Source of the DNA: Acidobacteriota bacterium
GTDB lineage: Bacteria > Acidobacteriota > Thermoanaerobaculia > Multivoradales > Multivoraceae
Assembly: GCA_003388555.1 (NCBI GenBank)
Contig: QQVD01000053.1
Location: 62,001-126,000 of the forward strand
Direction: 5' to 3'
Length of the DNA: 64,000 nucleotides
Position numbers and translations under genes: made by a program. The notes under the pieces are model-generated. The model was given only the letters and a program-made list of their open reading frames with translations, had not been told where the DNA came from and made no database searches. Below are positions 1 through 64,000 of the stretch, in pieces. Numbering within the stretch: position 1 is the stretch's first letter; every line of letters starts with the position of its first letter.

Positions 1-532
1 TGGCGGCGGTGAACAGCATCGCGGCGCCGTTCGGGCAGGCGGCGACGCAGGCGCCGCAGCCGATGCAGCTCGCCGCGTCGAGGGCCTCCTCGGCGACCTC
101 CGGCTCGATCGGCATGGTGTTGGGCTCCGGCTTGGGGCCCGAGTGCACCGTGATGTAGCCGCCGGACTGGATGATGCGGTCGAAGGCGGAGCGGTCGACG
201 ACGAGATCGCGGACCACCGGGAACGCGGTCGCCCGCCACGGCTCGATGGTGATCGTCTCGCCGTCCGCGAAGTGGCGCATGTAGAGCTGGCAGGTGGTGC
301 CGCCGCGACCACCGTGCGGCCGGCCGTTGATCACCAGGCAGCAGGTGCCGCAGACACCCTCGCGGCAGTCGGAGTCGAAGGCGACGGGATCGCCGCCGCT
401 CTCGGTGAGCTGATCGTTGAGCTGGTCGAGCATCTCGAGGAACGACGAGTCGGCCGACACGTCGGAGACCTCGTAGTCCTCGAAGCGGCCCTGCGAGCCG
501 TCCTGCCGCCAGATCTTGAGTGAGAAGTTCAT
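1..532 (-). CDS. sdhB: Succinate dehydrogenase iron-sulfur subunit, 3' end cut by window
   Basis: Electron-transfer subunit of succinate dehydrogenase (complex II). Reading from ATG at 532, the first 177 residues are visible; the C-terminus lies outside the window. A plant-type [2Fe-2S] site is seen as Cys56, Cys61, Cys64 and Cys81 within the motif [10 protein letters not shown]. Near residue 155 a bacterial ferredoxin motif [12 protein letters not shown] supplies ligands for the second cluster. The start overlaps the sdhA stop as ATGA (529-532), so the two are translationally coupled. The order sdhC-sdhA-sdhB and the sequence type fit the type B enzymes with a single large membrane anchor. 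Fumarate reductase activity cannot be excluded from sequence alone, but the aerobic context favours succinate oxidation. Confidence 0.95.
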
Positions 533-2445
533 GTCTTGTAGTTCCTCTGCGTCGGCGGGGCGGCGTCGAACTCCAGTGGCTCGACGTGGCGCGAAGGCCG
601 CTGACCGTCGCCCTCGTACTTCCACACCGCGACGTGGGCGAAGTTCTCGTCGTCGCGCAGCGCTTCGCCCTCCTCGGTCTGGTGTTCTTCGCGGAAGTGG
701 CAACCGCACGACTCTTCGCGGGTCAGGGCGTCGAGGCACATCGCCTCGGCGAACTCGAGGAAGTCGGCCAGACGGCCGGCGTGCTCGAGGCTCTGATTGA
801 GCTGCGCTCCATGACCCGGCACCCGCACGTTGTTCCAGAAGCGGTCGGAAAGGGTGGGCAGCTCCTCCAGGGCGCGCTCCAACCCCTGGCGCGAGCGCGA
901 GATGCCGTTGGTGTCCCAGATCAGGCGACCGAGGTCGCGGTGGATGTCGGCCACCGTCTCGCTGCCGTCGATCGACAGCAGCCGCTCGACCCGCTGCCGG
1001 ACGTCGTTCTCGACCTCGGCGAACGCCGCGTGGCTGGTGTCGACGTCTCCGGCGGTGTTGCTGCTCAGGTAGTCGCCGATGGTGACCGGGATCACGAAGT
1101 AGCCGTCCGCCAGGCACTGCATCAGACTGCTCGCACCGAGGCGGTTGGCGCCGTGATCGGAGAAGTTGGCCTCGCCGATGGCGAACAGGCCGGGCACGGT
1201 CGTCATCAGGTCGTAGTCGACCCACAGCCCACCCATCGAGTAGTGCGGCGCCGGGTAGATCCTCATCGGCGTGTTCCACGGCGAGTCGCCGGTGATCCGC
1301 TCGTACATCGAGAAGAGATTCGAGTAGCGGCCGCCGATCGTCGACTCGCCGTGCTGCTTGATCGCATCGCGGAAGTCGAGGAAGACACCGCGGCCACCCG
1401 GTCCGACGCCGAGTCCCTCGTCGCAGACCTGCTTGGCGTTGCGCGAGGCGACGTCGCGCGGCACCAGGTTGCCGTAGCGCGGATAACGCTCCTCGAGGTA
1501 GTAGTAGCGCTCCTTCTCGGGGATCGAGCTCGGGCTGCGCTCGTCGTTCGCCTGGCGCGGCACCCAGATGCGTCCGTCGTTACGCAGCGACTCGCTCATC
1601 AGGGTGAGCTTCGACTGGTACTTGCCGGCCTCGGGGATCGAGGTCGGGTGGATCTGCTGGAAGCTCGGGTTGGCGTAGCCGGCGCCGCGCTTGTAGGCGC
1701 GCCAGGTCGCGGTGACGTTGCACCCCTTGGCATTGGTCGACAGGTAGTAGACGTTCGAGTATCCGCCGGTGGCCAGGACGACCGCCTCGGCGGCGTGGCT
1801 CTCGACGGCGCCGGTCGACAGGTCGCGGGTGACGATGCCGCGACAGCGACCGTCGACGATCACCAGATCGAGCAGCTCGGCGCGCGTGTGCATCTTCACG
1901 TGACCGCGTCCGATCTCCTGCGCCAGCGCCGAATAGGCGCCGAGCAGCAGCTGCTGGCCGGTCTCGCCGCGGCAGTAGAAGGTGCGCTCCACCAGCACCC
2001 CGCCGAAGGAGCGGTTGGCCAGCATGCCGCCGTACTCGCGGGCGAAGGGCACTCCCTGGGCGACGGCCTGATCGATGATCTTGGTGCTGCACTCGGCGAG
2101 CCGGTAGACGTTGGCCTCGCGCGAGCGGTAGTCGCCGCCCTTCTGGGTGTCGTAGAAGAGCCGGAAGGTCGAGTCGCCGTCGTTGCGGTAGTTCTTCGAG
2201 GCATTGATGCCACCCTGCGCCGCGATGCTGTGAGCGCGCCGCGGGGTGTCCTGGAAGCAGAAGCACTCGACCTTGTAGCCCATCGCCGCCATCGACGCGG
2301 CGGCCGAGGCACCGGCCAGTCCGGAGCCGATCACCAGCACCCGGTACTTGGCGCGGTTGCGCGGGCCGACCAGGCGCAGGTGCTCCTGGTGCTCGGTCCA
2401 CTTGTCCTCCAGCGGACCGTCTGGGATCTTGGCGTCGAGCTTCAT
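529..2445 (-). CDS. sdhA: Succinate dehydrogenase flavoprotein subunit
   Basis: Catalytic FAD subunit oxidising succinate to fumarate, 638 residues, the usual length for this family. The FAD dinucleotide fold GSGLAG is at residues 40-45 and the covalent flavin motif [11 protein letters not shown] begins at His72. Substrate and catalytic motifs HPTSIP and VPRDVASR are intact, and the late FAD motif around [19 protein letters not shown] is present. The start at 2445 overlaps the sdhC stop (ATGA) and its own stop overlaps the sdhB start. It resembles the type B flavoproteins of Bacteroidota, Acidobacteriota and epsilon-proteobacteria rather than the E. coli type, judged from the N-terminal region and the neighbouring one-piece anchor. 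Confidence 0.96.
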
Positions 2446-3230
2446 CGCTGGACCTCTGAGGGTGCGTTGTCTGCAGGCGTCGCGAAGCCTGCTTGGAGAA
2501 TGCCGGCATGCTCCTCCGGCGGGCTCGGCGGCGGGCCGAGGACACCGCTGACGAACGCGAAGGGAATCGACAGGAAGCCGACCAGGAAGAGGATCGCGAG
2601 GCCGATCGCGACGCCGCGGAACAGCCGGTTGCGTTCCGGCGAGTCGAGGCCGAGGGTCTGGAAGACGCTCCAGGCGCCGTGGTAGACGTGGAAGGCGACC
2701 GCCGCCATGCCGACGGTGTAGATCAGCACGAACGGCCAGCGGGTGAAGGCCTCGTAGAGGTTGTAGTAGAGGGCTCCGTGCACGAAGCGGTCCGGCTCGA
2801 CGACGCCGACCGTCAGGTGCGCCAGGTGGAAGACGATGTACACCAGCAGTGTGAGTCCGCTGACCATCATCAGACGAGCCGCCCAGGTGGCTCGCTGGTA
2901 GCGCCTCTCGGCGTAGCCGCCGCGACGGGCGGCGCGGCTCTGGGCGCTCAGCTGCAGCACGCAGACGACGTGCAGGATCACCGCCGCGAGGAGGGCCAGG
3001 CGGGTCGCCCAGACCACCGCGCCGTGCGGCAGGAAGGGGACGCCGATCTCGCGCAGCGCCTCGGCGTAGACGTCGATGTCCGCGACGCCCGGCTCGGGAT
3101 CGGGCAGGAAGACCTTGAGGTTGCCCGCCAGATGCACGACCAGGAACCCGACCATGATCAGGCCGGTGACGGCGACGACGACCTTCTTGCCGAGCTGGCT
3201 GCGGTAGAGGGCGACGAGGCGGCGACTCAT
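2442..3230 (-). CDS. sdhC: Succinate dehydrogenase cytochrome b558-type membrane anchor
   Basis: Membrane anchor of complex II, 262 residues with five predicted membrane helices, matching the cytochrome b558 family in which one polypeptide replaces the SdhC/SdhD pair. Histidines suitable as haem axial ligands occur in the helices, for example in [22 protein letters not shown] and AFHVYHGAW. It is first in the sdhCAB operon and overlaps sdhA by four bases. The C-terminal tail after the last helix is proline-rich and probably disordered. Quinone specificity cannot be read from the sequence. Confidence 0.92.
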
Positions 3231-3289
3231 CGCTGGGCTCCCTGGGCCGCCGCGGGCCGGTTGGCCTCGGCCCCCGGACGAGACGGCTG

Positions 3290-3301
3290 CACAGCGCTGT
3301 G
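3290..3301. promoter_or_regulatory. Perfect 12-base palindrome upstream of sdhC
   Basis: The sequence CACAGCGCTGTG is a perfect palindrome 60 bases before the sdhC start. Its position would suit an operator for the sdh operon, but a 12-base palindrome can arise by chance in DNA of this composition, and no regulator is known for it here. Confidence 0.2.
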
Positions 3302-3440
3302 AGGTCGACCGTTGGAGGGTCGCTGGGGGATCATGGGAGCACCTTTCGAAGCTCGTCGCCGTCGGCGAGCGGGCGACTACGTTCCGGATCGTGGTCCGCT
3401 CGGCCGCCGCGTCGCGGTCGTGCGTACCGCTGCGAACCTT

Positions 3441-3618
3441 AACCCGGATTCGTTCGTGAACACCGTGGCGAGCCCGTCAAGGCGCCCGTCTGGCGGGCAC
3501 CGCAGGGCCGAAGGCGTTGGTCGTACTCGAGGTACGTTGCAGGCGCCGGAGGTCCGAGGACGACCGCCATACGGGATGACTCTGCGGGCGCAGTAGGTGC
3601 TCGTGAAGAGTCCGGGTC
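3441..3618 (+). repeat. Dispersed repeat with inverted ends, copy 1
   Basis: About 178 bases closely resembling 43350-43530. Both ends carry an inverted ACCCGGAY block (left ACCCGGAT, right end reading ACCCGGAC on the other strand) followed by a short TTC-GTGAA-like arm. The two copies share the blocks GCGAGCCCGT, TCTGGCGGGCACCGCAGGGC, GGCGTTG, the near-palindrome around TCGAGGTACG and CAGGCGCCGGAG. No open frame is conserved between copies, so this looks like a non-autonomous, MITE- or REP-like element or a structured RNA, not a gene. It lies between two convergently transcribed ends or promoters, outside any coding sequence. Confidence 0.75.
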
Positions 3619-3687
3619 TGACCCCTTTGGCCAGCGATCCGAAGGCGCCGACCCGACGGCGGTCAGCAGGAGCGGCTTCGCCGACTC

Positions 3688-4842
3688 TCAGGCCTCGGAT
3701 GTGTCGGCCTCGTCGCCTGCCTGGCCGCCTCGCCGTTCGAGTCGGGTCAGCGCTTCGAGCACCGCGGAGACCTCGAGCCGCTCCAGACACGCCAGGTCGC
3801 CGCGGGCGCAGCGGCGGCTCCAGCAGGGACGGCACTCCAGCTCTCCGGCTGCGGCGTCGAGCAGCGTCAGCGAGCTCGTGTTCGACCAGAAGAGACCGTT
3901 GCGCCCGGGATCGGTGGGGCCGTAGAGCGCCACCGCTGGGCGCCCCAGCACCGCGGCCAGGTGCAGCGGCCCGCTGTCGTTGCCGACCACCGAGCTCGCC
4001 GCGGCGAAGTAGCCCGGCAGCTGCGCCAGCTCGAGCTCCGGTGACAGCTCGATGGCGGCGCCGGCGGCGCCGAGCCCCGTGCTCGCGCGCGCCTCGTCCC
4101 GCACCTGCTCGGCGAGCCGCCGCTCGGCCTCGCCGCCCCAGAAGAGCTCGACCCGGCGACCGCCTGCGGCGAGGGCGGCCGCCAGCGCGGCGTAGTGGCG
4201 CCGCGGCCAGTGCTTGGTCGGCCAAGTGGTGCCCGGACAGATCACCACTCCACGCGCCATCGGCCCGGAGGGAAGATCGCCGCGCAGGCTCGGTCGGGGG
4301 GCCGGGCGCGCCGGCACGCCGAGCGGCCGCAGGAGCGCCAGAGTGCGCTCGACGACGTGGGTCGTCGGGGCGCCTGATCCGCCCGCCTCGCCTCCTCGTA
4401 CTGGCGCCGAGGGGGCCATGGGCACCAGCAGACGGTTGAGCTCGCGGCGGTCGCCGGGAGGCAGCCCGATATTGCGCCGGGCTCCCGAGAGCCACATGAC
4501 GAGACCGCTCTTGCTGTTGCCCTGCAGATCGATGGCGACGTCATAGCGCTGGGCACGCAGCTCACGGCGCAGCGACGCGAGGCGGGACAGTCGCTGCCAG
4601 ACGCTGCCGCGGCGTGGGTAGAGATGCAGTCTCGAGACCGCACCGAAGGCGCTCACCACCGCGGCTCCCTGCTCCTGGATCGCCCAGCCCACCTCGACCT
4701 CGCCGGACCAGCGGCGCAGCGCCTCGACCACCGGCAGCGCGTGCACGCAGTCGCCGAGCGCCGAGAGGCGGACGATGAGGACCCGGCGGATCCGGGAGGC
4801 CTCGACTTCCCGTTCCGGGCCGGCGCGCGAGGTTGGGATCAT
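3688..4842 (-). CDS. Glycosyltransferase family 9 (lipopolysaccharide heptosyltransferase type)
   Basis: GT-B fold transferase that probably adds a heptose or related sugar to the lipopolysaccharide core at the inner face of the cytoplasmic membrane. The N-terminal half starts RRVLIVRLSALGDCVHALP, the hallmark of heptosyltransferases, with DLQGN and IGLP following. The C-terminal nucleotide-sugar domain has PGTTWPTKHWP and NDSGPLHLAA, then GPTDP. The ATG at 4842 is chosen because it gives a 384-residue protein that begins just before the conserved core; a longer frame upstream would overlap the divergent acyl carrier protein gene. The C-terminal cysteines (ECRPCWSRRCARGDLACL) match the metal-like cluster common in this family. 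Acceptor specificity is unknown. Confidence 0.88.
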   Translation of the reverse strand: MIPTSRAGPEREVEASRIRRVLIVRLSALGDCVHALPVVEALRRWSGEVEVGWAIQEQGAAVVSAFGAVSRLHLYPRRGSVWQRLSRLASLRRELRAQRYDVAIDLQGNSKSGLVMWLSGARRNIGLPPGDRRELNRLLVPMAPSAPVRGGEAGGSGAPTTHVVERTLALLRPLGVPARPAPRPSLRGDLPSGPMARGVVICPGTTWPTKHWPRRHYAALAAALAAGGRRVELFWGGEAERRLAEQVRDEARASTGLGAAGAAIELSPELELAQLPGYFAAASSVVGNDSGPLHLAAVLGRPAVALYGPTDPGRNGLFWSNTSSLTLLDAAAGELECRPCWSRRCARGDLACLERLEVSAVLEALTRLERRGGQAGDEADTSEA

Positions 4843-4964
4843 GGCTCTCGTGGCCCCCCAGGAGGAGGAAAGAAATCCCGCGTCCCTGGAGCCGCCGGGC
4901 GACTCCGGGGCGTGAATGTCCGGTCCGGCCCTCGTGGCCACGGGCTGGGCCGCAACGCGTGGCG

Positions 4965-4970
4965 TACTAT
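4965..4970 (+). promoter_or_regulatory. -10-like element, probable leaderless start of acpP
   Basis: TACTAT lies 8 bases before the ATG at 4979. A transcript starting at the usual distance from this hexamer would begin at or next to the start codon. No Shine-Dalgarno sequence is present before this ATG, which supports a leaderless mRNA. No good -35 is seen. Confidence 0.4.
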
Positions 4971-4978
4971 TGCAGGCG

Positions 4979-5350
4979 ATGGCGCCGCCCAGCGAACCCG
5001 CGTCCGCCCCCGGTGGCGCCCGCGAGCAGGTCCTCGATCGCATCCGCAGCGAGCTCGCCGCGATGCAGCTCGAGGTGCCCGAGACGCTCCGCCTGGACAC
5101 TCGCCTGGCCGACGATCTCTCGCTCACCTCGCTCGACGCGGTCGATCTCGTGCTGGCGCTCGAGGATGCCTTCGAGATCGAGCTCGAGGACGACGACGTC
5201 GCCTCCTTCGAGACGGTTGCCGACGTCGTCGACGCGGTGCTGCGCCAGCAGGCGGCAGCGGCCGGAGACGGCGGCGAGCCTGCACCCGGCGACGCCGAGA
5301 ACCGCAGCCCGGACTCCGGCGCCGAGAGCTCGGCCCCGGGCTCCGGCTAG
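4979..5350 (+). CDS. Acyl carrier protein with an extended acidic tail
   Basis: Carries acyl chains on a 4'-phosphopantetheine arm. The helical domain runs from about residue 15 to 90 with the modification motif LTSLDAVDLVLALEDAF; the serine is kept although the usual DSL reads TSL. The acidic helix ELEDDDVASFETVADVVDAV is typical. A tail of about 30 residues rich in Gly, Ala, Pro, Ser and acids follows and is unusual for an ACP. ATG at 4979 is preferred over the upstream GTG/ATG at 4916 because the extra residues match nothing. It is 19 bases before a ketoacyl synthase gene, so the two likely act together in a fatty-acyl or specialised lipid pathway rather than being the main housekeeping ACP. 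Confidence 0.85.
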   Translation: MAPPSEPASAPGGAREQVLDRIRSELAAMQLEVPETLRLDTRLADDLSLTSLDAVDLVLALEDAFEIELEDDDVASFETVADVVDAVLRQQAAAAGDGGEPAPGDAENRSPDSGAESSAPGSG

Positions 5351-5369
5351 AGCGGCGGGCGCCCCGACG

Positions 5370-6650
5370 ATGGCCGAGCGGCGCGTCGTCGTCACCGGGA
5401 TCGGCCTGCTGACGCCTCTGGGATGGGGGGTGCAGAGCCATCTCGACGCGCTGCGCCGAGGTGCGGTCGGGCTGCGGGCGATGGACGAGTGGACCCGCCT
5501 GGGGCTTCGCTGCCGCTTCGGCGGAGCGATCGACCTCGCGGCGGCGCGTGCCGACACCGCGATCGCTCCGCGCCGGCTCGAGACCATGGGCACCCTGGCG
5601 GCCCAGGCGGTGCTCGCCGGAGAGGCCGCGATCGCCGACTCGGGCGTCGACCCGGGGCTGCTGCGCCACGAGTCGACCGCTCTGATCCTCGGTGCCGGGG
5701 TCGGTTCGATGCCGGCGATCTACGAAGGCGCCCGGCTGGTGTTCGCCGGCAAGGCTCGGCGGGTGCGGCCCTTCTCGATCCTCCAGGGGATGTCGAGCGC
5801 CCCGTCGGCGCACGTCGCCCAGGCCTTCGGCATCGGCGGCAGGAGCTACACCCTCGCCTCGGCGTGCGCCTCTTCGGCCCACGCCATCGGTCACGCCTTC
5901 GAGCTGATCCGCTCCGGCACCGCGGCACGGGCGCTAGCCGGGGGCAGCGAGGAGCTCAACGTCATCGTCGCCGCCAGCTTCGAGGCGCTGCGCACCGCCC
6001 TGAGCAGCGAACAGGACGAGGCGACGCGAGCCTGCCTGCCCTTCGACGCCCGTCGCAGCGGTCTCGTGCTGGCCGGCGGCGCCGGCCTGCTGATGCTCGA
6101 GGAACGCCGTGACGCGCTCGAGCGCGGAGCACGGGTCTACGGCGAGATCGTCGGCTTCGCGGCCAACTCGCAGGCCGACGACCTGGTCCTGCCGGAAGCC
6201 AGTGGCGAAGCGGCCGCCCGCTGCATGCGCGCGGCACTCGCTTCGGCCGGCGTCGGGCCCTCGGCCGTGCGCTACGTCAACGCACACGGCACCGGCACCG
6301 TCGCCGGCGATCTCGCCGAGGCGCGCGCCCTGGCCGAGGTGTTCGGCCTGGGCGACGATCCCGCAGGCGACCGCGACGAGGCGGCGACCGGACCGTGGAT
6401 CGGCTCGACCAAGGGGCTCACCGGCCACGCACTGGGGGCTGCCGGCGGCATCGAGACGAGCTTCTGCCTGCTGATGCTGCGCCATGGTTTCCTCGCCGGC
6501 ATGCCCGGCTTCGAGCGCAGCGAGGACGAGATGCCGGAGCTGCGCTGGCTGCGCCGGACCCGTGAGTGCGAGACCGATGCGGGGGTGCACCTGAGCAACT
6601 CCTTCGGCTTCGGCGGCACCAACGCCTGCCTGGTGCTGGCTGGGCCCTGA
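5370..6650 (+). CDS. Beta-ketoacyl-ACP synthase (KAS II/FabF-like)
   Basis: Condenses malonyl-ACP with an acyl primer. The 426-residue protein has the full Cys-His-His set: Cys166 in SACASS, His306 in NAHGTGT and His353 in TGHALGAAGG, plus Lys348 in STKGLTGH. The C-terminal glycine-rich NSFGFGGTNA is intact. The active-site contexts differ slightly from housekeeping FabF (SACASS instead of SACATG, STKGLTGH instead of STKSMTGH), suggesting a specialised synthase. It follows the acyl carrier protein gene by 19 bases and the pair is divergent from a lipopolysaccharide-type glycosyltransferase, so a role in making an envelope lipid is plausible but inferred. ATG at 5370 gives the expected N-terminus RRVVVTGIGLLTPLG. 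Confidence 0.9.
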   Translation: MAERRVVVTGIGLLTPLGWGVQSHLDALRRGAVGLRAMDEWTRLGLRCRFGGAIDLAAARADTAIAPRRLETMGTLAAQAVLAGEAAIADSGVDPGLLRHESTALILGAGVGSMPAIYEGARLVFAGKARRVRPFSILQGMSSAPSAHVAQAFGIGGRSYTLASACASSAHAIGHAFELIRSGTAARALAGGSEELNVIVAASFEALRTALSSEQDEATRACLPFDARRSGLVLAGGAGLLMLEERRDALERGARVYGEIVGFAANSQADDLVLPEASGEAAARCMRAALASAGVGPSAVRYVNAHGTGTVAGDLAEARALAEVFGLGDDPAGDRDEAATGPWIGSTKGLTGHALGAAGGIETSFCLLMLRHGFLAGMPGFERSEDEMPELRWLRRTRECETDAGVHLSNSFGFGGTNACLVLAGP

Positions 6651-6686
6651 GACTCCGCTGCACGAGGATGCCGGAAGGGCGTAGGG

Positions 6687-6705
6687 CGGCCCGGCTCCCG
6701 GGCCG
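6687..6705 (+). terminator. Hairpin after the ketoacyl synthase gene
   Basis: Perfect 8-base inverted repeat CGGCCCGG / CCGGGCCG with a CTC loop, 37 bases after the stop codon. There is no T-run, so it may be a terminator of the type used in high-GC genomes or a 3'-end protecting stem. Confidence 0.5.
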
Positions 6706-6729
6706 TCGGCAAGCGCATCGCCGTCCTGC

Positions 6730-6735
6730 TATACT
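6730..6735 (+). promoter_or_regulatory. -10 element of the 6878 secreted protein gene
   Basis: TATACT, a strong match to the sigma-70 -10 consensus in otherwise very GC-rich DNA, about 143 bases before the ATG at 6878. A weak -35 candidate TCGGCA lies 18 bases upstream. The resulting leader would be about 135 bases. Confidence 0.5.
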
Positions 6736-6877
6736 TCCCGGTCGACGAATCGATTCTGCCGCCACGGCGCACGACCGCGGGTCTCGCCGTCGCAGCGACT
6801 CAACTGCTGCAGCCACGCAGGTTGCGGCGCTCGACGAGCGGCTCCCGCTCGCTCGACGCCCGAAGGAGCGATCTCCC

Positions 6878-7447
6878 ATGCGCGAATCCACCGGACCTGA
6901 AGCCTGCCTCTCCGGAGCCGCCAGCCGGCGGCTGTTGCCGGGTCTCGCCCTCGCCGTCGTGGCCCTGCTCGGCACCGTGGTCCCGGCGCTGGCGAACAAC
7001 TCGTACATCGTCAACCTGAAGAACGGCAGCACGATCATCTCGAAGTACCGGCCGGTGACCGCCGACTTCGACGAGACGCTGATGTTGATGATGACCGAGA
7101 GCGGCAACACCATCGCGATCGAGAAGGCGGCGATCGACACCATCGTCTCCGATCTCGAGAACCGTGGCTTCGGCACCGTGATCAACACCACGACGGTGGT
7201 CGTCGGCCGCTCCGCCAACGATGCCGCGGTCGACGACGAGGCTCAGATCCTGCAAGAGCTGTCGGCCTACTCGGCGATCAACAACATCCTCAACATCGGC
7301 AGTGGCTTCGACGCCAGCCTCGGCTCGGCGGCGTTCGGCGCCGCACCGGCGGAGGCGGCTCCCGCCGGGAGCATCCCGGTGAGCTTCATCTCGACCACCA
7401 CACCGCCGATCGGCCCGGTCGCCCCGACGACGACGATCGACAACTGA
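6878..7447 (+). CDS. Secreted protein of unknown function
   Basis: 189 residues, not recognised. ATG at 6878 follows a good AAGGAG site. A signal peptide is clear: basic SRR, then a hydrophobic stretch LLPGLALAVVALLGTVV and a cleavage site near PALANN. The mature part begins with NSYIVNLKNGSTIISKY, a pattern like short beta-strand modules in which a structural protein reports on genetic-like repeat surfaces, and contains many Asn, Thr and Ser. The C-terminal 50 residues are Ala/Pro/Thr-rich and low in complexity. Because it has a consensus promoter and strong ribosome binding site it may be abundantly made. A neighbouring small membrane protein gene follows 28 bases later. Confidence 0.75.
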   Translation: MRESTGPEACLSGAASRRLLPGLALAVVALLGTVVPALANNSYIVNLKNGSTIISKYRPVTADFDETLMLMMTESGNTIAIEKAAIDTIVSDLENRGFGTVINTTTVVVGRSANDAAVDDEAQILQELSAYSAINNILNIGSGFDASLGSAAFGAAPAEAAPAGSIPVSFISTTTPPIGPVAPTTTIDN

Positions 7448-7475
7448 GTCGAGGAAAGAGACCGGCGGCGGACCC

Positions 7476-7685
7476 GTGAGCCCTGTCGTCCTCAGGTCGA
7501 TCTGGGCAGCTCTCGCGCTCGCCGCCGGAGGCGCGACCTACCTGGTGCTGGCGCTGTCGCGGGGGTTCCCGTGGCAGTTCGCACTCGCCTCCGCCGGCGG
7601 CGTCTCCGGCCTCGTGTTCGTGGTGCTGATGACGGTACAGCGCCTGCGTCAGCAGCTGCGGCTGCTGCGCCAACCCTGGTTCTGA
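7476..7685 (+). CDS. Small two-helix membrane protein
   Basis: 69 residues with a GTG start at 7476, preceded by GAGGAAAGAG. Two hydrophobic segments (about residues 8-27 and 34-53) separated by a short loop, then a basic amphipathic tail RLRQQLRLLRQPW. It lies 28 bases after a secreted protein gene in the same direction, so it could be co-transcribed. No family is recognised. The regular hydrophobic pattern and ribosome binding site support it, but a short frame like this could still be spurious. Confidence 0.55.
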   Translation: MSPVVLRSIWAALALAAGGATYLVLALSRGFPWQFALASAGGVSGLVFVVLMTVQRLRQQLRLLRQPWF

Positions 7686-7763
7686 CCGGGCTGGCTGCCT
7701 CCGGCCCTCTGACCGCGAGAGGCCTCGGACAACACCGGGACACGGGCACAGTTTGGCCTTCGC

Positions 7764-8024
7764 CTACCGCGTGGTCTCGACCGATCGGCGCGAGGCTCGA
7801 CGGTGCTCGCGTAGCAGCCGCAGCAGCAGGCAGACGGCGGCCACGAGCAACAGGTGCGTCGCCCCCGCCAGCGGCGCCCCGACCAGCAGCAGCCCGAGCC
7901 ACGATGCGAAGAGCATGGCGCAGAACAGCGCCCCGAGCTCGCCCGGCAGCGATGCCTGCCGCGACCTCTCCTGCCGCCCGGTCTCGGCGGACGGGGGGCT
8001 CTCCGCTCGTTGCGAGGCATCCAC
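7764..8024 (-). CDS. Small membrane protein resembling the lmo0937/DUF5670 family
   Basis: 86 residues from a GTG at 8024. After a polar N-terminal 28 residues there are two membrane segments, ALFCAMLFASWLGLLLVG and THLLLVAAVCLLLRLL, separated by a Gly/Ala loop. The pattern 'GA-x-x-H-LLLVAA-LLLRLL' resembles the tiny lmo0937-type stress-associated membrane proteins, whose function is unknown. No ribosome binding site is seen, but a -10-like TAAGCT lies 7 bases upstream, as expected for a leaderless message. Family assignment is by eye and tentative. Confidence 0.5.
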   Translation of the reverse strand: MDASQRAESPPSAETGRQERSRQASLPGELGALFCAMLFASWLGLLLVGAPLAGATHLLLVAAVCLLLRLLREHRRASRRSVETTR

Positions 8025-8031
8025 GTCGGGC

Positions 8032-8037
8032 AGCTTA
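8032..8037 (-). promoter_or_regulatory. -10-like element next to the GTG at 8024
   Basis: On the minus strand TAAGCT ends 7 bases before the GTG start of the small membrane protein, placing a transcription start at about the first codon. Supports a leaderless transcript; no clear -35. Confidence 0.3.
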
Positions 8038-8143
8038 GCGGACCGAGGATTGCAACTTCAGGGCGCGATCACCGACGCACACGCGGTAGCCTTTGCCCAT
8101 CAGCCAGGCACGCTCGTCGGCTGTCAGGCGGAGAAACGACTCG

Positions 8144-8674
8144 ATGAAGCGACGGAATCCCCGGATCACTGGACCAGCGGACAGCGCAGTCGTGGTGGTG
8201 GTGGCGCTGGTGGCGCCGATCGCGCTCGTCGCCCTGACGCTCGCCATGTCGGCCTGCGCCGGCGACCGCAGGGCCGCCTCTCCCGACGCGCCGCTCGAGA
8301 CGCAGGAGATCGGCGCCGGCCCCACCGACGCGTTGGGCGCCGAGGGCGATGTGCGTGAGGAGGGCCGTGCGCGCGGTCCCGCCGGCGCCATCCCGGCCGA
8401 CTTCCCGTCCGACCTGCCGCTGCCGACCTCGAGCAGCGTCGCCGGCTTCGGCGTCCTCTCGGAGAGCCGCCGTTATCTCGACCTCGAGAGCACCTTGGAC
8501 CCGGCAGCGCTCGACGACTGGCTACGCCAGCGCTGGAGCGCTTGGCGCCGCGAAGGCGCACGGTCCTGGACCCGCCCCGGCGACGGCCAGCAGGTCCGGG
8601 TCGAGATCGACGCCGCGCCGCCAGGCTCGCGCCTGCGCATCGACTACCCGGCGCGGGTCCTGCCGGCTCGCTGA
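8144..8674 (+). CDS. Putative lipoprotein of unknown function
   Basis: 176 residues, not recognised. ATG at 8144 is chosen because it is followed by a basic start KRRNPR and a long hydrophobic segment VVVVVALVAPIALVALTLA that ends in MSAC, an imperfect lipobox. A flexible acidic linker follows, then a folded domain from about residue 85 containing IPADFPSDLPLP and repeated Arg/Trp residues (WLRQRWSAWRREG). The phrase 'FPSDLPLP' is common in small periplasmic proteins that also carry a DxD-type beta strand such as VRVEIDAAPPGSRLRIDY. It ends convergently with the ATP synthase operon with a hairpin in between. Confidence 0.7.
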   Translation: MKRRNPRITGPADSAVVVVVALVAPIALVALTLAMSACAGDRRAASPDAPLETQEIGAGPTDALGAEGDVREEGRARGPAGAIPADFPSDLPLPTSSSVAGFGVLSESRRYLDLESTLDPAALDDWLRQRWSAWRREGARSWTRPGDGQQVRVEIDAAPPGSRLRIDYPARVLPAR

Positions 8675-8679
8675 ACCAG

Positions 8680-8694
8680 GAGGGCCGTGCCCTC
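8680..8694 (+). terminator. Hairpin directly after the lipoprotein gene
   Basis: GAGGGC-CGT-GCCCTC, a perfect 6-base stem with a 3-base loop starting 6 bases after the stop codon, in the convergent gap with atpC. No T-run. Confidence 0.45.
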
Positions 8695-8756
8695 GCCCCG
8701 AGCCCCCGAACTCCTCCCGAAGGCTTCTCCCGACGGCCGACGGCCGCCGGTCTGCT

Positions 8757-9185
8757 TCAGCCCGCCGCGGCGATCGCGACCTGCGCCTCGGCGAGGGCGA
8801 TGCGATCCTGGATCGCCTCGATCTCCTCGCTCTCGGCGTGCTCGAGCTGACTGAGCGCCTCCTGCAGCGCGGCGGCGCTCTGCTTCGCATCGAGGTCGGC
8901 CGGGAAGCGGGCGTCGTCGACCAGCACCGTCACCTGATCGGCGAGAACCTCGCAGAAGCCGGCCGAGATCGCCGCACGCACGGTGTCGCGACCGTCGAGC
9001 AGGGTCAGCACACCCGGTCGCAGCGCGCCGACGTAGGCGGCGTGACCCGGCAGGATGCCGAGATCGCCGAGGCGACCGGGCAGCCCCACCTCGTCGCACT
9101 CGCGATCGAGCAGCGTGCGGTCGTGCGAGACGACCACCAGGTGCAGCCGCCCGCGACTCGGCGGGCGCGGCTTCTCGTCCGCCAT
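8757..9185 (-). CDS. atpC: ATP synthase epsilon subunit
   Basis: Part of the F1 central stalk, 142 residues. The beta-sandwich carries the expected LHLVVVSHDRTLLDRE start, then GRLGDLGILPGHAAYVGALRPG, the family signature, and a C-terminal helical hairpin rich in Glu, Ala and Gln. Last gene of the ATP synthase operon; its ATG at 9185 lies a single base before the atpD stop codon region, so the two are tightly coupled. The C-terminal helices are of full length, so ATP-dependent inhibition by this subunit is possible. Confidence 0.94.
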   Translation of the reverse strand: MADEKPRPPSRGRLHLVVVSHDRTLLDRECDEVGLPGRLGDLGILPGHAAYVGALRPGVLTLLDGRDTVRAAISAGFCEVLADQVTVLVDDARFPADLDAKQSAAALQEALSQLEHAESEEIEAIQDRIALAEAQVAIAAAG

Positions 9186-9186
9186 C

Positions 9187-11656
<2,470 letters not shown>

Positions 11657-11699
11657 AGGGGTTCACCTCGGCCGGCGTGGCGCCGACCAGCCGCCCGGA

Positions 11700-13232
<1,533 letters not shown>

Positions 13233-13297
13233 GGCTTGTCACTCCAGGGAGCCGGCGCCGGATCTCGGTTCGCAGGGTCGTCGGCGGCTGTCGTTGC

Positions 13298-13349
13298 GTT
13301 CGGTGGGTCGTTCGGTGAGTCGTTCGGCGGGTTTCGTTCGGCGGGTTTC
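13298..13349. repeat. Tandem 12-14 base repeat between atpH and atpA
   Basis: Four successive units on the plus strand: GTTCGGTGGGTC, GTTCGGTGAGTC, then two identical GTTCGGCGGGTTTC. It lies 66 bases upstream of the atpA start on the coding (minus) strand, inside the operon transcript. No gene is here. Confidence 0.85.
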
Positions 13350-13491
13350 GTGGCAAGACGGAAGGGAGTCGGGTGCGAGGCGGAGCGCCCGAGGACGCGG
13401 TTCGTGCTGCGGCCGCTGCTGCCGGCCCACTCGGCGGAGGCTGCGCCGACCTGGCGAGACGGCGGCTACGAGGCCACCACGGACCTGCGGC

Positions 13492-14037
13492 TCAGGCGCT
13501 GGCCGAAGCCATCTCCTCGGCCATGCGCCGCAGCTGACCGCGCAGGCTCACGTCGTAGCGCCGGCTGCCCACCTGGGCGACGAAGCCGCCGAGCAGATCG
13601 GGCTCGACCGTGACCTCGAGCTCCACCTTCTTGCCCAATGCGCCCTCGAGCACCGACCGCAGCCGATCGGCCTGGGCCGGGTCGAGCGGCACCGCCGAGG
13701 TCACCTGCGCGGCGACGATGCCGAGCCGCTGCTTGACCATGCGGGCGACGGCGCCGGCGACGTCCCCGACGTGCACCAGGCGGTAGTTCTGGGTCAGCAG
13801 GCGCAACAGGCGAAGCGCCAGGTTCGAGATCGCGAGCGATCGCCCGATCTCCTCGACGATCGCCACCTTCTTCTCCACCGGCACCGCCGGGTTGCTGGCC
13901 ATCGCGGCGATCTGGGGCACCTGCTCCATGGCGGCAACGAAGCGTTCGAGGTCGGCGAGCAGGCGGCTCGCCTCCTCGTCGCTTGGCGCCAGCGCGAGGG
14001 CCGCCTTGGCGTAGGGATTGGCGAACTTCCGGATCAT
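13492..14037 (-). CDS. atpH: ATP synthase delta subunit
   Basis: Connects F1 to the peripheral stalk, 181 residues. The N-terminal helical domain (RKFANPYAKAALALA, RFVAAMEQVPQI) and the conserved segment LALRLLRLLTQNYRLV are typical, and the C-terminal part ending GGFVAQVGSRRYDVSLRGQL matches the family signature GGxxxxxGxxxxDxSxxxxL. The ATG at 14037 overlaps the stop of the upstream b subunit gene by four bases. Confidence 0.93.
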   Translation of the reverse strand: MIRKFANPYAKAALALAPSDEEASRLLADLERFVAAMEQVPQIAAMASNPAVPVEKKVAIVEEIGRSLAISNLALRLLRLLTQNYRLVHVGDVAGAVARMVKQRLGIVAAQVTSAVPLDPAQADRLRSVLEGALGKKVELEVTVEPDLLGGFVAQVGSRRYDVSLRGQLRRMAEEMASASA

Positions 14038-14603
14038 GAGATCTGGTCTCCGAAGCGGCGCAGGTTCTCGTCGAACAGACGACGACGGTCGTCAGCGGTG
14101 AGCTGCTGCGACACCTTCTCGGCGGCGAGGTCGGAGGCCAGCTGGGCGGCGTACGCACGCAGCTCGGCGCGCGCCTGTGCGGTGCGGTTGCGGATCTCCG
14201 CCCGCGCCTGCTCGAGAGCCCGCTCCGCCTCGCCTTCGGCCTGACGCAGGATCTTCTGACGCTCCTCCTCGCCCTCGGCAGCGCTGCGCTGCACCAGCTC
14301 GTCCATCTGCGAACGTAGCTCGGCGAGCTGTGCCTCGAGCTTCTGCGACATCTGCTCGGCGTCGCGGCGCTGCTGCTCGGCGCGCTGGAGGCTCTCGGCG
14401 ATCGACTGCTTGCGCTCGGCGAGTGCCTTGCGCACCAGCGGACCGGCGAACTTGTAGAGGATTCCCCAGATGACGAAGAGGTTCGCCCACGCCCAGACCC
14501 AGCTGGGCAGCCCGAGCCAGGTCTCCGGAGCTTCCACCGCTGCGGCGGCGGCGCCCGGCGACAGCACCAGCCCGAGGAAGGCGAGCTTCGCCAGGCGCTT
14601 CAC
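14034..14603 (-). CDS. atpF: ATP synthase b-type subunit with an N-terminal signal-like segment
   Basis: One of two peripheral-stalk b subunits, 189 residues. It starts with a hydrophobic stretch MKRLAKLAFLGLVLSPG and a second membrane segment around WVWAWANLFVIWGILYKFAG, then a long charged coiled coil (about residues 65-185) rich in Glu, Arg, Ala and Gln. The first hydrophobic stretch resembles a signal peptide and is seen in b subunits of some phyla; whether it is cleaved is unknown. It overlaps both neighbours by four bases, so stalk subunits are made together. Confidence 0.9.
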   Translation of the reverse strand: MKRLAKLAFLGLVLSPGAAAAAVEAPETWLGLPSWVWAWANLFVIWGILYKFAGPLVRKALAERKQSIAESLQRAEQQRRDAEQMSQKLEAQLAELRSQMDELVQRSAAEGEEERQKILRQAEGEAERALEQARAEIRNRTAQARAELRAYAAQLASDLAAEKVSQQLTADDRRRLFDENLRRFGDQIS

Positions 14604-15025
14604 GACGCCCTCCGCAGCAGCTTGTCGGCCATGCGGCCGGCGAGCGACTCGGTGAGCTCGGCGAGCTTGCGGCGCTCCTCCTCGACCAGCGAGGAGAGCT
14701 CGCCACGCGCCGCCGCGAGCTCGCCGTCAGCAGCCTTCTTCGCTTCGGCGACGACCGCCGAGCGCTGCGCCTGGGCTTCCTTGCGCATCTCGTCGCGCTG
14801 CGCACGCGCCGCGCTCAGCGCATCCCCGAGCCGCGCCTTCTGCTGCTCGAGCTCCGCCTCGCTCTCGGCGAGCGCCGCGGAGTAGATCTTCTGGGCAGTG
14901 TCCACCTCGAGCGCGCGCTGTTCGAGCAGCCGCGCCACCGGGAGGAAGATCAACCTCCTCGCCACGAAGTAGGTCGCCCAGAAGATGACCATGATCACCA
15001 GCATGCTGGCGTCGAACTGGATCAC
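14600..15025 (-). CDS. ATP synthase second b-type (b'-like) subunit
   Basis: First gene of the operon, 141 residues. A single N-terminal membrane anchor (SMLVIMVIFWATYFVARRLIFLPV) is followed by a coiled coil of about 100 residues with a regular pattern of Ala, Glu and Arg. It pairs with the following b subunit gene, with which it overlaps by four bases (ATGA), and the two are different in sequence, so the peripheral stalk is probably a heterodimer as in cyanobacteria and purple bacteria. No a (atpB) or c (atpE) subunit gene precedes it within the window; the upstream neighbour is an unrelated RDD protein gene. Confidence 0.85.
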   Translation of the reverse strand: MIQFDASMLVIMVIFWATYFVARRLIFLPVARLLEQRALEVDTAQKIYSAALAESEAELEQQKARLGDALSAARAQRDEMRKEAQAQRSAVVAEAKKAADGELAAARGELSSLVEEERRKLAELTESLAGRMADKLLRRAS

Positions 15026-15178
15026 CGTTTGAGCCTCTTCGATTCGGAAAGAGTGCGCTCGCGGAGGGAGAGGCCGTGGCCTCGATGGGCAGAGGTATCC
15101 CCCGGCGAGGGCGCGGCAAAGGTAGCACTGCCCCCAGGGAGGGTCAAGCCGCGACGGCTCCGACGTGGCGGTGCGATC

Positions 15179-15982
15179 TCAGCTGTCGCCTCGGTCGACG
15201 ATCTGCCAGGTCTCGCTGCCGCTGATGCGATCCACCAGCGAGCGCCCAGAGAGCGCCAGCAGCACCGGCACGCCGAGCAGAGCGGCGGTGAGCCAGGTGC
15301 CGACGACGCGTAGACCGGTCTGACCGAAGGCCAACGGCCGGTCGCCCACATCGCGGGCGAGCAGCCCGAACCAGGCCATCCCCGGAGTGTGGCCCCAGAA
15401 GGCGAGTGGAAAGGCCAGGTAGAGGAACGAGAAGAGTGCCAGGAAGCTGGCGAAGCCGGGCCACTGGTCGAGAGCCGGCTGCAGCCCGAGCAGCCGCATC
15501 GCCACGAAGCCCGCGCTGAGCACAGCGAGGTGGGCCAGCAGGTCCGCCGCTCCCGCCTGCAGACGCGCCAGCACCCCGGCCGCCACCGCTTCGTCGTCAC
15601 CCATCGACGAGCCCGGCAGGCCGGGCTCGGGGGGCGCCTCGATCTCGGCGGCGGGCTGCGGCACGGAGAGCTGATCGAAGATCCCCGAGGGCGGACCGCC
15701 GGGGCGCGAGGACGCAGCGGCGCGCCGCGCCACCCGTTCCGGGGCCGCTGCCGACTCGCCGCGCGGCGGCCGAGCGGCCTCTTCGGTCGCCGCGTCCTCC
15801 TGGAAGAGCGGCAGCGACCCGACCGCCGAAGCGCGGCGGCCGCGGCGGCCGCTCCGCCGACCCTCCTCCGCTTCGTCGGCCGCATTCTCGGCCCGATCGG
15901 CGGGGCCCGGGTCGACCTCTTCCGCCTCGCCGTCGATCGGCAGGTCGAAGAGATCGTCCGGCAGCTCCGGGCGCTCGCTCAT
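15179..15982 (-). CDS. RDD family membrane protein with a disordered acidic N-terminus
   Basis: 267 residues. The first 120 residues are low in complexity, acidic and Arg-rich. From about residue 135 an RDD-type domain follows: RLQAGAADLLAHLAV (the R...D pattern), then a second membrane segment and the conserved GHTPGMAWFGLLARDV, and a final helix with LTAALLGVPVLLALSG. RDD proteins have varied or unknown roles, some in ion transport. The start overlaps the stop of the TPR gene (TGATG at 15984-15980), so the two proteins are co-translated and likely work together. Confidence 0.8.
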   Translation of the reverse strand: MSERPELPDDLFDLPIDGEAEEVDPGPADRAENAADEAEEGRRSGRRGRRASAVGSLPLFQEDAATEEAARPPRGESAAAPERVARRAAASSRPGGPPSGIFDQLSVPQPAAEIEAPPEPGLPGSSMGDDEAVAAGVLARLQAGAADLLAHLAVLSAGFVAMRLLGLQPALDQWPGFASFLALFSFLYLAFPLAFWGHTPGMAWFGLLARDVGDRPLAFGQTGLRVVGTWLTAALLGVPVLLALSGRSLVDRISGSETWQIVDRGDS

Positions 15983-17856
15983 CAACCGCGATCCGCGAGG
16001 CTGCGCACCTCGACGCCACGCACGAAGATGTCGTACAGCAGGTCGCGCGAGTTGATTCCGGCGTAGGCCTCGGCGAAGCGCATCAGGCGGGCGGCGACCG
16101 GGTCGTCCGGATCGAGCTCGGCGATCTCGCGCAGGTGGCCGAGCGCCTCTTCCGGGTCGCCGGCGCGCAACGCCCGCACGCCGAGATTGAAGTAGCTGTC
16201 GACCAGCAGGTTCCGCACGTCGACGTTCTGCTCGTCGTCCACCCGCATGCGCCACAGCGGCGCCAGCAGCCTCTCGTACTCGCCGTCCCGGAACATGCGC
16301 AGCTGTTGTTCGATCGGCCGCAGCTGAGCCCGGGCATCGGCGAAAAGGTCGCTGGCCGAGCTGTCCAGCGGTGCGATCCTCGAAGCGGCCTGGAAGTTGC
16401 GCGCGGCTCGGTAGAACTGGCGCTCGCCGTAGGCCCGGCGGGCGGTCTCCAGCAGCTGCTGACGCTGTCCCTCGAGCTCCTCCTCCGAGGCTGGCACGAC
16501 CTCTTCGACGGGGACTTGCTGATCCTGCTCCTGCTTCCAGCGCGCGATCAGCTGCTGCGCCTCGGCGTGCTCGTCGGCGATGGCGGGGATCTTCGACGCC
16601 GCATCGATGGCGCCGGCGATGTCGCCAGCCAGATACAGGCGGTTCGCCTCCTGCAGGCGATCGACGCGGGCTCGACGGCGCGGCGCTTCCGCCACCTCCT
16701 CGGCGTTCGGGAACAGGTTGTCCCAGTTCGTCCACAAGAAGTAGCCACCGAGCAGCACCAGGCCGAGGACGCCGATGCCGATCAGCAGGAAGGGCCGCCC
16801 GACCGTCGGCGCCTTGGCGGTGCCGGCGGCGCGCACCGGCGCCGGCGCCGGAGCGTCGGCGGGTTCGTCGGAGTACACCTCCGGCAGGTCCGGTGCCGCC
16901 TCGTCGTCCTCCGGCATGTCCAGCGACGGCAGCGCCTCGCCGCCAGCCGGCGCCGGCGGCGCCTCGCCGCTGGCTCGACGAGACAACTGGTCGAGATGCT
17001 CGCGAGCACCCATGTGCCCCGGATTGAGCTCGAGCACCTTCTCGAGTCGCTGCCGCGCCGTCGCGAGGTCGCCCTGTTCGAGGGCGTCGATGCCTTCGTG
17101 GTACTGCTCCTCGAGCGCGCGCTCCTGCTCCGCCTTCTGCTGCCGCGCGTCCTCGATCAGCCGGTTCGCCTCCTCGTGATCGATGTCGATCAGGAAGATG
17201 CGCGACCAGGCGTCGATCGCCGCCTGGTGCTCACCCGCCGCGAGCTGCCTGCGACCCTCGGTGAGCAGCTCCTCGATGCGGCCACCGGCCTCGGGCGAAT
17301 GGCTGGCGCCGAAGAGGTCGCCGGAAGGCCCGGTGGGCGCCGAAGAAGCGGTGGAGGACGGCCCCGTGGCCGGCCGCTGCGGGAGCAGCGGACCGTCGGC
17401 CGCTTCGCCGAACGGATCGTCGGCACTGCCGAGGTCGAGGTCGAAGACCGTCTGGTCCTCGCTGGCCTCCGGCGCCGGGGGAGTCCGGGCGGACCCTGGC
17501 TGCCGCGGGCCCTGCGACGGTGTCGCGGCGGCGCGACGCAGCGCCTCCATCGCCGGATCGTCGCGACCGATCATCACCGTCGAAGCCGGTGAGGGTGACG
17601 ACTTCGCAGTCGGCGACGGCGCACTGTCCGTGGACACCGCGAGGTCTTCGACCTCGACCGGTCCGTCAGCTCCGCTCAGCCGCAGCTGCAGATCGCTGGC
17701 CGGCTCGAACAGCGGGTCCATCTTGAGCACGAAGTCGCACCCCAGCGCCGCCTCCTGGATGCGTCCCTGACGCGCCAGATCGAGTGTCTGGGTGAACGTC
17801 GTGAGGATTCGCTTCTGGGTCTCGGCTGCGATCGACGGGTTGCCCGGATACGCCAT
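15982..17856 (-). CDS. TPR-repeat membrane protein, role unknown
   Basis: 624 residues. An N-terminal TPR-like helical segment (RILTTFTQTLDLARQGRIQE) is followed by a Pro/Ser/Thr-rich linker, a second set of TPR motifs at about residues 195-300, an acidic linker, one membrane helix near residue 360 (PFLLIGIGVLGLVLLGGYFLW), and a C-terminal set of TPRs. The design suggests a cytoplasmic part and an extracytoplasmic part joined by the helix, a scaffold linking envelope processes. Its partner by co-translation is the RDD protein. The function itself is not inferable. Long region before it (17857-18376) has no gene. Confidence 0.85.
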   Translation of the reverse strand: MAYPGNPSIAAETQKRILTTFTQTLDLARQGRIQEAALGCDFVLKMDPLFEPASDLQLRLSGADGPVEVEDLAVSTDSAPSPTAKSSPSPASTVMIGRDDPAMEALRRAAATPSQGPRQPGSARTPPAPEASEDQTVFDLDLGSADDPFGEAADGPLLPQRPATGPSSTASSAPTGPSGDLFGASHSPEAGGRIEELLTEGRRQLAAGEHQAAIDAWSRIFLIDIDHEEANRLIEDARQQKAEQERALEEQYHEGIDALEQGDLATARQRLEKVLELNPGHMGAREHLDQLSRRASGEAPPAPAGGEALPSLDMPEDDEAAPDLPEVYSDEPADAPAPAPVRAAGTAKAPTVGRPFLLIGIGVLGLVLLGGYFLWTNWDNLFPNAEEVAEAPRRRARVDRLQEANRLYLAGDIAGAIDAASKIPAIADEHAEAQQLIARWKQEQDQQVPVEEVVPASEEELEGQRQQLLETARRAYGERQFYRAARNFQAASRIAPLDSSASDLFADARAQLRPIEQQLRMFRDGEYERLLAPLWRMRVDDEQNVDVRNLLVDSYFNLGVRALRAGDPEEALGHLREIAELDPDDPVAARLMRFAEAYAGINSRDLLYDIFVRGVEVRSLADRG

Positions 17857-18212
17857 CTTCTCTCCTCGATCGGCGGCCGCTCACGCAGGGTGTCGACCTC
17901 GGGCGCCGGTGCTCGGCTGCGCTCGCCGCAGCACGGAGCCGACGATGGAGCGCTCGTGGAGCCCAGCGCGATGCGCTGGGGAGAGGCTCTACGGCGTTCT
18001 CCGGAGCGATGCGATCACGGTTCGTCGGCGACGGGAAGAGCCGGACAGGAGCCGCGCGGTCGCCCGCGCCTCGGGCGGCCCCGCGGCGTCGGCGGGCCCG
18101 ACCCGCTGCTCTCGCTCCCAACGACGAGACCGCATCGCCGACGCTCCGGACGCCTCGACCTCCGAACCCACGGCGCTCCAATTCGGTCCGTGGACGTTGC
18201 TCCACGGGATCC

Positions 18213-18218
18213 TAGAAT
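18213..18218 (+). promoter_or_regulatory. -10-like element of ftcD
   Basis: TAGAAT inside the symmetric CTAGAATGCTAG, 159 bases before the GTG of ftcD. If real, the leader would include the tandem repeat. A convincing -35 at 16-18 bases is not seen. Confidence 0.35.
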
Positions 18219-18250
18219 GCTAGCAAAGCGCGGCCACCCGGCGCCGCCTC

Positions 18251-18325
18251 GTTCCCCCACATTCCCCACATTCGCCCAGCTTCCCCGACGTCCCCCGACG
18301 TCCCCGACGTTTCCCCCACGTTCCG
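18251..18325 (+). repeat. Tandem 9-10 base repeat in the ftcD leader
   Basis: About seven units of the form TTCCCCRACG on the plus strand (for example TTCCCCACA, TTCCCCGACG, TCCCCGACG) end about 50 bases before the ftcD start. The unit is C-rich on the sense strand and so G-rich on the other. Confidence 0.85.
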
Positions 18326-18376
18326 CTCCCTCCCGCAGCCACGGCGCGAGTCTTCTCGACACGGAGCCGCCAAAGG

Positions 18377-19333
18377 GTGTCGACCCCGAACCAAGCCCCT
18401 CAACCGCCACCGGCGGAGCGTAGCGCCCGCTTCCTCTGCGTTCCCAACCTCAGCGAGGGCCGCCGCGACGACCTCATCGACCAGCTCGTTCTCGCCAGCC
18501 GCGATCCGGAGGTGCGACTCCTCGACCGCACCTCCGACCCGGACCACAACCGCACCGTGCTGACCCTGCTCGGCAGCGCCGACGGTCTGGTGCGGTCGAT
18601 CACGGCGCTGGTGCACGCCGCCTTCGATCGACTCGACCTGCGCCTCCACCAGGGCGTGCACCCACGGCTCGGCGTCGTGGACGTGGTGCCCTTCGTGCCG
18701 CTCGCCGGGGTCTCGATGCGCGACGCGGTGCAGCTGGCGCGCCGCCTGGCGGCGCAGCTCGCCGACGCGGCGCCGGTCTTCCTCTACGAACGGGCGGCGC
18801 CCCGCCCGGAGCGCCGGGAGCTGGCGGCGCACCGTCGCGGAGGCCTGCCGAAGCTGATCGAGCGCATGCGCGACGGCAGCTGGCCGCCGGACCACGGCGC
18901 CGCCACGGTCGATCCGGCACGCGGAGTGCTGGTGATCGGCGCCCGGGGCCCGCTGATCGCCTTCAACGTCGACCTCGACGCGGCCGACCCGGCGGCGGCG
19001 CGGCGCATCGCATCCCGCATCCGGCAGAGCGCCCCCGGTGGCCTGCGCGGCGTCAAGGCGCTCGGCCTGGCACTGCCGACGCGGGGCGTCTCCCAGGTCA
19101 GCATGAACGTGGTCGATCCGAGCGCCACGTCGCTGCTGCGCATCGTCGAGCGGATCCGCGAAGAGGCGAGGAGGGAGGGCGTCGAGCTGCTCGCCAGTGA
19201 GCTGATCGGGCTGATGCCGGAGCAGGCCGCTCTCGGCGCGCTGAGCGAGGCCCTCGGACTGCCCGGGCTGGGCCTCGACAAGATCGTCGAGCATCACCTC
19301 GCGGCGACGCCGGCTCGGGCCACCGGGGAGTGA
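18377..19333 (+). CDS. ftcD: Glutamate formimidoyltransferase
   Basis: Transfers the formimino group of N-formimino-L-glutamate to tetrahydrofolate in histidine breakdown. 318 residues, the length of the formiminotransferase domain alone (no cyclodeaminase half as in the mammalian enzyme). Conserved features: CVPNLSEGR at the N-terminus, LDRTSDPDHNRTVLTL, HQGVHPRLGVVDVVPFVPL, and IAFNVDLD with the later VKALGLALPTRGVSQVSMNVVD. GTG at 18377 is used, with GGAG about 10 bases upstream. No other histidine-degradation gene is nearby. Folate one-carbon flow links it in function to the formate-tetrahydrofolate ligase at 60477, though the two are far apart. Confidence 0.93.
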   Translation: MSTPNQAPQPPPAERSARFLCVPNLSEGRRDDLIDQLVLASRDPEVRLLDRTSDPDHNRTVLTLLGSADGLVRSITALVHAAFDRLDLRLHQGVHPRLGVVDVVPFVPLAGVSMRDAVQLARRLAAQLADAAPVFLYERAAPRPERRELAAHRRGGLPKLIERMRDGSWPPDHGAATVDPARGVLVIGARGPLIAFNVDLDAADPAAARRIASRIRQSAPGGLRGVKALGLALPTRGVSQVSMNVVDPSATSLLRIVERIREEARREGVELLASELIGLMPEQAALGALSEALGLPGLGLDKIVEHHLAATPARATGE

Positions 19334-19352
19334 CCGGCCCGGCGTCCTCCGC

Positions 19353-20849
19353 TCAGCCTGCCCGGCTCGCCTCCAGGAGCTCGTCGCGAAGCACCCGGAT
19401 CAGGCCGTCGAAGGAGCCGGACGACATCGTCGCCACGACGTCGCCGGGCCGCAGCTCGCGCATCAGCAGGGACGCGATCTCCTCACCGCCACACGACCAG
19501 GCCTCGACGCCGTCGCGCCGCAGCTCCGCGACCAGCCGATCGAGATCGAGTCGCTCCTCGGCGGCGAGGCGCCCGGCGTGGAAGATCGGCGCCAGCACGA
19601 CGAGATCGGCGGTGGCGAACGCCTTCCTGTAGGCCTCGTGCAGCACGGCGCGGCCGGCCGAGAGGCTGCGTGGCTCGAAGGCGACCACGACGCGCCGATC
19701 GGGGTGCCGCCGGCGCAGCCCGTCGATCGACTTGGCCACTTCGGTCGGATGGTGAGCGAAGTCGTCGACCAGGACGATGTCGCCTGGTTGCGACCGACCG
19801 GAGGACGCGCCCGAGGCCGAGGTGAACGGCCCGGCAGGCACCCGCGCCACCTCCTCCAGTCGTCGGCGCACGCCGGCGAAGCCCGCCAGCGCCGCCTCGA
19901 TCCGCTCGTGGTCGAAGCCGTCGCGGCGCGCCGCGCACCACACCGCGGTCGCGTTGGCGGCGTTGTGCCCGCCCCACACCCGCAGGCGCAGCCGCCGCTC
20001 GCGCCCTTCGAGCAGCGGGCTGTCGCCGCGCAGCTCGAAGCGGGTGCCGTGCTCGTCGTCGCTCAGCGGGCCGATGCGGACCTCGGCCCCGGGCCCGAAG
20101 CCGTAGCGCGTCACCGCGCACGGCGCACGGTCGGCCAGCTCGGCGACCGCCGCCTCGTCGACGCAGGCGATCAGATGACCCTCCCGGGGCAGCTGCGAGA
20201 CCAGTCGCGCGAACGCGGCGCGGAAGCTCTCGGGGTCGGGATAGAGATCGGCATGATCCCACTCGACGCTGGTGACGATCGCCGTCTCGGCGCGGTAGTG
20301 GAGGAACTTGGCACCGCGGTCGAAGTAGGCCGCGTTGTACTCGTCGCCCTCGAGCACGAAGCGATCGCCGCCACCGATCGCGAAGCTGCCGGGCAGGCCG
20401 ATCGGCCAGCCACCGATCAGGTAGCCGGGATCGGCGCCGAGCTCGCGGTAGACCCAGGCGGCCATCGACGTCGTCGTGGTCTTGCCGTGAGTCCCGGTGA
20501 CCACCAATGGCCGCCTGCCCTCGAGCAGGAAGCGGGCGATCGCCTGCGGCATCGAGATGCGCTCGATGACGCCGCCCTCCACCACCAACGCTTCGGGGTT
20601 GGTGCGCGGCACGGCGTTGCCGACCACGACGAGATCGTAAGCTGGGGCGTCGGGGCCGCCTGCAGCCAGGCCGCGCAGCCGCTCGCCGTCGAAGCCGACG
20701 TAGGGAGCGATCCCGGCCCCTGCGAGCAGATCGCTCATCGGCGGGTAGAGAACTCCGTCGCTGCCGCTCACCTGGTGTCCCTGCTGGCGCAGCAGGCAGG
20801 CGAGCGGCGCCATGCCGGTGCCGCCGATCGCGATGCAGTAGATCCTCAG
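19353..20849 (-). CDS. mpl: UDP-N-acetylmuramate:tripeptide ligase (peptidoglycan recycling), CTG start
   Basis: Joins recycled L-Ala-gamma-D-Glu-meso-DAP to UDP-MurNAc in the cytoplasm. Mur ligase fold: N-terminal nucleotide fold, ATP loop GTHGKTTTTSMAAW, then GDEYNAAYFDRGAKFLHY and a C-terminal domain with DDFAHHPTEV, which match Mpl better than MurC. Conventional starts would begin at ATG 20813, but this removes the first strand of the fold. In frame upstream the protein reads RIYCIAIGGTGMAPLA, which is the usual Mpl start, and it begins exactly at CTG 20849-20847 with GAGG 8 bases before it. Between the previous in-frame stop and ATG 20813 there is no ATG, GTG or TTG. This is therefore either a CTG start or another rare one. 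About 498 residues. Confidence 0.88.
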   Translation of the reverse strand: MRIYCIAIGGTGMAPLACLLRQQGHQVSGSDGVLYPPMSDLLAGAGIAPYVGFDGERLRGLAAGGPDAPAYDLVVVGNAVPRTNPEALVVEGGVIERISMPQAIARFLLEGRRPLVVTGTHGKTTTTSMAAWVYRELGADPGYLIGGWPIGLPGSFAIGGGDRFVLEGDEYNAAYFDRGAKFLHYRAETAIVTSVEWDHADLYPDPESFRAAFARLVSQLPREGHLIACVDEAAVAELADRAPCAVTRYGFGPGAEVRIGPLSDDEHGTRFELRGDSPLLEGRERRLRLRVWGGHNAANATAVWCAARRDGFDHERIEAALAGFAGVRRRLEEVARVPAGPFTSASGASSGRSQPGDIVLVDDFAHHPTEVAKSIDGLRRRHPDRRVVVAFEPRSLSAGRAVLHEAYRKAFATADLVVLAPIFHAGRLAAEERLDLDRLVAELRRDGVEAWSCGGEEIASLLMRELRPGDVVATMSSGSFDGLIRVLRDELLEASRAG

Positions 20850-21222
20850 GGTGAGATCCTCGGGGGCTCGCCGGTCGCCTGGAACACCCGCCGACGGCTC
20901 GCCGCGGCGGCTTCAGCACGCGGCGATCGGCGACGACGCCCTCGACACGAGGCGCTGGAGGGGGAATGCCTCGCGCCGCCGATCACGTTGTGCCCCTCCG
21001 TCCGAGCACCCCGCCGCGGCCGGCGCGCGCTCACGCTTCGCCGAGCTGGCCTGTGCCGCGACGAGCAGCGCGGCGGCCGGAGATTGTACGCTGACCTCCA
21101 CGGCGCGGCAGCGACCCTCTGGCCGCCACGGCTGCGGGCAGGCCGGACGGGCGCCGCCTACCACTTCCAGCACGGTCGCCGACCGCCAGCGCGCCGCCGC
21201 TTCCCGATCGAAGGAGATACCC
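20850..21222. other. 373-base region between mpl and a DUF1573 gene
   Basis: Divergent promoters must lie here. I see an AAGGAG site for the right-hand gene and no convincing gene or repeat. Frames crossing this region have no family resemblance. Confidence 0.5.
20856..20861 (-). promoter_or_regulatory. Shine-Dalgarno site deciding the CTG start of mpl
   Basis: GAGGAT on the minus strand ends 6-8 bases before CTG 20849. It is the only purine-rich site near the expected N-terminus of mpl. Confidence 0.5.
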
Positions 21223-22275
21223 ATGCACTCCCGTCCTCTCTTCCAGTCGACTCCGATCCTGCTGCTCCTGGCGCTCGCGGGGAGCGTCGCAGCCCTCGCC
21301 GCCGACACCCCGAAGATCGTCGTCTCGGAGACGGTCATCGACCTCGGCACGGTCGCCCGCGGCACCCAGGCGGTGGCCAACTTCGAGATCGAGAACACCG
21401 GCTCCGCCCCGCTCGAGCTGCGCAATCTCGGCACCACCTGCGCCTGCGCCGTCGCCGAGTTCGACCAGGTGATCGCGCCGGGTGGCAAGGGGCGTTACGC
21501 CGTCAAGGTGGACACCTCGATGATCGCCGGGCCGGGACAGGCGCAGGCGACGCTGGGCACCAACGACCCGGAGACCCCCAAGGTGGTGCTCTCGGTGCGG
21601 GTGCACTCGCGCAGCTACCTGAGCGTCGAGCCGGGCTACTTCCGTTACGACGTCTACCAGAACTTCCCCCAGGACTCGACCGTCGAGCAGACGATCTGGT
21701 CCAACGACGGCGCCGAGTTCGAGGTCACCGGAGTGCGCAGCGAGCTGTCGGTCGGCAGCCGCACCATGCCGGTCACCGCCAGCTTCCGCCGCGCCGGCGA
21801 CGACGAGCGCCGCGCCAACACCCCCGGCTCGCAGTGGAAGGTCAGCTTCGCGCTGCCCAGGGACACCCCGGTCGGCGCCATCACCGGCTGGGTGCGTATC
21901 GACACCGACCACGAGCGTCAGACCACCGCCCACCTGCCGATCACCGGCTTCGTACGGCCGGTCTTCGCGGTGACTCCGCCGGCGCCCAAGTACCAGTACG
22001 TGCAGGCCGAGCTGGTCAAGGAGCCCTACATCCACCGCCTGCACGTCCGGAACTTCGCCGACCAGGCGATCGGCATCGCCTCTCTGCGCACCGACGTCGA
22101 GGGCCTCGAGCTCTCCTACGAGACCGAGGAGGAGGGACGGCTCTACTACGTGCTGGTCACCGCCACCGGCGACCTGCCGGTCGGCAAGTACGACGGCAAG
22201 CTCTTCATCGAGACCGACAGCGAGATCTCGGGCACCCTCGAGGTGCCGCTGAGCTTTCACGTCGTCGCCGAGTGA
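21223..22275 (+). CDS. Secreted DUF1573 protein
   Basis: 350 residues. Signal peptide: MHSRPLFQ then LLLLALAGSVAAL and cleavage near AADTP. The first domain has the DUF1573 pattern LGTVARGTQAVANFEIENTG followed by LRNLGTTCACAV, an Ig-like strand set with a paired-cysteine loop; further Ig-like domains follow. ATG at 21223 is preceded by AAGGAG. DUF1573 proteins are common secreted proteins in Bacteroidota and Acidobacteriota and lack a known reaction; a structural or adhesion role is likely. Convergent with rph, with a hairpin between them. Confidence 0.85.
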   Translation: MHSRPLFQSTPILLLLALAGSVAALAADTPKIVVSETVIDLGTVARGTQAVANFEIENTGSAPLELRNLGTTCACAVAEFDQVIAPGGKGRYAVKVDTSMIAGPGQAQATLGTNDPETPKVVLSVRVHSRSYLSVEPGYFRYDVYQNFPQDSTVEQTIWSNDGAEFEVTGVRSELSVGSRTMPVTASFRRAGDDERRANTPGSQWKVSFALPRDTPVGAITGWVRIDTDHERQTTAHLPITGFVRPVFAVTPPAPKYQYVQAELVKEPYIHRLHVRNFADQAIGIASLRTDVEGLELSYETEEEGRLYYVLVTATGDLPVGKYDGKLFIETDSEISGTLEVPLSFHVVAE

Positions 22276-22282
22276 GCCCGGC

Positions 22283-22298
22283 GCGGGCGACCGCCCGC
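22283..22298 (+). terminator. Hairpin between convergent DUF1573 and rph genes
   Basis: GCGGGCG and CGCCCGC separated by two bases, starting 7 bases after the stop codon; the outer pairs make a realistic stem with a 4-base loop. Could serve both strands. No T-run. Confidence 0.4.
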
Positions 22299-22315
22299 CA
22301 GGTGCAGCATCACCA

Positions 22316-23140
22316 TCACCGCTTCCACAGCGACCGCTCGTCCTTGGGCGCCGCGGGACCCCGGCGACGCCGTTCCCGCGCCGCCGCGACCTCGGCGCGC
22401 ACCTCGGCGAGCGCCTCGGCCTGGTGGTTGGCGAGCTCACCCACTCCCAGGAAAGCGAGATCGAGTAGGCGCTCCAACTCGCCGCGCGAAAAACCGCGCT
22501 GTTCACCGGTGCCCTGGATCTCCACCAGGTCGCCGCTCCCGGTGACCACCACGTTGAGGTCGACCTGGGCGCGCGAGTCCTCGACGTACTCGAGGTCGAG
22601 CAAAGCCTGATCTTCGACCAGGCCCACCGAGACCGCGCTGACCGAGTCGATCAGCGGCCATTCGGCGAGGTCGCCGGCGAGGAAGATGCGGGAGACGGCG
22701 AGCTCGAGCGCGACGTAGGCGGCGGTGATCGACGCCGTCCGGGTGCCGCCGTCGGCCTGCAGCACGTCGCAGTCGACGGTCACCGTGCGGTCCGGCAGCT
22801 TGCGCGTGTCGACCACGGCGCGCAGGGCGCGACCGATGAGACGCTGGATCTCGGCGGTGCGCCCCGACACCTTGCCGCGCGAGACCTCGCGCTGCGAACG
22901 GGTGTGGGTGGCGCGCGGCAGCATCGCGTACTCGGCCGTCACCCATCCCCTGCCGCTGTCGATCAGGAAGGGCGGCACCCGCCGCTCGACCGAGGCGGCG
23001 GCCAGCACCCTGGTGTCGCCACACTCGATCTCGACCGAGCCCTCCGGGTAGCGGAGCACGTCGCAGCGCAGGGTCACCGGTCGCAGCGCATCGATGCGTC
23101 GTCCGCTGCTGCGTCCGGCGAACGTCTCGTCTTCTCTCAT
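22316..23140 (-). CDS. rph: Ribonuclease PH
   Basis: Phosphorolytic 3'-5' exoribonuclease that trims tRNA precursors. 274 residues, a little longer than the usual 240 because of a charged C-terminal tail. Conserved: RPVTLRCDVLRYPEGSVEIECGDTRVL, RGWVTAEYAMLPRATHTRSQRE (phosphate site), the catalytic segment QADGGTRTASITAAYVAL and DLDYxED-like LDLEYVEDSRAQVDLNVV. Downstream of murI by about 174 bases in the same direction, consistent with a cell-wall and RNA processing operon seen in other bacteria, where murI and rph are often linked. Confidence 0.95.
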   Translation of the reverse strand: MREDETFAGRSSGRRIDALRPVTLRCDVLRYPEGSVEIECGDTRVLAAASVERRVPPFLIDSGRGWVTAEYAMLPRATHTRSQREVSRGKVSGRTAEIQRLIGRALRAVVDTRKLPDRTVTVDCDVLQADGGTRTASITAAYVALELAVSRIFLAGDLAEWPLIDSVSAVSVGLVEDQALLDLEYVEDSRAQVDLNVVVTGSGDLVEIQGTGEQRGFSRGELERLLDLAFLGVGELANHQAEALAEVRAEVAAARERRRRGPAAPKDERSLWKR

Positions 23141-23314
23141 TTCGGCTGTGCCTCCCGTGTTTTCGACCGCTCTTCGAGGCCTCTCGAGGGAGCTCTGTCG
23201 GTAGTGGTGAGCTGTCGGAGGAGAAGGCCGTTTGGTGCCGCGTGACGGCGCCCGCGGCGAGCTGCGCGACCGCGGATCCTCGTCGCAGCGCCCTCGCGCG
23301 GCCCCGCGACAGGC

Positions 23315-24268
23315 TCACACGATCTCGACCAGCTCGAGAGGGGCCGGCCGCCCGAGGATACGCGCAGCGAGACGCTCCATCTCGGGAGTCCGGTCGGTGA
23401 CGCAGAGGCGCAGGTGCGCATCGTCGCCCGCCGTCGCCTCGTCCGCGGCGATGGCGGCGGCCTCGGCGGACGCCGGGACCTTCGGCGGATCGGGGCGCGC
23501 GTCGGGCTCCGGGCCCGGTCGGACCGCGGCCGACCCGGAGCGCCAGGTCGACGCCACCTCGCCGGCGACCTCCTCGGCCGAGTCGACCAGCGTCACAGCG
23601 CCGGCGCCCAGCGCCTCGTCGAGCACCTGCTGCATGGCGCCGCGCAGCAGCGGGTAGTGGGTGCACCCGAGCACCAGCGTGTCGATGCGCGCCGCGATCA
23701 GCGGCTCGAGATACCGACGTGCCACAGCGCGGGTGATCTCATCGTCGAGCCAGCCTTCCTCGACCAGCGGCACCAGCAGCGGGCAGGCCGCCACCGTGAT
23801 CTCGAGCTCGCCGCGTAGTGCGCGCAGCGCGCGCTCGTACGCGCCGGAGGCGATCGTCCCCGTGGTCGCGACGACGCCGATCCGCCGGCGCGCCACCTTC
23901 GCGGCCGCCCGCGCGCCCGGCTCGACGACACCCCAGGTCGGCAGCGGCGAGCGCAGGCGCGGCAGGGCCAGTGCCGAGGCCGAGTTGCAGGCGACCACGA
24001 CCGCCGCGACGCCTTGACGCGCCAGGAAGGCGACGTTGCGCTCGGTGTAGCGCAGCACCGTCTCCGCCGACTTGTTGCCGTACGGCAGACGGGCGGTGTC
24101 TCCGAGGTAGAGCAGATCCGTCTCCGGCAACGCACGGTGCAGCGCCGCCAGCACCGTCAGGCCACCGACCCCGGAATCGAAGACTCCAATCGCCCCTCGC
24201 CGCGAGCTCCGCGAGCCGCGCTCGCTCGGGTCGGGGCTCGCAGCGTCGCGCGCCGTCGCCTGACTCAG
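23315..24268 (-). CDS. murI: Glutamate racemase, probable CTG start
   Basis: Makes D-glutamate for peptidoglycan. Catalytic cysteines are in VVVACNSASA and LGCTHYPLL; the N-terminal signature GVFDSGVGGLTVL and the phosphate-like loop GDTARLPYGNKS are present. The C-terminal region holds an about 50-residue Pro/Ala-rich insertion before the last helix (between SWRSG-like text and the ending LRLCVTDRTPE). The start is not obvious: the only upstream ATG (24373) would overlap the preceding gene by 109 bases and add 35 residues before the CTG. CTG at 24268 overlaps the stop of the GerMN gene as CTGA and is preceded by GGGGG 6 bases away, the same arrangement as the GTGA and ATGA overlaps of neighbouring genes. 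317 residues with this start. Confidence 0.9.
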   Translation of the reverse strand: MSQATARDAASPDPSERGSRSSRRGAIGVFDSGVGGLTVLAALHRALPETDLLYLGDTARLPYGNKSAETVLRYTERNVAFLARQGVAAVVVACNSASALALPRLRSPLPTWGVVEPGARAAAKVARRRIGVVATTGTIASGAYERALRALRGELEITVAACPLLVPLVEEGWLDDEITRAVARRYLEPLIAARIDTLVLGCTHYPLLRGAMQQVLDEALGAGAVTLVDSAEEVAGEVASTWRSGSAAVRPGPEPDARPDPPKVPASAEAAAIAADEATAGDDAHLRLCVTDRTPEMERLAARILGRPAPLELVEIV

Positions 24269-24876
24269 GAGTTGCCCCCGCTCGCGGCGCTGCGCACCCA
24301 GCGCCGCGACGGCGCCAGCGGTCGGGTCGTGTCGACGTGGCCGGCGAAGGTCGTCGGCTGCACTCCGGTCCACAGCAGGGCGACGCGCTCGACATCGTCG
24401 AAGCTCAGGGCCAGCGAGTTCACCAGGCCGTACACCATCTGCAGCTCGGCGCGCGAGCCGACCTGCAGATTCGCCCCATCGGGCAGCGCGAGAGACACGA
24501 AGACCACGCCGCCCGGAGCGCGATCGACCGACTGCACCCTGGTCCCCTCGGGGAAGGCGAGCCGCATGCCCTCCGGCGCCGGCCCGTCGAGGTAGCGCTG
24601 GACGAGCGCGATCAGGCGGGCGTCCATCGGCGGCGTCGAGACCGCGGCAGCCGTGCTGCCAGGCTCCGGGATCTCGACCCGATGCTCCGCCAGCAGCCCG
24701 CCACCGGCGGGGTAGAAGAGCCTCGCCTCGAAGGTCGCGTCAGCATCGCCGTCTCCCGCCGCCGGCCGCGCCACGCCGCCACCGGGCGCATCGCCGGAGC
24801 GCAGCGCCACGACGATCGCGATCGCCACCACCACCGCGGCGGCCGCGATCAGCGAGCCGGCGACCCGTCGGCTCAC
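24265..24876 (-). CDS. GerMN-domain protein with one membrane helix
   Basis: 203 residues from GTG 24876, which overlaps the amidase stop as GTGA. A short basic N-terminus precedes a membrane helix (LIAAAAVVVAIAIVVAL), a Gly/Asp-rich linker and then a GerMN domain: LFYPAGGGLLAEHRVEIPEPG and later LNVGS-like LQVGSRAELQMVYGLVNSLAL. GerMN domains occur in spore germination proteins and in non-spore-forming bacteria in envelope lipoproteins next to peptidoglycan amidases, so here it probably acts outside the cytoplasmic membrane on the wall with the amidase encoded just upstream. Its stop overlaps the murI start. Confidence 0.87.
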   Translation of the reverse strand: MSRRVAGSLIAAAAVVVAIAIVVALRSGDAPGGGVARPAAGDGDADATFEARLFYPAGGGLLAEHRVEIPEPGSTAAAVSTPPMDARLIALVQRYLDGPAPEGMRLAFPEGTRVQSVDRAPGGVVFVSLALPDGANLQVGSRAELQMVYGLVNSLALSFDDVERVALLWTGVQPTTFAGHVDTTRPLAPSRRWVRSAASGGNS

Positions 24877-26438
24877 GGCTGTGCCCCGGCGTCCAGCGAG
24901 GCGCCGGCTTCGCGCTCGTCCGCGGCCAGGCTGCCGCGGTACTCCGCCACCGCGTCGACGAGGGCGTCGACCAGCTGCAGCCGGTAGGCGGGATCGCCGA
25001 GCTTCTCCTCCTCGGCGGGATTGGAGAGGAAGCCGAGCTCGACCAGGACCGCCGGCATTGTGGCGCCGACGAGCACCCGGAACGGCGCCTGCTTGACCCC
25101 CCGGTCGCGCAGCCCGAGGGTGGCGTTCAGCTGCTGCTGCACCAGGGTCGCGAAGCGCTGGCTCTCGGAGAGATGACGGCTCTGCGCCAGGTCCCAGAGC
25201 ATCAACTGGAGACCGAGCTCGTCGGTCGCGCCGCGGGCCGAGTCGGCGCCGACGACCTCGTTCTCGAACTGCGCCGCCTGGGCCGCCGCCTCGTCGCTGG
25301 GATCCTGGTCGAGGAAGTAGGTCTCGGCGCCCCTCGCGGTGCTGCCGAGCTCGGAGTTGAAGTGCAGCGAGATGAAGAGCGACGCCTCGTTCTGGTTGGC
25401 GATCGCAGTGCGGGTCGAGTGGTCGAGCGCCACGTCGTGCTCGCGCGTGAGCAGGGCCTCGACCGGCAGGCGGGCCTCGAGACGCCGTTCCAGGGTGCGC
25501 GCGATGGTCAGGTTCAGGTCCTTCTCCAAGGTGCCGCCACTGCCGACCGCCCCGACGTCGTTGCCACCGTGGCCGGGATCGATGACGATGCGCAGGCCCG
25601 TGAAACCGGTCAGAGGGCGGCTCTCCGGTGGCGTGCTGACCACTCGCTGCGGCGAGATGTCGATCACCAGGCGCACGTTGCCTCCCCGCGCCACGCGCAG
25701 GGGCTCCGCCGCCTCGGCACCCGGCTGCAGGCGCACCTGGATGGCGTCGTTGCTCACCGTGACGGCGCGCAGGAGCGAGTCGCTGCGCGGCAGTTCGCCG
25801 CGCAGGTTGAGGGTGTCGCCGGGGAAGACGAGGCGCAGGTCGCCGACTGGGGTGCGGGAGATGCGGGCGTCCGGCTCGCCGCTGAACTGCAGCACCAGGT
25901 GGGTGACGCCGGCGATGCGCACCGCGCTCGTCTCGACAGCGAGTTGACGACCCTCGCGCCGCTGCACCACCAGGGTGCGGCGCGGCCGCGACCAGTCGAA
26001 GACGTACCCGAAGCGCTCCGTGTAGACCCGGCGCAGGAAGTCGATCGGCACCTGGATGCCGGTCGGCGAGCCCAGCGGTGGGCTGGAGATCGGCACGATC
26101 TCGTCGCCGATGGTCAGCACCGCGCTGGTCGGGCCGAAGACGACCTCGTCGCCGAACAGTCGCAGCGTGTGGCCGAGCCCCAGAGGGCCGACCTCGAGCT
26201 CTCCGCCGACCATGGCGGTGACCGCCTCCAGGCCGACGTAGTCGCCGCCGGCAGTCAGCGAGTAGGGCACCGTGGCCTCGCGTCCGTCGAAGAAGAGCCG
26301 TCCGACTCCGGCCTCGGCGACGATCGGCGGCGGCGGTTCCTCGGGCTCCTCCTCCTGGGCGGAGAGGAGATGCGGCGAGAGCAGCAGGGCGAGCGGGGCG
26401 AGCAGCGCACGGGCGCGCCATCGGGGCGATCGCAGCAC
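24873..26438 (-). CDS. N-acetylmuramoyl-L-alanine amidase (Amidase_3) with AMIN-like domain
   Basis: Zinc-dependent cleavage of the peptide from MurNAc during cell division or remodelling. 521 residues from GTG 26438, chosen because it yields a typical signal peptide (RARALLAPLALLLSPHLLSAQ). An N-terminal copper-amine-oxidase-like and AMIN-like beta domain follows to about residue 265. The catalytic domain has the zinc ligands in VIDPGHGGNDVGAVG, the Glu in GTLEKDLNLTIA, His in SLHFNSE and the catalytic Glu in VLVELGFLSNPAEEE. The AMIN domain would bring it to the septum or to the wall. First gene of amidase-GerMN-murI-rph. Confidence 0.92.
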   Translation of the reverse strand: MLRSPRWRARALLAPLALLLSPHLLSAQEEEPEEPPPPIVAEAGVGRLFFDGREATVPYSLTAGGDYVGLEAVTAMVGGELEVGPLGLGHTLRLFGDEVVFGPTSAVLTIGDEIVPISSPPLGSPTGIQVPIDFLRRVYTERFGYVFDWSRPRRTLVVQRREGRQLAVETSAVRIAGVTHLVLQFSGEPDARISRTPVGDLRLVFPGDTLNLRGELPRSDSLLRAVTVSNDAIQVRLQPGAEAAEPLRVARGGNVRLVIDISPQRVVSTPPESRPLTGFTGLRIVIDPGHGGNDVGAVGSGGTLEKDLNLTIARTLERRLEARLPVEALLTREHDVALDHSTRTAIANQNEASLFISLHFNSELGSTARGAETYFLDQDPSDEAAAQAAQFENEVVGADSARGATDELGLQLMLWDLAQSRHLSESQRFATLVQQQLNATLGLRDRGVKQAPFRVLVGATMPAVLVELGFLSNPAEEEKLGDPAYRLQLVDALVDAVAEYRGSLAADEREAGASLDAGAQP

Positions 26439-26700
26439 CGCAAGACGATACCACCGCTGGTCCCGGCGTACCTTGCCCCGTACAGGCCGAAAGACGCGCC
26501 GACCGGATGCACGAAGGGCCGCCAACGGCTTCGAGGCCGGCACCAGCGAACGAGCGCTCGACGAGGCGTCGGAGGGGCCCACAGCTCGTCACCGCGCTAA
26601 GCTGCCGCCCACCCTCCGACCCCCAGGCCACCGACGATGCATCCGGCGAGCGCGTGCCTCGCCGCCGAGACCGCACGATCCCCGAAGGAGACCGGCAGAG

Positions 26701-28248
26701 ATGAATGCGATCCGCTCGTCGCCCCGACTTCCCCTCGCGCCCCGCCCGACCGCGGGCCCCTGCGGCGGGCTGCTCGCACTGATGATCGTCTGCGCCGGAT
26801 CGCTGGCCGCCCCCGGTCGTGCCGAGTCCCGCTGCGACGGACTCGCCGCGCTGCGGCTCCCGGACCTGACGGTGCTCGACGTGACCGAGGTCGGCAGTCC
26901 CGTCGGCCACTGCAAGTTCGACGGACGGATCGGCCGACGGATCGGCTTCTCGATCTGGCTGCCACACGAATGGAACGGCGGCTTCGCGATGGGCGGCCAG
27001 GGCGGCTTCGCCGGCAGCGTCGAGAACCAGGCCCTGGCACTCAGCGGCGGGCAGATCCTGCGCCAGGGCTGGGTCACCGCAGCCACCGACACCGGCCACC
27101 GGGCGAGCGCGCTGGACGGCAGCTGGGCGCTGCACGACCTCGAGGCAATCGTCGACTACGGCCACCTCGCGGTGCACCGCGTCACCGAGATGTCCAAGGC
27201 GATCGTCGCGGCACACTACGGTCGACCGGCCGAGACCTCGTTCTTCCTCGGCTGCTCCAACGGCGGCCGCCAGGGCCTGCAGGAGGCACAGCGCTACCCC
27301 GAGGACTACGACGTGATCCTGGCCGGTGCGCCGGCCCTCGACTTCGACGGTCTCGGCGCGGCCTTCCTGAGCATCACCCGGCAGATGTACCCGGAGATCG
27401 ACGACCTGACCCAGCCGGTGGTGACCGACGAGGCACGCAGCCTGCTGCGGGCGGCGATCGAGGATCGGTGCGACGCCCGCGACGGCATCAGCGACGGCAT
27501 CCTCGCCGATCCGGCGGCCTGCGACTTCGAGGTGCGGAGCCTGGCCTGCGGCGAGGCGACCAGCGAGGGATGCCTGAGCGCCGAGCAGATCGGTGCGATC
27601 GAGACCATCTATGGCGGACCGCGGACCGCAACCGGCGAGTCGCTGCACGTCGGGTTCCCGTTCGGCGCCGAGGACACGGACGCCAACGGCTGGGGCTCGT
27701 GGCTCTCCGGCCGCGCCGACGCTGCGGGCCCCGGCATCCCCAGCGCCGCCTACGCCTTCGGCACCGGACTGGCGCGCTACTTCGTCCACCACGATGCGGA
27801 CTGGAGCTACGAGGGCTACGACCTCGCACGCTGGCCCGAAGACGCGCGGGCGGTGGCCCGCACGCTCGACGCCAACGACCCCGATCTCGACGCGTTCCGC
27901 GCCCGCGGCGGCAAGCTGCTCCTCTACCACGGCTGGTCGGACGCGGCGCTGAGCGCCAACATGAGCATCGGCTACGTCGAGAGCGTCTACCGGCGGGACG
28001 CCTCGGCAGCCGAGGACGTGCGCCTGTTCCTCATGCCCGGCGTGCTGCACTGTTTCGGCGGTGAGGGCCCAGCGGTCGTCGACTGGCTGGGGGCCATGCA
28101 GCGCTGGCACGAATCGGGCGAGCCACCGCGCGAGCTCGAGGCCGGCTTCCTCTCCGGCGGAGGCGGCCGCAAGCTCTGCTCCTGGCCCACCCAGGCGGTC
28201 TACACCGGCGACGATCCCCGTCACCCGGCTTCGTTCACCTGCCGCTGA
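26701..28248 (+). CDS. Secreted tannase/feruloyl-esterase family hydrolase
   Basis: Probably hydrolyses phenolic acid esters in the periplasm or outside. 515 residues from ATG 26701, AAGGAG 10 bases before it. Signal peptide near residues 20-41. Tannase motifs: nucleophile Ser186 in GCSNGGRQ, GAPALDF after it, a paired-cysteine and Asp/His region GKLLLYHGWSDAALS, and the C-terminal LMPGVLHCFGGEGP with the catalytic His. Length and order fit family PF07519. Next gene in the same direction encodes a cytochrome-PQQ dehydrogenase, so the pair could degrade and oxidise aromatic or alcohol substrates; this is inference. Confidence 0.88.
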   Translation: MNAIRSSPRLPLAPRPTAGPCGGLLALMIVCAGSLAAPGRAESRCDGLAALRLPDLTVLDVTEVGSPVGHCKFDGRIGRRIGFSIWLPHEWNGGFAMGGQGGFAGSVENQALALSGGQILRQGWVTAATDTGHRASALDGSWALHDLEAIVDYGHLAVHRVTEMSKAIVAAHYGRPAETSFFLGCSNGGRQGLQEAQRYPEDYDVILAGAPALDFDGLGAAFLSITRQMYPEIDDLTQPVVTDEARSLLRAAIEDRCDARDGISDGILADPAACDFEVRSLACGEATSEGCLSAEQIGAIETIYGGPRTATGESLHVGFPFGAEDTDANGWGSWLSGRADAAGPGIPSAAYAFGTGLARYFVHHDADWSYEGYDLARWPEDARAVARTLDANDPDLDAFRARGGKLLLYHGWSDAALSANMSIGYVESVYRRDASAAEDVRLFLMPGVLHCFGGEGPAVVDWLGAMQRWHESGEPPRELEAGFLSGGGGRKLCSWPTQAVYTGDDPRHPASFTCR

Positions 28249-28331
28249 GGACGATCGCGAGCCGCAGCAGCAGAAGGAACCGAGAGCCGAGAAACCCCGG
28301 GGCAGGAAAACGGAGCGAAGAGGAACCACGC

Positions 28332-30554
28332 ATGCTGCGGAGCACCAAAGGACAGTCGTATCGTCGCGCCTCGACCACCGTGAGGGGTACGTCCAGCGCG
28401 ATCGGCGCCGTGGTCGGGGTGCTGGCACCGCTGTGGGTGGTGGCTGCCGCCGGTGCCGCGGACCTCAGCTACACCGAGGCGCAGGCGAGCGCCGGCGAGG
28501 CCGCCTACCGCGAGGCCTGCGCCTCGTGCCACGGTGGCTCGCTGCGCGGCAGCCATCTGGCGCCGAGCCTGATCGGCCCCCGCTTCGACGCCAGCTGGCG
28601 TGGGCGCACCGCCGACGTGCTCGCCTTCCACGTGCGTCGCATGCCGCCCGAGGGAACCGAACCGGCCCCGGCCGAGCCGCTCGACGACGAGGCGTACACC
28701 AACATCCTCGCCTACCTGCTGTCGGCCAACGAGATCGCCGCCGGCGAGGCGGCCCTGCCCGCCGACACCGCCAGCCTGCGGCGGTTCCGGGTGCCGACGA
28801 GACCGGGACAGGAGCTCGACCCGTTCGCGCCGGTCACCGCGTCGCGGCGGCAGCAGGCGCTGCTCGCCAACCTGCCGCCGGTCAGCAGCGAGATGTTGCG
28901 CCAGCCCCCCGCCGAGTCGTGGCTGCACTGGGGTCGCACTCTCGACGGCCAGAACAACACTCCCCTGGCAACCATCGATCGCGGCAGCGTGCAGCGACTG
29001 CAGACGGCGTGGCGGGCGCCGCTGCGCCCAGGCCTCAGCATGTCGATGCCGCTGGTGCACGCCGGGGTGCTCTTCCTGCACGCCTTCCCCGACACGGTGC
29101 TGGCTCTCGACGCGAGCAACGGTGAGGTGCTCTGGCGCTACGCCCACGAGCCGACCACGGGCTCGAGCCAGAAGATGGGCCTCGCCCTCTCCGGCCACAA
29201 GGTCCTGGTGCCGACCTCCGACCTGCACGTGCTGGCGCTCGACATGCGGACCGGCGCCCTGCTCTGGGACCACGCCATCGACGTCGACCTGCCGCCCGAC
29301 GCGAGAGCCGGTCACCAGCTGCGCAGCGCGCCGCTGGTGGCGGGTGACCGGGTGATCCAGGGGGTCACCGCCAGCTTCGCCTCGCGCGGCGGCTTCCTGG
29401 TCGGGCTCGATCTCGACAGCGGCGAGGAGGTCTGGCGCTTCAACACCATCGCCCGTCCCGGCGAGCCGGGCGGCGACAGCTGGAACCAGGTGCCCCTCGA
29501 TCGGCGCAGCGGCGGTTCCGTCTGGCACCAGGGGACCTGGGACCCCGAGCTCGACCTCGTCTACTACGGCGTCGCACCGACCTACGACACCGGGCCGCTG
29601 CTGCACCCGGTCGACGCGCCAGGGGTCAGCAACGCGGCGCTCTACACCAACTGCACCATCGCGCTGCGGCCGAAGACCGGCGAGCTGGTGTGGCACTACC
29701 AGCACATGGCCAACGACCAGTGGGACCTCGACTGGGTGTTCGAGCGCCAGATCGTCACCGTGCCCTGGAAGGGCGAGGACCGCAAGGTGGTGATGAACGT
29801 CGGCAAGATGGCGATCCTCGAGGCACTCGACGCGCGCACCGGTGAGTACCTCTTCTCGGTCGACGCCGGCACCCAGAACGTGATCACAGCGATCGACCCC
29901 GTGACCGGCGCCAAGACGATCGATCCCGAGAAGCTGCCCGATCCGCAGCGCCCCACGACCGTCTGCCCGAGCGCCGGCGGCGCCCGCGCCTGGCCGCCGA
30001 CGTCGTACAGCCCGGAGACCCGCTACTCGTACCTGCCGATCACCGAGTGGTGCATGGAGCTCGGCCAGCGCGGCGCCCGCCTGCTGTCGTCGGGAGTCGG
30101 CATCGCCTGGGCCGACCATCCCGACGCCGCGGACGGCACCATGGGGCGCATCCAGGCGATCGACGTCGCCTACCGCGAGCCCGCCTGGTCGCACGACCAG
30201 GTGGCCCCGATCTCCACCGGGCTGCTGGCCACCGGCGGCGGTCTGCTCTTCGCCGGCGATCTCGAGCCGTCGCTGATGGCGCTCGACCAGCGCACCGGCG
30301 AGGTGCTCTGGCGCCACCCGCTCGACGCCAGTCCGACCTCCACCGTGATCTCCTACGCAATCGGCGACAAGCAGTACGTCGCGGTGCTCGCCGGCGTGTC
30401 GAACCTGCACCTGGCGGCGATGGAGGGGCCGTACCGCGCGCTCGTCGCCGGGCTGGCGCAGCGTGAGGAGGCCGCGAGCCGGCCCGAGGCGCCAGCGCCG
30501 AACGGCGGTGCGGCGCTGTGGGTCTTCGCGCTGGCCCCCGAAGCCGAGCCCTGA
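28332..30554 (+). CDS. PQQ-dependent dehydrogenase with an N-terminal cytochrome c domain
   Basis: 740 residues. After a signal segment an N-terminal class I cytochrome c domain (about residues 45-140) binds haem at CASCH with Met in RRMPPEG. From about 180 a PQQ eight-bladed propeller follows with repeats such as GEVLWRYAHEPTT, GALLWDHAID, GELVWHYQHMANDQWDLDW and GEVLWRHPL, and a Ca/PQQ region in QWDLDWVFER. Quinohaemoprotein alcohol dehydrogenases usually carry the cytochrome at the C-terminus, so N-terminal placement is the less common arrangement. PQQ biosynthesis genes are not in the window. Electrons would go from the substrate (alcohol or sugar) to the haem and on to a membrane oxidase. 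Substrate unknown. Confidence 0.85.
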   Translation: MLRSTKGQSYRRASTTVRGTSSAIGAVVGVLAPLWVVAAAGAADLSYTEAQASAGEAAYREACASCHGGSLRGSHLAPSLIGPRFDASWRGRTADVLAFHVRRMPPEGTEPAPAEPLDDEAYTNILAYLLSANEIAAGEAALPADTASLRRFRVPTRPGQELDPFAPVTASRRQQALLANLPPVSSEMLRQPPAESWLHWGRTLDGQNNTPLATIDRGSVQRLQTAWRAPLRPGLSMSMPLVHAGVLFLHAFPDTVLALDASNGEVLWRYAHEPTTGSSQKMGLALSGHKVLVPTSDLHVLALDMRTGALLWDHAIDVDLPPDARAGHQLRSAPLVAGDRVIQGVTASFASRGGFLVGLDLDSGEEVWRFNTIARPGEPGGDSWNQVPLDRRSGGSVWHQGTWDPELDLVYYGVAPTYDTGPLLHPVDAPGVSNAALYTNCTIALRPKTGELVWHYQHMANDQWDLDWVFERQIVTVPWKGEDRKVVMNVGKMAILEALDARTGEYLFSVDAGTQNVITAIDPVTGAKTIDPEKLPDPQRPTTVCPSAGGARAWPPTSYSPETRYSYLPITEWCMELGQRGARLLSSGVGIAWADHPDAADGTMGRIQAIDVAYREPAWSHDQVAPISTGLLATGGGLLFAGDLEPSLMALDQRTGEVLWRHPLDASPTSTVISYAIGDKQYVAVLAGVSNLHLAAMEGPYRALVAGLAQREEAASRPEAPAPNGGAALWVFALAPEAEP

Positions 30555-30717
30555 GGCGACGTCGCAGCGCAGGGTCGGCACCGCCCGGCGAGCGCAGACG
30601 AGCCGGGAACCGAGTCCTCCTCGTCGGAGTCTGCACCGCGGACACCCACTGCAACGTCCGCTCGGCTCCTGTGCGAGCGTCGCGTGGTCGCGGCCAGCGG
30701 ACTCTGGAGGTCTCCCC

Positions 30718-31101
30718 ATGCAGGAGCTTCTTCGCGAAGCCGGTCCCCTCTTCGGCCCGGTGATCTGCTTCGGCCTCGTCGCCCTCTTCTTCGCCGCGCG
30801 CTATTCGCTGACGCTGGCACCCTCCGATCGCGCCGCCGGCGTCGGCTGCACCGTCGTCACGCTGCTCACCGGCGGCGTCGGTTTCCTCGGTGGCGCCCGG
30901 CGCGCGCTCGGCGTGCCGCGCGAGGTGCTCGAGGAGAACCTCCTGGTGGCGCTGATCGGCGTCAAGGAGGCCACCAGCTGCCTCACCCTGGCGCTGCTCT
31001 TCGCGGTGGTCGTGGCGCCGCTGCTCACAGCCGGCGCCTATCGGGCGACGCACGGCGACAGCGACGCGCGAGCCGCCGCACCGGCCCGGCTCGCCACCTG
31101 A
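30718..31101 (+). CDS. Small membrane protein, three helices, function unknown
   Basis: 127 residues from ATG 30718 with CTGGAGG just before it. Three hydrophobic segments (about residues 11-30, 40-58, 88-110) joined by short charged loops, and a central acidic amphipathic helix EVLEENLLVALIGVKEA. The shape is reminiscent of ExbB/MotA-like proteins but no conserved motif is visible, so no name is given. It lies downstream of the PQQ gene in the same direction, 163 bases away. Confidence 0.6.
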   Translation: MQELLREAGPLFGPVICFGLVALFFAARYSLTLAPSDRAAGVGCTVVTLLTGGVGFLGGARRALGVPREVLEENLLVALIGVKEATSCLTLALLFAVVVAPLLTAGAYRATHGDSDARAAAPARLAT

Positions 31102-31158
31102 TCCACGAGCCGTCGACCGCTCTCTTTGCCGCAGGCCCGACGCAGTCCCGGGGGCGAC

Positions 31159-31803
31159 TCAGCGCTGGGCTGACGGCCTACGGAACACGGCGCAGTAGGG
31201 CTCGCCGTTGCCGCCCGGCCACGGGTCGATCGACTCGACGAGCTCGAACCCGGCGCCCTCCATCTCGCGGCGCAGGTCGCCGGGCTCGATGCCGTGGCCG
31301 CCGCGGTCCGGAACCCCCTCGAGCCGGCGCCAGCCGCGCATCGGATCGGTCTCCACCACGGCCACCAGCCCCCCCGGTCGCAGCGCGTCCCACAAGGCGC
31401 GGCGCATCGTCTCGGGCTCGGTGAAGTGGTGGTAGACCATGCGCAGCAGGATCGCGTCGCAGCAGGACGGAGGCAGCCCCGTGCTCTGCTGGTCGCCGAG
31501 CACCACCTCGACGTTCCGGCGCCCGCTCTCGGCGAGCTTGCGCTCGATGCGCTCGATCTCCTCCGGGTCCACCTCGGTCGCCCACACCCGACCGCCATCG
31601 CCGACCTGGCCGGCGAGGAAGACGGCCCAGTCGCCGTCGCCGGCGCCGACGTCGGCGACGTGCATCCCGGGCCGCAGCCCGAGCACCTCGACCAGACGCG
31701 AGCGCTCCTCGGCGTCGCCGAAGGCGGCGCAGCCGCAGAGGAGGCCGGCGAGGAAGAGGATCGTCGAAGGCGGGCGAGGCCTGCGGAGCCTTGTCTCGTT
31801 CAT
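31159..31803 (-). CDS. Class I methyltransferase with a lipoprotein signal
   Basis: 214 residues. The first 25 residues form a signal with a lipobox LLCGC, then a Rossmann methyltransferase fold: motif I VADVGAGDGDWAVFLA at about residues 47-63, acidic ADTEVDPEE-like TEVDPEEIERIERKL, then LPPSCCDAILLRMVYHHF and LRPGGLVAVVET. All S-adenosylmethionine-binding motifs look intact. A lipoprotein anchored outside the cytoplasm would not have S-adenosylmethionine, so either the lipobox is accidental or the enzyme has a different cofactor; see findings. It is divergent from DUF1993 and ends convergently with the small membrane protein. Substrate unknown. Confidence 0.8.
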   Translation of the reverse strand: MNETRLRRPRPPSTILFLAGLLCGCAAFGDAEERSRLVEVLGLRPGMHVADVGAGDGDWAVFLAGQVGDGGRVWATEVDPEEIERIERKLAESGRRNVEVVLGDQQSTGLPPSCCDAILLRMVYHHFTEPETMRRALWDALRPGGLVAVVETDPMRGWRRLEGVPDRGGHGIEPGDLRREMEGAGFELVESIDPWPGGNGEPYCAVFRRPSAQR

Positions 31804-31994
31804 GGCGACTGATACGAGGCGAGCGCAGTCACGGTTGTGGCTTCGTCGCTGGTGACGTCCCTCCAGCGGCTGGCCGCTGCGGCCGCTCGGGCCTTGCGTC
31901 CGTCCAGGTGCATCAGAATCGCCGTCCTGTCGAGGCACGAGCTCGACCTCCAGGAGACGAAGCCACCCACACGCGCACTGCGCAGGAGCCGACC

Positions 31995-32504
31995 ATGAGC
32001 CACCTGATCTACGACCTGACGATCACCACCCTGCTGCGCTCGCTGAGCAACCTCGACGCGATCGTCAGCAAGGCGGAGGCGCACGTCGCCGCCGACGAGC
32101 ACCTCGAGCCAGAGACCCTGATCCAGGCGCGCCTCTACCCCAACATGGCGCCGTTCGTGTTCCAGATCCGCGTCGCCACGGACACGGCCAAGGGTGCCGC
32201 GGCGCGGCTCAGCGGCAGCGAGGTGCCGTCCTGGGCGGACGACGAGCAGACCTTCCCGGAGGTGCACGAACGCATCGGCAAGGCGATCACCTATCTCGAG
32301 AGCTTCGAGCCGGGGCAGTTCGAAGGCGCCGAGGATCGCACGATCGAGCTGAAGCTGGGACCGCGCACGATCGAGTTCACCGGCCGCACCTACGTCTCCC
32401 ACTTCGTGCTGCCCAACTTCTTCTTCCACGTCACCACCGCCTACGACATCCTGCGCCACAGCGGAGTGGTGCTCGGCAAGCGCGACTTCCTCGGCGGCGC
32501 CTGA
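31995..32504 (+). CDS. DUF1993 family protein
   Basis: 169 residues, ATG 31995 after GCAGGAG. Matches DUF1993 by its N-terminal helix with LYDLTITTLLRSLSNLDAIVSKAEAH, then ARLYPNMAPFVFQIRVATDTAKGAAARL and the C-terminal LPNFFFHVTTAYDILRHSGV. Members are alpha-helical proteins of the DinB-like (four-helix bundle) sort; conserved histidines could bind metal. No function is known. Its only same-direction neighbour is the yegP gene. Confidence 0.88.
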   Translation: MSHLIYDLTITTLLRSLSNLDAIVSKAEAHVAADEHLEPETLIQARLYPNMAPFVFQIRVATDTAKGAAARLSGSEVPSWADDEQTFPEVHERIGKAITYLESFEPGQFEGAEDRTIELKLGPRTIEFTGRTYVSHFVLPNFFFHVTTAYDILRHSGVVLGKRDFLGGA

Positions 32505-32613
32505 CGGCGTCGGTCGCCGGCCGGAACACGATTCCTGCCGTTGCGCTACTCTCGCCTCGTCGCGCAACGAAGCCGCGGCCACGACCGATCACCGTGCGAA
32601 GGGGAAGAGTCCG

Positions 32614-32955
32614 ATGGCAGGCAAGTTCGAGATCTACAAGGACAGGGCGGGAGCGTTCCGTTTCCGTCTCAAGGCGAGCAACGGCGAGAACGTGCTGGCC
32701 AGCGAGGGCTACAAGGCGAAGTCGAGCGCCAAGAACGGCATCGCCTCGGTGCAGAAGAACTGCGCCGACGCCGCCTGCTTCGAGACCCAGAAGACGCGCG
32801 GCGGCAAGTTCAAGTTCAACCTCAAGGCGCGCAACCGGCAGGTGATCGGCACCAGCCAGAGCTACGCCACCGAGGCGGCCTGCAGGAACGGCATCAAGGC
32901 GATCGCCAAGGCGGCCACCGGCGCCAAGGTCGACGACCTGACGGCGAAGAGCTGA
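32614..32955 (+). CDS. YegP-type DUF1508 protein
   Basis: 113 residues built of two DUF1508 repeats: FEIYKDRAGAFRFRLKASNG at about residues 5-24 and FKFNLKARNRQVIGTSQ at about 55-72, with matching FRFRLKA/FKFNLKA strands and a helix (AKNGIASVQKN, ACRNGIKAIAK) each. YegP proteins are small, widespread and stress-linked in some bacteria but lack a known reaction. The gene has an AAGGGG-like site before the ATG at 32614. Basic residues predominate in the second half. Confidence 0.9.
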   Translation: MAGKFEIYKDRAGAFRFRLKASNGENVLASEGYKAKSSAKNGIASVQKNCADAACFETQKTRGGKFKFNLKARNRQVIGTSQSYATEAACRNGIKAIAKAATGAKVDDLTAKS

Positions 32956-32979
32956 CCGGCTCGACCGGCCGTGCCGTGG

Positions 32980-33003
32980 GGCCCGCCGCCGCGGCGACGG
33001 GCC
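32980..33003 (+). terminator. Hairpin between convergent yegP and DUF2834 genes
   Basis: GGCCCGCCGCCG facing CGGCGACGGGCC makes two stacked stems (GGCCCG/CGGGCC and CGCCG/CGGCG) with one internal mismatch, in the gap between two stop codons. Probably a bidirectional terminator without a T-run. Confidence 0.5.
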
Positions 33004-33026
33004 GGGGCGGCACCGCGGCTGGGCGC

Positions 33027-33332
33027 TCAGCGACTTCCGGCGGAGGTGTCGCTCTTGCCGAGCAGCAGGTAGAGCAGCGGTCCGAACGAGCCGGCCGCCA
33101 GGGTGACGATCAGGTACGGCACGAAGGCGCGGCCGCGGCGCTGCGCGTCGCGCTGCATCCAGACGAGGATCAGCACCAGAGCGATGACCAGGTCGACGAA
33201 GACCTGCCAGCCGGCCGGGCTGTGTCGGTGGTAGTCGAAGATCCCGAGGTAGCCGACCTGCATCACCGCGTAGACGGTCAGCACGGTGAACGGGATCAGG
33301 AGTGCGACGGCGAGCCACTTGAGCGGATTCAT
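33027..33332 (-). CDS. DUF2834-like three-helix membrane protein
   Basis: 101 residues. Three hydrophobic helices (about residues 5-25, 43-59, 70-92). The loop GIFDYHRHSPAGWQVFVDL followed by ALVLILVWMQRDAQRRGR matches DUF2834, a family of small membrane proteins with no known function. ATG 33332 has GGAG before it. It is divergent from an XRE regulator gene, and a perfect inverted repeat lies between them, suggesting it is that regulator's target. Confidence 0.75.
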   Translation of the reverse strand: MNPLKWLAVALLIPFTVLTVYAVMQVGYLGIFDYHRHSPAGWQVFVDLVIALVLILVWMQRDAQRRGRAFVPYLIVTLAAGSFGPLLYLLLGKSDTSAGSR

Positions 33333-33424
33333 CTCCGGTCTCCTCTACGGTGTGCGCCCGGCGAGGCGCCGGCGCGCTGGTTTTCTCTGCCCGCCCGCAG
33401 CCTCACCCGATCGCCTGACGGCGC

Positions 33425-33447
33425 GCAATGACGTGTCAGGTCATTGC
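33425..33447. promoter_or_regulatory. Perfect inverted repeat, probable operator of the XRE regulator
   Basis: GCAATGAC-GTGTCAG-GTCATTGC: 8-base arms, 7-base spacer, 36 bases before the regulator ATG and about 93 bases before the divergent DUF2834 start. Repeats of this size between a regulator and a divergent gene commonly bind the regulator. Confidence 0.6.
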
Positions 33448-33482
33448 AGGACCGCCGAGCGCAGCGCGAAGATGGGCTCACG

Positions 33483-34379
33483 ATGACGACCAGCCCGCGC
33501 GCCGCGCCCGATTCGACCGCGTCCACTGCGTCCACTGGGCCCACTGGGTCCACTGGGTCTCCCGCGTCCGAGCACGCGTTCGGGCCTCGCCTGCGCGCCT
33601 GGCGCGAGTTCCGCCGCCTGTCGCAGCTCGATCTCAGTCTCGAGGCCGAGATCTCGCAGCGCCACCTCAGCTGGCTCGAGACCGGGCGCAGTCAGCCGAG
33701 CCGCAAGATGGTGCTGCAGCTCTCCGAGGCCCTCGACATCCCGCTGCGCGAGCGCAACGCCCTGCTCGGCGCCGCCGGCTACGCGGCGCTCTACCGCGAG
33801 CGCGGCCTCGACGAAGAGGAGATGGGCACGGTGAACGAGGCCCTGCGCAAGATGCTCGATCAGCAGATGCCCTACCCCGGGATCGTGCTCGACCGCGAGT
33901 GGAACGTGCTGATGACCAACGGCTGCGCCGACGCCATGCTGCAGGCGCTCGGCGGCGAGAGCCTGTGGAGCGAGATCGGCTGCGGCGAGCAACCCAATCT
34001 GGCGTTGCTGACCATCCACCCGAAGGGCCTGCGTCCGCTGATCGCCAACTGGGACGACGCGGCGCGCGAGTTCACGCTGAGGCTCAAGCGAGACCTCGCC
34101 GGCACCCGCGATCCGGTGCTGAGGCAGCGCCTCGAACGGATGATCGACATGGCGAGCGACCACCGCGATCCCGCCGAGCTCGTGGCGCCGGCGCTGATGC
34201 CGATGCTCACCCTCGACCTGCGCGTCGGTGAAGAGCTGCTGCGGCTGTTCACCGTGATCTCCACCTTCGGTACCCCACAGGACGTGACCACCGACGAGCT
34301 GCGCATCGAGTCGTTCTTCCCGCTCGACGAGGCCAGCGACCGGCTGCTGCGCCTGCTCGCCAGCAGCGGCGACGGCTGA
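33483..34379 (+). CDS. XRE-family regulator with MmyB-like ligand domain
   Basis: 298 residues. A low-complexity Ser/Thr/Gly/Pro start (residues 1-28) is followed by an XRE helix-turn-helix (about residues 33-95: LRAWREFRRLSQLDLSLEAEISQRHLSWLETGRSQPSRKMVLQLSEALDIP) and a C-terminal ligand-binding domain typical of MmyB-like regulators: PGIVLDREWNVLMTNGCADAML and later ELVAPALMPMLTLDLRVG. ATG 33483 is the first in frame after the operator. The tandem repeat at its 5' end encodes STASTGPTGSTG. Probably represses or activates the divergent DUF2834 gene and perhaps itself. The ligand is unknown; members of this family may bind fatty acids, inferred from structure. Confidence 0.85.
   Translation: MTTSPRAAPDSTASTASTGPTGSTGSPASEHAFGPRLRAWREFRRLSQLDLSLEAEISQRHLSWLETGRSQPSRKMVLQLSEALDIPLRERNALLGAAGYAALYRERGLDEEEMGTVNEALRKMLDQQMPYPGIVLDREWNVLMTNGCADAMLQALGGESLWSEIGCGEQPNLALLTIHPKGLRPLIANWDDAAREFTLRLKRDLAGTRDPVLRQRLERMIDMASDHRDPAELVAPALMPMLTLDLRVGEELLRLFTVISTFGTPQDVTTDELRIESFFPLDEASDRLLRLLASSGDG
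33521..33556 (+). repeat. Four 9-base tandem units inside the XRE gene
   Basis: GTCCACTGC, GTCCACTGG, GCCCACTGG, GTCCACTGG in exact 9-base register. They fall in frame near the start of the gene and encode the low-complexity N-terminus, so unit loss or gain would keep the frame. Confidence 0.9.
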
Positions 34380-34411
34380 GTCGCGACAGCGAGCGGGCTG
34401 CGGTGCGCTCC

Positions 34412-36109
34412 TCAGTTCGCCCAGTAGATGTAGTCGTCGCCGGCCTCCCAGGGCTCGAGCAGGGTCTTGTCGACGTTGATCGGTGAGGTCAGGGCAGACG
34501 GCCACAGCGACTCGGCCTGCTCGGCGTCGTGGGCCTCGAGCAGCCGGCGCATCGCGGCGACCCGCTCGGGCTGCTCGGCCGAGAGATCGTGCTGCTCGGT
34601 GGGGTCGCTCGCGAGGTCGAAGAGCCACACCGCGCCCGGCGGCTCGCTGACCTGCAGCTTGTAGCCGTCGGCGATCACCACCCGGTAGTCGCCGGTGCGC
34701 CAGAACAGCGCGCGATGGGGCGGCCCGTCACGCTCGCCGAGCACGTGCGGCGCCAGGTCGACGCCGTCGATGGTGCGGTCGTCCGGCAGTGGGACCCCGG
34801 CCGCCGCCGCCGCGGTGGCGAAGATGTCGAAGCCGTGCACCGGCGCCTCGAACACCGCTCCGGCGGGGAGCCGTGCCGGCCAGCGGAGGAAGTAGGGCAC
34901 GTGGATACCGCCCTCGAAGAAGGTGATCTTCCAGCCCCGGAAGGGACGGTTCACCTCGGGCAGGCCGAGATAGCCGGGCGCCCCGTTGTCCGAGGTGAAG
35001 AAAACCAGGGTGTTCTCCTCGAGGCCGTTCTCGCGCAGCGCCGCGAGCACCCGACCGACGCTGCGGTCGAGCGAGCGCACCATCGCGGCGTAGACCCGCA
35101 GCCGGTGGTCCTCGATGTGGTCCAGCGCCTCGTAGTCGGAGCGCAGCGCCTGCAGCGGCGTGTGCACCGCCCAGTGCGCCAGGTAGAGGAAGAACGGCCG
35201 CTCGCGGTTCGCCTCGATGACCCGCACCGCCTCGTCGGTGTAGTAGTCGGTGATGTAGCCCGGCGGCTCGAAGGCCGGCCCGCCGTCGTGCGAGGCGGCG
35301 TGGTTCATCGCCGCCCAGAGGAAGCGGTCGATGGGGTCGAACTCCTGCCTCGAATTGACCACCTCGGGGTGGTCCTCCGGCAGGTAGAGACCGCTCGCCA
35401 TCAGCAGGCTCTCGTCGAACCCCTGCTCGTTCGGTGTCATGCCGTCGCCGAGACCGAGGTGCCACTTGCCGATGTGCACGCTGTGGTAACCGGCGCCGGC
35501 GAGCAGCTCGGCGAGGGTGATCTCGGACGGCGGCATGCCCATCTCGCCGAAGGAGATCGACGGCGTCGACTCCGCCACGATCATCGGTGGACGCTGGTCG
35601 TCCTCGCGGCCCGAGATCCGCGGCAGCAGGTCGCTCATGCCCGCCGGCGTCGGCGTGAACTCGAATCCGAAGCGGGTGCCGTAGCGGCCGCTGAGCAGCG
35701 CCGCGCGCGACGGAGCGCAGGTGCCGTTGGCGGCGTAGCCGTTGGCGAAGAAGACCCCGTCGCGAGCCAGTGAATCGATGTGCGGCGTCGGCACGGAGCC
35801 GCCGGCGACGCCGCCGCCGAGCCAGGTGAGGTCGTTCCAGCCCAGGTCGTCGGCGAGGATGACGACGATGTTCGGTGGCCGTTCGCCGGCCGCCCGCCCC
35901 AGCGGATCACTGCCCGACTGCCACTCGATCGCCTGCGGCGGGCCGACGTCGAGGGCGCGGCGCTGCCGGATCTCGAGCAGCAGCAGCAGGATCTCGATGC
36001 GGTAGATCCAGGCCAACAGGGCCAGCGCGGCGAGGACGAGAGCCATGGCCGAGACGACGATTCGGCGTCGTCCGCGCACCGCTTTCGGGACGCCGTCCGA
36101 GGGGCTCAG
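34412..36109 (-). CDS. Membrane-anchored type I sulfatase, probable CTG start
   Basis: Hydrolyses a sulfate ester in the periplasm. 565 residues from CTG 36109. A single helix near residues 20-42 (VSAMALVLAALALLAW) anchors it. The catalytic formylglycine motif CAPSR is at Cys131, preceded by NIVVILADDLGWND, and followed by SGRYGTRFGF; metal and substrate residues occur in GKWHLG and TSDNGAPG. The motif is of the cysteine type, needing a formylglycine-generating enzyme that is not in this window. CTG 36109 overlaps the upstream stop (CTGA) and follows AGGAGG by 5 bases; GTG 36079 is an alternative with no good ribosome site. Co-translated with the 36106 protein. Confidence 0.9.
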   Translation of the reverse strand: MSPSDGVPKAVRGRRRIVVSAMALVLAALALLAWIYRIEILLLLLEIRQRRALDVGPPQAIEWQSGSDPLGRAAGERPPNIVVILADDLGWNDLTWLGGGVAGGSVPTPHIDSLARDGVFFANGYAANGTCAPSRAALLSGRYGTRFGFEFTPTPAGMSDLLPRISGREDDQRPPMIVAESTPSISFGEMGMPPSEITLAELLAGAGYHSVHIGKWHLGLGDGMTPNEQGFDESLLMASGLYLPEDHPEVVNSRQEFDPIDRFLWAAMNHAASHDGGPAFEPPGYITDYYTDEAVRVIEANRERPFFLYLAHWAVHTPLQALRSDYEALDHIEDHRLRVYAAMVRSLDRSVGRVLAALRENGLEENTLVFFTSDNGAPGYLGLPEVNRPFRGWKITFFEGGIHVPYFLRWPARLPAGAVFEAPVHGFDIFATAAAAAGVPLPDDRTIDGVDLAPHVLGERDGPPHRALFWRTGDYRVVIADGYKLQVSEPPGAVWLFDLASDPTEQHDLSAEQPERVAAMRRLLEAHDAEQAESLWPSALTSPINVDKTLLEPWEAGDDYIYWAN

Positions 36110-36753
36110 GACTTCCTCCTCCTCGCCGCCGCCGGGCGCGCCGGGCGACGGATCAGCAGCAGCACCAGGATCAGCGTGATCAGCCCCGACAGCAGACGGG
36201 GATCTCCGAGCTGGAACCAGGGGTCGAGCGGGAAGGCGATCGTCTTGCTCATCGCCGCGAGCTTGTACTCGTGGCGCCCCTGGAAGTCTGGGTGGGTGGC
36301 GATCTCCATCATGTCGCGGCGGCTGCGGTAGCGCATCGCGGCGCCCTGCGACCAGCGGTGCGCCCCCTCGACACCCCACAGATCCAGCGCCTCCGCCGCG
36401 GCCGATCCGAAGAGCACCGGGTGGCTGGCGCGGCGCAGCAGCGCCGGCGTCATGTACTCCATGTACTCGCCGAGCACCTCGGAAGCGCTGGAGCCCGGCG
36501 CGACGCCGTCGACCACGAGCGGCGGCTCGCGCAGCTCGATGACGTTGAGCATCACGAAGTCGCCGCCGCTGTCGCTGTCGAGGAAGTGGCGCAGCCGCTC
36601 CAGGTCGGCGGCATCGCCGCCGCGCGCCGCGAAGGCGGCGACGTAACGCTCGACCTCTTCGCCCGAGAGCGGACCGCGCAGCGGCGTGTACCAGAGCGCG
36701 AAGGCCGCCCACGCGCCGAGCAGCAGCGCGACCGCGATCGTCCGACTGCGCAT
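36106..36753 (-). CDS. Membrane protein of unknown function, upstream of the sulfatase
   Basis: 215 residues from ATG 36753, with GGGAGG 7 bases before it; ATGs at 36777 and 36795 are possible. An N-terminal hydrophobic segment (TIAVALLLGAWAAFALWY) and a C-terminal helix (LLSGLITLILVLLLI) flank a central domain resembling the DUF1330-type dimeric alpha/beta fold: GDFVMLNVIELREPP, then SHPVLFGSAAAEALDLWG and MRYRSRRDMMEIATHPDFQG. No catalytic residue set is recognised. It is coupled with the sulfatase by a four-base overlap, so it may help that enzyme or process the same substrate. Family assignment is tentative. Confidence 0.7.
   Translation of the reverse strand: MRSRTIAVALLLGAWAAFALWYTPLRGPLSGEEVERYVAAFAARGGDAADLERLRHFLDSDSGGDFVMLNVIELREPPLVVDGVAPGSSASEVLGEYMEYMTPALLRRASHPVLFGSAAAEALDLWGVEGAHRWSQGAAMRYRSRRDMMEIATHPDFQGRHEYKLAAMSKTIAFPLDPWFQLGDPRLLSGLITLILVLLLIRRPARPAAARRRKS
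36115..36120 (-). promoter_or_regulatory. Shine-Dalgarno site before the sulfatase CTG
   Basis: On the minus strand AGGAGG lies 5 bases before CTG 36109, a near-perfect site inside the end of the upstream gene. The next purine-rich site is much weaker, favouring CTG over GTG 36079. Confidence 0.5.
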
Positions 36754-36899
36754 CCTGCGGCCTCCCTCTTTCGCCATGGCGTTCATGGTAGGCATTCCGC
36801 CTGCCGAGCAACAAGCACCCGCGAGTGCGCCGGAGCGAGTAGGCGTTGCTGCGTTTGCTCCTGATGCGGCTCACGAAAGGTGTGGAGGATCCCCAGAAG

Positions 36900-37976
36900 A
36901 TGCATCGCCAACAGGCTGGACCCGAACACTCCCTGCCGACGCCGCTGCTGCTGCACGGAGCGCCGGGGTCGCCCTACACCCGCAAGATGCTCGCTCTGCT
37001 GCGCTACCGCGGCATCGGCTACCGGCTGATCGTGAACCCCGCGGCGTGGCCGACCTCGTTGCCGGAGCCCAAGGTGCGGCTGCTGCCGACCTTCTATCTG
37101 CCCGGCCCGACCGGCGACCTCGAAGCGGTGGTCGACTCGACGCCGCTCCTCCGCCGTTTCGAGCGCCAGTTGCCAGGCCGCGCGGCGCTGCCGGAAGACC
37201 CGGTTCTGGCCTTCGTCGACGCGCTGATCGAGGACTACGCCGATGAATGGCTGACCAAGGCGATGTTCCACTACCGCTGGGCCTACCGCCCCGACATCGA
37301 GAAGGCGGCGGCGATCCTGCCGCGCTGGCGCGGGATCACGGCGGGCGAGGAGACGATCGCCAGGCTCAGCGAGGAGTTCGCGGAGCGTCAGATCTCGCGC
37401 CTCTGGGTGGTGGGCTCGAACGCCACCACCGCGCCGGTGATCGAGGCGAGCTACCGGCGCTTCCTGGAGATCTTCGACGCGCTGCTCCAGCAGCAGCCCT
37501 TCCTGCTCGGCGCGCGCCCTGCCGCCTGCGACTTCGCCGCCTACGGCCAGCTCAGCCAGCTCGCCAAGTTCGATCCCACCCCGATGGCGCTCACCCTCGA
37601 GGTGGCGCCACGGGTCTTCGCCTGGTGCGATCTGGTCGACGATCTCTCCGGGCTCGAGCTGGCTCCCGCTGCCGAGGAGAGCGATCGAGACGGGTGGCTG
37701 CAGCGGAGCGCGCTGCGGCCTCGGCTCGGCCCGCTCCTCGCCGAGATCGGCCGCGTCTACGCGCCGTTCCTGATCGCCAACGCCGCCGCCCTCGACAGCG
37801 GAGCCGAGCAGGTGGAGACGACGATCGACGCTCGGCCCTGGGTGCAGAAGCCGTTCCCCTACCAAGGCAAGTGCCTCGTCTGGTTGCGCGAGAGCTACGC
37901 GACGCTCGACGGTGCCGACCGCGAGGCCGTCGACGCGCTGCTCGAAGGCACCGGCTGCGAGGCGCTCTTCGCCTGA
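36900..37976 (+). CDS. Glutathione S-transferase family protein
   Basis: 358 residues. N-terminal thioredoxin-like domain with LLLHGAPGSPYTRKMLALLRYRGI; the usual catalytic motif position reads GSPYTRK, with Ser and Tyr present. The C-terminal domain is helical and has the signature-like RPAACDFAAYGQLSQLA near its middle. Longer than typical GSTs (about 210) because of an extended C-terminal part with FLIANAAALDSGAEQ. Such long, two-domain GSTs are seen in bacteria and their substrates are unknown. ATG 36900 (also GGAGG further upstream) is the most conservative start. Its stop lies 11 bases from the VapC-like gene, convergent. Confidence 0.82.
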   Translation: MHRQQAGPEHSLPTPLLLHGAPGSPYTRKMLALLRYRGIGYRLIVNPAAWPTSLPEPKVRLLPTFYLPGPTGDLEAVVDSTPLLRRFERQLPGRAALPEDPVLAFVDALIEDYADEWLTKAMFHYRWAYRPDIEKAAAILPRWRGITAGEETIARLSEEFAERQISRLWVVGSNATTAPVIEASYRRFLEIFDALLQQQPFLLGARPAACDFAAYGQLSQLAKFDPTPMALTLEVAPRVFAWCDLVDDLSGLELAPAAEESDRDGWLQRSALRPRLGPLLAEIGRVYAPFLIANAAALDSGAEQVETTIDARPWVQKPFPYQGKCLVWLRESYATLDGADREAVDALLEGTGCEALFA

Positions 37977-37987
37977 TCGCGGCGGCG

Positions 37988-38494
37988 CTACGGCCGTGAT
38001 CGCGAGGTCACCGAATCGCCAGCGCTCTCGTACATGGCGGGCAGCTCGGCGATCTCCCCGGACAGCGAGACGAACGGATCGACGAGCCGCACCGCGCCGT
38101 AGTACCGGCCGTGTTCGAACTCCTCGCTGAGGATTTCGGGAACTCCGTTCGCTTCGGCGTAGGCCCACAGGTGGGCGTCCCACCAGGAGAGCTGGTACGA
38201 GGCCATGCCCCTGCAGGCGGTCCTCACGACGTCCTCGTCGGGGCAGAGGACAGGGAAGAGTTGGAGGAGCTTCTCGGCGACCTGCAGCGCCTCGGTCCGC
38301 TCCAGCAGACTCCGGCCGTCGAGGTCTCCGCGCGGGCGGGACACCGCCGAGACGAGCTCGACGATCGCCTGGTGGGGAAGCACCAGGTCGCCGTCGCGCG
38401 GGCCTCGACCGAGCAGCTGCGTCGCCAACTCCTGCTTCTCGGGGAAGCGAGGATCGTGGCGGTAGACCAGCACGTTGGTGTCGACCAGTCTCAA
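37988..38494 (-). CDS. PIN-domain ribonuclease toxin (VapC type)
   Basis: 168 residues from TTG 38494, which overlaps the antitoxin stop as TTGA and gives the standard PIN start LVDTNVLVYRHDP; ATG 38521 would overlap the antitoxin by 31 bases. Acidic metal ligands: Asp in LVDTNV, Glu in AIVELVSA, Asp in SWWDAHLWAYAEANG and acidic residues in ILSEEFEHGR. It is expected to cut RNA and to be inhibited by the product of the gene upstream. Confidence 0.85.
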   Translation of the reverse strand: MRLVDTNVLVYRHDPRFPEKQELATQLLGRGPRDGDLVLPHQAIVELVSAVSRPRGDLDGRSLLERTEALQVAEKLLQLFPVLCPDEDVVRTACRGMASYQLSWWDAHLWAYAEANGVPEILSEEFEHGRYYGAVRLVDPFVSLSGEIAELPAMYESAGDSVTSRSRP

Positions 38495-38772
38495 CGGTCG
38501 TACAGATCCCCGCGCTTCCATCCGCGATCGGCCGGCCTATCGCCGAGCGAACCCAGCCTCTGATCGCGTCGACGCTGACGAGCCGTCGCCTGATCGAAGA
38601 TCCGCAGGCGCTCCTCCGTAGCGAGCGGTACCAGCGGGCCGCGCCGGCCGACGCGAATCAGGATGTCGCGGCCAGCCGGCTCGAGCTCGAGCTCGTCGCC
38701 AGGCGAGATGCCGTAGCGCTCGGCCAGAGCCTTGGGGATCGTCACCTGCATCTGCTCGTTGATCTTCGCCAT
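38491..38772 (-). CDS. AbrB/MazE-type antitoxin
   Basis: 93 residues. N-terminal swapped-hairpin DNA-binding domain: INEQMQVTIPKALAERYGISPGDELELEPAGRDILIRV. The second half is charged and basic and probably wraps the toxin. It precedes and overlaps the PIN toxin gene, the usual VapBC order, and would repress the pair through its own promoter region (38773 onwards), where I do not see a clear operator. Confidence 0.87.
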   Translation of the reverse strand: MAKINEQMQVTIPKALAERYGISPGDELELEPAGRDILIRVGRRGPLVPLATEERLRIFDQATARQRRRDQRLGSLGDRPADRGWKRGDLYDR

Positions 38773-38862
38773 TTTCGTGACTCTGTCACGGATCCAGCGG
38801 ACGAAACGGCTCGGAGCGCCTCGCCAGGCGCGCTCCCCGGAGTCGCCCGACGCTGACGTCCG

Positions 38863-40632
38863 TCATCCCGCCAGCGGCCAGAACCGCGGCACCAGCGCGA
38901 CGGTCGCCACGAAGGCGATCACCGTCAGCCCGGTGCCGAGACGCGGGAAGTCGAGGAACCGGTAGCGGCCCGGGCCGTAGACCAGCAGGCACGACGGCTC
39001 GAGCGGGGTGAGGAACGAGGTCGACGCCGCGATGGCGACCGTCACCGCCATGGCACGCTCGCCGATGCCGGCGGCGCCAGCGACCTCGAGCGCCACCGGC
39101 AGCACCACCAGGGCGGCGGCCTGGTTCGACATCGGCTGGGTGAGCGCCACGGTGAGCAGGAAGAACGCGGCCAGCACCCCGAGCGGACCGAGGCCACCGG
39201 CCGCGGCCAGCGTGGCGTCGGCGAGCCACTGCGCGCCACCGGTGGTCTCGAGGCCGCGGCCGAGCGCGATCATGCCGGCGATCAGCACCAGCAGACGCCA
39301 CTCGATCGCGGCGTACGCCTCCTGCGGCGTCACGCAGCGGGTGAGCACCATGCCGAGACAGCCGAGCAGCACCGATGCCGCCAGCGGCAGCCAGCCGAAG
39401 ACCACCGGCAGCAGCGCCAGCGCGAAGAGCGTCGGCGCCAGCACCGCGGCGCCGCGGCCACGCGCGCCGCCGACGACCTCCTCCACCAGCAGCAGGCCGC
39501 GCTGGGCCAGCAGCCGCCGGTTGGCGGCGCGATCGAGCTGCACCAGCAGCACGTCGCCGACGTGGATCGGGATGCTGCCGATGCGATCGCGCAGGCTCTC
39601 GCCGTGGCGGTGGATCGCCAGCACGTTGGCGGCGTAGCGCTGGCGGAAGCGGGTCTCGACCAGGCTGCGCCCGACCAGGTCGGAGCGCGGCAGCACCACC
39701 GCTTCGCCGAGCTGCAGCCGCCGCGCCGAGATCGCCGTCTCGTCCTCGCTGCCGATCTCGAGCTCGGAGGAGCGCGCCAGCTCGAGCAGCCGGTCGGCGT
39801 GGCCCTGGATCAGCAGACGGTCGCCGGCCTGGATGCGGTCGTCCGGCGCCGCCAGCTTCGCCTCGCCGGAGCCGCCGAGCACGCCGACCACGTTGACTCC
39901 CCAGCGCTCACCGAGCCCGGCGCCGGCCACGGTGCGGCCGATCAGCGGCGAGCTGGCGGTCACCCGCGCCTCGCTCAGGTACTCGACCAGCTCGTAGGCC
40001 TCGTCGAGGTCCTCCTCGTCGGGCGTCGGCAGCAGGCGAGGACCGAGCGCGATCAGGTAGACGAGGCCGATCAGCGCGATCGGCAGCGCCACCGGCGCCA
40101 GCTCGAACATCGCCAGCGGCGCGGCGCCACGCTCGCTGAGCAGGCCGCTGGTGAGCACGTTGGTCGAGGTGCCGACGACGCTGATCGAGCCGCCGAGGAT
40201 CGAGGCGAAGGCGAGCGGCATCAGCACCCGCGACGAAGGCATCGCGATCCGCTTCGAAAGCGTCACCGCCACCGGCAGGAAGGCGGCGGTGCAGGTGGTG
40301 TTGTTGATGAACACCGAGACCGCGGCGACCAGCGCCAGCAGCTTTGAGACGGCACGCTCGGGTCGTTGCTCAGCGGCGCGCTGCAGCCGTCGGCCGAGCA
40401 GCTCGAGCGCGCCGCTCGAGCGCAACCCCGCGGTGAGCACGAAGATGCCGCCGATGGCGACCACCGCGTCGCTCGAGAAGCCGCGCAGCGCATCGGCCGG
40501 AGTGAGCACTCCGCCGACCATCAGCACCACCAGCACCCCCAGCGCGGTGACGTCGACCGGCACCCGCTCGCTGCACAGCAGGATCGAGGCGACCGCCAGG
40601 GTCACCAGGGTGGTGATCAGGGGGATGCTCAT
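38863..40632 (-). CDS. SLC13/DASS-type anion permease with two RCK_C domains
   Basis: 589 residues. N-terminal helices to about residue 170 (PLITTLVTLAVASILL; NNTTCTAAFLPVAVTLSKR, an ion-binding hairpin like SNT; GTSTNVLTSG), then two soluble TrkA/RCK_C-like domains (about residues 210-290 and 300-390), and C-terminal helices with STSFLTPLEPSCLLVYGPG. This is the layout of the CitT/ArsB-related sodium:anion symporters for sulfate, dicarboxylates or similar. Substrate is unclear; a sulfate role would fit the sulfatase nearby but is speculation. Confidence 0.87.
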   Translation of the reverse strand: MSIPLITTLVTLAVASILLCSERVPVDVTALGVLVVLMVGGVLTPADALRGFSSDAVVAIGGIFVLTAGLRSSGALELLGRRLQRAAEQRPERAVSKLLALVAAVSVFINNTTCTAAFLPVAVTLSKRIAMPSSRVLMPLAFASILGGSISVVGTSTNVLTSGLLSERGAAPLAMFELAPVALPIALIGLVYLIALGPRLLPTPDEEDLDEAYELVEYLSEARVTASSPLIGRTVAGAGLGERWGVNVVGVLGGSGEAKLAAPDDRIQAGDRLLIQGHADRLLELARSSELEIGSEDETAISARRLQLGEAVVLPRSDLVGRSLVETRFRQRYAANVLAIHRHGESLRDRIGSIPIHVGDVLLVQLDRAANRRLLAQRGLLLVEEVVGGARGRGAAVLAPTLFALALLPVVFGWLPLAASVLLGCLGMVLTRCVTPQEAYAAIEWRLLVLIAGMIALGRGLETTGGAQWLADATLAAAGGLGPLGVLAAFFLLTVALTQPMSNQAAALVVLPVALEVAGAAGIGERAMAVTVAIAASTSFLTPLEPSCLLVYGPGRYRFLDFPRLGTGLTVIAFVATVALVPRFWPLAG

Positions 40633-40679
40633 CGCCTCGGCGCCTGGTCGAACCGGTGGGAACGTCCGCTGGTGCGGGC

Positions 40680-41759
40680 TCAGCTGCTTCCGCGCCGGCT
40701 GACGATCCAGTAGCGGAGCGACAGGGCGAGCAGCGTCGCCGCGGTGAGCGGCAGCACCACCAGCTGCATCGCCGGGGCCAGCGCCTCGAGCGACTCGTGG
40801 CGGCCTGCGGCGAGCAGCAGGAACGTCAGGTAGACGCCGTAGTAGACGAGGAAGAGCACACCCTCCCAGCGCTCGATGACGAAACCGGTGAAGCAGATCG
40901 GCAGGCAGGCCAGCGCCACCGCGCACATCACCGGGAGATCGAAGCGCAGGATGCTCGGCGCCACCGCGACGCCCTGCGGCGCGATCAGGCAGGCGGCGCC
41001 GAGCACCCAGAGCACGTTGAAGACGTTGCTGCCGACGACGTTGCCGACCGCGATGTCGCGCTCGCCCCGCAGACCCGCCATCACCGAGGTGGCGACCTCG
41101 GGCAACGAGGTGCCGGCGGCGACGATGGTCAGGCCGATCACCGTCTCGGAGATACCGAAGGTGCGCGCCAGGGCGATCGACGAGTCGATCAGCCAGCGGG
41201 CGCCGAGCGCCAGCAGCCCGAGGCCGGCCGCGACCGCCAGCAGCGAGGGCAGCACGCCGAGGCGCGGTGCGGTCTCCGCCGGGCCGTCTTCGGCTCCCGA
41301 CGCGCCGTCACGTCGACCCTGCACGTAGAGGAAGACGGTGTAGACGACGCCGACGACTGCCAGCAGCGCACCCTCGCCGCGGCCGAGCATGCCGTCGAGC
41401 GCCAGCAGCCAGAGCCCGCCCGAGATCACGATCATCAGCGGCACGTCGAAGCGCACCAGCTTGGCGGCGACCCGCAGCGGCACCAGCACCGCCGACAGCC
41501 CGAGGATGAACAGCACGTTGAAGATGTTGCTGCCCACCACGTTGCCCACCGCGATGTCGGCCTGACCCGCCAGCGCCGAGCGCACGCTGACCGCCAGCTC
41601 CGGCGAGCTGGTGCCGAAGGCGACGATCGTCAGCCCCACCACCAGCGGCGGCACCCGCAGCCGCGCCGCCAGGCTCGCCGCGCCGCGCACCAGCGCCTCG
41701 GCGCCGACCACCAGCAGGCCGAGGCCGGCAGCGAGCAGGATCCAGTCGAGGGGGGTCAT
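40680..41759 (-). CDS. Sodium/calcium exchanger (CaCA) family protein
   Basis: 359 residues, an inverted duplication of five-helix units. Each half has the signature: GTSSPELAVSVRSALAGQ...VGNVVGSNIFNVLFILG and GTSLPEVATSVMAGLRG...VGNVVGSNVFNVLWVLG. Acidic and polar residues of the ion site are conserved. It exports calcium in exchange for sodium or protons and is set next to the anion permease in the same orientation, 47 bases apart, so they are likely co-transcribed. Confidence 0.93.
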   Translation of the reverse strand: MTPLDWILLAAGLGLLVVGAEALVRGAASLAARLRVPPLVVGLTIVAFGTSSPELAVSVRSALAGQADIAVGNVVGSNIFNVLFILGLSAVLVPLRVAAKLVRFDVPLMIVISGGLWLLALDGMLGRGEGALLAVVGVVYTVFLYVQGRRDGASGAEDGPAETAPRLGVLPSLLAVAAGLGLLALGARWLIDSSIALARTFGISETVIGLTIVAAGTSLPEVATSVMAGLRGERDIAVGNVVGSNVFNVLWVLGAACLIAPQGVAVAPSILRFDLPVMCAVALACLPICFTGFVIERWEGVLFLVYYGVYLTFLLLAAGRHESLEALAPAMQLVVLPLTAATLLALSLRYWIVSRRGSS

Positions 41760-41884
41760 AGATCACTCTCCGGTGAGCGCCAGCTCAGGGGCGTGGCTCG
41801 AAGGCACAGAGCGTGACGCGAAACAGGACTCGATGGGAAGGGTCCATGCGCAGCGTGCAGGTGCCCGCGCTCCGTTGGCCTTGC

Positions 41885-42973
41885 CTACCGACCCCGGATC
41901 CTGCCTCCCTTGGCCTCGAGCATCAGCTCGACGAGGGTCTTGGTGACCTCGGGCTCGAGGCCTTCGGTGTGGCCCTTCTCGAGCCGCACCACGTCGGCCA
42001 CCACGCGGCCGGGCCTGCAGCCTTCGTAGCGGTAGACGGCGGCCTTGCCGGGTCCCGGCAGCAGACCCCAGGACGGGCTCGGGGGATCCTGGCGGGTCGT
42101 GTCGTAGACGTAGCCGCCGCGCTCGTCGACCACTTCGCCGACGCGTTTCTGCTCGCCGCAGCCGAGCTTGGCGGCCCACTCGGACTGCGCCGGCAGGCCG
42201 CTGCCTGCCATCTCGCGCTCGCCGGTGGTGAAGATGAACGAGAACTCGGTCTCCGGCAGCTCGGCGAGCAGGCTGCGCGAGCGCATCAGCGCCTCGCGCA
42301 TCTCGGGACTGATCGCCGGCCGGCCGCGGTCGGCGGACGACGGCGGCGGGCCCGAGCGCTCGGGGCGTTCCGGATGACCGCCGAGGCGGCCGCCCGAGAG
42401 GCTCAGCCAGCCGTCGACGCGCTGGGCGAAGAAGTCGCTGCGCAGCAGGCGGTTCGAGGTCATGCCGCCCTGCGAGTGGCCGGCGAGCCAGAAGGCGCGG
42501 ATGTTCTCCTCGCCGATCTTCTCGACCACCGAGGTGACGATGCCCTCCAGGTAGGCGTCGTCGGCCTCGGTCCACACCCGGATCGGCGAGCTGGGCGTCG
42601 CGATCACCAACCGGTGCGACTGCTTGTAGTCGAGCAGCGGGAAGTAGTGACGCTGCCAGTTGGCGTAGGAGCCGCCGCCGTGCAGGCTGAGCACGAAGGT
42701 GACCTCCTCGCCCGTATCGAGGTCGCACGGGTAGTCGAGGAAGTAGGTGCGCCGGCTCTGCATCTCGACCACCGCTCCCGGATGGGTGACCGTCGCCGCC
42801 TCGCAGCCCTCGTCGGGGCAGTGCAGGAAGCCCGGCTCGTAGCACGGCGCGCCGTCGATCTCGATGGGCTCAGCGGCCTCCTGGGCGAGAGCCGGAAGCG
42901 CCGCCGCGACGACGATGGCGATGAAAAGAGTGAGAGAGGTGCGGCGGATCCGCCTGGGGATGACTCGCGCCAT
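41885..42973 (-). CDS. Secreted alpha/beta hydrolase, depolymerase-esterase type
   Basis: 362 residues with a signal peptide ([17 protein letters not shown]). Catalytic serine in GHSQGG; preceding oxyanion loop [21 protein letters not shown] and a terminal His in [11 protein letters not shown]. Cysteines are frequent near the N-terminus ([18 protein letters not shown]), probably disulfides. The core resembles polyhydroxybutyrate depolymerase-like and feruloyl esterase-like families. ATG 42973 is preceded by GAGGAGAC. The leader holds a 9-base tandem repeat. Substrate unknown. Confidence 0.8.
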
Positions 42974-42989
42974 GATGGGTCTCCTCGAT

Positions 42990-43048
42990 GGGTTCCCGGT
43001 GTTGCCGATGTTGCCGTGGTCTCGGTGTCTCGGTGGTCCCCTGGTCGC
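42990..43048. repeat. Imperfect 9-base tandem repeat in the leader of the 41885 hydrolase
   Basis: On the plus strand the series reads GTTGCCGAT, GTTGCCGTG, GTCTCGGT, GTCTCGGTG, GTCCCCTG, GTCGCCGCT in near 9-base steps; on the gene strand it is an A/C/G-rich leader starting about 17 bases before the ATG. Confidence 0.75.
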
Positions 43049-43349
43049 CGCTGCTGGCTGCCCCGCGCCGTTCTCACCGTGGTTTTCGCCGGGCCTGTGC
43101 CCGCGACGAGATACCCGCGGCGCTGAGGCGGAACGTGCCGACGACCGCAGCGGAGAAGGCCTCGGCGCCGCTCACAGCCAAGGGGGGGCGGAGCGCGGGC
43201 CTCTGCGCTCTCGAGCCACAGGTGCGGCCGGGCAAAGAGCGTCAAAGCAGATTCAGGGATCCAGGCCGCCACTCTATGCTCGATGGAGCGCAAGGTCGGC
43301 AGAACTCGGGCGCAGGGTCTCGGCGCTCTCCCGACGGGAGCACACGTTG

Positions 43350-43530
43350 AGCCCGGATGACTCATGAACGACGTAGCGAGCCCGTGGAGGCGCCGGTCTG
43401 GCGGGCACCGCAGGGCCGGAGGCGTTGAGTCGTGCTCGAAGTACGTCGCAGGCGCCGGAGATCCGAGGACGCCCTTCAGACAATGGATGCATCAGCGGGC
43501 GCAGCAGGTGGCTCATGGATCATCCGGGCT
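43350..43530 (+). repeat. Dispersed repeat with inverted ends, copy 2
   Basis: About 181 bases resembling 3441-3618 in the same orientation. Left end AGCCCGGATGACTCATGA and, on the other strand of the right end, AGCCCGGATGATCCATGA: near-perfect terminal inverted repeats. The inside shares GCGAGCCCGT, TCTGGCGGGCACCGCAGGGC, GGCGTTG and CAGGCGCCGGAG with copy 1. It ends about 100 bases before the ATG of the carboxylesterase gene. Confidence 0.8.
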
Positions 43531-43630
43531 AGCATCGCGGGCTCCCTCACACCTTCTCGTCTCGCCTTCCACCGCGGGGCCAGCGCCGGCGCCGGCGCCG
43601 ACCCGCAACGTGCCTGTCAGGAGACCGCAC

Positions 43631-45148
43631 ATGTTCCCGTCCCGCCCCCTACCTCCCGTCGTCGCGCTCCTCGCCATCCTCGCCGCCGGCCTCGCGACGT
43701 CGGCCTGCCCGGAGGGGGCCAGCTCCCCGAACGGCGCTGCCGGCGATCCGTCCACCGATGCCGCGAGCCCGATCGGCGACGTCGTCACCACCCGGCAGGG
43801 CGCCGTGCGCGGCAGCGCGACCACCGTCGGCGGCACCGTCGTGCGCCTGTTCAAGGGCATCCCCTACGCGGCACCGCCGGTGGGTGAGCTGCGCTGGCGG
43901 CCGCCGCAGCCGCCGGCACCGTGGGAGGGCGAGCGCGACGCGACGCAGTGGGCCGATCGCTGCCCACAGGCGGAGAGCCGCCTCGGCAGCGGCGCGATCA
44001 GCGAGGACTGCCTGCACCTGAACGTCAGCACCCCGGCCAGCTCGAGCGACGAGCGCCTGCCGGTGATGGTGTTCTTCCACGGCGGCGGCCTGACCATCGG
44101 CACCGCCAACTCCGACATCTACAACCACCACGGCCTGCCGCGTCACGGCGTCGTGCTGGTCACCGTCAACAGCCGTCTCGGGCCGATCGGCTACATGGCC
44201 CACCCGGCGCTGAGCGCCGAGTCCGAGCACGGCGCCTCGGGCAACTACGGCACGCTCGATCTGATCGCCTCGCTGCAGTGGGTGCAGGAGAACATCACAG
44301 CCTTCGGCGGCGACCCGGGCAACGTGCTGGTCTTCGGCGAGTCGGGAGGCGGCACCAAGACCCTCTCCGTGATGTCCTCGCCGCTGGCCGAGGGCCTCTT
44401 CCACAAGGCGATCGTGCAGAGCGGCTCGGCGCTGGTGACGCCCGAGCGCACCACCCTGCTAGAAGCGGCCGAGGAGCGTGGCGAGAAGATCGCCGCGAAG
44501 CTCGGAGTGCAAGGCGAGGCCGACGTGCTCGCCAGGCTGCGGGCGGCGCAGTGGGAGCAGCTGGTCGACGCGGCCGCGGACCCCGAGGTCGAGTTCCGCG
44601 CCAACCTCACCGTCGACGGCTGGGTGCTGCCGCGCTCTGTGCACGAGACGTTCAGCGAGGGCTCCCAGCACGGCGTGCCGCTGATCGTCGGCGCCAACGC
44701 CGGCGAGCGCTCGCTGCAGGCCGACGTGCCGATGCTGGCCAACCTGCACAGCCGCACCGGCTCGGCGCAGACCTACGTCTACAGCTTCTCGCACCTGCCC
44801 GCCGGCTGGCGCGGCGAGGGCTGCGTCGCCTTCCACGGCGTCGAGATCCCCTACGTCTTCGGCTACGTGCCCGACGGCCTGCTGGCGCCGACCATCCTCT
44901 TCCTGTCGCGCGGCGGCGGCTGCACGCTGGACGATCCCGGCGCCGAGGCGCTCGACGACGAGGTCGCCGAGAGGACCATGCAGCTGTGGACGAGCTTCGC
45001 CCGCAGCGGCGACCCCAGCACCTCGGGCCTCGTCGAGTGGCCGGCCTACAGCGAGGAGAGCCCCGCCTACGTCGACATCGGCGCCAGCCTCGAGGTGAGG
45101 AGCGGGGTCGAGCAGAGCTACATGGAGCCGCCGCAACGATCCGAGTGA
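43631..45148 (+). CDS. Carboxylesterase type B, lipoprotein
   Basis: 505 residues from ATG 43631. Lipoprotein signal ending in LATSAC, then a flexible linker and a cholinesterase-type alpha/beta fold: VVTTRQGAVRG, FKGIPYAAPPVG, the oxyanion hole FFHGGGLTIG, nucleophile Ser in FGESGGGTKT (usually GESAGG), and catalytic His in FHGVEIPYVFG. These enzymes hydrolyse esters with wide specificity; lipidation would keep it in the periplasm or the outer membrane. The upstream region contains the second dispersed repeat. Confidence 0.9.
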   Translation: MFPSRPLPPVVALLAILAAGLATSACPEGASSPNGAAGDPSTDAASPIGDVVTTRQGAVRGSATTVGGTVVRLFKGIPYAAPPVGELRWRPPQPPAPWEGERDATQWADRCPQAESRLGSGAISEDCLHLNVSTPASSSDERLPVMVFFHGGGLTIGTANSDIYNHHGLPRHGVVLVTVNSRLGPIGYMAHPALSAESEHGASGNYGTLDLIASLQWVQENITAFGGDPGNVLVFGESGGGTKTLSVMSSPLAEGLFHKAIVQSGSALVTPERTTLLEAAEERGEKIAAKLGVQGEADVLARLRAAQWEQLVDAAADPEVEFRANLTVDGWVLPRSVHETFSEGSQHGVPLIVGANAGERSLQADVPMLANLHSRTGSAQTYVYSFSHLPAGWRGEGCVAFHGVEIPYVFGYVPDGLLAPTILFLSRGGGCTLDDPGAEALDDEVAERTMQLWTSFARSGDPSTSGLVEWPAYSEESPAYVDIGASLEVRSGVEQSYMEPPQRSE

Positions 45149-45266
45149 GCGCGGAGGGCGAAGGCCTCGTGGGCCGCCCGTCGGGTGACGTCGAGCTACG
45201 GGTAGCAGGTGAGGGCTGTGGACCCGAGCCTGCACCCGACGCGCAGCGCGCCGACAGCCCGAGGCG

Positions 45267-47465
45267 TCAGTCGCTGTTCTCGGCCGCGCCCGGTCGCCAG
45301 CCGACGGCGAGGCCGAAGGAGCGGCCCGCCGCCGCCACCGCGAGGTCGTCGGCCGACGGCAGGTAGCTCTCGTCGAGCAGGTTGTCGGCCGAGAGGCGCA
45401 GCGTCAGTCCGTGGCCGAGCTCGTGGCTGACCGACAGCGACAGCAGGTCGGCGCCGCCGATCGCCTGCTCGCCCGCACCGGGATCGTCCTTGGAGAAGCG
45501 GTGCTGCAGGCGGCCGCGGCTCGTCCAGCGACCCTGGCGCCAGTTGGCGCCGATCTCGACGCGGTCTGACGGCACGTTCGCCAGCGCGCCGCCGCCTGTG
45601 GTCCTGCCCCTCTGCGTCTGACCGGCCCAGGTCAGCCGCAGGGCGTCGCTGAGCTCGAAAGCGCCGTCGAGCTCGATGCCCTCGATGGTGCCGGAGGTCA
45701 GGTTGACGTAGGTGTCGAGGCCGGCCGGCGTGCGCACCCGCTCGATGTAGTCGTCGACCTCGGTGCGGAAGACGAAGGCCGACAGGTAGAGCCGCTCGCC
45801 GTAGAGCCGCACACCGGTGTCGATGGAGAGCGAACGCTCGGGGTCGAGGTCGGCGTTCGCCAGCACCTCACCGCGGCCGGTGGAGCCGCTGAAGAAGCGC
45901 TCCGAGAGTCCCGGGAAGCGGAAGCCGGTGCCGACGTTGGCCGCCAGCTCGACCGACTCGTTGACCGGCAGGCGCAGCCCGACGAAGCCGGTCAGCGCCG
46001 AGTCCGAGGCCGACGCCGCGTTCTGCGCGCCGCGGTTCGACTGCTCGATCCAGGTCCAGCGGCCGCCGACCTCGATCGTCGCCGGGCCGAAGGCGCGTCG
46101 CACGGCGCCGAAGAGCGACGCCTCCTCCTGGTCGCCGTCGAGGGTGCGGGCTCGTTCGACGGCGCCGCTGCCCAGATCGACCACCGTCTCCGTCGCGGTG
46201 ACGTCGCGGCGGCCGAACAGCTCGAGGCCGAGGCGAGCGCCGGTCTCCCCGAAGTCGAGGGCCTTCTCGAGCTCGAGCCCGAAGTCGAGCGCATCGTTCG
46301 CCACCACGCTGCGCGACGACGCGCTGCGGTTGAGGGTCTCGAGGTCGTTGGGATGGGCGAACAGATCGAGGCGCCAGCGCGCCGGGTGGCGGTAGGAGGC
46401 CCTGGCGAGCAGGTGGCTCTCCTCGGGGTAGGACGTGATCCGCTCGGGGATGCGCGCGTTGGGCTTGCCGATGTCCTCGGCGAGGGAAGGCAGCAGGAGC
46501 AGGTCCAGCGAGGCGCCGTTGGCGAGCTCCCAGGTGCGCGCCAGGCTGAGGTTCCACTGCTCGAAGCGACTGAAGAGCCTGTCTCCGTCGGCGGTCTCGC
46601 CATCGCGGGCGCGGCGGTGCGAGACGCCGAGCGACCATCCGTCCTCGCCCCAGCCGACCGCCTGGAAGCTCTCCTCCTCGTCTCCCGCGACGACGCCGGC
46701 CCACATCTCCAGCCCCTCGAAGCGTCGGGGGAAGAGCTGGACGACGCCGCCCAGAGCGCCGGATCCGTACCAGGTCGACGACGGCCCGCGCACCACGTCG
46801 GCGTCGCCGAGCAGGAGGGGGTCGAGGAACGACGCCGTCGAGCCGGCGCGCCGCTCGGTCTCGATGCGGGCGCCGGCGATCGACGTGCGCACCCTCTGTC
46901 CGGCGATGCCGCGGATCGAGTACGCCTGGAAGAGGCCGCCCTGGCCGTCCTCGGCGACGCTGGGGATCCCTTCGATGAGCTCGACCACCGAGCCGACCTG
47001 GCCCGGCCGATCCTGCGGCGAGACGGAGACGGCCGCGACGCTCACCGGCTCGAACTCGCCGAAGTCGCGGCCCGCCGAGACGACGATGTCGGCGTAGACC
47101 TCCGAGCGAGGCATCAGGACGACCCGCACGGGATCCTCGGCACCCGCCTCGACCTCGTACGTCGCCGGCAGGAAGCGCGGCAGCTCGACGCGCAGCCGCA
47201 CCGGCGGCTCGGTCTCGGGGAACGCGAAGTGGCCGCGCTGGTCGGTGGTGCGGAAGAGCTCCGCCCCTTCGACCTCGACGCGCGCTCCCGCCACCGGGCG
47301 GCCGTCGGGGGTGACGACGACCCCGTCGACTCCCGCCTCGGCCCGCGCCAGGGACGGCATCGCCGCGAAGGCGAGCAGCAGGGCCGCCAGGCGCCACGAG
47401 CGCCGCAAGCACCGCGAGCGCCACGGGCTCGGGCGAAGGGGGTCGGAGGGTCTCGAGGTCGTCAC
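45267..47465 (-). CDS. TonB-dependent outer membrane receptor
   Basis: Imports a scarce ligand across the outer membrane with TonB energy. About 732 residues. Signal segment (RLAALLLAFAAMPSLARAE), an N-terminal carboxypeptidase-like regulatory beta-sandwich (VDGVVVTPDGRPVAGARVEVEGAELFRTTDQRG), a plug with the TonB box region near DIVVSAGRDF and SVRGxxG-like YSIRGIAGQRV, and a 22-strand barrel ending in an aromatic (SFGLAVGWRPG). GTG 47465 is the most upstream reasonable start; TTG nearer the signal peptide is possible. The ligand is unknown; catecholate siderophore or cobalamin features are not visible. Upstream: tandem repeats and an inverted repeat, then the M56/BlaI pair. Confidence 0.87.
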   Translation of the reverse strand: MTTSRPSDPLRPSPWRSRCLRRSWRLAALLLAFAAMPSLARAEAGVDGVVVTPDGRPVAGARVEVEGAELFRTTDQRGHFAFPETEPPVRLRVELPRFLPATYEVEAGAEDPVRVVLMPRSEVYADIVVSAGRDFGEFEPVSVAAVSVSPQDRPGQVGSVVELIEGIPSVAEDGQGGLFQAYSIRGIAGQRVRTSIAGARIETERRAGSTASFLDPLLLGDADVVRGPSSTWYGSGALGGVVQLFPRRFEGLEMWAGVVAGDEEESFQAVGWGEDGWSLGVSHRRARDGETADGDRLFSRFEQWNLSLARTWELANGASLDLLLLPSLAEDIGKPNARIPERITSYPEESHLLARASYRHPARWRLDLFAHPNDLETLNRSASSRSVVANDALDFGLELEKALDFGETGARLGLELFGRRDVTATETVVDLGSGAVERARTLDGDQEEASLFGAVRRAFGPATIEVGGRWTWIEQSNRGAQNAASASDSALTGFVGLRLPVNESVELAANVGTGFRFPGLSERFFSGSTGRGEVLANADLDPERSLSIDTGVRLYGERLYLSAFVFRTEVDDYIERVRTPAGLDTYVNLTSGTIEGIELDGAFELSDALRLTWAGQTQRGRTTGGGALANVPSDRVEIGANWRQGRWTSRGRLQHRFSKDDPGAGEQAIGGADLLSLSVSHELGHGLTLRLSADNLLDESYLPSADDLAVAAAGRSFGLAVGWRPGAAENSD

Positions 47466-47583
47466 TTGCGATGCTCGGCGATGGATCTGGGAGGGCGGAG
47501 GCTCGGGGCAGCTCGACGGCGGGCTCGGAGCGGAGCGGCGCTCTGCGACCCGGGGCGGAGCGACGTCCGTCCGGCGCAACTCG

Positions 47584-47628
47584 CGCATCTGGCACATCGG
47601 GCGCATCGGGCACATCGGGCACATCGGG
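47584..47628. repeat. Five 9-base tandem units upstream of the TonB receptor
   Basis: CGCATCTGG, CACATCGGG, CGCATCGGG, CACATCGGG, CACATCGGG in exact 9-base register, about 120 bases before the receptor start on its coding strand. Confidence 0.9.
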
Positions 47629-47847
47629 CGCCCTATCTCTCGCCCAACACCCGAATCTGCGTCGGGCCGGATGGGCGACCACCGCGTCGCCCGCGGCGAC
47701 CGGCGTCTGGCGCCGTGCATCCACCCAGCCGCGACGGGCCGGCCCCTGGTCGGCGTCTCGCCGGTCTCGTGGGGACTTGGACAGACCGCGCTCCCGACGC
47801 CGACCGGCGCGGCCACCGCAGTCCGCAAGGCTAGGTGGCCGTGGCGG

Positions 47848-47867
47848 CTACTACCAGGGGCAGTAGT
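47848..47867. promoter_or_regulatory. Inverted repeat between M56/BlaI operon and TonB gene
   Basis: The stretch CTACTACCAGGGGCAGTAGT contains the arms ACTAC and GTAGT (N8 spacer) and also CTACT and AGTAG. BlaI/MecI-type repressors bind ACTAC-GTAGT-like arms but with shorter spacing, so a link to the neighbouring BlaI is possible but weak. Confidence 0.3.
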
Positions 47868-47905
47868 GGGGCCGCGAGGTGCGCGGCCGAGCCTCGCTGC
47901 GCCGG

Positions 47906-48898
47906 TCAGCGCCCGAGTCGGATCGCCGCTTCGACCAGCTCGAAGAGCTCGGGACGGCTCGCCGCGAAGAGAGCCGATGAGACCGCCAGCAGCGCGAGTC
48001 CCGCAGCGCCGCGTGGCGAACCGCCGAGCCCCGCCACTCCGGATCGATCGAGCGCATCGGAGGCGGGAGGCGAGAGCAGGCTCCGCACCCGCTCGGCGAT
48101 CGGCTCGCCGCGCAGCAGGGTGCTGCCGGGGAGCACCGGGGCTCTCGGACCGACGGCCAGGCGGGCGACCTTCACCAGGGCGCTGGCCAGGGCGAGTCGA
48201 CGACTCTCGTCGCCGGCGGTCGCCGCCTCGTCGGCCGCCCGCTCCGCCGCCTCGCGCCACGAGCGCTCCAGCACCCTCGCCGCGGGGAGCAGAGCGAAGA
48301 GATCGGGGCACAGGGTCAGCACGGCCTGGCGCACGTTGTCGTGCGCGTGCAGATGGGCCATCTCGTGGGCGACCACCGCCTGCATCTCCTCCTCGCTGCA
48401 GGCGTCGGCGACCCGGCGCGCCAGGACGAGCCGTGGCCGCCACAGCCCGCTGAGCGCGACGACGGGGAAGTCGGCCTCGACCTCGCGCGCCGCCAGCGGA
48501 GCCGGAGTCCTCGCCGGCGAGCCGGCGGACCAGACCTCGCCCACCGCCAGCGAGGCGAGCGCAGATCGCGCTCCCCGGCCCAGCGCCAGCAGCAGCAGGA
48601 CGGCGCCCGCGGTCGCCGCACAGACGAAGGGCCAGCCGACCGCCTCGCCGTGGGTCCGCGGCTCGAACAGCGCGAAGGCGAGCGAAGCCGCGACCGCGCA
48701 GAGCGCGCCGAACAGGCACGGCAGCAGGCGGAGGAGGAGGATGCGGTCGGCCGTGGTGCGCGGAGACGGCGATCGGGAGACGAGCCGTGCGAGCACGCTC
48801 CGCAGGCCCGCCGCGAGCAGCAGCGAAGCCGCGGTCGAGACGACGGCGTACGAGGCCAGGGCCACCAGCACCCACCTGGTCTCGAAGCCCAGCGTCAC
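47906..48898 (-). CDS. M56-family membrane metallopeptidase (BlaR1-like)
   Basis: 330 residues from GTG 48898, overlapping the BlaI stop as GTGA. Membrane helices flank a cytoplasmic zinc protease domain with HEMAHLHAHDN (HExxH), and a downstream Glu in WREAAERAADEAATAGDES. There is a final helix region but no large penicillin-binding sensor domain after it, so it is not a classic BlaR1 and what it senses is unknown. In the partner system, a signal would let it cleave the BlaI repressor. Confidence 0.88.
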   Translation of the reverse strand: MTLGFETRWVLVALASYAVVSTAASLLLAAGLRSVLARLVSRSPSPRTTADRILLLRLLPCLFGALCAVAASLAFALFEPRTHGEAVGWPFVCAATAGAVLLLLALGRGARSALASLAVGEVWSAGSPARTPAPLAAREVEADFPVVALSGLWRPRLVLARRVADACSEEEMQAVVAHEMAHLHAHDNVRQAVLTLCPDLFALLPAARVLERSWREAAERAADEAATAGDESRRLALASALVKVARLAVGPRAPVLPGSTLLRGEPIAERVRSLLSPPASDALDRSGVAGLGGSPRGAAGLALLAVSSALFAASRPELFELVEAAIRLGR

Positions 48899-49308
48899 TG
48901 CCCCTCCTCCCGCTTGCGGCGGATCTCCCGTTCGAGCTCGTCGAGCAGCGCGGCATCGCGCCGACCCACCTCGTCGACGAACATCGACAGCCAGGGCCGC
49001 ACACCGGCCGGGGATTCGGGCAGCAGCGAGGCCACCGCGCCGCCGGCGAGGTTCGCGGTGAGCTCGCCGCGCGAGGTCGCCGGACGGTAGGCGAAGGCCC
49101 GTCCCTGACGCGAGCGCGACAGGTGACCCTTGCGGTGCAGCCGGTCGAGGGTCGTCATCAGGGTGGTGTAGGCGATCTCCTCGAACTCGGGCACCAGGTC
49201 ACGCACGGTCGCCGGCTTACCGCGGTTCCAGAGCGTCTCGAGCACGCGCAGCTCGAGAGGCCCGAAGAGCGAGCCGAGATCGAGACGAGGAGGTCGGGAG
49301 GGCGACAT
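48895..49308 (-). CDS. BlaI/MecI/CopY-type repressor
   Basis: 137 residues from ATG 49308. Winged helix: LGPLELRVLETLWNRGKPATVRDLVPEFEEIAYTTLMTTLDRLHRKGHLSRSRQGRAFAY, the BlaI signature with YTTLMTTLDRL and GRAFAYRP. The C-terminal dimer helices follow. It forms an operon with the M56 protease. The ATG has no ribosome binding site but TATCAT is 10 bases before it, suggesting a leaderless transcript. Likely targets are its own operon and perhaps a neighbouring gene such as the TonB receptor. Confidence 0.9.
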   Translation of the reverse strand: MSPSRPPRLDLGSLFGPLELRVLETLWNRGKPATVRDLVPEFEEIAYTTLMTTLDRLHRKGHLSRSRQGRAFAYRPATSRGELTANLAGGAVASLLPESPAGVRPWLSMFVDEVGRRDAALLDELEREIRRKREEGQ

Positions 49309-49318
49309 ACGCCGGAAG

Positions 49319-49324
49319 ATGATA
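49319..49324 (-). promoter_or_regulatory. -10-like element of blaI-type gene
   Basis: On the minus strand TATCAT ends 10 bases before ATG 49308, giving a transcript beginning a few bases from the start codon. The -35 is weak. Confidence 0.4.
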
Positions 49325-49460
49325 GTGCGTGGCGGCCCAGGGAGCCGCGTTTCCTGGGAGTCGTTTGCAGCCGACACCCCCGTGACCGCCATCCGAGCCC
49401 GAGGAACGCGACCCACTGCGGGCGCCAGCGGCAGGGTCGGTGCGGTCCCCGGGCGCCTCG

Positions 49461-49504
49461 GCCGGCGAGCTGCCCGAGAGCTGCCGGCGAGCTGCCGGAG
49501 AGCT
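49461..49504. repeat. Four 11-base tandem units at the end of the decarboxylase-like gene
   Basis: GCCGGCGAGCT, GCCCGAGAGCT, GCCGGCGAGCT and GCCGGAGAGCT run right up to the stop codon of the minus-strand gene at 49504, covering its 3' flank. Confidence 0.85.
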
Positions 49505-50757
49505 CAGGAGTAGCGCGGTTCGTCGTTCGGCGGGCCCGGCGAGCTCGCCGTCGCCTCCTCCTCCGCCAGGGCCGCACGCAGATCCCGGAGATAGTCGTCG
49601 GTGACCTCGGCATGGAACGGCGACAACATCAGGTGCAGGGCCGGCGGCTCGGTGGTGAAGCTGGCGAACCACCCCTTGTGGTACATGCGCCGGTAGAGCG
49701 CCAGCGCGTCGACCTCGGGATGGGCGAACGCCACGATGCCGAGCTGCGGTGAGCCCAGCACCTCGAAACCCATCTCCCGCACACCGGCCTCGATCGCCTC
49801 GCGCGCCGCGGTCACCAGGGCGTGCTTGCGGCGATAGCCGTCGACCCCGAGGTAGCGCATCACCGCCCACGCCGCCGCGATGGCACCGCCGGGCCGGGTC
49901 CCCGCCAGGGTCGGAGTGATCATCCGTCCGCCCGGCCAGTCGCGGTGATCGAAGACCATGTGCCTGCGGTGCTCGTCGGAGCGGAAGAGCACCGTCGAGG
50001 CGCCCTTGGCGCAGTAGCCGTACTTGTGCAGGTCGGCCGAGATCGAGCACACGCCCGGCACCTCGAAGTCGAACGGCGGCACGTCGCCTCCGTTCCTGCG
50101 CACGAACGGCGCGATGTAGCCGCCGACGCAGGCGTCGACGTGCAGCCAGACCCCGGCGGCCTGCGCCATCTCGCCGAGCTCTGCGATGGGGTCGATCAGG
50201 CCGTAGGGGAAGCTCGGCGCCGACCCCGTCACCAGGACCGTGCGCTCGTCGCAGGCCCGGCGCATCGCGGCGACGTCGGCGCGCAGATCGTCGGCCACCG
50301 GCACGCGGCGCAGCTCGAGGCCCATCAGCGCGCACGCCTTGTCGAAGGCCGGGTGCGCCGAGTAGGGCACCACCAGGTTGCCCTGGCCGGCGAGGCCACG
50401 CTGCTCGCGGGCGAAGTCGCGCGCCGCCTTGATCGCCATGGTGATCGAGTCGGTGCCGCCCGAGGTCATGTGGCCGACGCAGTCCGCATCCCCGTGCAGC
50501 AGCCAGAGGCCCATGCCGACGACCTCCTCCTCCATCGTCTTCAGGGAGGGGAAGGCGAGCGGCCCGAGGCCGTTCTCCGACATGTAGAGAGCGTAGGCCT
50601 CCTGCTGCACGCGGGCCACGTCCTCGCCGGCGTTGAAGACGTAGACCGCCGTCCTCCCCTCGCGCCAACGCGCATCGTCCTCGCCGCGGCGCACCATCTC
50701 GGCGCGCAGCTCCTCCCAGGGCGTTCCCGACGCCGGCATCTCCGTGATCCTCGTCAC
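49504..50757 (-). CDS. PLP-dependent enzyme resembling sphingosine-1-phosphate lyase
   Basis: 417 residues from GTG 50757 (ATG 50739 is possible). Group II decarboxylase-fold. The PLP Lys is in SADLHKYGYCAKGAS, with phosphate-binding TSGGTDSITMAIKAARD and GVWLHVDACVGGYIAPF. The segments RDWPGGRMITPTLAGTRPGG and HKYGYCAKG match sphingosine-phosphate lyases better than glutamate or aromatic decarboxylases. The eukaryotic enzyme splits sphingoid-base phosphates to a long aldehyde and phosphoethanolamine; similar bacterial enzymes may act on sphingolipids or related amines. Sphingolipids are known in some Acidobacteriota-like groups, so this is plausible but not proven. It is divergent from the propeller-esterase gene. 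Confidence 0.82.
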   Translation of the reverse strand: MTRITEMPASGTPWEELRAEMVRRGEDDARWREGRTAVYVFNAGEDVARVQQEAYALYMSENGLGPLAFPSLKTMEEEVVGMGLWLLHGDADCVGHMTSGGTDSITMAIKAARDFAREQRGLAGQGNLVVPYSAHPAFDKACALMGLELRRVPVADDLRADVAAMRRACDERTVLVTGSAPSFPYGLIDPIAELGEMAQAAGVWLHVDACVGGYIAPFVRRNGGDVPPFDFEVPGVCSISADLHKYGYCAKGASTVLFRSDEHRRHMVFDHRDWPGGRMITPTLAGTRPGGAIAAAWAVMRYLGVDGYRRKHALVTAAREAIEAGVREMGFEVLGSPQLGIVAFAHPEVDALALYRRMYHKGWFASFTTEPPALHLMLSPFHAEVTDDYLRDLRAALAEEEATASSPGPPNDEPRYS

Positions 50758-50983
50758 CGCACCTCCCCTCGAGCGACCGACCGTCGATCTCTGAGCACCA
50801 GATCCTCGCAACACCCAGCGGTCCGCACACGTCCTCGACCGGAGCCTGCGGGCGCCACGCGATCGAGGCCGCGAGAGCCGGCGCCGCGCTGACCGCCGTG
50901 CAACCACCGCGCGAGACCAGCGTAGCGCTGCACACCCGAAGCGACCGAGAACGCACGACCGCTCACGCATACTGGAGTGTCCG

Positions 50984-53536
50984 ATGCCTCGACCCGGAAG
51001 ATACGACGGGACACGCTGCAGAGATCGCTGGCGGGCCCGCGCGCTCGCTGCCGCGCTGCTCCTCTCCTGCAGCGTTCTTGCCGCCTTCGCCAGCAGCGAC
51101 TGGCCGGGATTCCGCGGCCCCGCGGGCAACGGCCGGGTGCTCACGGGCTTGCCCGAGGGCGACGGCGAGCTCGGCCTGCGGGTGCGGTGGCGACGGCCGG
51201 TCGGCAGCGGCTACTCGGGCATCTCGGTGGTCTCGGGCGTCGCCGTGACCGCGACGTCGGACGGCGGGCGCGATCTGGTGCTGGCGTTCGACCCGGAGAC
51301 CGGCGAGGACCGTTGGACCGCGGACCTCGGACCGCTCACCGTCGGTGCCGGCGGCTCGAAGGACGGACCGATCTCCACTCCGGCGATCGCCGGCGAGCGC
51401 GTCTTCGCGCTGAGCACCCAGGGCAGGTTCCTGGCGCTCGATCTGGCCTCGGGAGCGCTCCTCTGGTCGGTGCACCTGGTCGACGACCTCGGCAGCCAGC
51501 GGCCGCTCTACGGCTTCGCGACCTCGCCGGTGGTCGCCGGCGACGTCGTGGTGGTGCAGGCCGGTGGCGCCGAGGGGGCGCTGGTCGGACTCGCGGCGGA
51601 CAGCGGAGCAGTGCGCTGGCGCTCGTTCCAGGATCGCCACTACGCGCAGTCGCCGATCCTCGTCGAGCTGGCCGGTCGCGAACAGATCGTGACCATGGGC
51701 TCGACCTACGTGGTCGGCGTCGATCCGACGAGCGGCGAAGAGCTCTGGCGCCACGAGCACGGCGGTGTCGGCGAGTTCGGCGCCGAGTCGGCGTCACCGC
51801 TGCCTGTGGGCCGGGACCGTCTCTTCGTCAAGCACGACAACGAGCGCTCTCTCGTGCTGCGCGTCGCGGTCCGTGAAGACGAGTCGTTCGTCGCCGAGGT
51901 GGAGAGCATCAGCCGCACGATGACCCGCAGCTACAGCCCTGCGACGGTGTGGGGCGAGCTCGTCTACGGCTACACCAGCCGCTTCCTCAGCGCCCTCGAC
52001 CTGGCGACCGGCGAGGAGCTGTGGCGATCGCGCGAGCCTGGCGACGGCTTCCTGATCGCGGTCGAAGGCCACCTCTTCGCGGTCAGCAAGAACGACGGCA
52101 CCGCCCACCTCGCCGAGGCGGCCGCGGAGGGATGGAGCGAGCTCGATCGGATCTCCCTGTTCGAGGATCTGGTGTGGACTCCGCCGAGCTTTGTGGACGC
52201 GGCCTTCTACGCCCGCAGCCTCACCGAGATGGCGCGCATCGACGTGGTGCGCGGCGCCGCCTCCACCGACCTCACCAGCGGGGCGCTGCCCCCCGAGCTC
52301 GAAGCCCTGCGTCAGAGGATCGGACAGGGAGACGACGCGGCCACCGCGGTCGCCGAGCTCCTGCGTGACCTCGACGGCCCTCTGATCGACGGCGAGCGGG
52401 TGCTCTTCCTCTGGCACGGCGAGGCCGGCGAGGTGGGCATCGCCGGCGACATGTTCGGCTTCCGCTACGACGAGCCGATGCGGCGCCTGGAGCTCGAGGG
52501 CAGCGCCGATCTCTGGTGGTGGCAGACCGAGCTCGACCGTCGCGGTCGCTTCAACTACGTCTTCTTCCCCGACTACGAGCCGCGGCTCGATCCGCGCAAT
52601 CCGCGCAGCGTCGAGTCGACCGCGATGGGACCCGACCTCAACCACCGCGACGAGGCGGCGCTGCGGATGTCGTGGTTCGCGATGCCCGAGTGGCCCGGCC
52701 TCGAGTCCTCGGCCCCAGCGTCGGTGCCCACGCCGCAGGAGTCACGGGGCCGGCTCGACAGCTTCGACGTCGACGTGGCGATGCCGCCGCAGGCCCGTGG
52801 ACCTGGCGCCGAGGACGCAGCGCCGTCCTCGATCACCGTGCCGGTCACCGTGTGGCTGCCGCCCGGCTACGACGAGACGGAAGAGCGTTTCCCGATCGTG
52901 CTCTCCCTCGAGCGTTACGCGATCCCGATCGGTGACTGGCCCGAGACGCTCGACGCGGTGGTCGGCGAGACCGTCGCGCCGCTGATCGGCGTGATGATCG
53001 ACGCCCCGGCCGGCTTCTACGGCAGGCGCGGCGGCGGCGCGATGGCCCTGCTCGCGCCCGCCGTCGTCGCCGAGGTCGACCGCCGCTACCGCACCCTCGC
53101 GGCACCAGAGCAGCGCGCCGTCGTCGGTGCGCTCTACACCGGACCGCCGGCGCTGGGCCTGGTGCTCGGCGCCGACCGCCTGTTCGGCCGGGTCGCGGTG
53201 CAGAGCCCGTTCGCGATCGACGTCATGCTGCCGATGTACGAGCAGATGATCGCCCGCGCCGAGGGCGCACCACGCCCCGAAGCCTTCTACTTCGAGTGGG
53301 CGCACTGGGACATGCGCAGCCCGGGCGAGGGCCTGGTGCTCGGAGAGTTCATGGAGGACCTCTACGACCTCTTCCGGGGCGCCGGCTACGACGTGATCGG
53401 CGGCGAGGTGTGGGACAGCACTGACTGGGCCGGCTGGCGCAACCGCACCGGCCTGATCCTGGAGGCGCTCTTCCCGGCCGACGGTGCGGTGGAGTTGCCA
53501 GCCGGCTTGAAGCGGTGGCTGGTGGGATCGGAATAG
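50984..53536 (+). CDS. Fusion of a PQQ-like propeller to a degenerate alpha/beta esterase
   Basis: 850 residues from ATG 50984 with GGAG 6 bases before it. Signal peptide near residues 20-38. Residues about 40-440 make a BamB/PQQ-type propeller (DWPGFRGPAGNG, then repeats with GEDRWTADLG, GALLWSVHLVD, GEELWRHEHG, GEELWRSREPG). A short beta domain (about 450-560) precedes a C-terminal domain of the esterase D/Fes type: ITVPVTVWLPPGYDETEERFPIVLSL, MIDAPAGFYGRRGGG, and FYFEWAHWDMRS with the late His in place. At the nucleophile (about residues 711-721) the usual GxSxGG is replaced by RAVVGALYTGPPALGL, with no Ser. So the enzyme is likely inactive and serves binding. It is divergent from the PLP enzyme gene. 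Confidence 0.82.
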   Translation: MPRPGRYDGTRCRDRWRARALAAALLLSCSVLAAFASSDWPGFRGPAGNGRVLTGLPEGDGELGLRVRWRRPVGSGYSGISVVSGVAVTATSDGGRDLVLAFDPETGEDRWTADLGPLTVGAGGSKDGPISTPAIAGERVFALSTQGRFLALDLASGALLWSVHLVDDLGSQRPLYGFATSPVVAGDVVVVQAGGAEGALVGLAADSGAVRWRSFQDRHYAQSPILVELAGREQIVTMGSTYVVGVDPTSGEELWRHEHGGVGEFGAESASPLPVGRDRLFVKHDNERSLVLRVAVREDESFVAEVESISRTMTRSYSPATVWGELVYGYTSRFLSALDLATGEELWRSREPGDGFLIAVEGHLFAVSKNDGTAHLAEAAAEGWSELDRISLFEDLVWTPPSFVDAAFYARSLTEMARIDVVRGAASTDLTSGALPPELEALRQRIGQGDDAATAVAELLRDLDGPLIDGERVLFLWHGEAGEVGIAGDMFGFRYDEPMRRLELEGSADLWWWQTELDRRGRFNYVFFPDYEPRLDPRNPRSVESTAMGPDLNHRDEAALRMSWFAMPEWPGLESSAPASVPTPQESRGRLDSFDVDVAMPPQARGPGAEDAAPSSITVPVTVWLPPGYDETEERFPIVLSLERYAIPIGDWPETLDAVVGETVAPLIGVMIDAPAGFYGRRGGGAMALLAPAVVAEVDRRYRTLAAPEQRAVVGALYTGPPALGLVLGADRLFGRVAVQSPFAIDVMLPMYEQMIARAEGAPRPEAFYFEWAHWDMRSPGEGLVLGEFMEDLYDLFRGAGYDVIGGEVWDSTDWAGWRNRTGLILEALFPADGAVELPAGLKRWLVGSE

Positions 53537-53589
53537 CGGGTGATCGAGCCTCGAGTCGACCGTCGAACGGCGATGGACTCGAACGCCGA

Positions 53590-53620
53590 GGTGCGTCGGG
53601 CGAGCGCCGCTCGGCGCACC
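53590..53620 (+). terminator. Hairpin between convergent propeller-esterase and SpoIIE genes
   Basis: A stem of GGTGCG/CGCACC with an inner stem CGAGC/GCTCG around a GCC loop, placed just after the esterase gene and just before the stop of the SpoIIE gene. Likely bidirectional. Confidence 0.5.
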
Positions 53621-53624
53621 ATCG

Positions 53625-55823
53625 CTAGCCGCGTTCCTCGCGCTCCTCTCTCCTGATGGCCAGCACGATGACGTCGTCACTGGGCGGCTCTCCCTGTCGC
53701 CAGGTGTCGACCAGCTCCAGCATCGAGGCCACGACGCTGGCCGCCGACGCTCCCCTGGCCGCCTCGACCAGCGCCTCGCGCACCTTCTCGTAACCCAGCA
53801 TGCCCGCGTCGTCTCCGGCCAGCTCGTCGCCGGGCGTCTGGAGCTCGGGAAGGCCGTCGCTGGTGAGCAGCAGGCCGTCACCGGGTTCGAGAGTGAACCG
53901 CCGGCTCGGATAGGGACCCTGGTGCAGGGCACCCAGCGGCATGCCTTCGATCGTCAGCTCCTCGACCTCGTCGCGGGCATGGCGGAAGACGAGAGGCGGC
54001 GGCATGCCGCCCGAGCTGACGACGACCTCGTCGCGCTCGATGCGTAGCAGGGTGAGCGACATCAGGACCGAGCGCAGACTCATCAGCTTCAGCGTCGCGT
54101 TCGCGTTGCCGAGGAAGACGCCCGGATCGCCCTTGCCGTCCCACGAGGTGAACAGCCCTTTGACGATCGAGACCATGGCGCCGGCGCGGGCGTCGTGGCC
54201 GGTGGCATCCCCGATGGCCACGAGCAGTGCTCCGTCGACTACCCGCCAGTCGTAGTAGTCGCCGCCGACCTCGAGGGCCGTGCGCATCTCCGCCGCGACC
54301 TCGTAGCCCGGGAAGTCCGGCAGCGAGCGCGGCAGCAGCGAGAGAAGGAACTCACGGACCGCCTGCAGCTCCTCGGTCTTGCGCCGGTTGTCAGCCGCCA
54401 GGAAGCGGGTCTGCATCTCGCGTTCCTTCGCCTCGAGCTCCTGCTCGAGGTTCCTGCGCGACAGCTCCTGCACCTCGACCAGCCGCGCCTCGAGGTCGCG
54501 GTTGGTGTCGGCGAAGCTCTTGGCCAGATAGACCGACATCGACAGGGTCAGACCGAGAACGCCCAGGTACGGCACGGGCGCGATCTCGCCGAACGGCGAG
54601 GGGAGCACTCCGAAGGTCAGCAGGAGCTGCACGGCGGTGGCGGCCGCGATGATCAGCAGCCCGGTGGCGAGAATCGGCGCTCCGCGGCGGCGCTCGCGCA
54701 TCGCCAGGACCATGGCTCGCAGACTGGCGCCCATCGCCAGCACCGGGAACCACCAGAAGTCGACGAAGACGTTGACCTGCGGCCGCACCAGCCGGACGAC
54801 GATGAGGCCGAGGCCGATGGCGGTCACCAGCCAGAAGAGTGCCGGGCCGCACCGGGTGGAGAGCGAGTAGGAGAAGCGCAGCAGCGCCAGGAGGGCCAGG
54901 ATCAGAAAGGTCTGCCACCACAGCGAGAGACGCGCTTCGACCACGGGATCGGTGGGGAGCAAGGCCTCGAACTGCAGGTAGACCAGGATCGAGACGGTGC
55001 ACGCCAGGACGGCGAAGAACCAGTGCGAACGCTCCCGGCGGTAGAAGGTGAAGAGGGCGAGATGGAGGAAGGCCTGCGCACCGAAGGCGCCGGCGAAACC
55101 CCACTGCATCGCCACGATCACCGAGCGCAGTCGATCGGTGCGGGCGCGCATCGCGGAAAGCTCGCCGACCACCAGCTCGAATCCTCGGCTGGGAGCGCCC
55201 CAACGCATCGCGGCGAAGGGCTGCGGCGCGAAACGCACCGCGATCTCCTGTCGCTCCTGGGGTCCGAGGTCGAAGAGCTGCAGCGAGCCCGCCCAGCGCA
55301 CGGCGCCCTCGCCACTCGGTCCGCGCTCGTCGATCCGTCCGCCGAGACCGATCAGCCGCCCGTCGAGATAGATCTCGGCCGCTCCAGCCAGGTCGATGTC
55401 GAGCGCGAAGCGCGCGCCCCGCCACTCGGGAGGCACCCGCAGCGGCAGCCGTAGCCAGGCGACTCGTCGATCACCGATCACCTCGTCGAGCGCCTCGGTG
55501 GAGGCGGGCTCGAGGGTGCGCCAGCCCTCCGCCAGGCCCGACACGCGCGCCGGTTGCCGCCAGGGAGGCCGATCCTCGAGCCGGAACTGCCACGAGGCAC
55601 GTCCCTCCTCGTGCAGCCACCAGATCGGCGTGCCGTCGGCGGAGTCTGCGGAGGAGCCTGGGACAAGAACGAGATCGAAGGCCGCATCGGACGAAGCCGG
55701 CCGCGATCCGTCCTGCGCCGCCAGGGGCGGCCGCGCGAAGCCGGGCAGCAGAGCGCAGAGCGCGATCCAACCACACCATCGAACCAACGTCGGCGGCGAG
55801 CGGGCCGCTGTCTGGTCGAGCAT
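53625..55823 (-). CDS. 7TMR-DISM receptor with SpoIIE (PP2C) phosphatase output
   Basis: 732 residues from ATG 55823. Signal peptide near residues 15-38, an extracellular jelly-roll domain (about 45-265) with LPLRVPPEWRGARFALDIDLAGAAEIYLDG, then seven membrane helices (about 270-480), a coiled coil (SFADTNRDLEARLVEVQELSRR) and a C-terminal PP2C SpoIIE domain with GGDYYDWRVVDGALLVAIGDATGHDARAG and SDDVIVLAIR. The domains match the bacterial DISM receptors. It would turn a small-molecule or sugar signal into dephosphorylation of an anti-anti-sigma factor; its partner is not here. The start has no ribosome binding site. Confidence 0.9.
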   Translation of the reverse strand: MLDQTAARSPPTLVRWCGWIALCALLPGFARPPLAAQDGSRPASSDAAFDLVLVPGSSADSADGTPIWWLHEEGRASWQFRLEDRPPWRQPARVSGLAEGWRTLEPASTEALDEVIGDRRVAWLRLPLRVPPEWRGARFALDIDLAGAAEIYLDGRLIGLGGRIDERGPSGEGAVRWAGSLQLFDLGPQERQEIAVRFAPQPFAAMRWGAPSRGFELVVGELSAMRARTDRLRSVIVAMQWGFAGAFGAQAFLHLALFTFYRRERSHWFFAVLACTVSILVYLQFEALLPTDPVVEARLSLWWQTFLILALLALLRFSYSLSTRCGPALFWLVTAIGLGLIVVRLVRPQVNVFVDFWWFPVLAMGASLRAMVLAMRERRRGAPILATGLLIIAAATAVQLLLTFGVLPSPFGEIAPVPYLGVLGLTLSMSVYLAKSFADTNRDLEARLVEVQELSRRNLEQELEAKEREMQTRFLAADNRRKTEELQAVREFLLSLLPRSLPDFPGYEVAAEMRTALEVGGDYYDWRVVDGALLVAIGDATGHDARAGAMVSIVKGLFTSWDGKGDPGVFLGNANATLKLMSLRSVLMSLTLLRIERDEVVVSSGGMPPPLVFRHARDEVEELTIEGMPLGALHQGPYPSRRFTLEPGDGLLLTSDGLPELQTPGDELAGDDAGMLGYEKVREALVEAARGASAASVVASMLELVDTWRQGEPPSDDVIVLAIRREEREERG

Positions 55824-55952
55824 GCAGGGCGACGGTATCGCGACCGGTGCCGCGGCAGCCTCGCCTCTCTCACATACTCTCGGCCAAGGGATGGAGCGCG
55901 CTGCCGATGCTCCACCAGGAACACGAGACAGATCGTTCGTGGAGGCACACGG

Positions 55953-56462
55953 TTGCACTGCTCCTCTGCCATTCGTTTCGCTGCCGCGATCGTCCTCGCC
56001 GTGGCGCTCGCCGGCACGGGCGCCGCTCAGGTCGGCGGCAACCTGGCGCGGTTCCCTCCGGAGCCGATCGACCTGACGATCACGACGGCCGCGGACGGCA
56101 GCCCCGTGCTGTCGAGGGACGTGATCCAACTGTTGACCGGCGAGTACTACCGGCTCAATCTGCACTGTCCCGACGTGGTGGACGACCTGCGCGGTTGGCG
56201 CATCGAGATGCCGGCGCTGCTGCAGAACGTGCACCTGCGCCTGGTGACGGTGGGCGACATCGAGATCCACCTGCAGGGCCTGAGCTTCCACGCCATCGAA
56301 TGCGACGAGGCCGGCTCGGCGCACGTCAGTTTCGTGCCGATCCGGCCGGGCACCTACGACCTCTACGTCGGTAACGTGCCGTCGGCGGTCGGCCGGCCGA
56401 TCGGCGAGGCGGGTGTGCAGACCGAGGGCAAGTTCGTGATCGGGCGCTTCGAGGTGAAGTGA
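55953..56462 (+). CDS. Secreted cupredoxin-like protein, unknown role
   Basis: 169 residues from TTG 55953, chosen because GGAGG sits 7 bases before it and a signal peptide follows (SAIRFAAAIVLAVALAGTGAAQ). The mature part has a beta-sandwich pattern with SPVLSRDVIQLLTGEYYRLNLHC at the start and SFHAIECDEAGSAHVSFVPIRPGTYDLYVG near the end, reminiscent of cupredoxin-like proteins linked to PQQ dehydrogenases. A His and a Cys are where copper ligands occur, but the full set (two His, Cys, Met) is not evident, so metal binding is uncertain. Confidence 0.7.
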   Translation: MHCSSAIRFAAAIVLAVALAGTGAAQVGGNLARFPPEPIDLTITTAADGSPVLSRDVIQLLTGEYYRLNLHCPDVVDDLRGWRIEMPALLQNVHLRLVTVGDIEIHLQGLSFHAIECDEAGSAHVSFVPIRPGTYDLYVGNVPSAVGRPIGEAGVQTEGKFVIGRFEVK

Positions 56463-56608
56463 CGCGCGATCACCGCTCGGATGCAGACCCACTGCGGCCG
56501 TCGGGGACTCGAGGACGACTCGCTCCACCGCCGCGACGACCACACCACGGTCTCGCCCAATCCCGAGCGGGCGGGCGGCACCGGTGTTCGATGGGCCTGT
56601 CGCGCTCG

Positions 56609-56614
56609 TATGCT
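56609..56614 (+). promoter_or_regulatory. -10-like element of the orphan antitoxin gene
   Basis: TATGCT ends 8 bases before ATG 56623. A weak -35 candidate TTCGAT lies 16 bases upstream. A leaderless message is likely. Confidence 0.35.
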
Positions 56615-56622
56615 CCACCTCT

Positions 56623-56865
56623 ATGAGGATCACGCTCGATCTCGACGACCGGATCGTCAGGGCCGTGCGACGAGAGGCCGCGGAGAGCGGCCGCACCATG
56701 ACCGAAGTGAGCGAAGGGGCTCTCCGACGGAGTCTCCCGGCTCGATCCCAGACACCCGCCGAGCCCTTTCGTCTGCGCCTCGTCACGGTGAAGGGAAGGC
56801 GCAAGCCGGCAGTGGACTGCAGCCATCGCGACTCCCTCTTCGAAATCCTGGAGGGTCGGTCCTGA
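56623..56865 (+). CDS. VapB-type antitoxin without a toxin gene
   Basis: 80 residues. N-terminal ribbon-helix-helix: MRITLDLDDRIVRAVRREAAESGRTMTEVSEGALRRSL, the VapB/CopG type. The C-terminal part (FRLRLVTVKGRRKPAVDCS) would bind a PIN toxin. Only 49 bases separate it from the next gene, an isocitrate lyase family member, so no PIN toxin follows; it is an orphan antitoxin or a remnant. Confidence 0.8.
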   Translation: MRITLDLDDRIVRAVRREAAESGRTMTEVSEGALRRSLPARSQTPAEPFRLRLVTVKGRRKPAVDCSHRDSLFEILEGRS

Positions 56866-56914
56866 TCGGGCCGATCCGCACGATGGGGAGGTCGCTGGGA
56901 ACGAGGACGGAGCC

Positions 56915-57742
56915 ATGAAGACACAGCTCGAGAAGGCGATGGCGTTGCAGGCCCTGCACGAGGGCACGGAGACCTTCGTCATCCCGAACCCGTGGGACGT
57001 CGGGTCGGCCAGAGTCCTCGAGGCGCTGGGCTTCCAGGCGCTGGCGACCACCAGCGCCGGTCTCGCGTTCTCGCTCGGCAAGCTCGACGGTGGCGTGACC
57101 CTGGAAGAGAAGATCGCCCACTGCCGCGTCCTCTCTGAGGCGACCGCGATCCCGCTGAGCACGGACCTCGAGAACGGCTTCGGGCACGAGCCCGCGGTCG
57201 TCGCCGAGACGATCCTCCGCATCGCCGAAGCGGGAGCTGTCGGCGGCTCGATCGAGGACTACGACGGCACCGGCATCTACGACTTCGACCTCGCGGTGGA
57301 GCGCATCGCCGCGGCCGCCGAGGCAGCCCGCTCGCTCGACTTCCCGTTCGCCCTGATCGGGCGGTGCGAGAACCTGTTGCGCGGCCGCAAGGACCTCGAC
57401 GACACCATCCGGCGCCTGCAGGCCTACGAGGCGGCCGGCGCCGACGTGCTCTTTGCTCCGGGCCTCGCGACTCTCGACGAGGTCCGCGCGGTCGTCGATG
57501 CGGTGGCGAGGCCGGTGAACGTGCTGGCCCCGATGGTCCACGGAGCGAGCGTTGCCGAGCTCTCCGAAATCGGGGTACGGCGGATCAGCATCGGCGGAGC
57601 CCTCGCACACGCCGCCTATGCGGCGTTGATCGACAGCGCCAGGGAGATCGACCAGGAGGGGAGCTTCGATTGGCTCGCCGGGCTCTCCGCCGAGAACGAC
57701 GTCAGGCGCCTGCTGAAGGCGGCGCGACGCAGCGAGGCGTGA
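56915..57742 (+). CDS. Isocitrate lyase/PEP mutase family protein
   Basis: 275 residues, the size of carboxy-PEP mutase-like members. TIM barrel with ATTSAGLAFSLG, PLSTDLENGFGHEP (metal and substrate Asp/Glu), GGSIEDYDG and ALIGRCENLLRG, and VLFAPGLATLDEVR. The KKCGH motif of true isocitrate lyases is absent. Likely a C-C or P-C bond lyase or mutase of unknown substrate, for example oxaloacetate or methylisocitrate-like. It lies downstream of the orphan antitoxin and convergent with the monooxygenase gene. Confidence 0.85.
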   Translation: MKTQLEKAMALQALHEGTETFVIPNPWDVGSARVLEALGFQALATTSAGLAFSLGKLDGGVTLEEKIAHCRVLSEATAIPLSTDLENGFGHEPAVVAETILRIAEAGAVGGSIEDYDGTGIYDFDLAVERIAAAAEAARSLDFPFALIGRCENLLRGRKDLDDTIRRLQAYEAAGADVLFAPGLATLDEVRAVVDAVARPVNVLAPMVHGASVAELSEIGVRRISIGGALAHAAYAALIDSAREIDQEGSFDWLAGLSAENDVRRLLKAARRSEA

Positions 57743-57785
57743 GGGGGGCGGCAAACGTCCAGGGACTTCTCGGCGCTGCGCTACC

Positions 57786-59402
57786 TCACTCCAGGTCGAC
57801 TCCGGGATAGCCGCTTTCTGCCTCGAGGCGGATCAGCTCGGCGTACTTCGGCGCGCCGCCGAAGTAGGCGACGTAGCGCACGCTGCCTTCGCCGTGGCCG
57901 GCGACGTTCGAGTTGTAGCCGGTGAACCAGCCGCGGCTGCGGCGCGCCAGCAGCTTCTCGTGGCGCCGCACCACCTCCTCGGTCCACTCACGCTCGGCCT
58001 CCGCGTGGGCTTCGAAGCGGGTGACGCCGTGCTCGATCGCGTGCTCCAGGAAGCGCGTCACCCAGTCGACGCCGCCTTCGATGGCGCGCGGGAAGTTGGT
58101 CGAGCCCGAGACGCTCTGCGGCCCCGCGACCATCAGCAGGTTGGGGAAGCGACGGGTCATCAGTCCGAAGAAGGTGCTCGGACCGTCACGCCACTTCTCC
58201 GCCAGCACGGCACCGCCGGCGCCGTGGATGTCGATGCGGTCCCAGGCGCCGGTGATGGCGTCGAAGCCGGTGGCGTAGACGATCAGATCGAGGTCGTGGT
58301 GCGCGGCGGTGGTCTGGATCCCGGAGCGCGTGATGCGCTCGATCGGCGTTTCGGAGAGATCCACCAAGTGCACGTTGCCGCGGTTGTAGGCCTCGAAGTA
58401 CCGGGTTTCGAGGGGCAGCCTCTGGGTGCCGAAGCCGTGGTCCTTCGGGATCAGCTTCTCGGCGATCTCGGGGTCGTGCACCCGCCCGCGGATCCTCTCG
58501 GCGACGTACTCCGAGATCTCCCGGTTGGCCTCCTCGTCGAGATAGATCTCGGGGAAGTTGCGCGCCAGGATGGCGAAGCCTGGGGTGGCGTAGAGCTCGT
58601 CCCACAACGCCCGGCGCTGCTCGGGCGTCACGTTCCAGAAGCCGCGCCGGTCGGGCAGGTGCTCGAAGCCGCCGTTGCTGATCGCGCAGGTGGCGAAGAT
58701 CTCGTCGTAGCGGGCACGGATCTCGGCCATCTCCTGCTCCGAGATCGGTGAGTTGTTCAGCGGCGTGCTCCAGTTGGGACGTCGCTGGAAGACGAAGAGC
58801 TGGTCGACCTGGCTGGCGATCTCGGCGATCACCTGGATGCCGGTGGCGCCGGTGCCGATCACCCCGACCCGGCGCCCCTCGAGCGGCACCTCTTGCTTCG
58901 GCCACCAGTAGGTGTGGAAGGCGTCGCCTTCGAACTCCTCCATCCCTTGGTAGCGCGGCAGCGTCGGGGTCGACAGCACACCGATCGCCGAGATCACGAA
59001 GCGGGCCGTGTAGCGCCGCCCGCCGGCGACGTCGAGGGTCCACAGCCGCAGATCGTCGTCCCAGCGCATTGCCTCGACCCGCGAATCGAAGCGCATGTGC
59101 CGCCGCAGGTCGAACTTGTCGGCGACGAAGTTGAGGTAGCGCAGGTTCTCCGGCTGCGAGGAGAAGCGCTCCTTCCAGTGCCACTCGTCGAGCACTTCGC
59201 GCGAGAACGAGTAGCCGTAGGTGTAGCTCTCCGAGTCGAAGCGGCAGCCCGGGTAGCGGTTGCGGTACCAGGTGCCGCCGAGATCCTCGTCGGCCTCGAG
59301 CACGATCGCGTCGAGGCCGAGCTCGACCAGCCGGTGGATCTGGTAGATGCCCGAAACCCCGGCGCCGAGCACGATGACGTGGTGATGGATGGGATCGGTC
59401 AA
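57786..59402 (-). CDS. Baeyer-Villiger-type flavin monooxygenase
   Basis: Inserts oxygen next to a ketone or oxidises heteroatoms, using FAD and NADPH. 538 residues. FAD fold GAGVSG at residues 13-18, NADPH fold GTGATG at 183-188, and the Baeyer-Villiger fingerprint FEGDAFHTYWWP at residues 157-168, which matches F-x-G-x-x-x-H-x-x-x-W-P. GGTWYRNRYPGCRFD and IYATGFDAITG-type segments complete it. It resembles cyclohexanone and phenylacetone monooxygenases. It is divergent from the ArsR/AHSA1 pair with an operator in the 198-base gap, so it may be regulated by that ArsR. Confidence 0.92.
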   Translation of the reverse strand: MTDPIHHHVIVLGAGVSGIYQIHRLVELGLDAIVLEADEDLGGTWYRNRYPGCRFDSESYTYGYSFSREVLDEWHWKERFSSQPENLRYLNFVADKFDLRRHMRFDSRVEAMRWDDDLRLWTLDVAGGRRYTARFVISAIGVLSTPTLPRYQGMEEFEGDAFHTYWWPKQEVPLEGRRVGVIGTGATGIQVIAEIASQVDQLFVFQRRPNWSTPLNNSPISEQEMAEIRARYDEIFATCAISNGGFEHLPDRRGFWNVTPEQRRALWDELYATPGFAILARNFPEIYLDEEANREISEYVAERIRGRVHDPEIAEKLIPKDHGFGTQRLPLETRYFEAYNRGNVHLVDLSETPIERITRSGIQTTAAHHDLDLIVYATGFDAITGAWDRIDIHGAGGAVLAEKWRDGPSTFFGLMTRRFPNLLMVAGPQSVSGSTNFPRAIEGGVDWVTRFLEHAIEHGVTRFEAHAEAEREWTEEVVRRHEKLLARRSRGWFTGYNSNVAGHGEGSVRYVAYFGGAPKYAELIRLEAESGYPGVDLE

Positions 59403-59559
59403 CCGACATTCTCCTCCTGCGTCGCTTCTCCCTGAGGGTGTGGTCGGAACCAGCGAAGCGAGGAGAACCTACAACGAGCCGCCGCGCCGACCCGGAGGCC
59501 GTAGGCGCTCGCCGGGTGCGCTGACGTTGAGCCCGGCGCGTCCGATTCGTTGTCGCGGC

Positions 59560-59589
59560 TTGACATGCAAGGATCTACTTGCATATTGT
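59560..59589 (+). promoter_or_regulatory. Promoter with a perfect operator before the ArsR gene
   Basis: -35 TTGACA (59560-59565) and -10 TATTGT (59584-59589), 18 bases apart. The spacer holds the perfect inverted repeat ATGCAAG-GATCTA-CTTGCAT (59565-59584), touching both promoter elements. ATG 59601 is 11 bases after the -10, so the transcript is leaderless or nearly so. An ArsR-type protein bound here would block its own promoter. Confidence 0.75.
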
Positions 59590-59600
59590 CCCGCCAGTGA

Positions 59601-59921
59601 ATGCACGACTCCGACGCTGTCTTCAAAGCACTCGCCGACCCCGGCCGCCGTCGTCTGCTCGACGCCCTGCGGGACGACGACGGCCAGACCCTGAGCCAGA
59701 TGTGCGAGCACCTCGAGATGAGTCGACAGGCCGTCAGTCAGCACCTGGCGATCCTCGAGAGCGCCAACCTGGTGACCGTGGTGTGGCGCGGGCGCGAGAA
59801 GCTGCACTACCTCAATCCGGTGCCCCTCTTCGAGGTCGGGGAGCGTTGGATCCGCCGCTTCGAGCGCTCGCGGCTGCGGGCGCTGCACGACCTCAAACGC
59901 AAGCTGGAGGACCCGCCATGA
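59601..59921 (+). CDS. ArsR-family transcription repressor
   Basis: 106 residues. Winged helix with DAVFKALADPGRRRLLDALRD, then QTLSQMCEHLEMSRQAVSQHLAILESANLVTVVWRGREKLHYLNP, the ArsR recognition helix and wing. No metal-binding CxC is seen, so it senses something other than arsenic or heavy metals, like the ArsR proteins paired with AHSA1/SRPBCC partners. The stop overlaps the next start as ATGA. It most likely binds the inverted repeat in its own promoter. Confidence 0.92.
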   Translation: MHDSDAVFKALADPGRRRLLDALRDDDGQTLSQMCEHLEMSRQAVSQHLAILESANLVTVVWRGREKLHYLNPVPLFEVGERWIRRFERSRLRALHDLKRKLEDPP

Positions 59922-60370
59922 GCAAGCCCGACTTCGCCTACGCCATCTACATCAACGCCAGCCGCGAGGAGGTCTGGAACGGCCTGCTCGAGCCGGAGTT
60001 CACCCGCCAGTACTGGTTCCACGACAACGTCTCGGACTGGAAGCAGGGCTCACGCTGGGAACACCGGGCGCCGGATGGTGAGAAGGCCGACATCGTCGGC
60101 GAGGTGCTGGAGAGCGAGCTGCACGAGAGACTCGTGCTGACCTGGGCGCGACCCGCCGACGAGGATCGGCCGGCGCGCACCTCGCGCGTCACCTTCCAGC
60201 TCGGCGACGTCGATTGGCCCGGCGGCCCGTGGACCTCGCTGCACCTCGAGCACACCGACTTCGGCGACGACCACGAGATGCGCGACAGCGTCTCCGGCGG
60301 CTGGCCGATGGTGCTGTCGGGGCTCAAGACGCTGCTCGAGAAGGGCTTCGATCACGTCCAGCCGGCCTGA
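59918..60370 (+). CDS. AHSA1/SRPBCC-domain protein
   Basis: 150 residues, one SRPBCC domain (Bet v 1-like fold) forming a hydrophobic cavity. Typical features: FAYAIYINASREEVWNGLLEPEFTRQYWF at the start, then DVVGEVLESE-like DIVGEVLESELHERLVLTW, and the C-terminal helix WPMVLSGLKTLLEKG. Such proteins are commonly encoded with ArsR repressors, as here (four-base overlap), and may bind a small lipophilic ligand that also affects the repressor. The pairing with a flavin monooxygenase across the operator is suggestive. Confidence 0.9.
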   Translation: MSKPDFAYAIYINASREEVWNGLLEPEFTRQYWFHDNVSDWKQGSRWEHRAPDGEKADIVGEVLESELHERLVLTWARPADEDRPARTSRVTFQLGDVDWPGGPWTSLHLEHTDFGDDHEMRDSVSGGWPMVLSGLKTLLEKGFDHVQPA

Positions 60371-60392
60371 GGCTCGAGGCTGGGGAGGCGGG

Positions 60393-60409
60393 CGGGCAGG
60401 GTCTGCCCG
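60393..60409 (+). terminator. Hairpin between convergent AHSA1 and fhs genes
   Basis: CGGGCAG-GGT-CTGCCCG, a 7-base perfect stem with a 3-base loop, 23 bases after the AHSA1 stop, in the gap to the fhs stop. No T-run. Confidence 0.55.
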
Positions 60410-60476
60410 GGGTCTCTGCCGGCTCGGCGCCTCGGCGACTCGGTTGGTTGCGGGTCCCCGGGGTCGTCGCCGAAGC

Positions 60477-62153
60477 TCAGCTCAACCCCACGACCCTGTC
60501 GCCCCGCACGTCGAGACTCTCGGCGAGCGGCCGGCGCGGCAGTCCGGGCATGCGCAGGATGTCGCCGGTCAGCACCACGATGAAGCCGGCGCCGGCGTTG
60601 ATCTGCAGCGCCCGCACGGTGAGCTCGAAGCCTTCCGGCCGGCCCTTGAGCCGGGGATCGTCGGAGAGCGAGTCGGGGGTCTTGGCGACGCACACCGGCA
60701 GCGCTTCGTAGCCGAGGCGACGGACCTCGTCCAGGTCGCGCTCGGCGGCCTTGGTGAGGTGCACGCTGTCGGCGCCGTACATCGATCGGGCCACCGCCAG
60801 GATCTTGTCGGGCAGCGGCTGGTCGAGCGAGTAGAGCGGTACGAAAGGCTCGCTGCGGCGCTCGGCGTAAGCGAGCACGGTGCGGGCCAGCTCGACGGCG
60901 CCGTCGCCGCCGTGGGCGAAGTGGTCGGAGACCGCGAACGGCACCCCCAGCGCCGCCGCGTGCTCGCGCACCACCGCGATCTCCTCGTCGCTGTCGCCGG
61001 CGAAGCGGTTGAGCGCCACGATCGGACGCTCGGTGAACAGGCCGATGCTCTCGACGTGCTTGTCGAGGTTGGGCAGCCCGCGCGCCACCGCCTCGGGGTC
61101 GGGCCGCTCGAAGTCGTCGCGCCCCACCCCGCCGTGCGACTTCAGCGCCCGCACCGTGGCGACCAGCACCACCGCGGCGGTGTCGAGCCCGGCGCTGCGG
61201 CACTTGATGTCGAAGAACTTCTCGGCGCCGAGATCGAAGCCGAAGCCGGCCTCGGTGATGGCGATATCGGCACGCGCAAGGGCCATGCGGGTGGCGAGCA
61301 CGCTGTTGCAGCCGTGGGCGATGTTGGCGAAGGGACCACCGTGCACCAGGGCCGGCACACCCTCGAGTGTCTGCACCAGATTGGGTTTGAGCGCCTCGTG
61401 CAGCAGGGCCAGCATCGCGCCGCTCGCCCGCAGCGAGCCCGCCGTCACCGGCTGCCGATCGTAGGTGAGGCCGACCAGCGTGCGGTCGATGCGCCGCCGC
61501 AGGTCCTCCGTGTCCTCGGCCAGGCAGAGCATCGCCATCACCTCGGAGGCGGCGGTGATGTCGAAGCCGGTCTCCCGCGGTACGCCCTGGAGGGCGCCGC
61601 CGAGCCCGACCACGCACTGGCGCAGGGCGCGGTCGTTCATGTCCATCACCCGGCGCCAGAAGATCCGCCGCGGGTCGATGCCGAGGCGGTTCTGGAAGTA
61701 GAGGTGGTTGTCGAGCAGCGCCGCGAGCAGGTTGTGCGCCGAGGTGATGGCGTGGAAGTCGCCGGTGAAGTGCAGGTTGATCTGATCGGCCGGAGTCAGC
61801 TGGGCACGGCCGCCGCCGGTCGCGCCACCCTTGCGACCGAGACAGGGTCCCAGCGACGGCTCGCGCAGCGCCAGGCAGACGCTCTGCCCCAGCTTGGCCA
61901 GACCCTGGGCGAGGCCGATGCTGGTGGTGGTCTTGCCCTCACCGGCCTGGGTCGGCGTGATCGCCGAGACCAGGATCAGCCGCCCGGTTCCCGCACGGCG
62001 ACGCTCGAGCGCCGACGGCTCGAGCTTGGCGACGTGCCGCGAACGTGGCTGCCAGTCGCTCGCCTCCAGCTCCAGGCGCTCGGCGATCCGCTCGATCGGA
62101 AGCGGCGGGTGGGCGGCGGCGATCTCAGCGTCGCTGGGCAGGGTCACGGTCAT
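60477..62153 (-). CDS. fhs: Formate-tetrahydrofolate ligase
   Basis: Makes 10-formyl-tetrahydrofolate from formate, ATP and THF. 558 residues from ATG 62153 (an upstream ATG at 62213 would add a poorly matching leader). Features: SAITPTQAGEGKTTTSIGLAQGL (P-loop), CLGRKGGATGGGRAQ, DINLHFTGDFHAI (NLHFTGDFHAI), VHGGPFANIAHGCNS and TEAGFGFDLGAEKFFDIKC, with the late IVALNRFAGDSDEEI and GDILRMPGLP. All family signatures are intact. Convergent with the AHSA1 gene. Confidence 0.96.
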   Translation of the reverse strand: MTVTLPSDAEIAAAHPPLPIERIAERLELEASDWQPRSRHVAKLEPSALERRRAGTGRLILVSAITPTQAGEGKTTTSIGLAQGLAKLGQSVCLALREPSLGPCLGRKGGATGGGRAQLTPADQINLHFTGDFHAITSAHNLLAALLDNHLYFQNRLGIDPRRIFWRRVMDMNDRALRQCVVGLGGALQGVPRETGFDITAASEVMAMLCLAEDTEDLRRRIDRTLVGLTYDRQPVTAGSLRASGAMLALLHEALKPNLVQTLEGVPALVHGGPFANIAHGCNSVLATRMALARADIAITEAGFGFDLGAEKFFDIKCRSAGLDTAAVVLVATVRALKSHGGVGRDDFERPDPEAVARGLPNLDKHVESIGLFTERPIVALNRFAGDSDEEIAVVREHAAALGVPFAVSDHFAHGGDGAVELARTVLAYAERRSEPFVPLYSLDQPLPDKILAVARSMYGADSVHLTKAAERDLDEVRRLGYEALPVCVAKTPDSLSDDPRLKGRPEGFELTVRALQINAGAGFIVVLTGDILRMPGLPRRPLAESLDVRGDRVVGLS

Positions 62154-62340
62154 GGTCCTCGCTCTGGCCGCGGCCGGCCGACACTGGTTGCGCGCCCTCA
62201 CGCGCACAGCCACGGAGCGACACTGTAGAAGGCCCTCGTGCTGACCACAGTCCGGGAATACCGAAGTGCTGAGCTGGTAGCCGTCGACGCTGGCGGCGGG
62301 ATCTTCGCCAACCAGGCGTGGCAGCGACTCGCCACGGTGT

Positions 62341-62360
62341 ATCCCCGCCTCCGCGGGGAT
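62341..62360. repeat. REP-like hairpin after the histidine kinase gene
   Basis: ATCCCCGC-CTCC-GCGGGGAT: perfect 8-base arms, 4-base loop, followed by GACAG. It lies 16 bases after the histidine kinase stop on the minus strand and so could end that transcript. It resembles the widespread TCCCCGC...GCGGGGA REP motifs; it occurs once in the window. Confidence 0.6.
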
Positions 62361-62375
62361 GACAGAGGAAGAGGC

Positions 62376-63647
62376 TCAGGCCAACCTCACGACTGCCCGC
62401 AGGCAGCAGCCCTCGGGCTCGAGCGTCAGACTCCAGCCGTAGCGGCGGCAGAGGTCTTCGACGATCGCCAGGCCGAGACCGGATCCGTCACCCAGGAAAG
62501 GTGCCCCGAGCTCCCCTGCAGCCTCGATCGGCGCTTCCAACGGGTTCTCGACGCTGAGCCGGTCTTCACGCGCCGTGATCTTCACCTCTCCCGAAGCGCC
62601 GTGACGCAGGGCATTGCCGATCAGATTGTCGAGCAGGATCCGCAACGCTTCAGCGGAGATCTGCAGCCGCAGCTCCGGCGGGACGTCGACGTGCACCCGA
62701 TGCTCGCGGTCGGGGCGCCGCGGCAGGTGTTGCAGGCTTTCTTCGACGGCCGGGAGAATCGGGGTCGGCAGCCGTGGCCTGTCGACCTCCTCCCGGGCCA
62801 GGAAGAGGAAGAGCTCGATCTTCGACTCCATGCGCCTGACGGCGCGCTCGATGCGCTCCAGCGGTCGTTCCCTCGCGTCGTGGGGTCGGGCGCGCAGCAG
62901 CTCCGTGGCCCCTTTGATCACCGTGAGCGGACTGCGCAACTCGTGACTCGCATTGCGCGTGAACTGCCGTTCCCTCTCCAGGAAACCGAGCATGCGTAGG
63001 GCGGCCTGGCGGACCGAGCGCGAGAGATGGCCGATCTCGTCGAGGCGCTCCTCCGATGCGAGCTGACGCCCGCGCCAGGTCTCGAGATCCCAGGCCACGG
63101 CGTCGGCGAGCTGGCGGATGGGCACCGACACCTCCCGGTCGAGCCAGCGTGCCAACCCGAGGGCTACAGCGAGAACCGCCAACGCGAGCATCGTGCTGGC
63201 GCCGACCCAGAAGACCGGCTCCAGGTCCTGCAGCGGCTCGAGGGCGCTGACGTCGTAGAAGAGGATCAGGGATCCGTGCTCCTGGGGCCCGATGGCGACG
63301 AAGGACTCTTGACCCCGAACCTCGTAGATCCCGGCCTCGAGCGCGTCGAGCGGCCGGTAGGTGCCGTAGAAGACCTCGCCGGTCGCGGAGCGAAACGGTT
63401 CGGTCAGCTGGTCGAAACCCCAGAAGGCCGTGAAGAGGGGTGACTCTTCGAGCTCGAGCCCGGCTTGCTTCGCCGCGATCAAGCGGTCCGATTCGATCCG
63501 CACCAGACGCTTCAGGATCGTGTCTTCGACGGCGGTCACGCCGGTCCACAACGCCAGGAGGACGAGAGGTGCGAGCACCGAACCGGCAACGAGAATCGAC
63601 CCGAAGACCCGCCGGCGAAGCCGCCAATGGGTGCGGTCGACGCTCAT
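62376..63647 (-). CDS. Membrane sensor histidine kinase
   Basis: 423 residues from ATG 63647. Two membrane helices (near residues 14-35 and 155-178) flank a periplasmic sensor of about 120 residues with YGTYRPLDALEAGIYEVRGQESFVAIGPQ. A HAMP-like region follows, then the phosphorylated His in NASHELRSPLTVIKGATELL, the N box DNLIGNALRHG, and GDGSGLGLAIVEDLC. OmpR-family partner class. Its start overlaps the response regulator stop as ATGA, so it is downstream of it in one operon. The signal is unknown. Confidence 0.93.
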   Translation of the reverse strand: MSVDRTHWRLRRRVFGSILVAGSVLAPLVLLALWTGVTAVEDTILKRLVRIESDRLIAAKQAGLELEESPLFTAFWGFDQLTEPFRSATGEVFYGTYRPLDALEAGIYEVRGQESFVAIGPQEHGSLILFYDVSALEPLQDLEPVFWVGASTMLALAVLAVALGLARWLDREVSVPIRQLADAVAWDLETWRGRQLASEERLDEIGHLSRSVRQAALRMLGFLERERQFTRNASHELRSPLTVIKGATELLRARPHDARERPLERIERAVRRMESKIELFLFLAREEVDRPRLPTPILPAVEESLQHLPRRPDREHRVHVDVPPELRLQISAEALRILLDNLIGNALRHGASGEVKITAREDRLSVENPLEAPIEAAGELGAPFLGDGSGLGLAIVEDLCRRYGWSLTLEPEGCCLRAVVRLA

Positions 63648-64000
63648 CTGGCGGCGAGCTGGTAGCCGTGGCCGCGGACGGTGTGCAGCAGATCGCGATC
63701 GAACGGTTTGTCGATGACGCGGCGCAGGGCGTAGATGTGGCTGCGCAGAACGTCGCTCTGCGGCGGATCGTCGCCCCACAGTCTGGCTTCCAGCTCTTGG
63801 CGCCGGACGACACCGGGCGAACGCTCCATCAGCAGATGGAGGATCTCGAAGGCCGCGCCACGCACCTCGAGCAGCTGGCCACTGCGCCGTACCGTCCGGG
63901 CATCGGGGTCGAGTACCAGGTCCGCGATCGTCAGCTCGCGCGGCGCCGATCGTCGCAATCTGTCGAGTGCCCGCAGCCTGGCTTCGAGCTCCTGGAGAGC
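63644..64000 (-). CDS. OmpR-type response regulator, 5' end outside the window
   Basis: Only the C-terminal 118 residues are visible; the frame is open to the right edge. From the edge it reads LQELEARLRALDRLRRSAPREL, the linker after the receiver domain, then a winged helix: ADLVLDPDARTVRRSGQLLEVRGAAFEILHLLMERSPGVVRRQELEARLWGDDPPQSDVLRSHIYALRRVIDKPF and the final HTVRGHGYQL. This is the OmpR/PhoB type, with DVLRSHIYALRRVID as the recognition helix. The receiver domain and phosphorylated Asp lie beyond the window. Confidence 0.93.
   Translation of the reverse strand, partial: ALQELEARLRALDRLRRSAPRELTIADLVLDPDARTVRRSGQLLEVRGAAFEILHLLMERSPGVVRRQELEARLWGDDPPQSDVLRSHIYALRRVIDKPFDRDLLHTVRGHGYQLAAR

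Follow-up and report, generated by a model that had tools for sequence, protein, structure and literature searches.

Two related elements in the window and their copies in the host genome

The window, a stretch of 64,000 nucleotides from an Acidobacteriota genome, contains two related stretches, copies A and B (Table 1). Copy A is bordered by two genes of the minus strand, a family-9 glycosyltransferase gene and an ORF without Pfam match that we call a putative succinate dehydrogenase cytochrome subunit because it adjoins the flavoprotein gene. Copy B is flanked by divergent genes encoding an alpha/beta hydrolase and a carboxylesterase, and neither copy visibly breaks a gene. An earlier note, made from the sequence alone, had described the pair as a repeat with inverted ends that could fold, and had allowed that its shared blocks might be chance GC-rich runs. 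The two copies can be aligned over their whole length, and a BLASTN search of the genome with copy B retrieved copy A (167 nt, 82% identity, E=7.1e-39), which rules out sharing by chance. The terminal inverted repeats (TIRs) are real, reading (A/G)CCCGGAT at both ends of both copies, and the capacity to fold was also confirmed, each copy forming one long rod with an RNA minimum free energy of -97.4 (A) or -96.9 kcal/mol (B).

Table 1. Positions of the two copies and of their parts in the window (R1, covariance model of the core)
Feature	Position	Strand	Remarks
Copy A of the MITE, long form	3443..3616	+	174 nt between outer CCCGG/CCGGG; E=7.1e-39 versus copy B
Left terminal inverted repeat, copy A	3443..3459	+	CCCGGATTCGTTCGTGA; consensus CCCGGATTATTCATGA
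Right terminal inverted repeat, copy A	3601..3616	-	TCGTGAAGAGTCCGGG
Core hairpin, copy A	3486..3574	+	R1 alone weak (14.9 bits, E=0.42); homology to the copy B core by alignment
TTAA left flank, copy A	3439..3442	+	Probable YTAR target-site remnant, given the YTAR preference of relatives; right flank TCTG mismatched
Copy B of the MITE, long form	43352..43528	+	177 nt
Left terminal inverted repeat, copy B	43352..43367	+	CCCGGATGACTCATGA
Right terminal inverted repeat, copy B	43513..43528	-	TCATGGATCATCCGGG
Core hairpin, copy B	43395..43482	+	R1, 21.7 bits, E=0.0055
CTAG right flank, copy B	43529..43532	+	YTAR-type target site; left flank TGAG, decayed

The family is not limited to these two copies, a possibility that the note had raised against itself. 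Searches of the host genome (6.8 Mb in 74 contigs) by BLASTN and other means detected four more long and five short copies, giving about 11 in all: six long ones (approximately 180 nt), with rods of -90 to -122 kcal/mol, and five short ones (approximately 100 nt). A short copy corresponds precisely to a long one that has lost its hairpin tip through a deletion between two CGCCCGTC direct repeats. The family has the features of a MITE: it is small and multicopy, carries no transposase gene, has CCCGGATTATTCATGA at both ends and shows a target-site duplication (TSD) and an occupied and an empty site. The latter come from copy E2 (contig 11, 86249-86425), which splits an AAA_14/DUF4143 gene of the host genome, an interruption of the kind that the note had proposed to look for. 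When E2 and one CTAG are removed, the reading frame is open and both domains are recovered across the junction (169 and 93 bits). CTAG is palindromic, and therefore a 4-bp duplication is indistinguishable from a 2-bp TA duplication at E2. In the window copies the TSDs have decayed (TTAA/TCTG in A and TGAG/CTAG in B), so the proof of mobility comes from E2 and from relatives in other genomes rather than from the window copies themselves.

IS1380-type ends and target sites

The CCCGGATTATTCATGA terminal repeat is present in 39 of 396 genomes of the phylum, as determined with an 18-base pattern with one mismatch allowed, while the reversed pattern, used as a control, gave almost no matches. Most pairs of this repeat are spaced 180 nt, and in two genomes (G268 and G365) they are spaced 1.7 and 2.0 kb, respectively. 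These longer stretches encode IS1380 transposases (NCBIfam NF033539, 356 and 237 bits, cut-off 180 bits; Pfam DDE_Tnp_1_4). Complete insertion sequences bearing the MITE TIRs were found at L109 (NF033539, 356 bits, flanks CTAG/CTAG) and L110 (237 bits, flanks CTAAG/CTAAG), and the TIR is common to the MITE and the IS1380-family elements L109, L110, L189, L197, L190 and L192. Other IS1380 elements in the phylum bear related end types: two copies in G267 have CCCGGATTATGCATAA ends flanked by CTAG left and right, and CCCGCATTTCTCACAC ends are found in G335 and G312, two genomes in which MITEs with CCCGCATTTCTCACAC ends are co-resident with the IS1380 genes that bear them.

To describe the target site, we used the 41 IS1380-type elements in which both ends were recognised. 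YTAR was found at 30 left and 33 right flanks, mostly as CTAG or TTAA, and the two flanking 4-mers were identical in 20 of the 41 elements, all of them YTAR, compared with 8.5 expected if the flanks were independent (permutation p<5e-5). The TSDs that the note had wished to see are thus present in these relatives and in copy E2 but not in the window copies. We favour a duplication length of 4 to 5 bp, since identical 4-mers are in excess and L110 is flanked by CTAAG on either side.

Altogether, these results indicate that the window stretches are very probably relic copies of an IS1380 (piggyBac-related)-type MITE. The proposal of a non-autonomous mobile element moved by a transposase encoded elsewhere in the genome was therefore right about the kind of element, a MITE with IS1380-type ends, but is not supported as to the place of the transposase: no PF13701 match, and hence no IS1380 transposase, is detectable in the 74 assembled contigs of the host genome, and matching autonomous elements were found in other genomes of the phylum. 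Because of this, the host-genome copies, which have diverged from one another, look like relics, and their mobilisation in trans is something that we infer. An IS1380 transposase would have bound the terminal repeats, excised the element and inserted it at YTAR; the host genome would later have lost this transposase, leaving its MITE copies to decay. A past burst driven by an IS1380 element since lost would be the simplest reading of these copies. The IS1380 elements of the family-level relatives G010, G015 and G016 were considered as the source and discarded because they have other ends (CCTTGATTCGCGAATA, and CCCCAAAACAAGCGAG with CTAG flanks). A plasmid collection searched with three element types yielded no full-length relative.

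The MITEs are not plain deletion derivatives of IS1380 elements because the latter lack the core: a search of the IS1380 loci with covariance model R1, built from eight cores, gave no match, and the similarity between MITE and IS1380 elements ends approximately 20 nt in from the terminus. IS1380-type ends also serve other rods, since the single-contig genome G376 (L121 and L122) has the same terminal repeat at 65 sites around a shorter, different interior of 122 nt.

A conserved rod hairpin forms the interior

Model R1 detected the rod core in at least 63 of 396 sampled genomes and at least 45 of 211 genera of the phylum, both lower bounds because ten candidates were scored per genome. The core was also present in 32 of 46 genomes of a second phylum, that of MAG SKS1.bin41, with up to 74 copies per genome. 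A pattern derived from the tip of the hairpin retrieved the same core with other ends, namely GGGGACCTCTAAGAACC in MAG SKS1.bin41, CAATAACCTGTTC in a deltaproteobacterial MAG and CTAGCCCAGATAATTC in a Polyangiaceae MAG. Rfam 15 gave no relevant match at gathering or permissive thresholds. Two unusual arrangements were observed: at L065:690-1015 of MAG SKS1.bin41 the core is nested in a longer hairpin directly 5' of a tRNA gene, and at L019:1466-1683 of G046, a genome of the same order, two tandem core hairpins lie approximately 124 nt apart with no recognisable terminal repeats.

Covariation, which the note had suggested as a check, strongly supports the fold. Among 47 distinct R1 matches, 93.9% of the pair cells were standard (71.7% when shuffled) and double changes occurred at 27 of 29 pairs. 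The covariation score was 0.592, against 0.182 when shuffled and at most 0.076 with the partners slid, on an alignment (A5) that was fitted to the model and to which arm-to-arm correction of the palindrome could contribute partly. The stems turn over almost completely and the unpaired motifs are kept, for instance GATRC-AAGG opposite CAACGCAGYAGAY. What occupies the interior is a conserved hairpin of rod shape whose internal-loop motifs are fixed, and not the remnant of an insertion sequence.

Insertion sequences are the usual origin of MITEs, and correction keeps the arms of a palindrome complementary; the rod could on these grounds be the fold-back junk of an ordinary internal-deletion MITE, alike between genomes through recent common descent. 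We consider this unlikely, because IS1380 interiors contain no rod, because the stems have turned over completely while unpaired loop motifs that arm correction would erase as mismatches are kept across two phyla, and because the histories of ends and interiors are discordant, as described below.

The two strands of the rod are not equivalent. Read on the strand that the tip defines, the core contained 68 G-U pairs to 22 A-C mismatches, with one fixed wobble left out, and the outer arms, which lie outside the model, contained 102 to 57 (26 elements had more G-U and 9 more A-C), although nominal p values for this excess overstate the case because the cells are not independent. Strand-symmetric DNA evolution is expected to produce equal numbers of both. 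The excess suggests selection on one folded single strand, which may be RNA or single-stranded DNA. When the strand of the rods was compared with that of the neighbouring genes, no orientation bias was found, and for this reason a role in host mRNAs is not favoured and selection for the element itself is.

The strong covariation with conserved loops and the G-U excess on one strand would also fit a host-encoded structured RNA family, either a cis-regulator or an sRNA, that had merely become repeated. This explanation is very unlikely: mobility is evident from the TSDs, the TIRs shared with IS1380 elements and the interrupted gene, the relation to neighbouring genes and their strand is inconsistent, Rfam holds no match, and copy number differs widely between related genomes. 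That the rods are kept as bidirectional transcription terminators or insulators is highly improbable; in the second phylum the GC-rich stem is indeed bordered by an A/G-rich and a T-rich tract, but the copies of the host genome and of the IS1380 group have no T tract.

We give hardly any credence to the REP-like family that the note had offered as an alternative, that is, a REP/REPIN-like family moved via single-stranded hairpins by a Y1 (RAYT/TIRYT) tyrosine transposase of the IS200/IS605 superfamily: three similar Y1_Tnp genes do lie close together in the host genome (G000 contig 21, 97264-109111, L048) with a bare 26-nt palindrome of the MITE end, AGCCCGGTTTATTCATTATCCGGGCT, approximately 3 kb upstream of the first of them, the rod includes GTAG beside its stem, and 13 of the 14 rod-rich second-phylum genomes contain Y1 genes, but the element measures about 180 nt with paired TIRs that match IS1380 elements and a TSD that is unexpected for Y1 transposition, no examined Y1/RAYT-type locus is bounded by it, and among 30 second-phylum Y1 loci and the host-genome Y1 cluster just one has a rod nearby. 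At these loci, Y1 genes do not adjoin rods save in that one coincidental case (L278), in which the Y1 gene sits in its own transposon, inserted beside the rod. At this locus (L278:1330-2890) the Y1 transposon has GGGGTCAG-type ends, and a duplication places the 3' end of the neighbouring gene on either side.

Proposed exchange of ends and relation to known elements

We compared ends and interiors. The same core occurs with IS1380-type ends of several subtypes, sometimes in one genome, and with many non-IS1380 ends in the second phylum, where several end types surround one core type within single genomes. In G319 the same interior is found with three ends, CCCGGATTATTCATGA, CCCGCTTTATTCATGA and CCCGCATTTCTCACAG. 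L118 and L119 have identical ends (32/32) and interiors that are just 80% alike, whereas L251 and L260 differ in their ends (23/32) and share interiors that are 92% alike; L260 and L270 have a common end type (28/32) and interiors 78% alike. From this comparison of sequences, the discordant histories of ends and interiors appear to reflect either exchange or rapid concerted change of the ends. The ends seen in the second phylum do not resemble those of IS1380 elements, and a mobiliser was not found there; in the genome of L059, a transposon-sized GGGGACCTCTAAGAACC pair was not detected and TIR pairs lie just 0.1 to 0.3 kb apart.

Further end structures were observed in other rods. Among the second-phylum rods, L211-L250 (in G450, G441 and G461) have an asymmetric left end, in which an additional stretch of 15 to 30 nt duplicates a portion of the terminal repeat (such as ACCTCTAATAACTTGAATTTTTTGGGGACCTCTAAAAA), and a single copy of the terminal repeat at the right end; a transposase was not found for them. 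At L130:1146-1330 two inverted rods carry a further end, GGAGCCTGTCCGAGTATTAGG, and IS1380-type rods are present in the same genome as well.

We tentatively propose that the rod may be a selfish stem-loop module spread across phyla, with one strand selected in its folded form as RNA or single-stranded DNA, that outlives individual transposases by acquiring new terminal repeats. Elements would retain a successful rod and swap their ends to track the resident transposase. As for what the rod provides, we hypothesize that regular loops make a quasi-palindrome more resistant to destruction or a better substrate for transposition: regular G-A-rich internal loops could let an arm-to-arm palindrome persist, be copied and escape enzymes that cleave palindromes or dsRNA. 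Our preferred reading is that selection on the rod would serve the persistence of the element rather than a host function.

MITEs are usually regarded as what is left of a single insertion sequence after deletion and decay, with an inside that is irrelevant. In the rod elements, conservation and spread are greatest for the inside, and it is the ends that are exchangeable. If the proposed module is real, these elements would make it possible to test directly which features a non-autonomous element has to retain in order to survive and would explain how MITEs can outlast their transposases. They would also constitute a structured family undescribed in the open PMC literature, which annotators and RNA-motif searches would meet repeatedly in uncultured bacteria.

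The enterobacterial ERIC, a 127-bp imperfect palindrome, is likewise a MITE, comparable in size to the rod element and built on an interrupted rod. An AACGCA-like motif may be common to ERIC and the rod element. Membership of ERIC in the rod family was rejected, since R1 gave no match and the best overlapping score was 7.5 bits (E=0.23 in 720 bases, filters off). More generally, bacterial MITEs (Chunjie, QMITE2, Correia elements, ERIC; PMC10969869) resemble the rod element in their small size, lack of genes, TIRs, short TSD, hairpin-forming transcript, and intergenic and occasionally intragenic insertion, and the rod element differs from them by a conserved, covarying interior common to elements with different ends; the review PMC10969869 does not mention IS1380. 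The GTAG/CGTC REPs, REPtrons and TIRtrons (PMC3733652) are palindromic and the rod likewise has GTAG and CGTC beside its stems, but REPs are single palindromes of 20 to 40 bp tagged with GTAG on one side, have no paired TIR or TSD and are tied to Y1 transposases, whereas the rod element is approximately 180 nt long and no such tie was found. IS1380-family elements (NF033539/PF13701) have the same 16- to 20-bp ends starting with CCCG and the same CTAG, TTAA or CTAAG duplications, and the MITE differs from them in having no transposase and an interior unmatched to the insertion sequence. IS1380 transposases form the outgroup of piggyBac trees, and animal piggyBac elements duplicate TTAA, with variants including TTAG and CTAA, and have ends most of which start with CCC (PMC10813416). 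These are eukaryotic autonomous transposons, and their likeness to the MITE is limited to the rules of the ends, namely a TTAA-type 4-bp TSD and TIRs that start with CCC.
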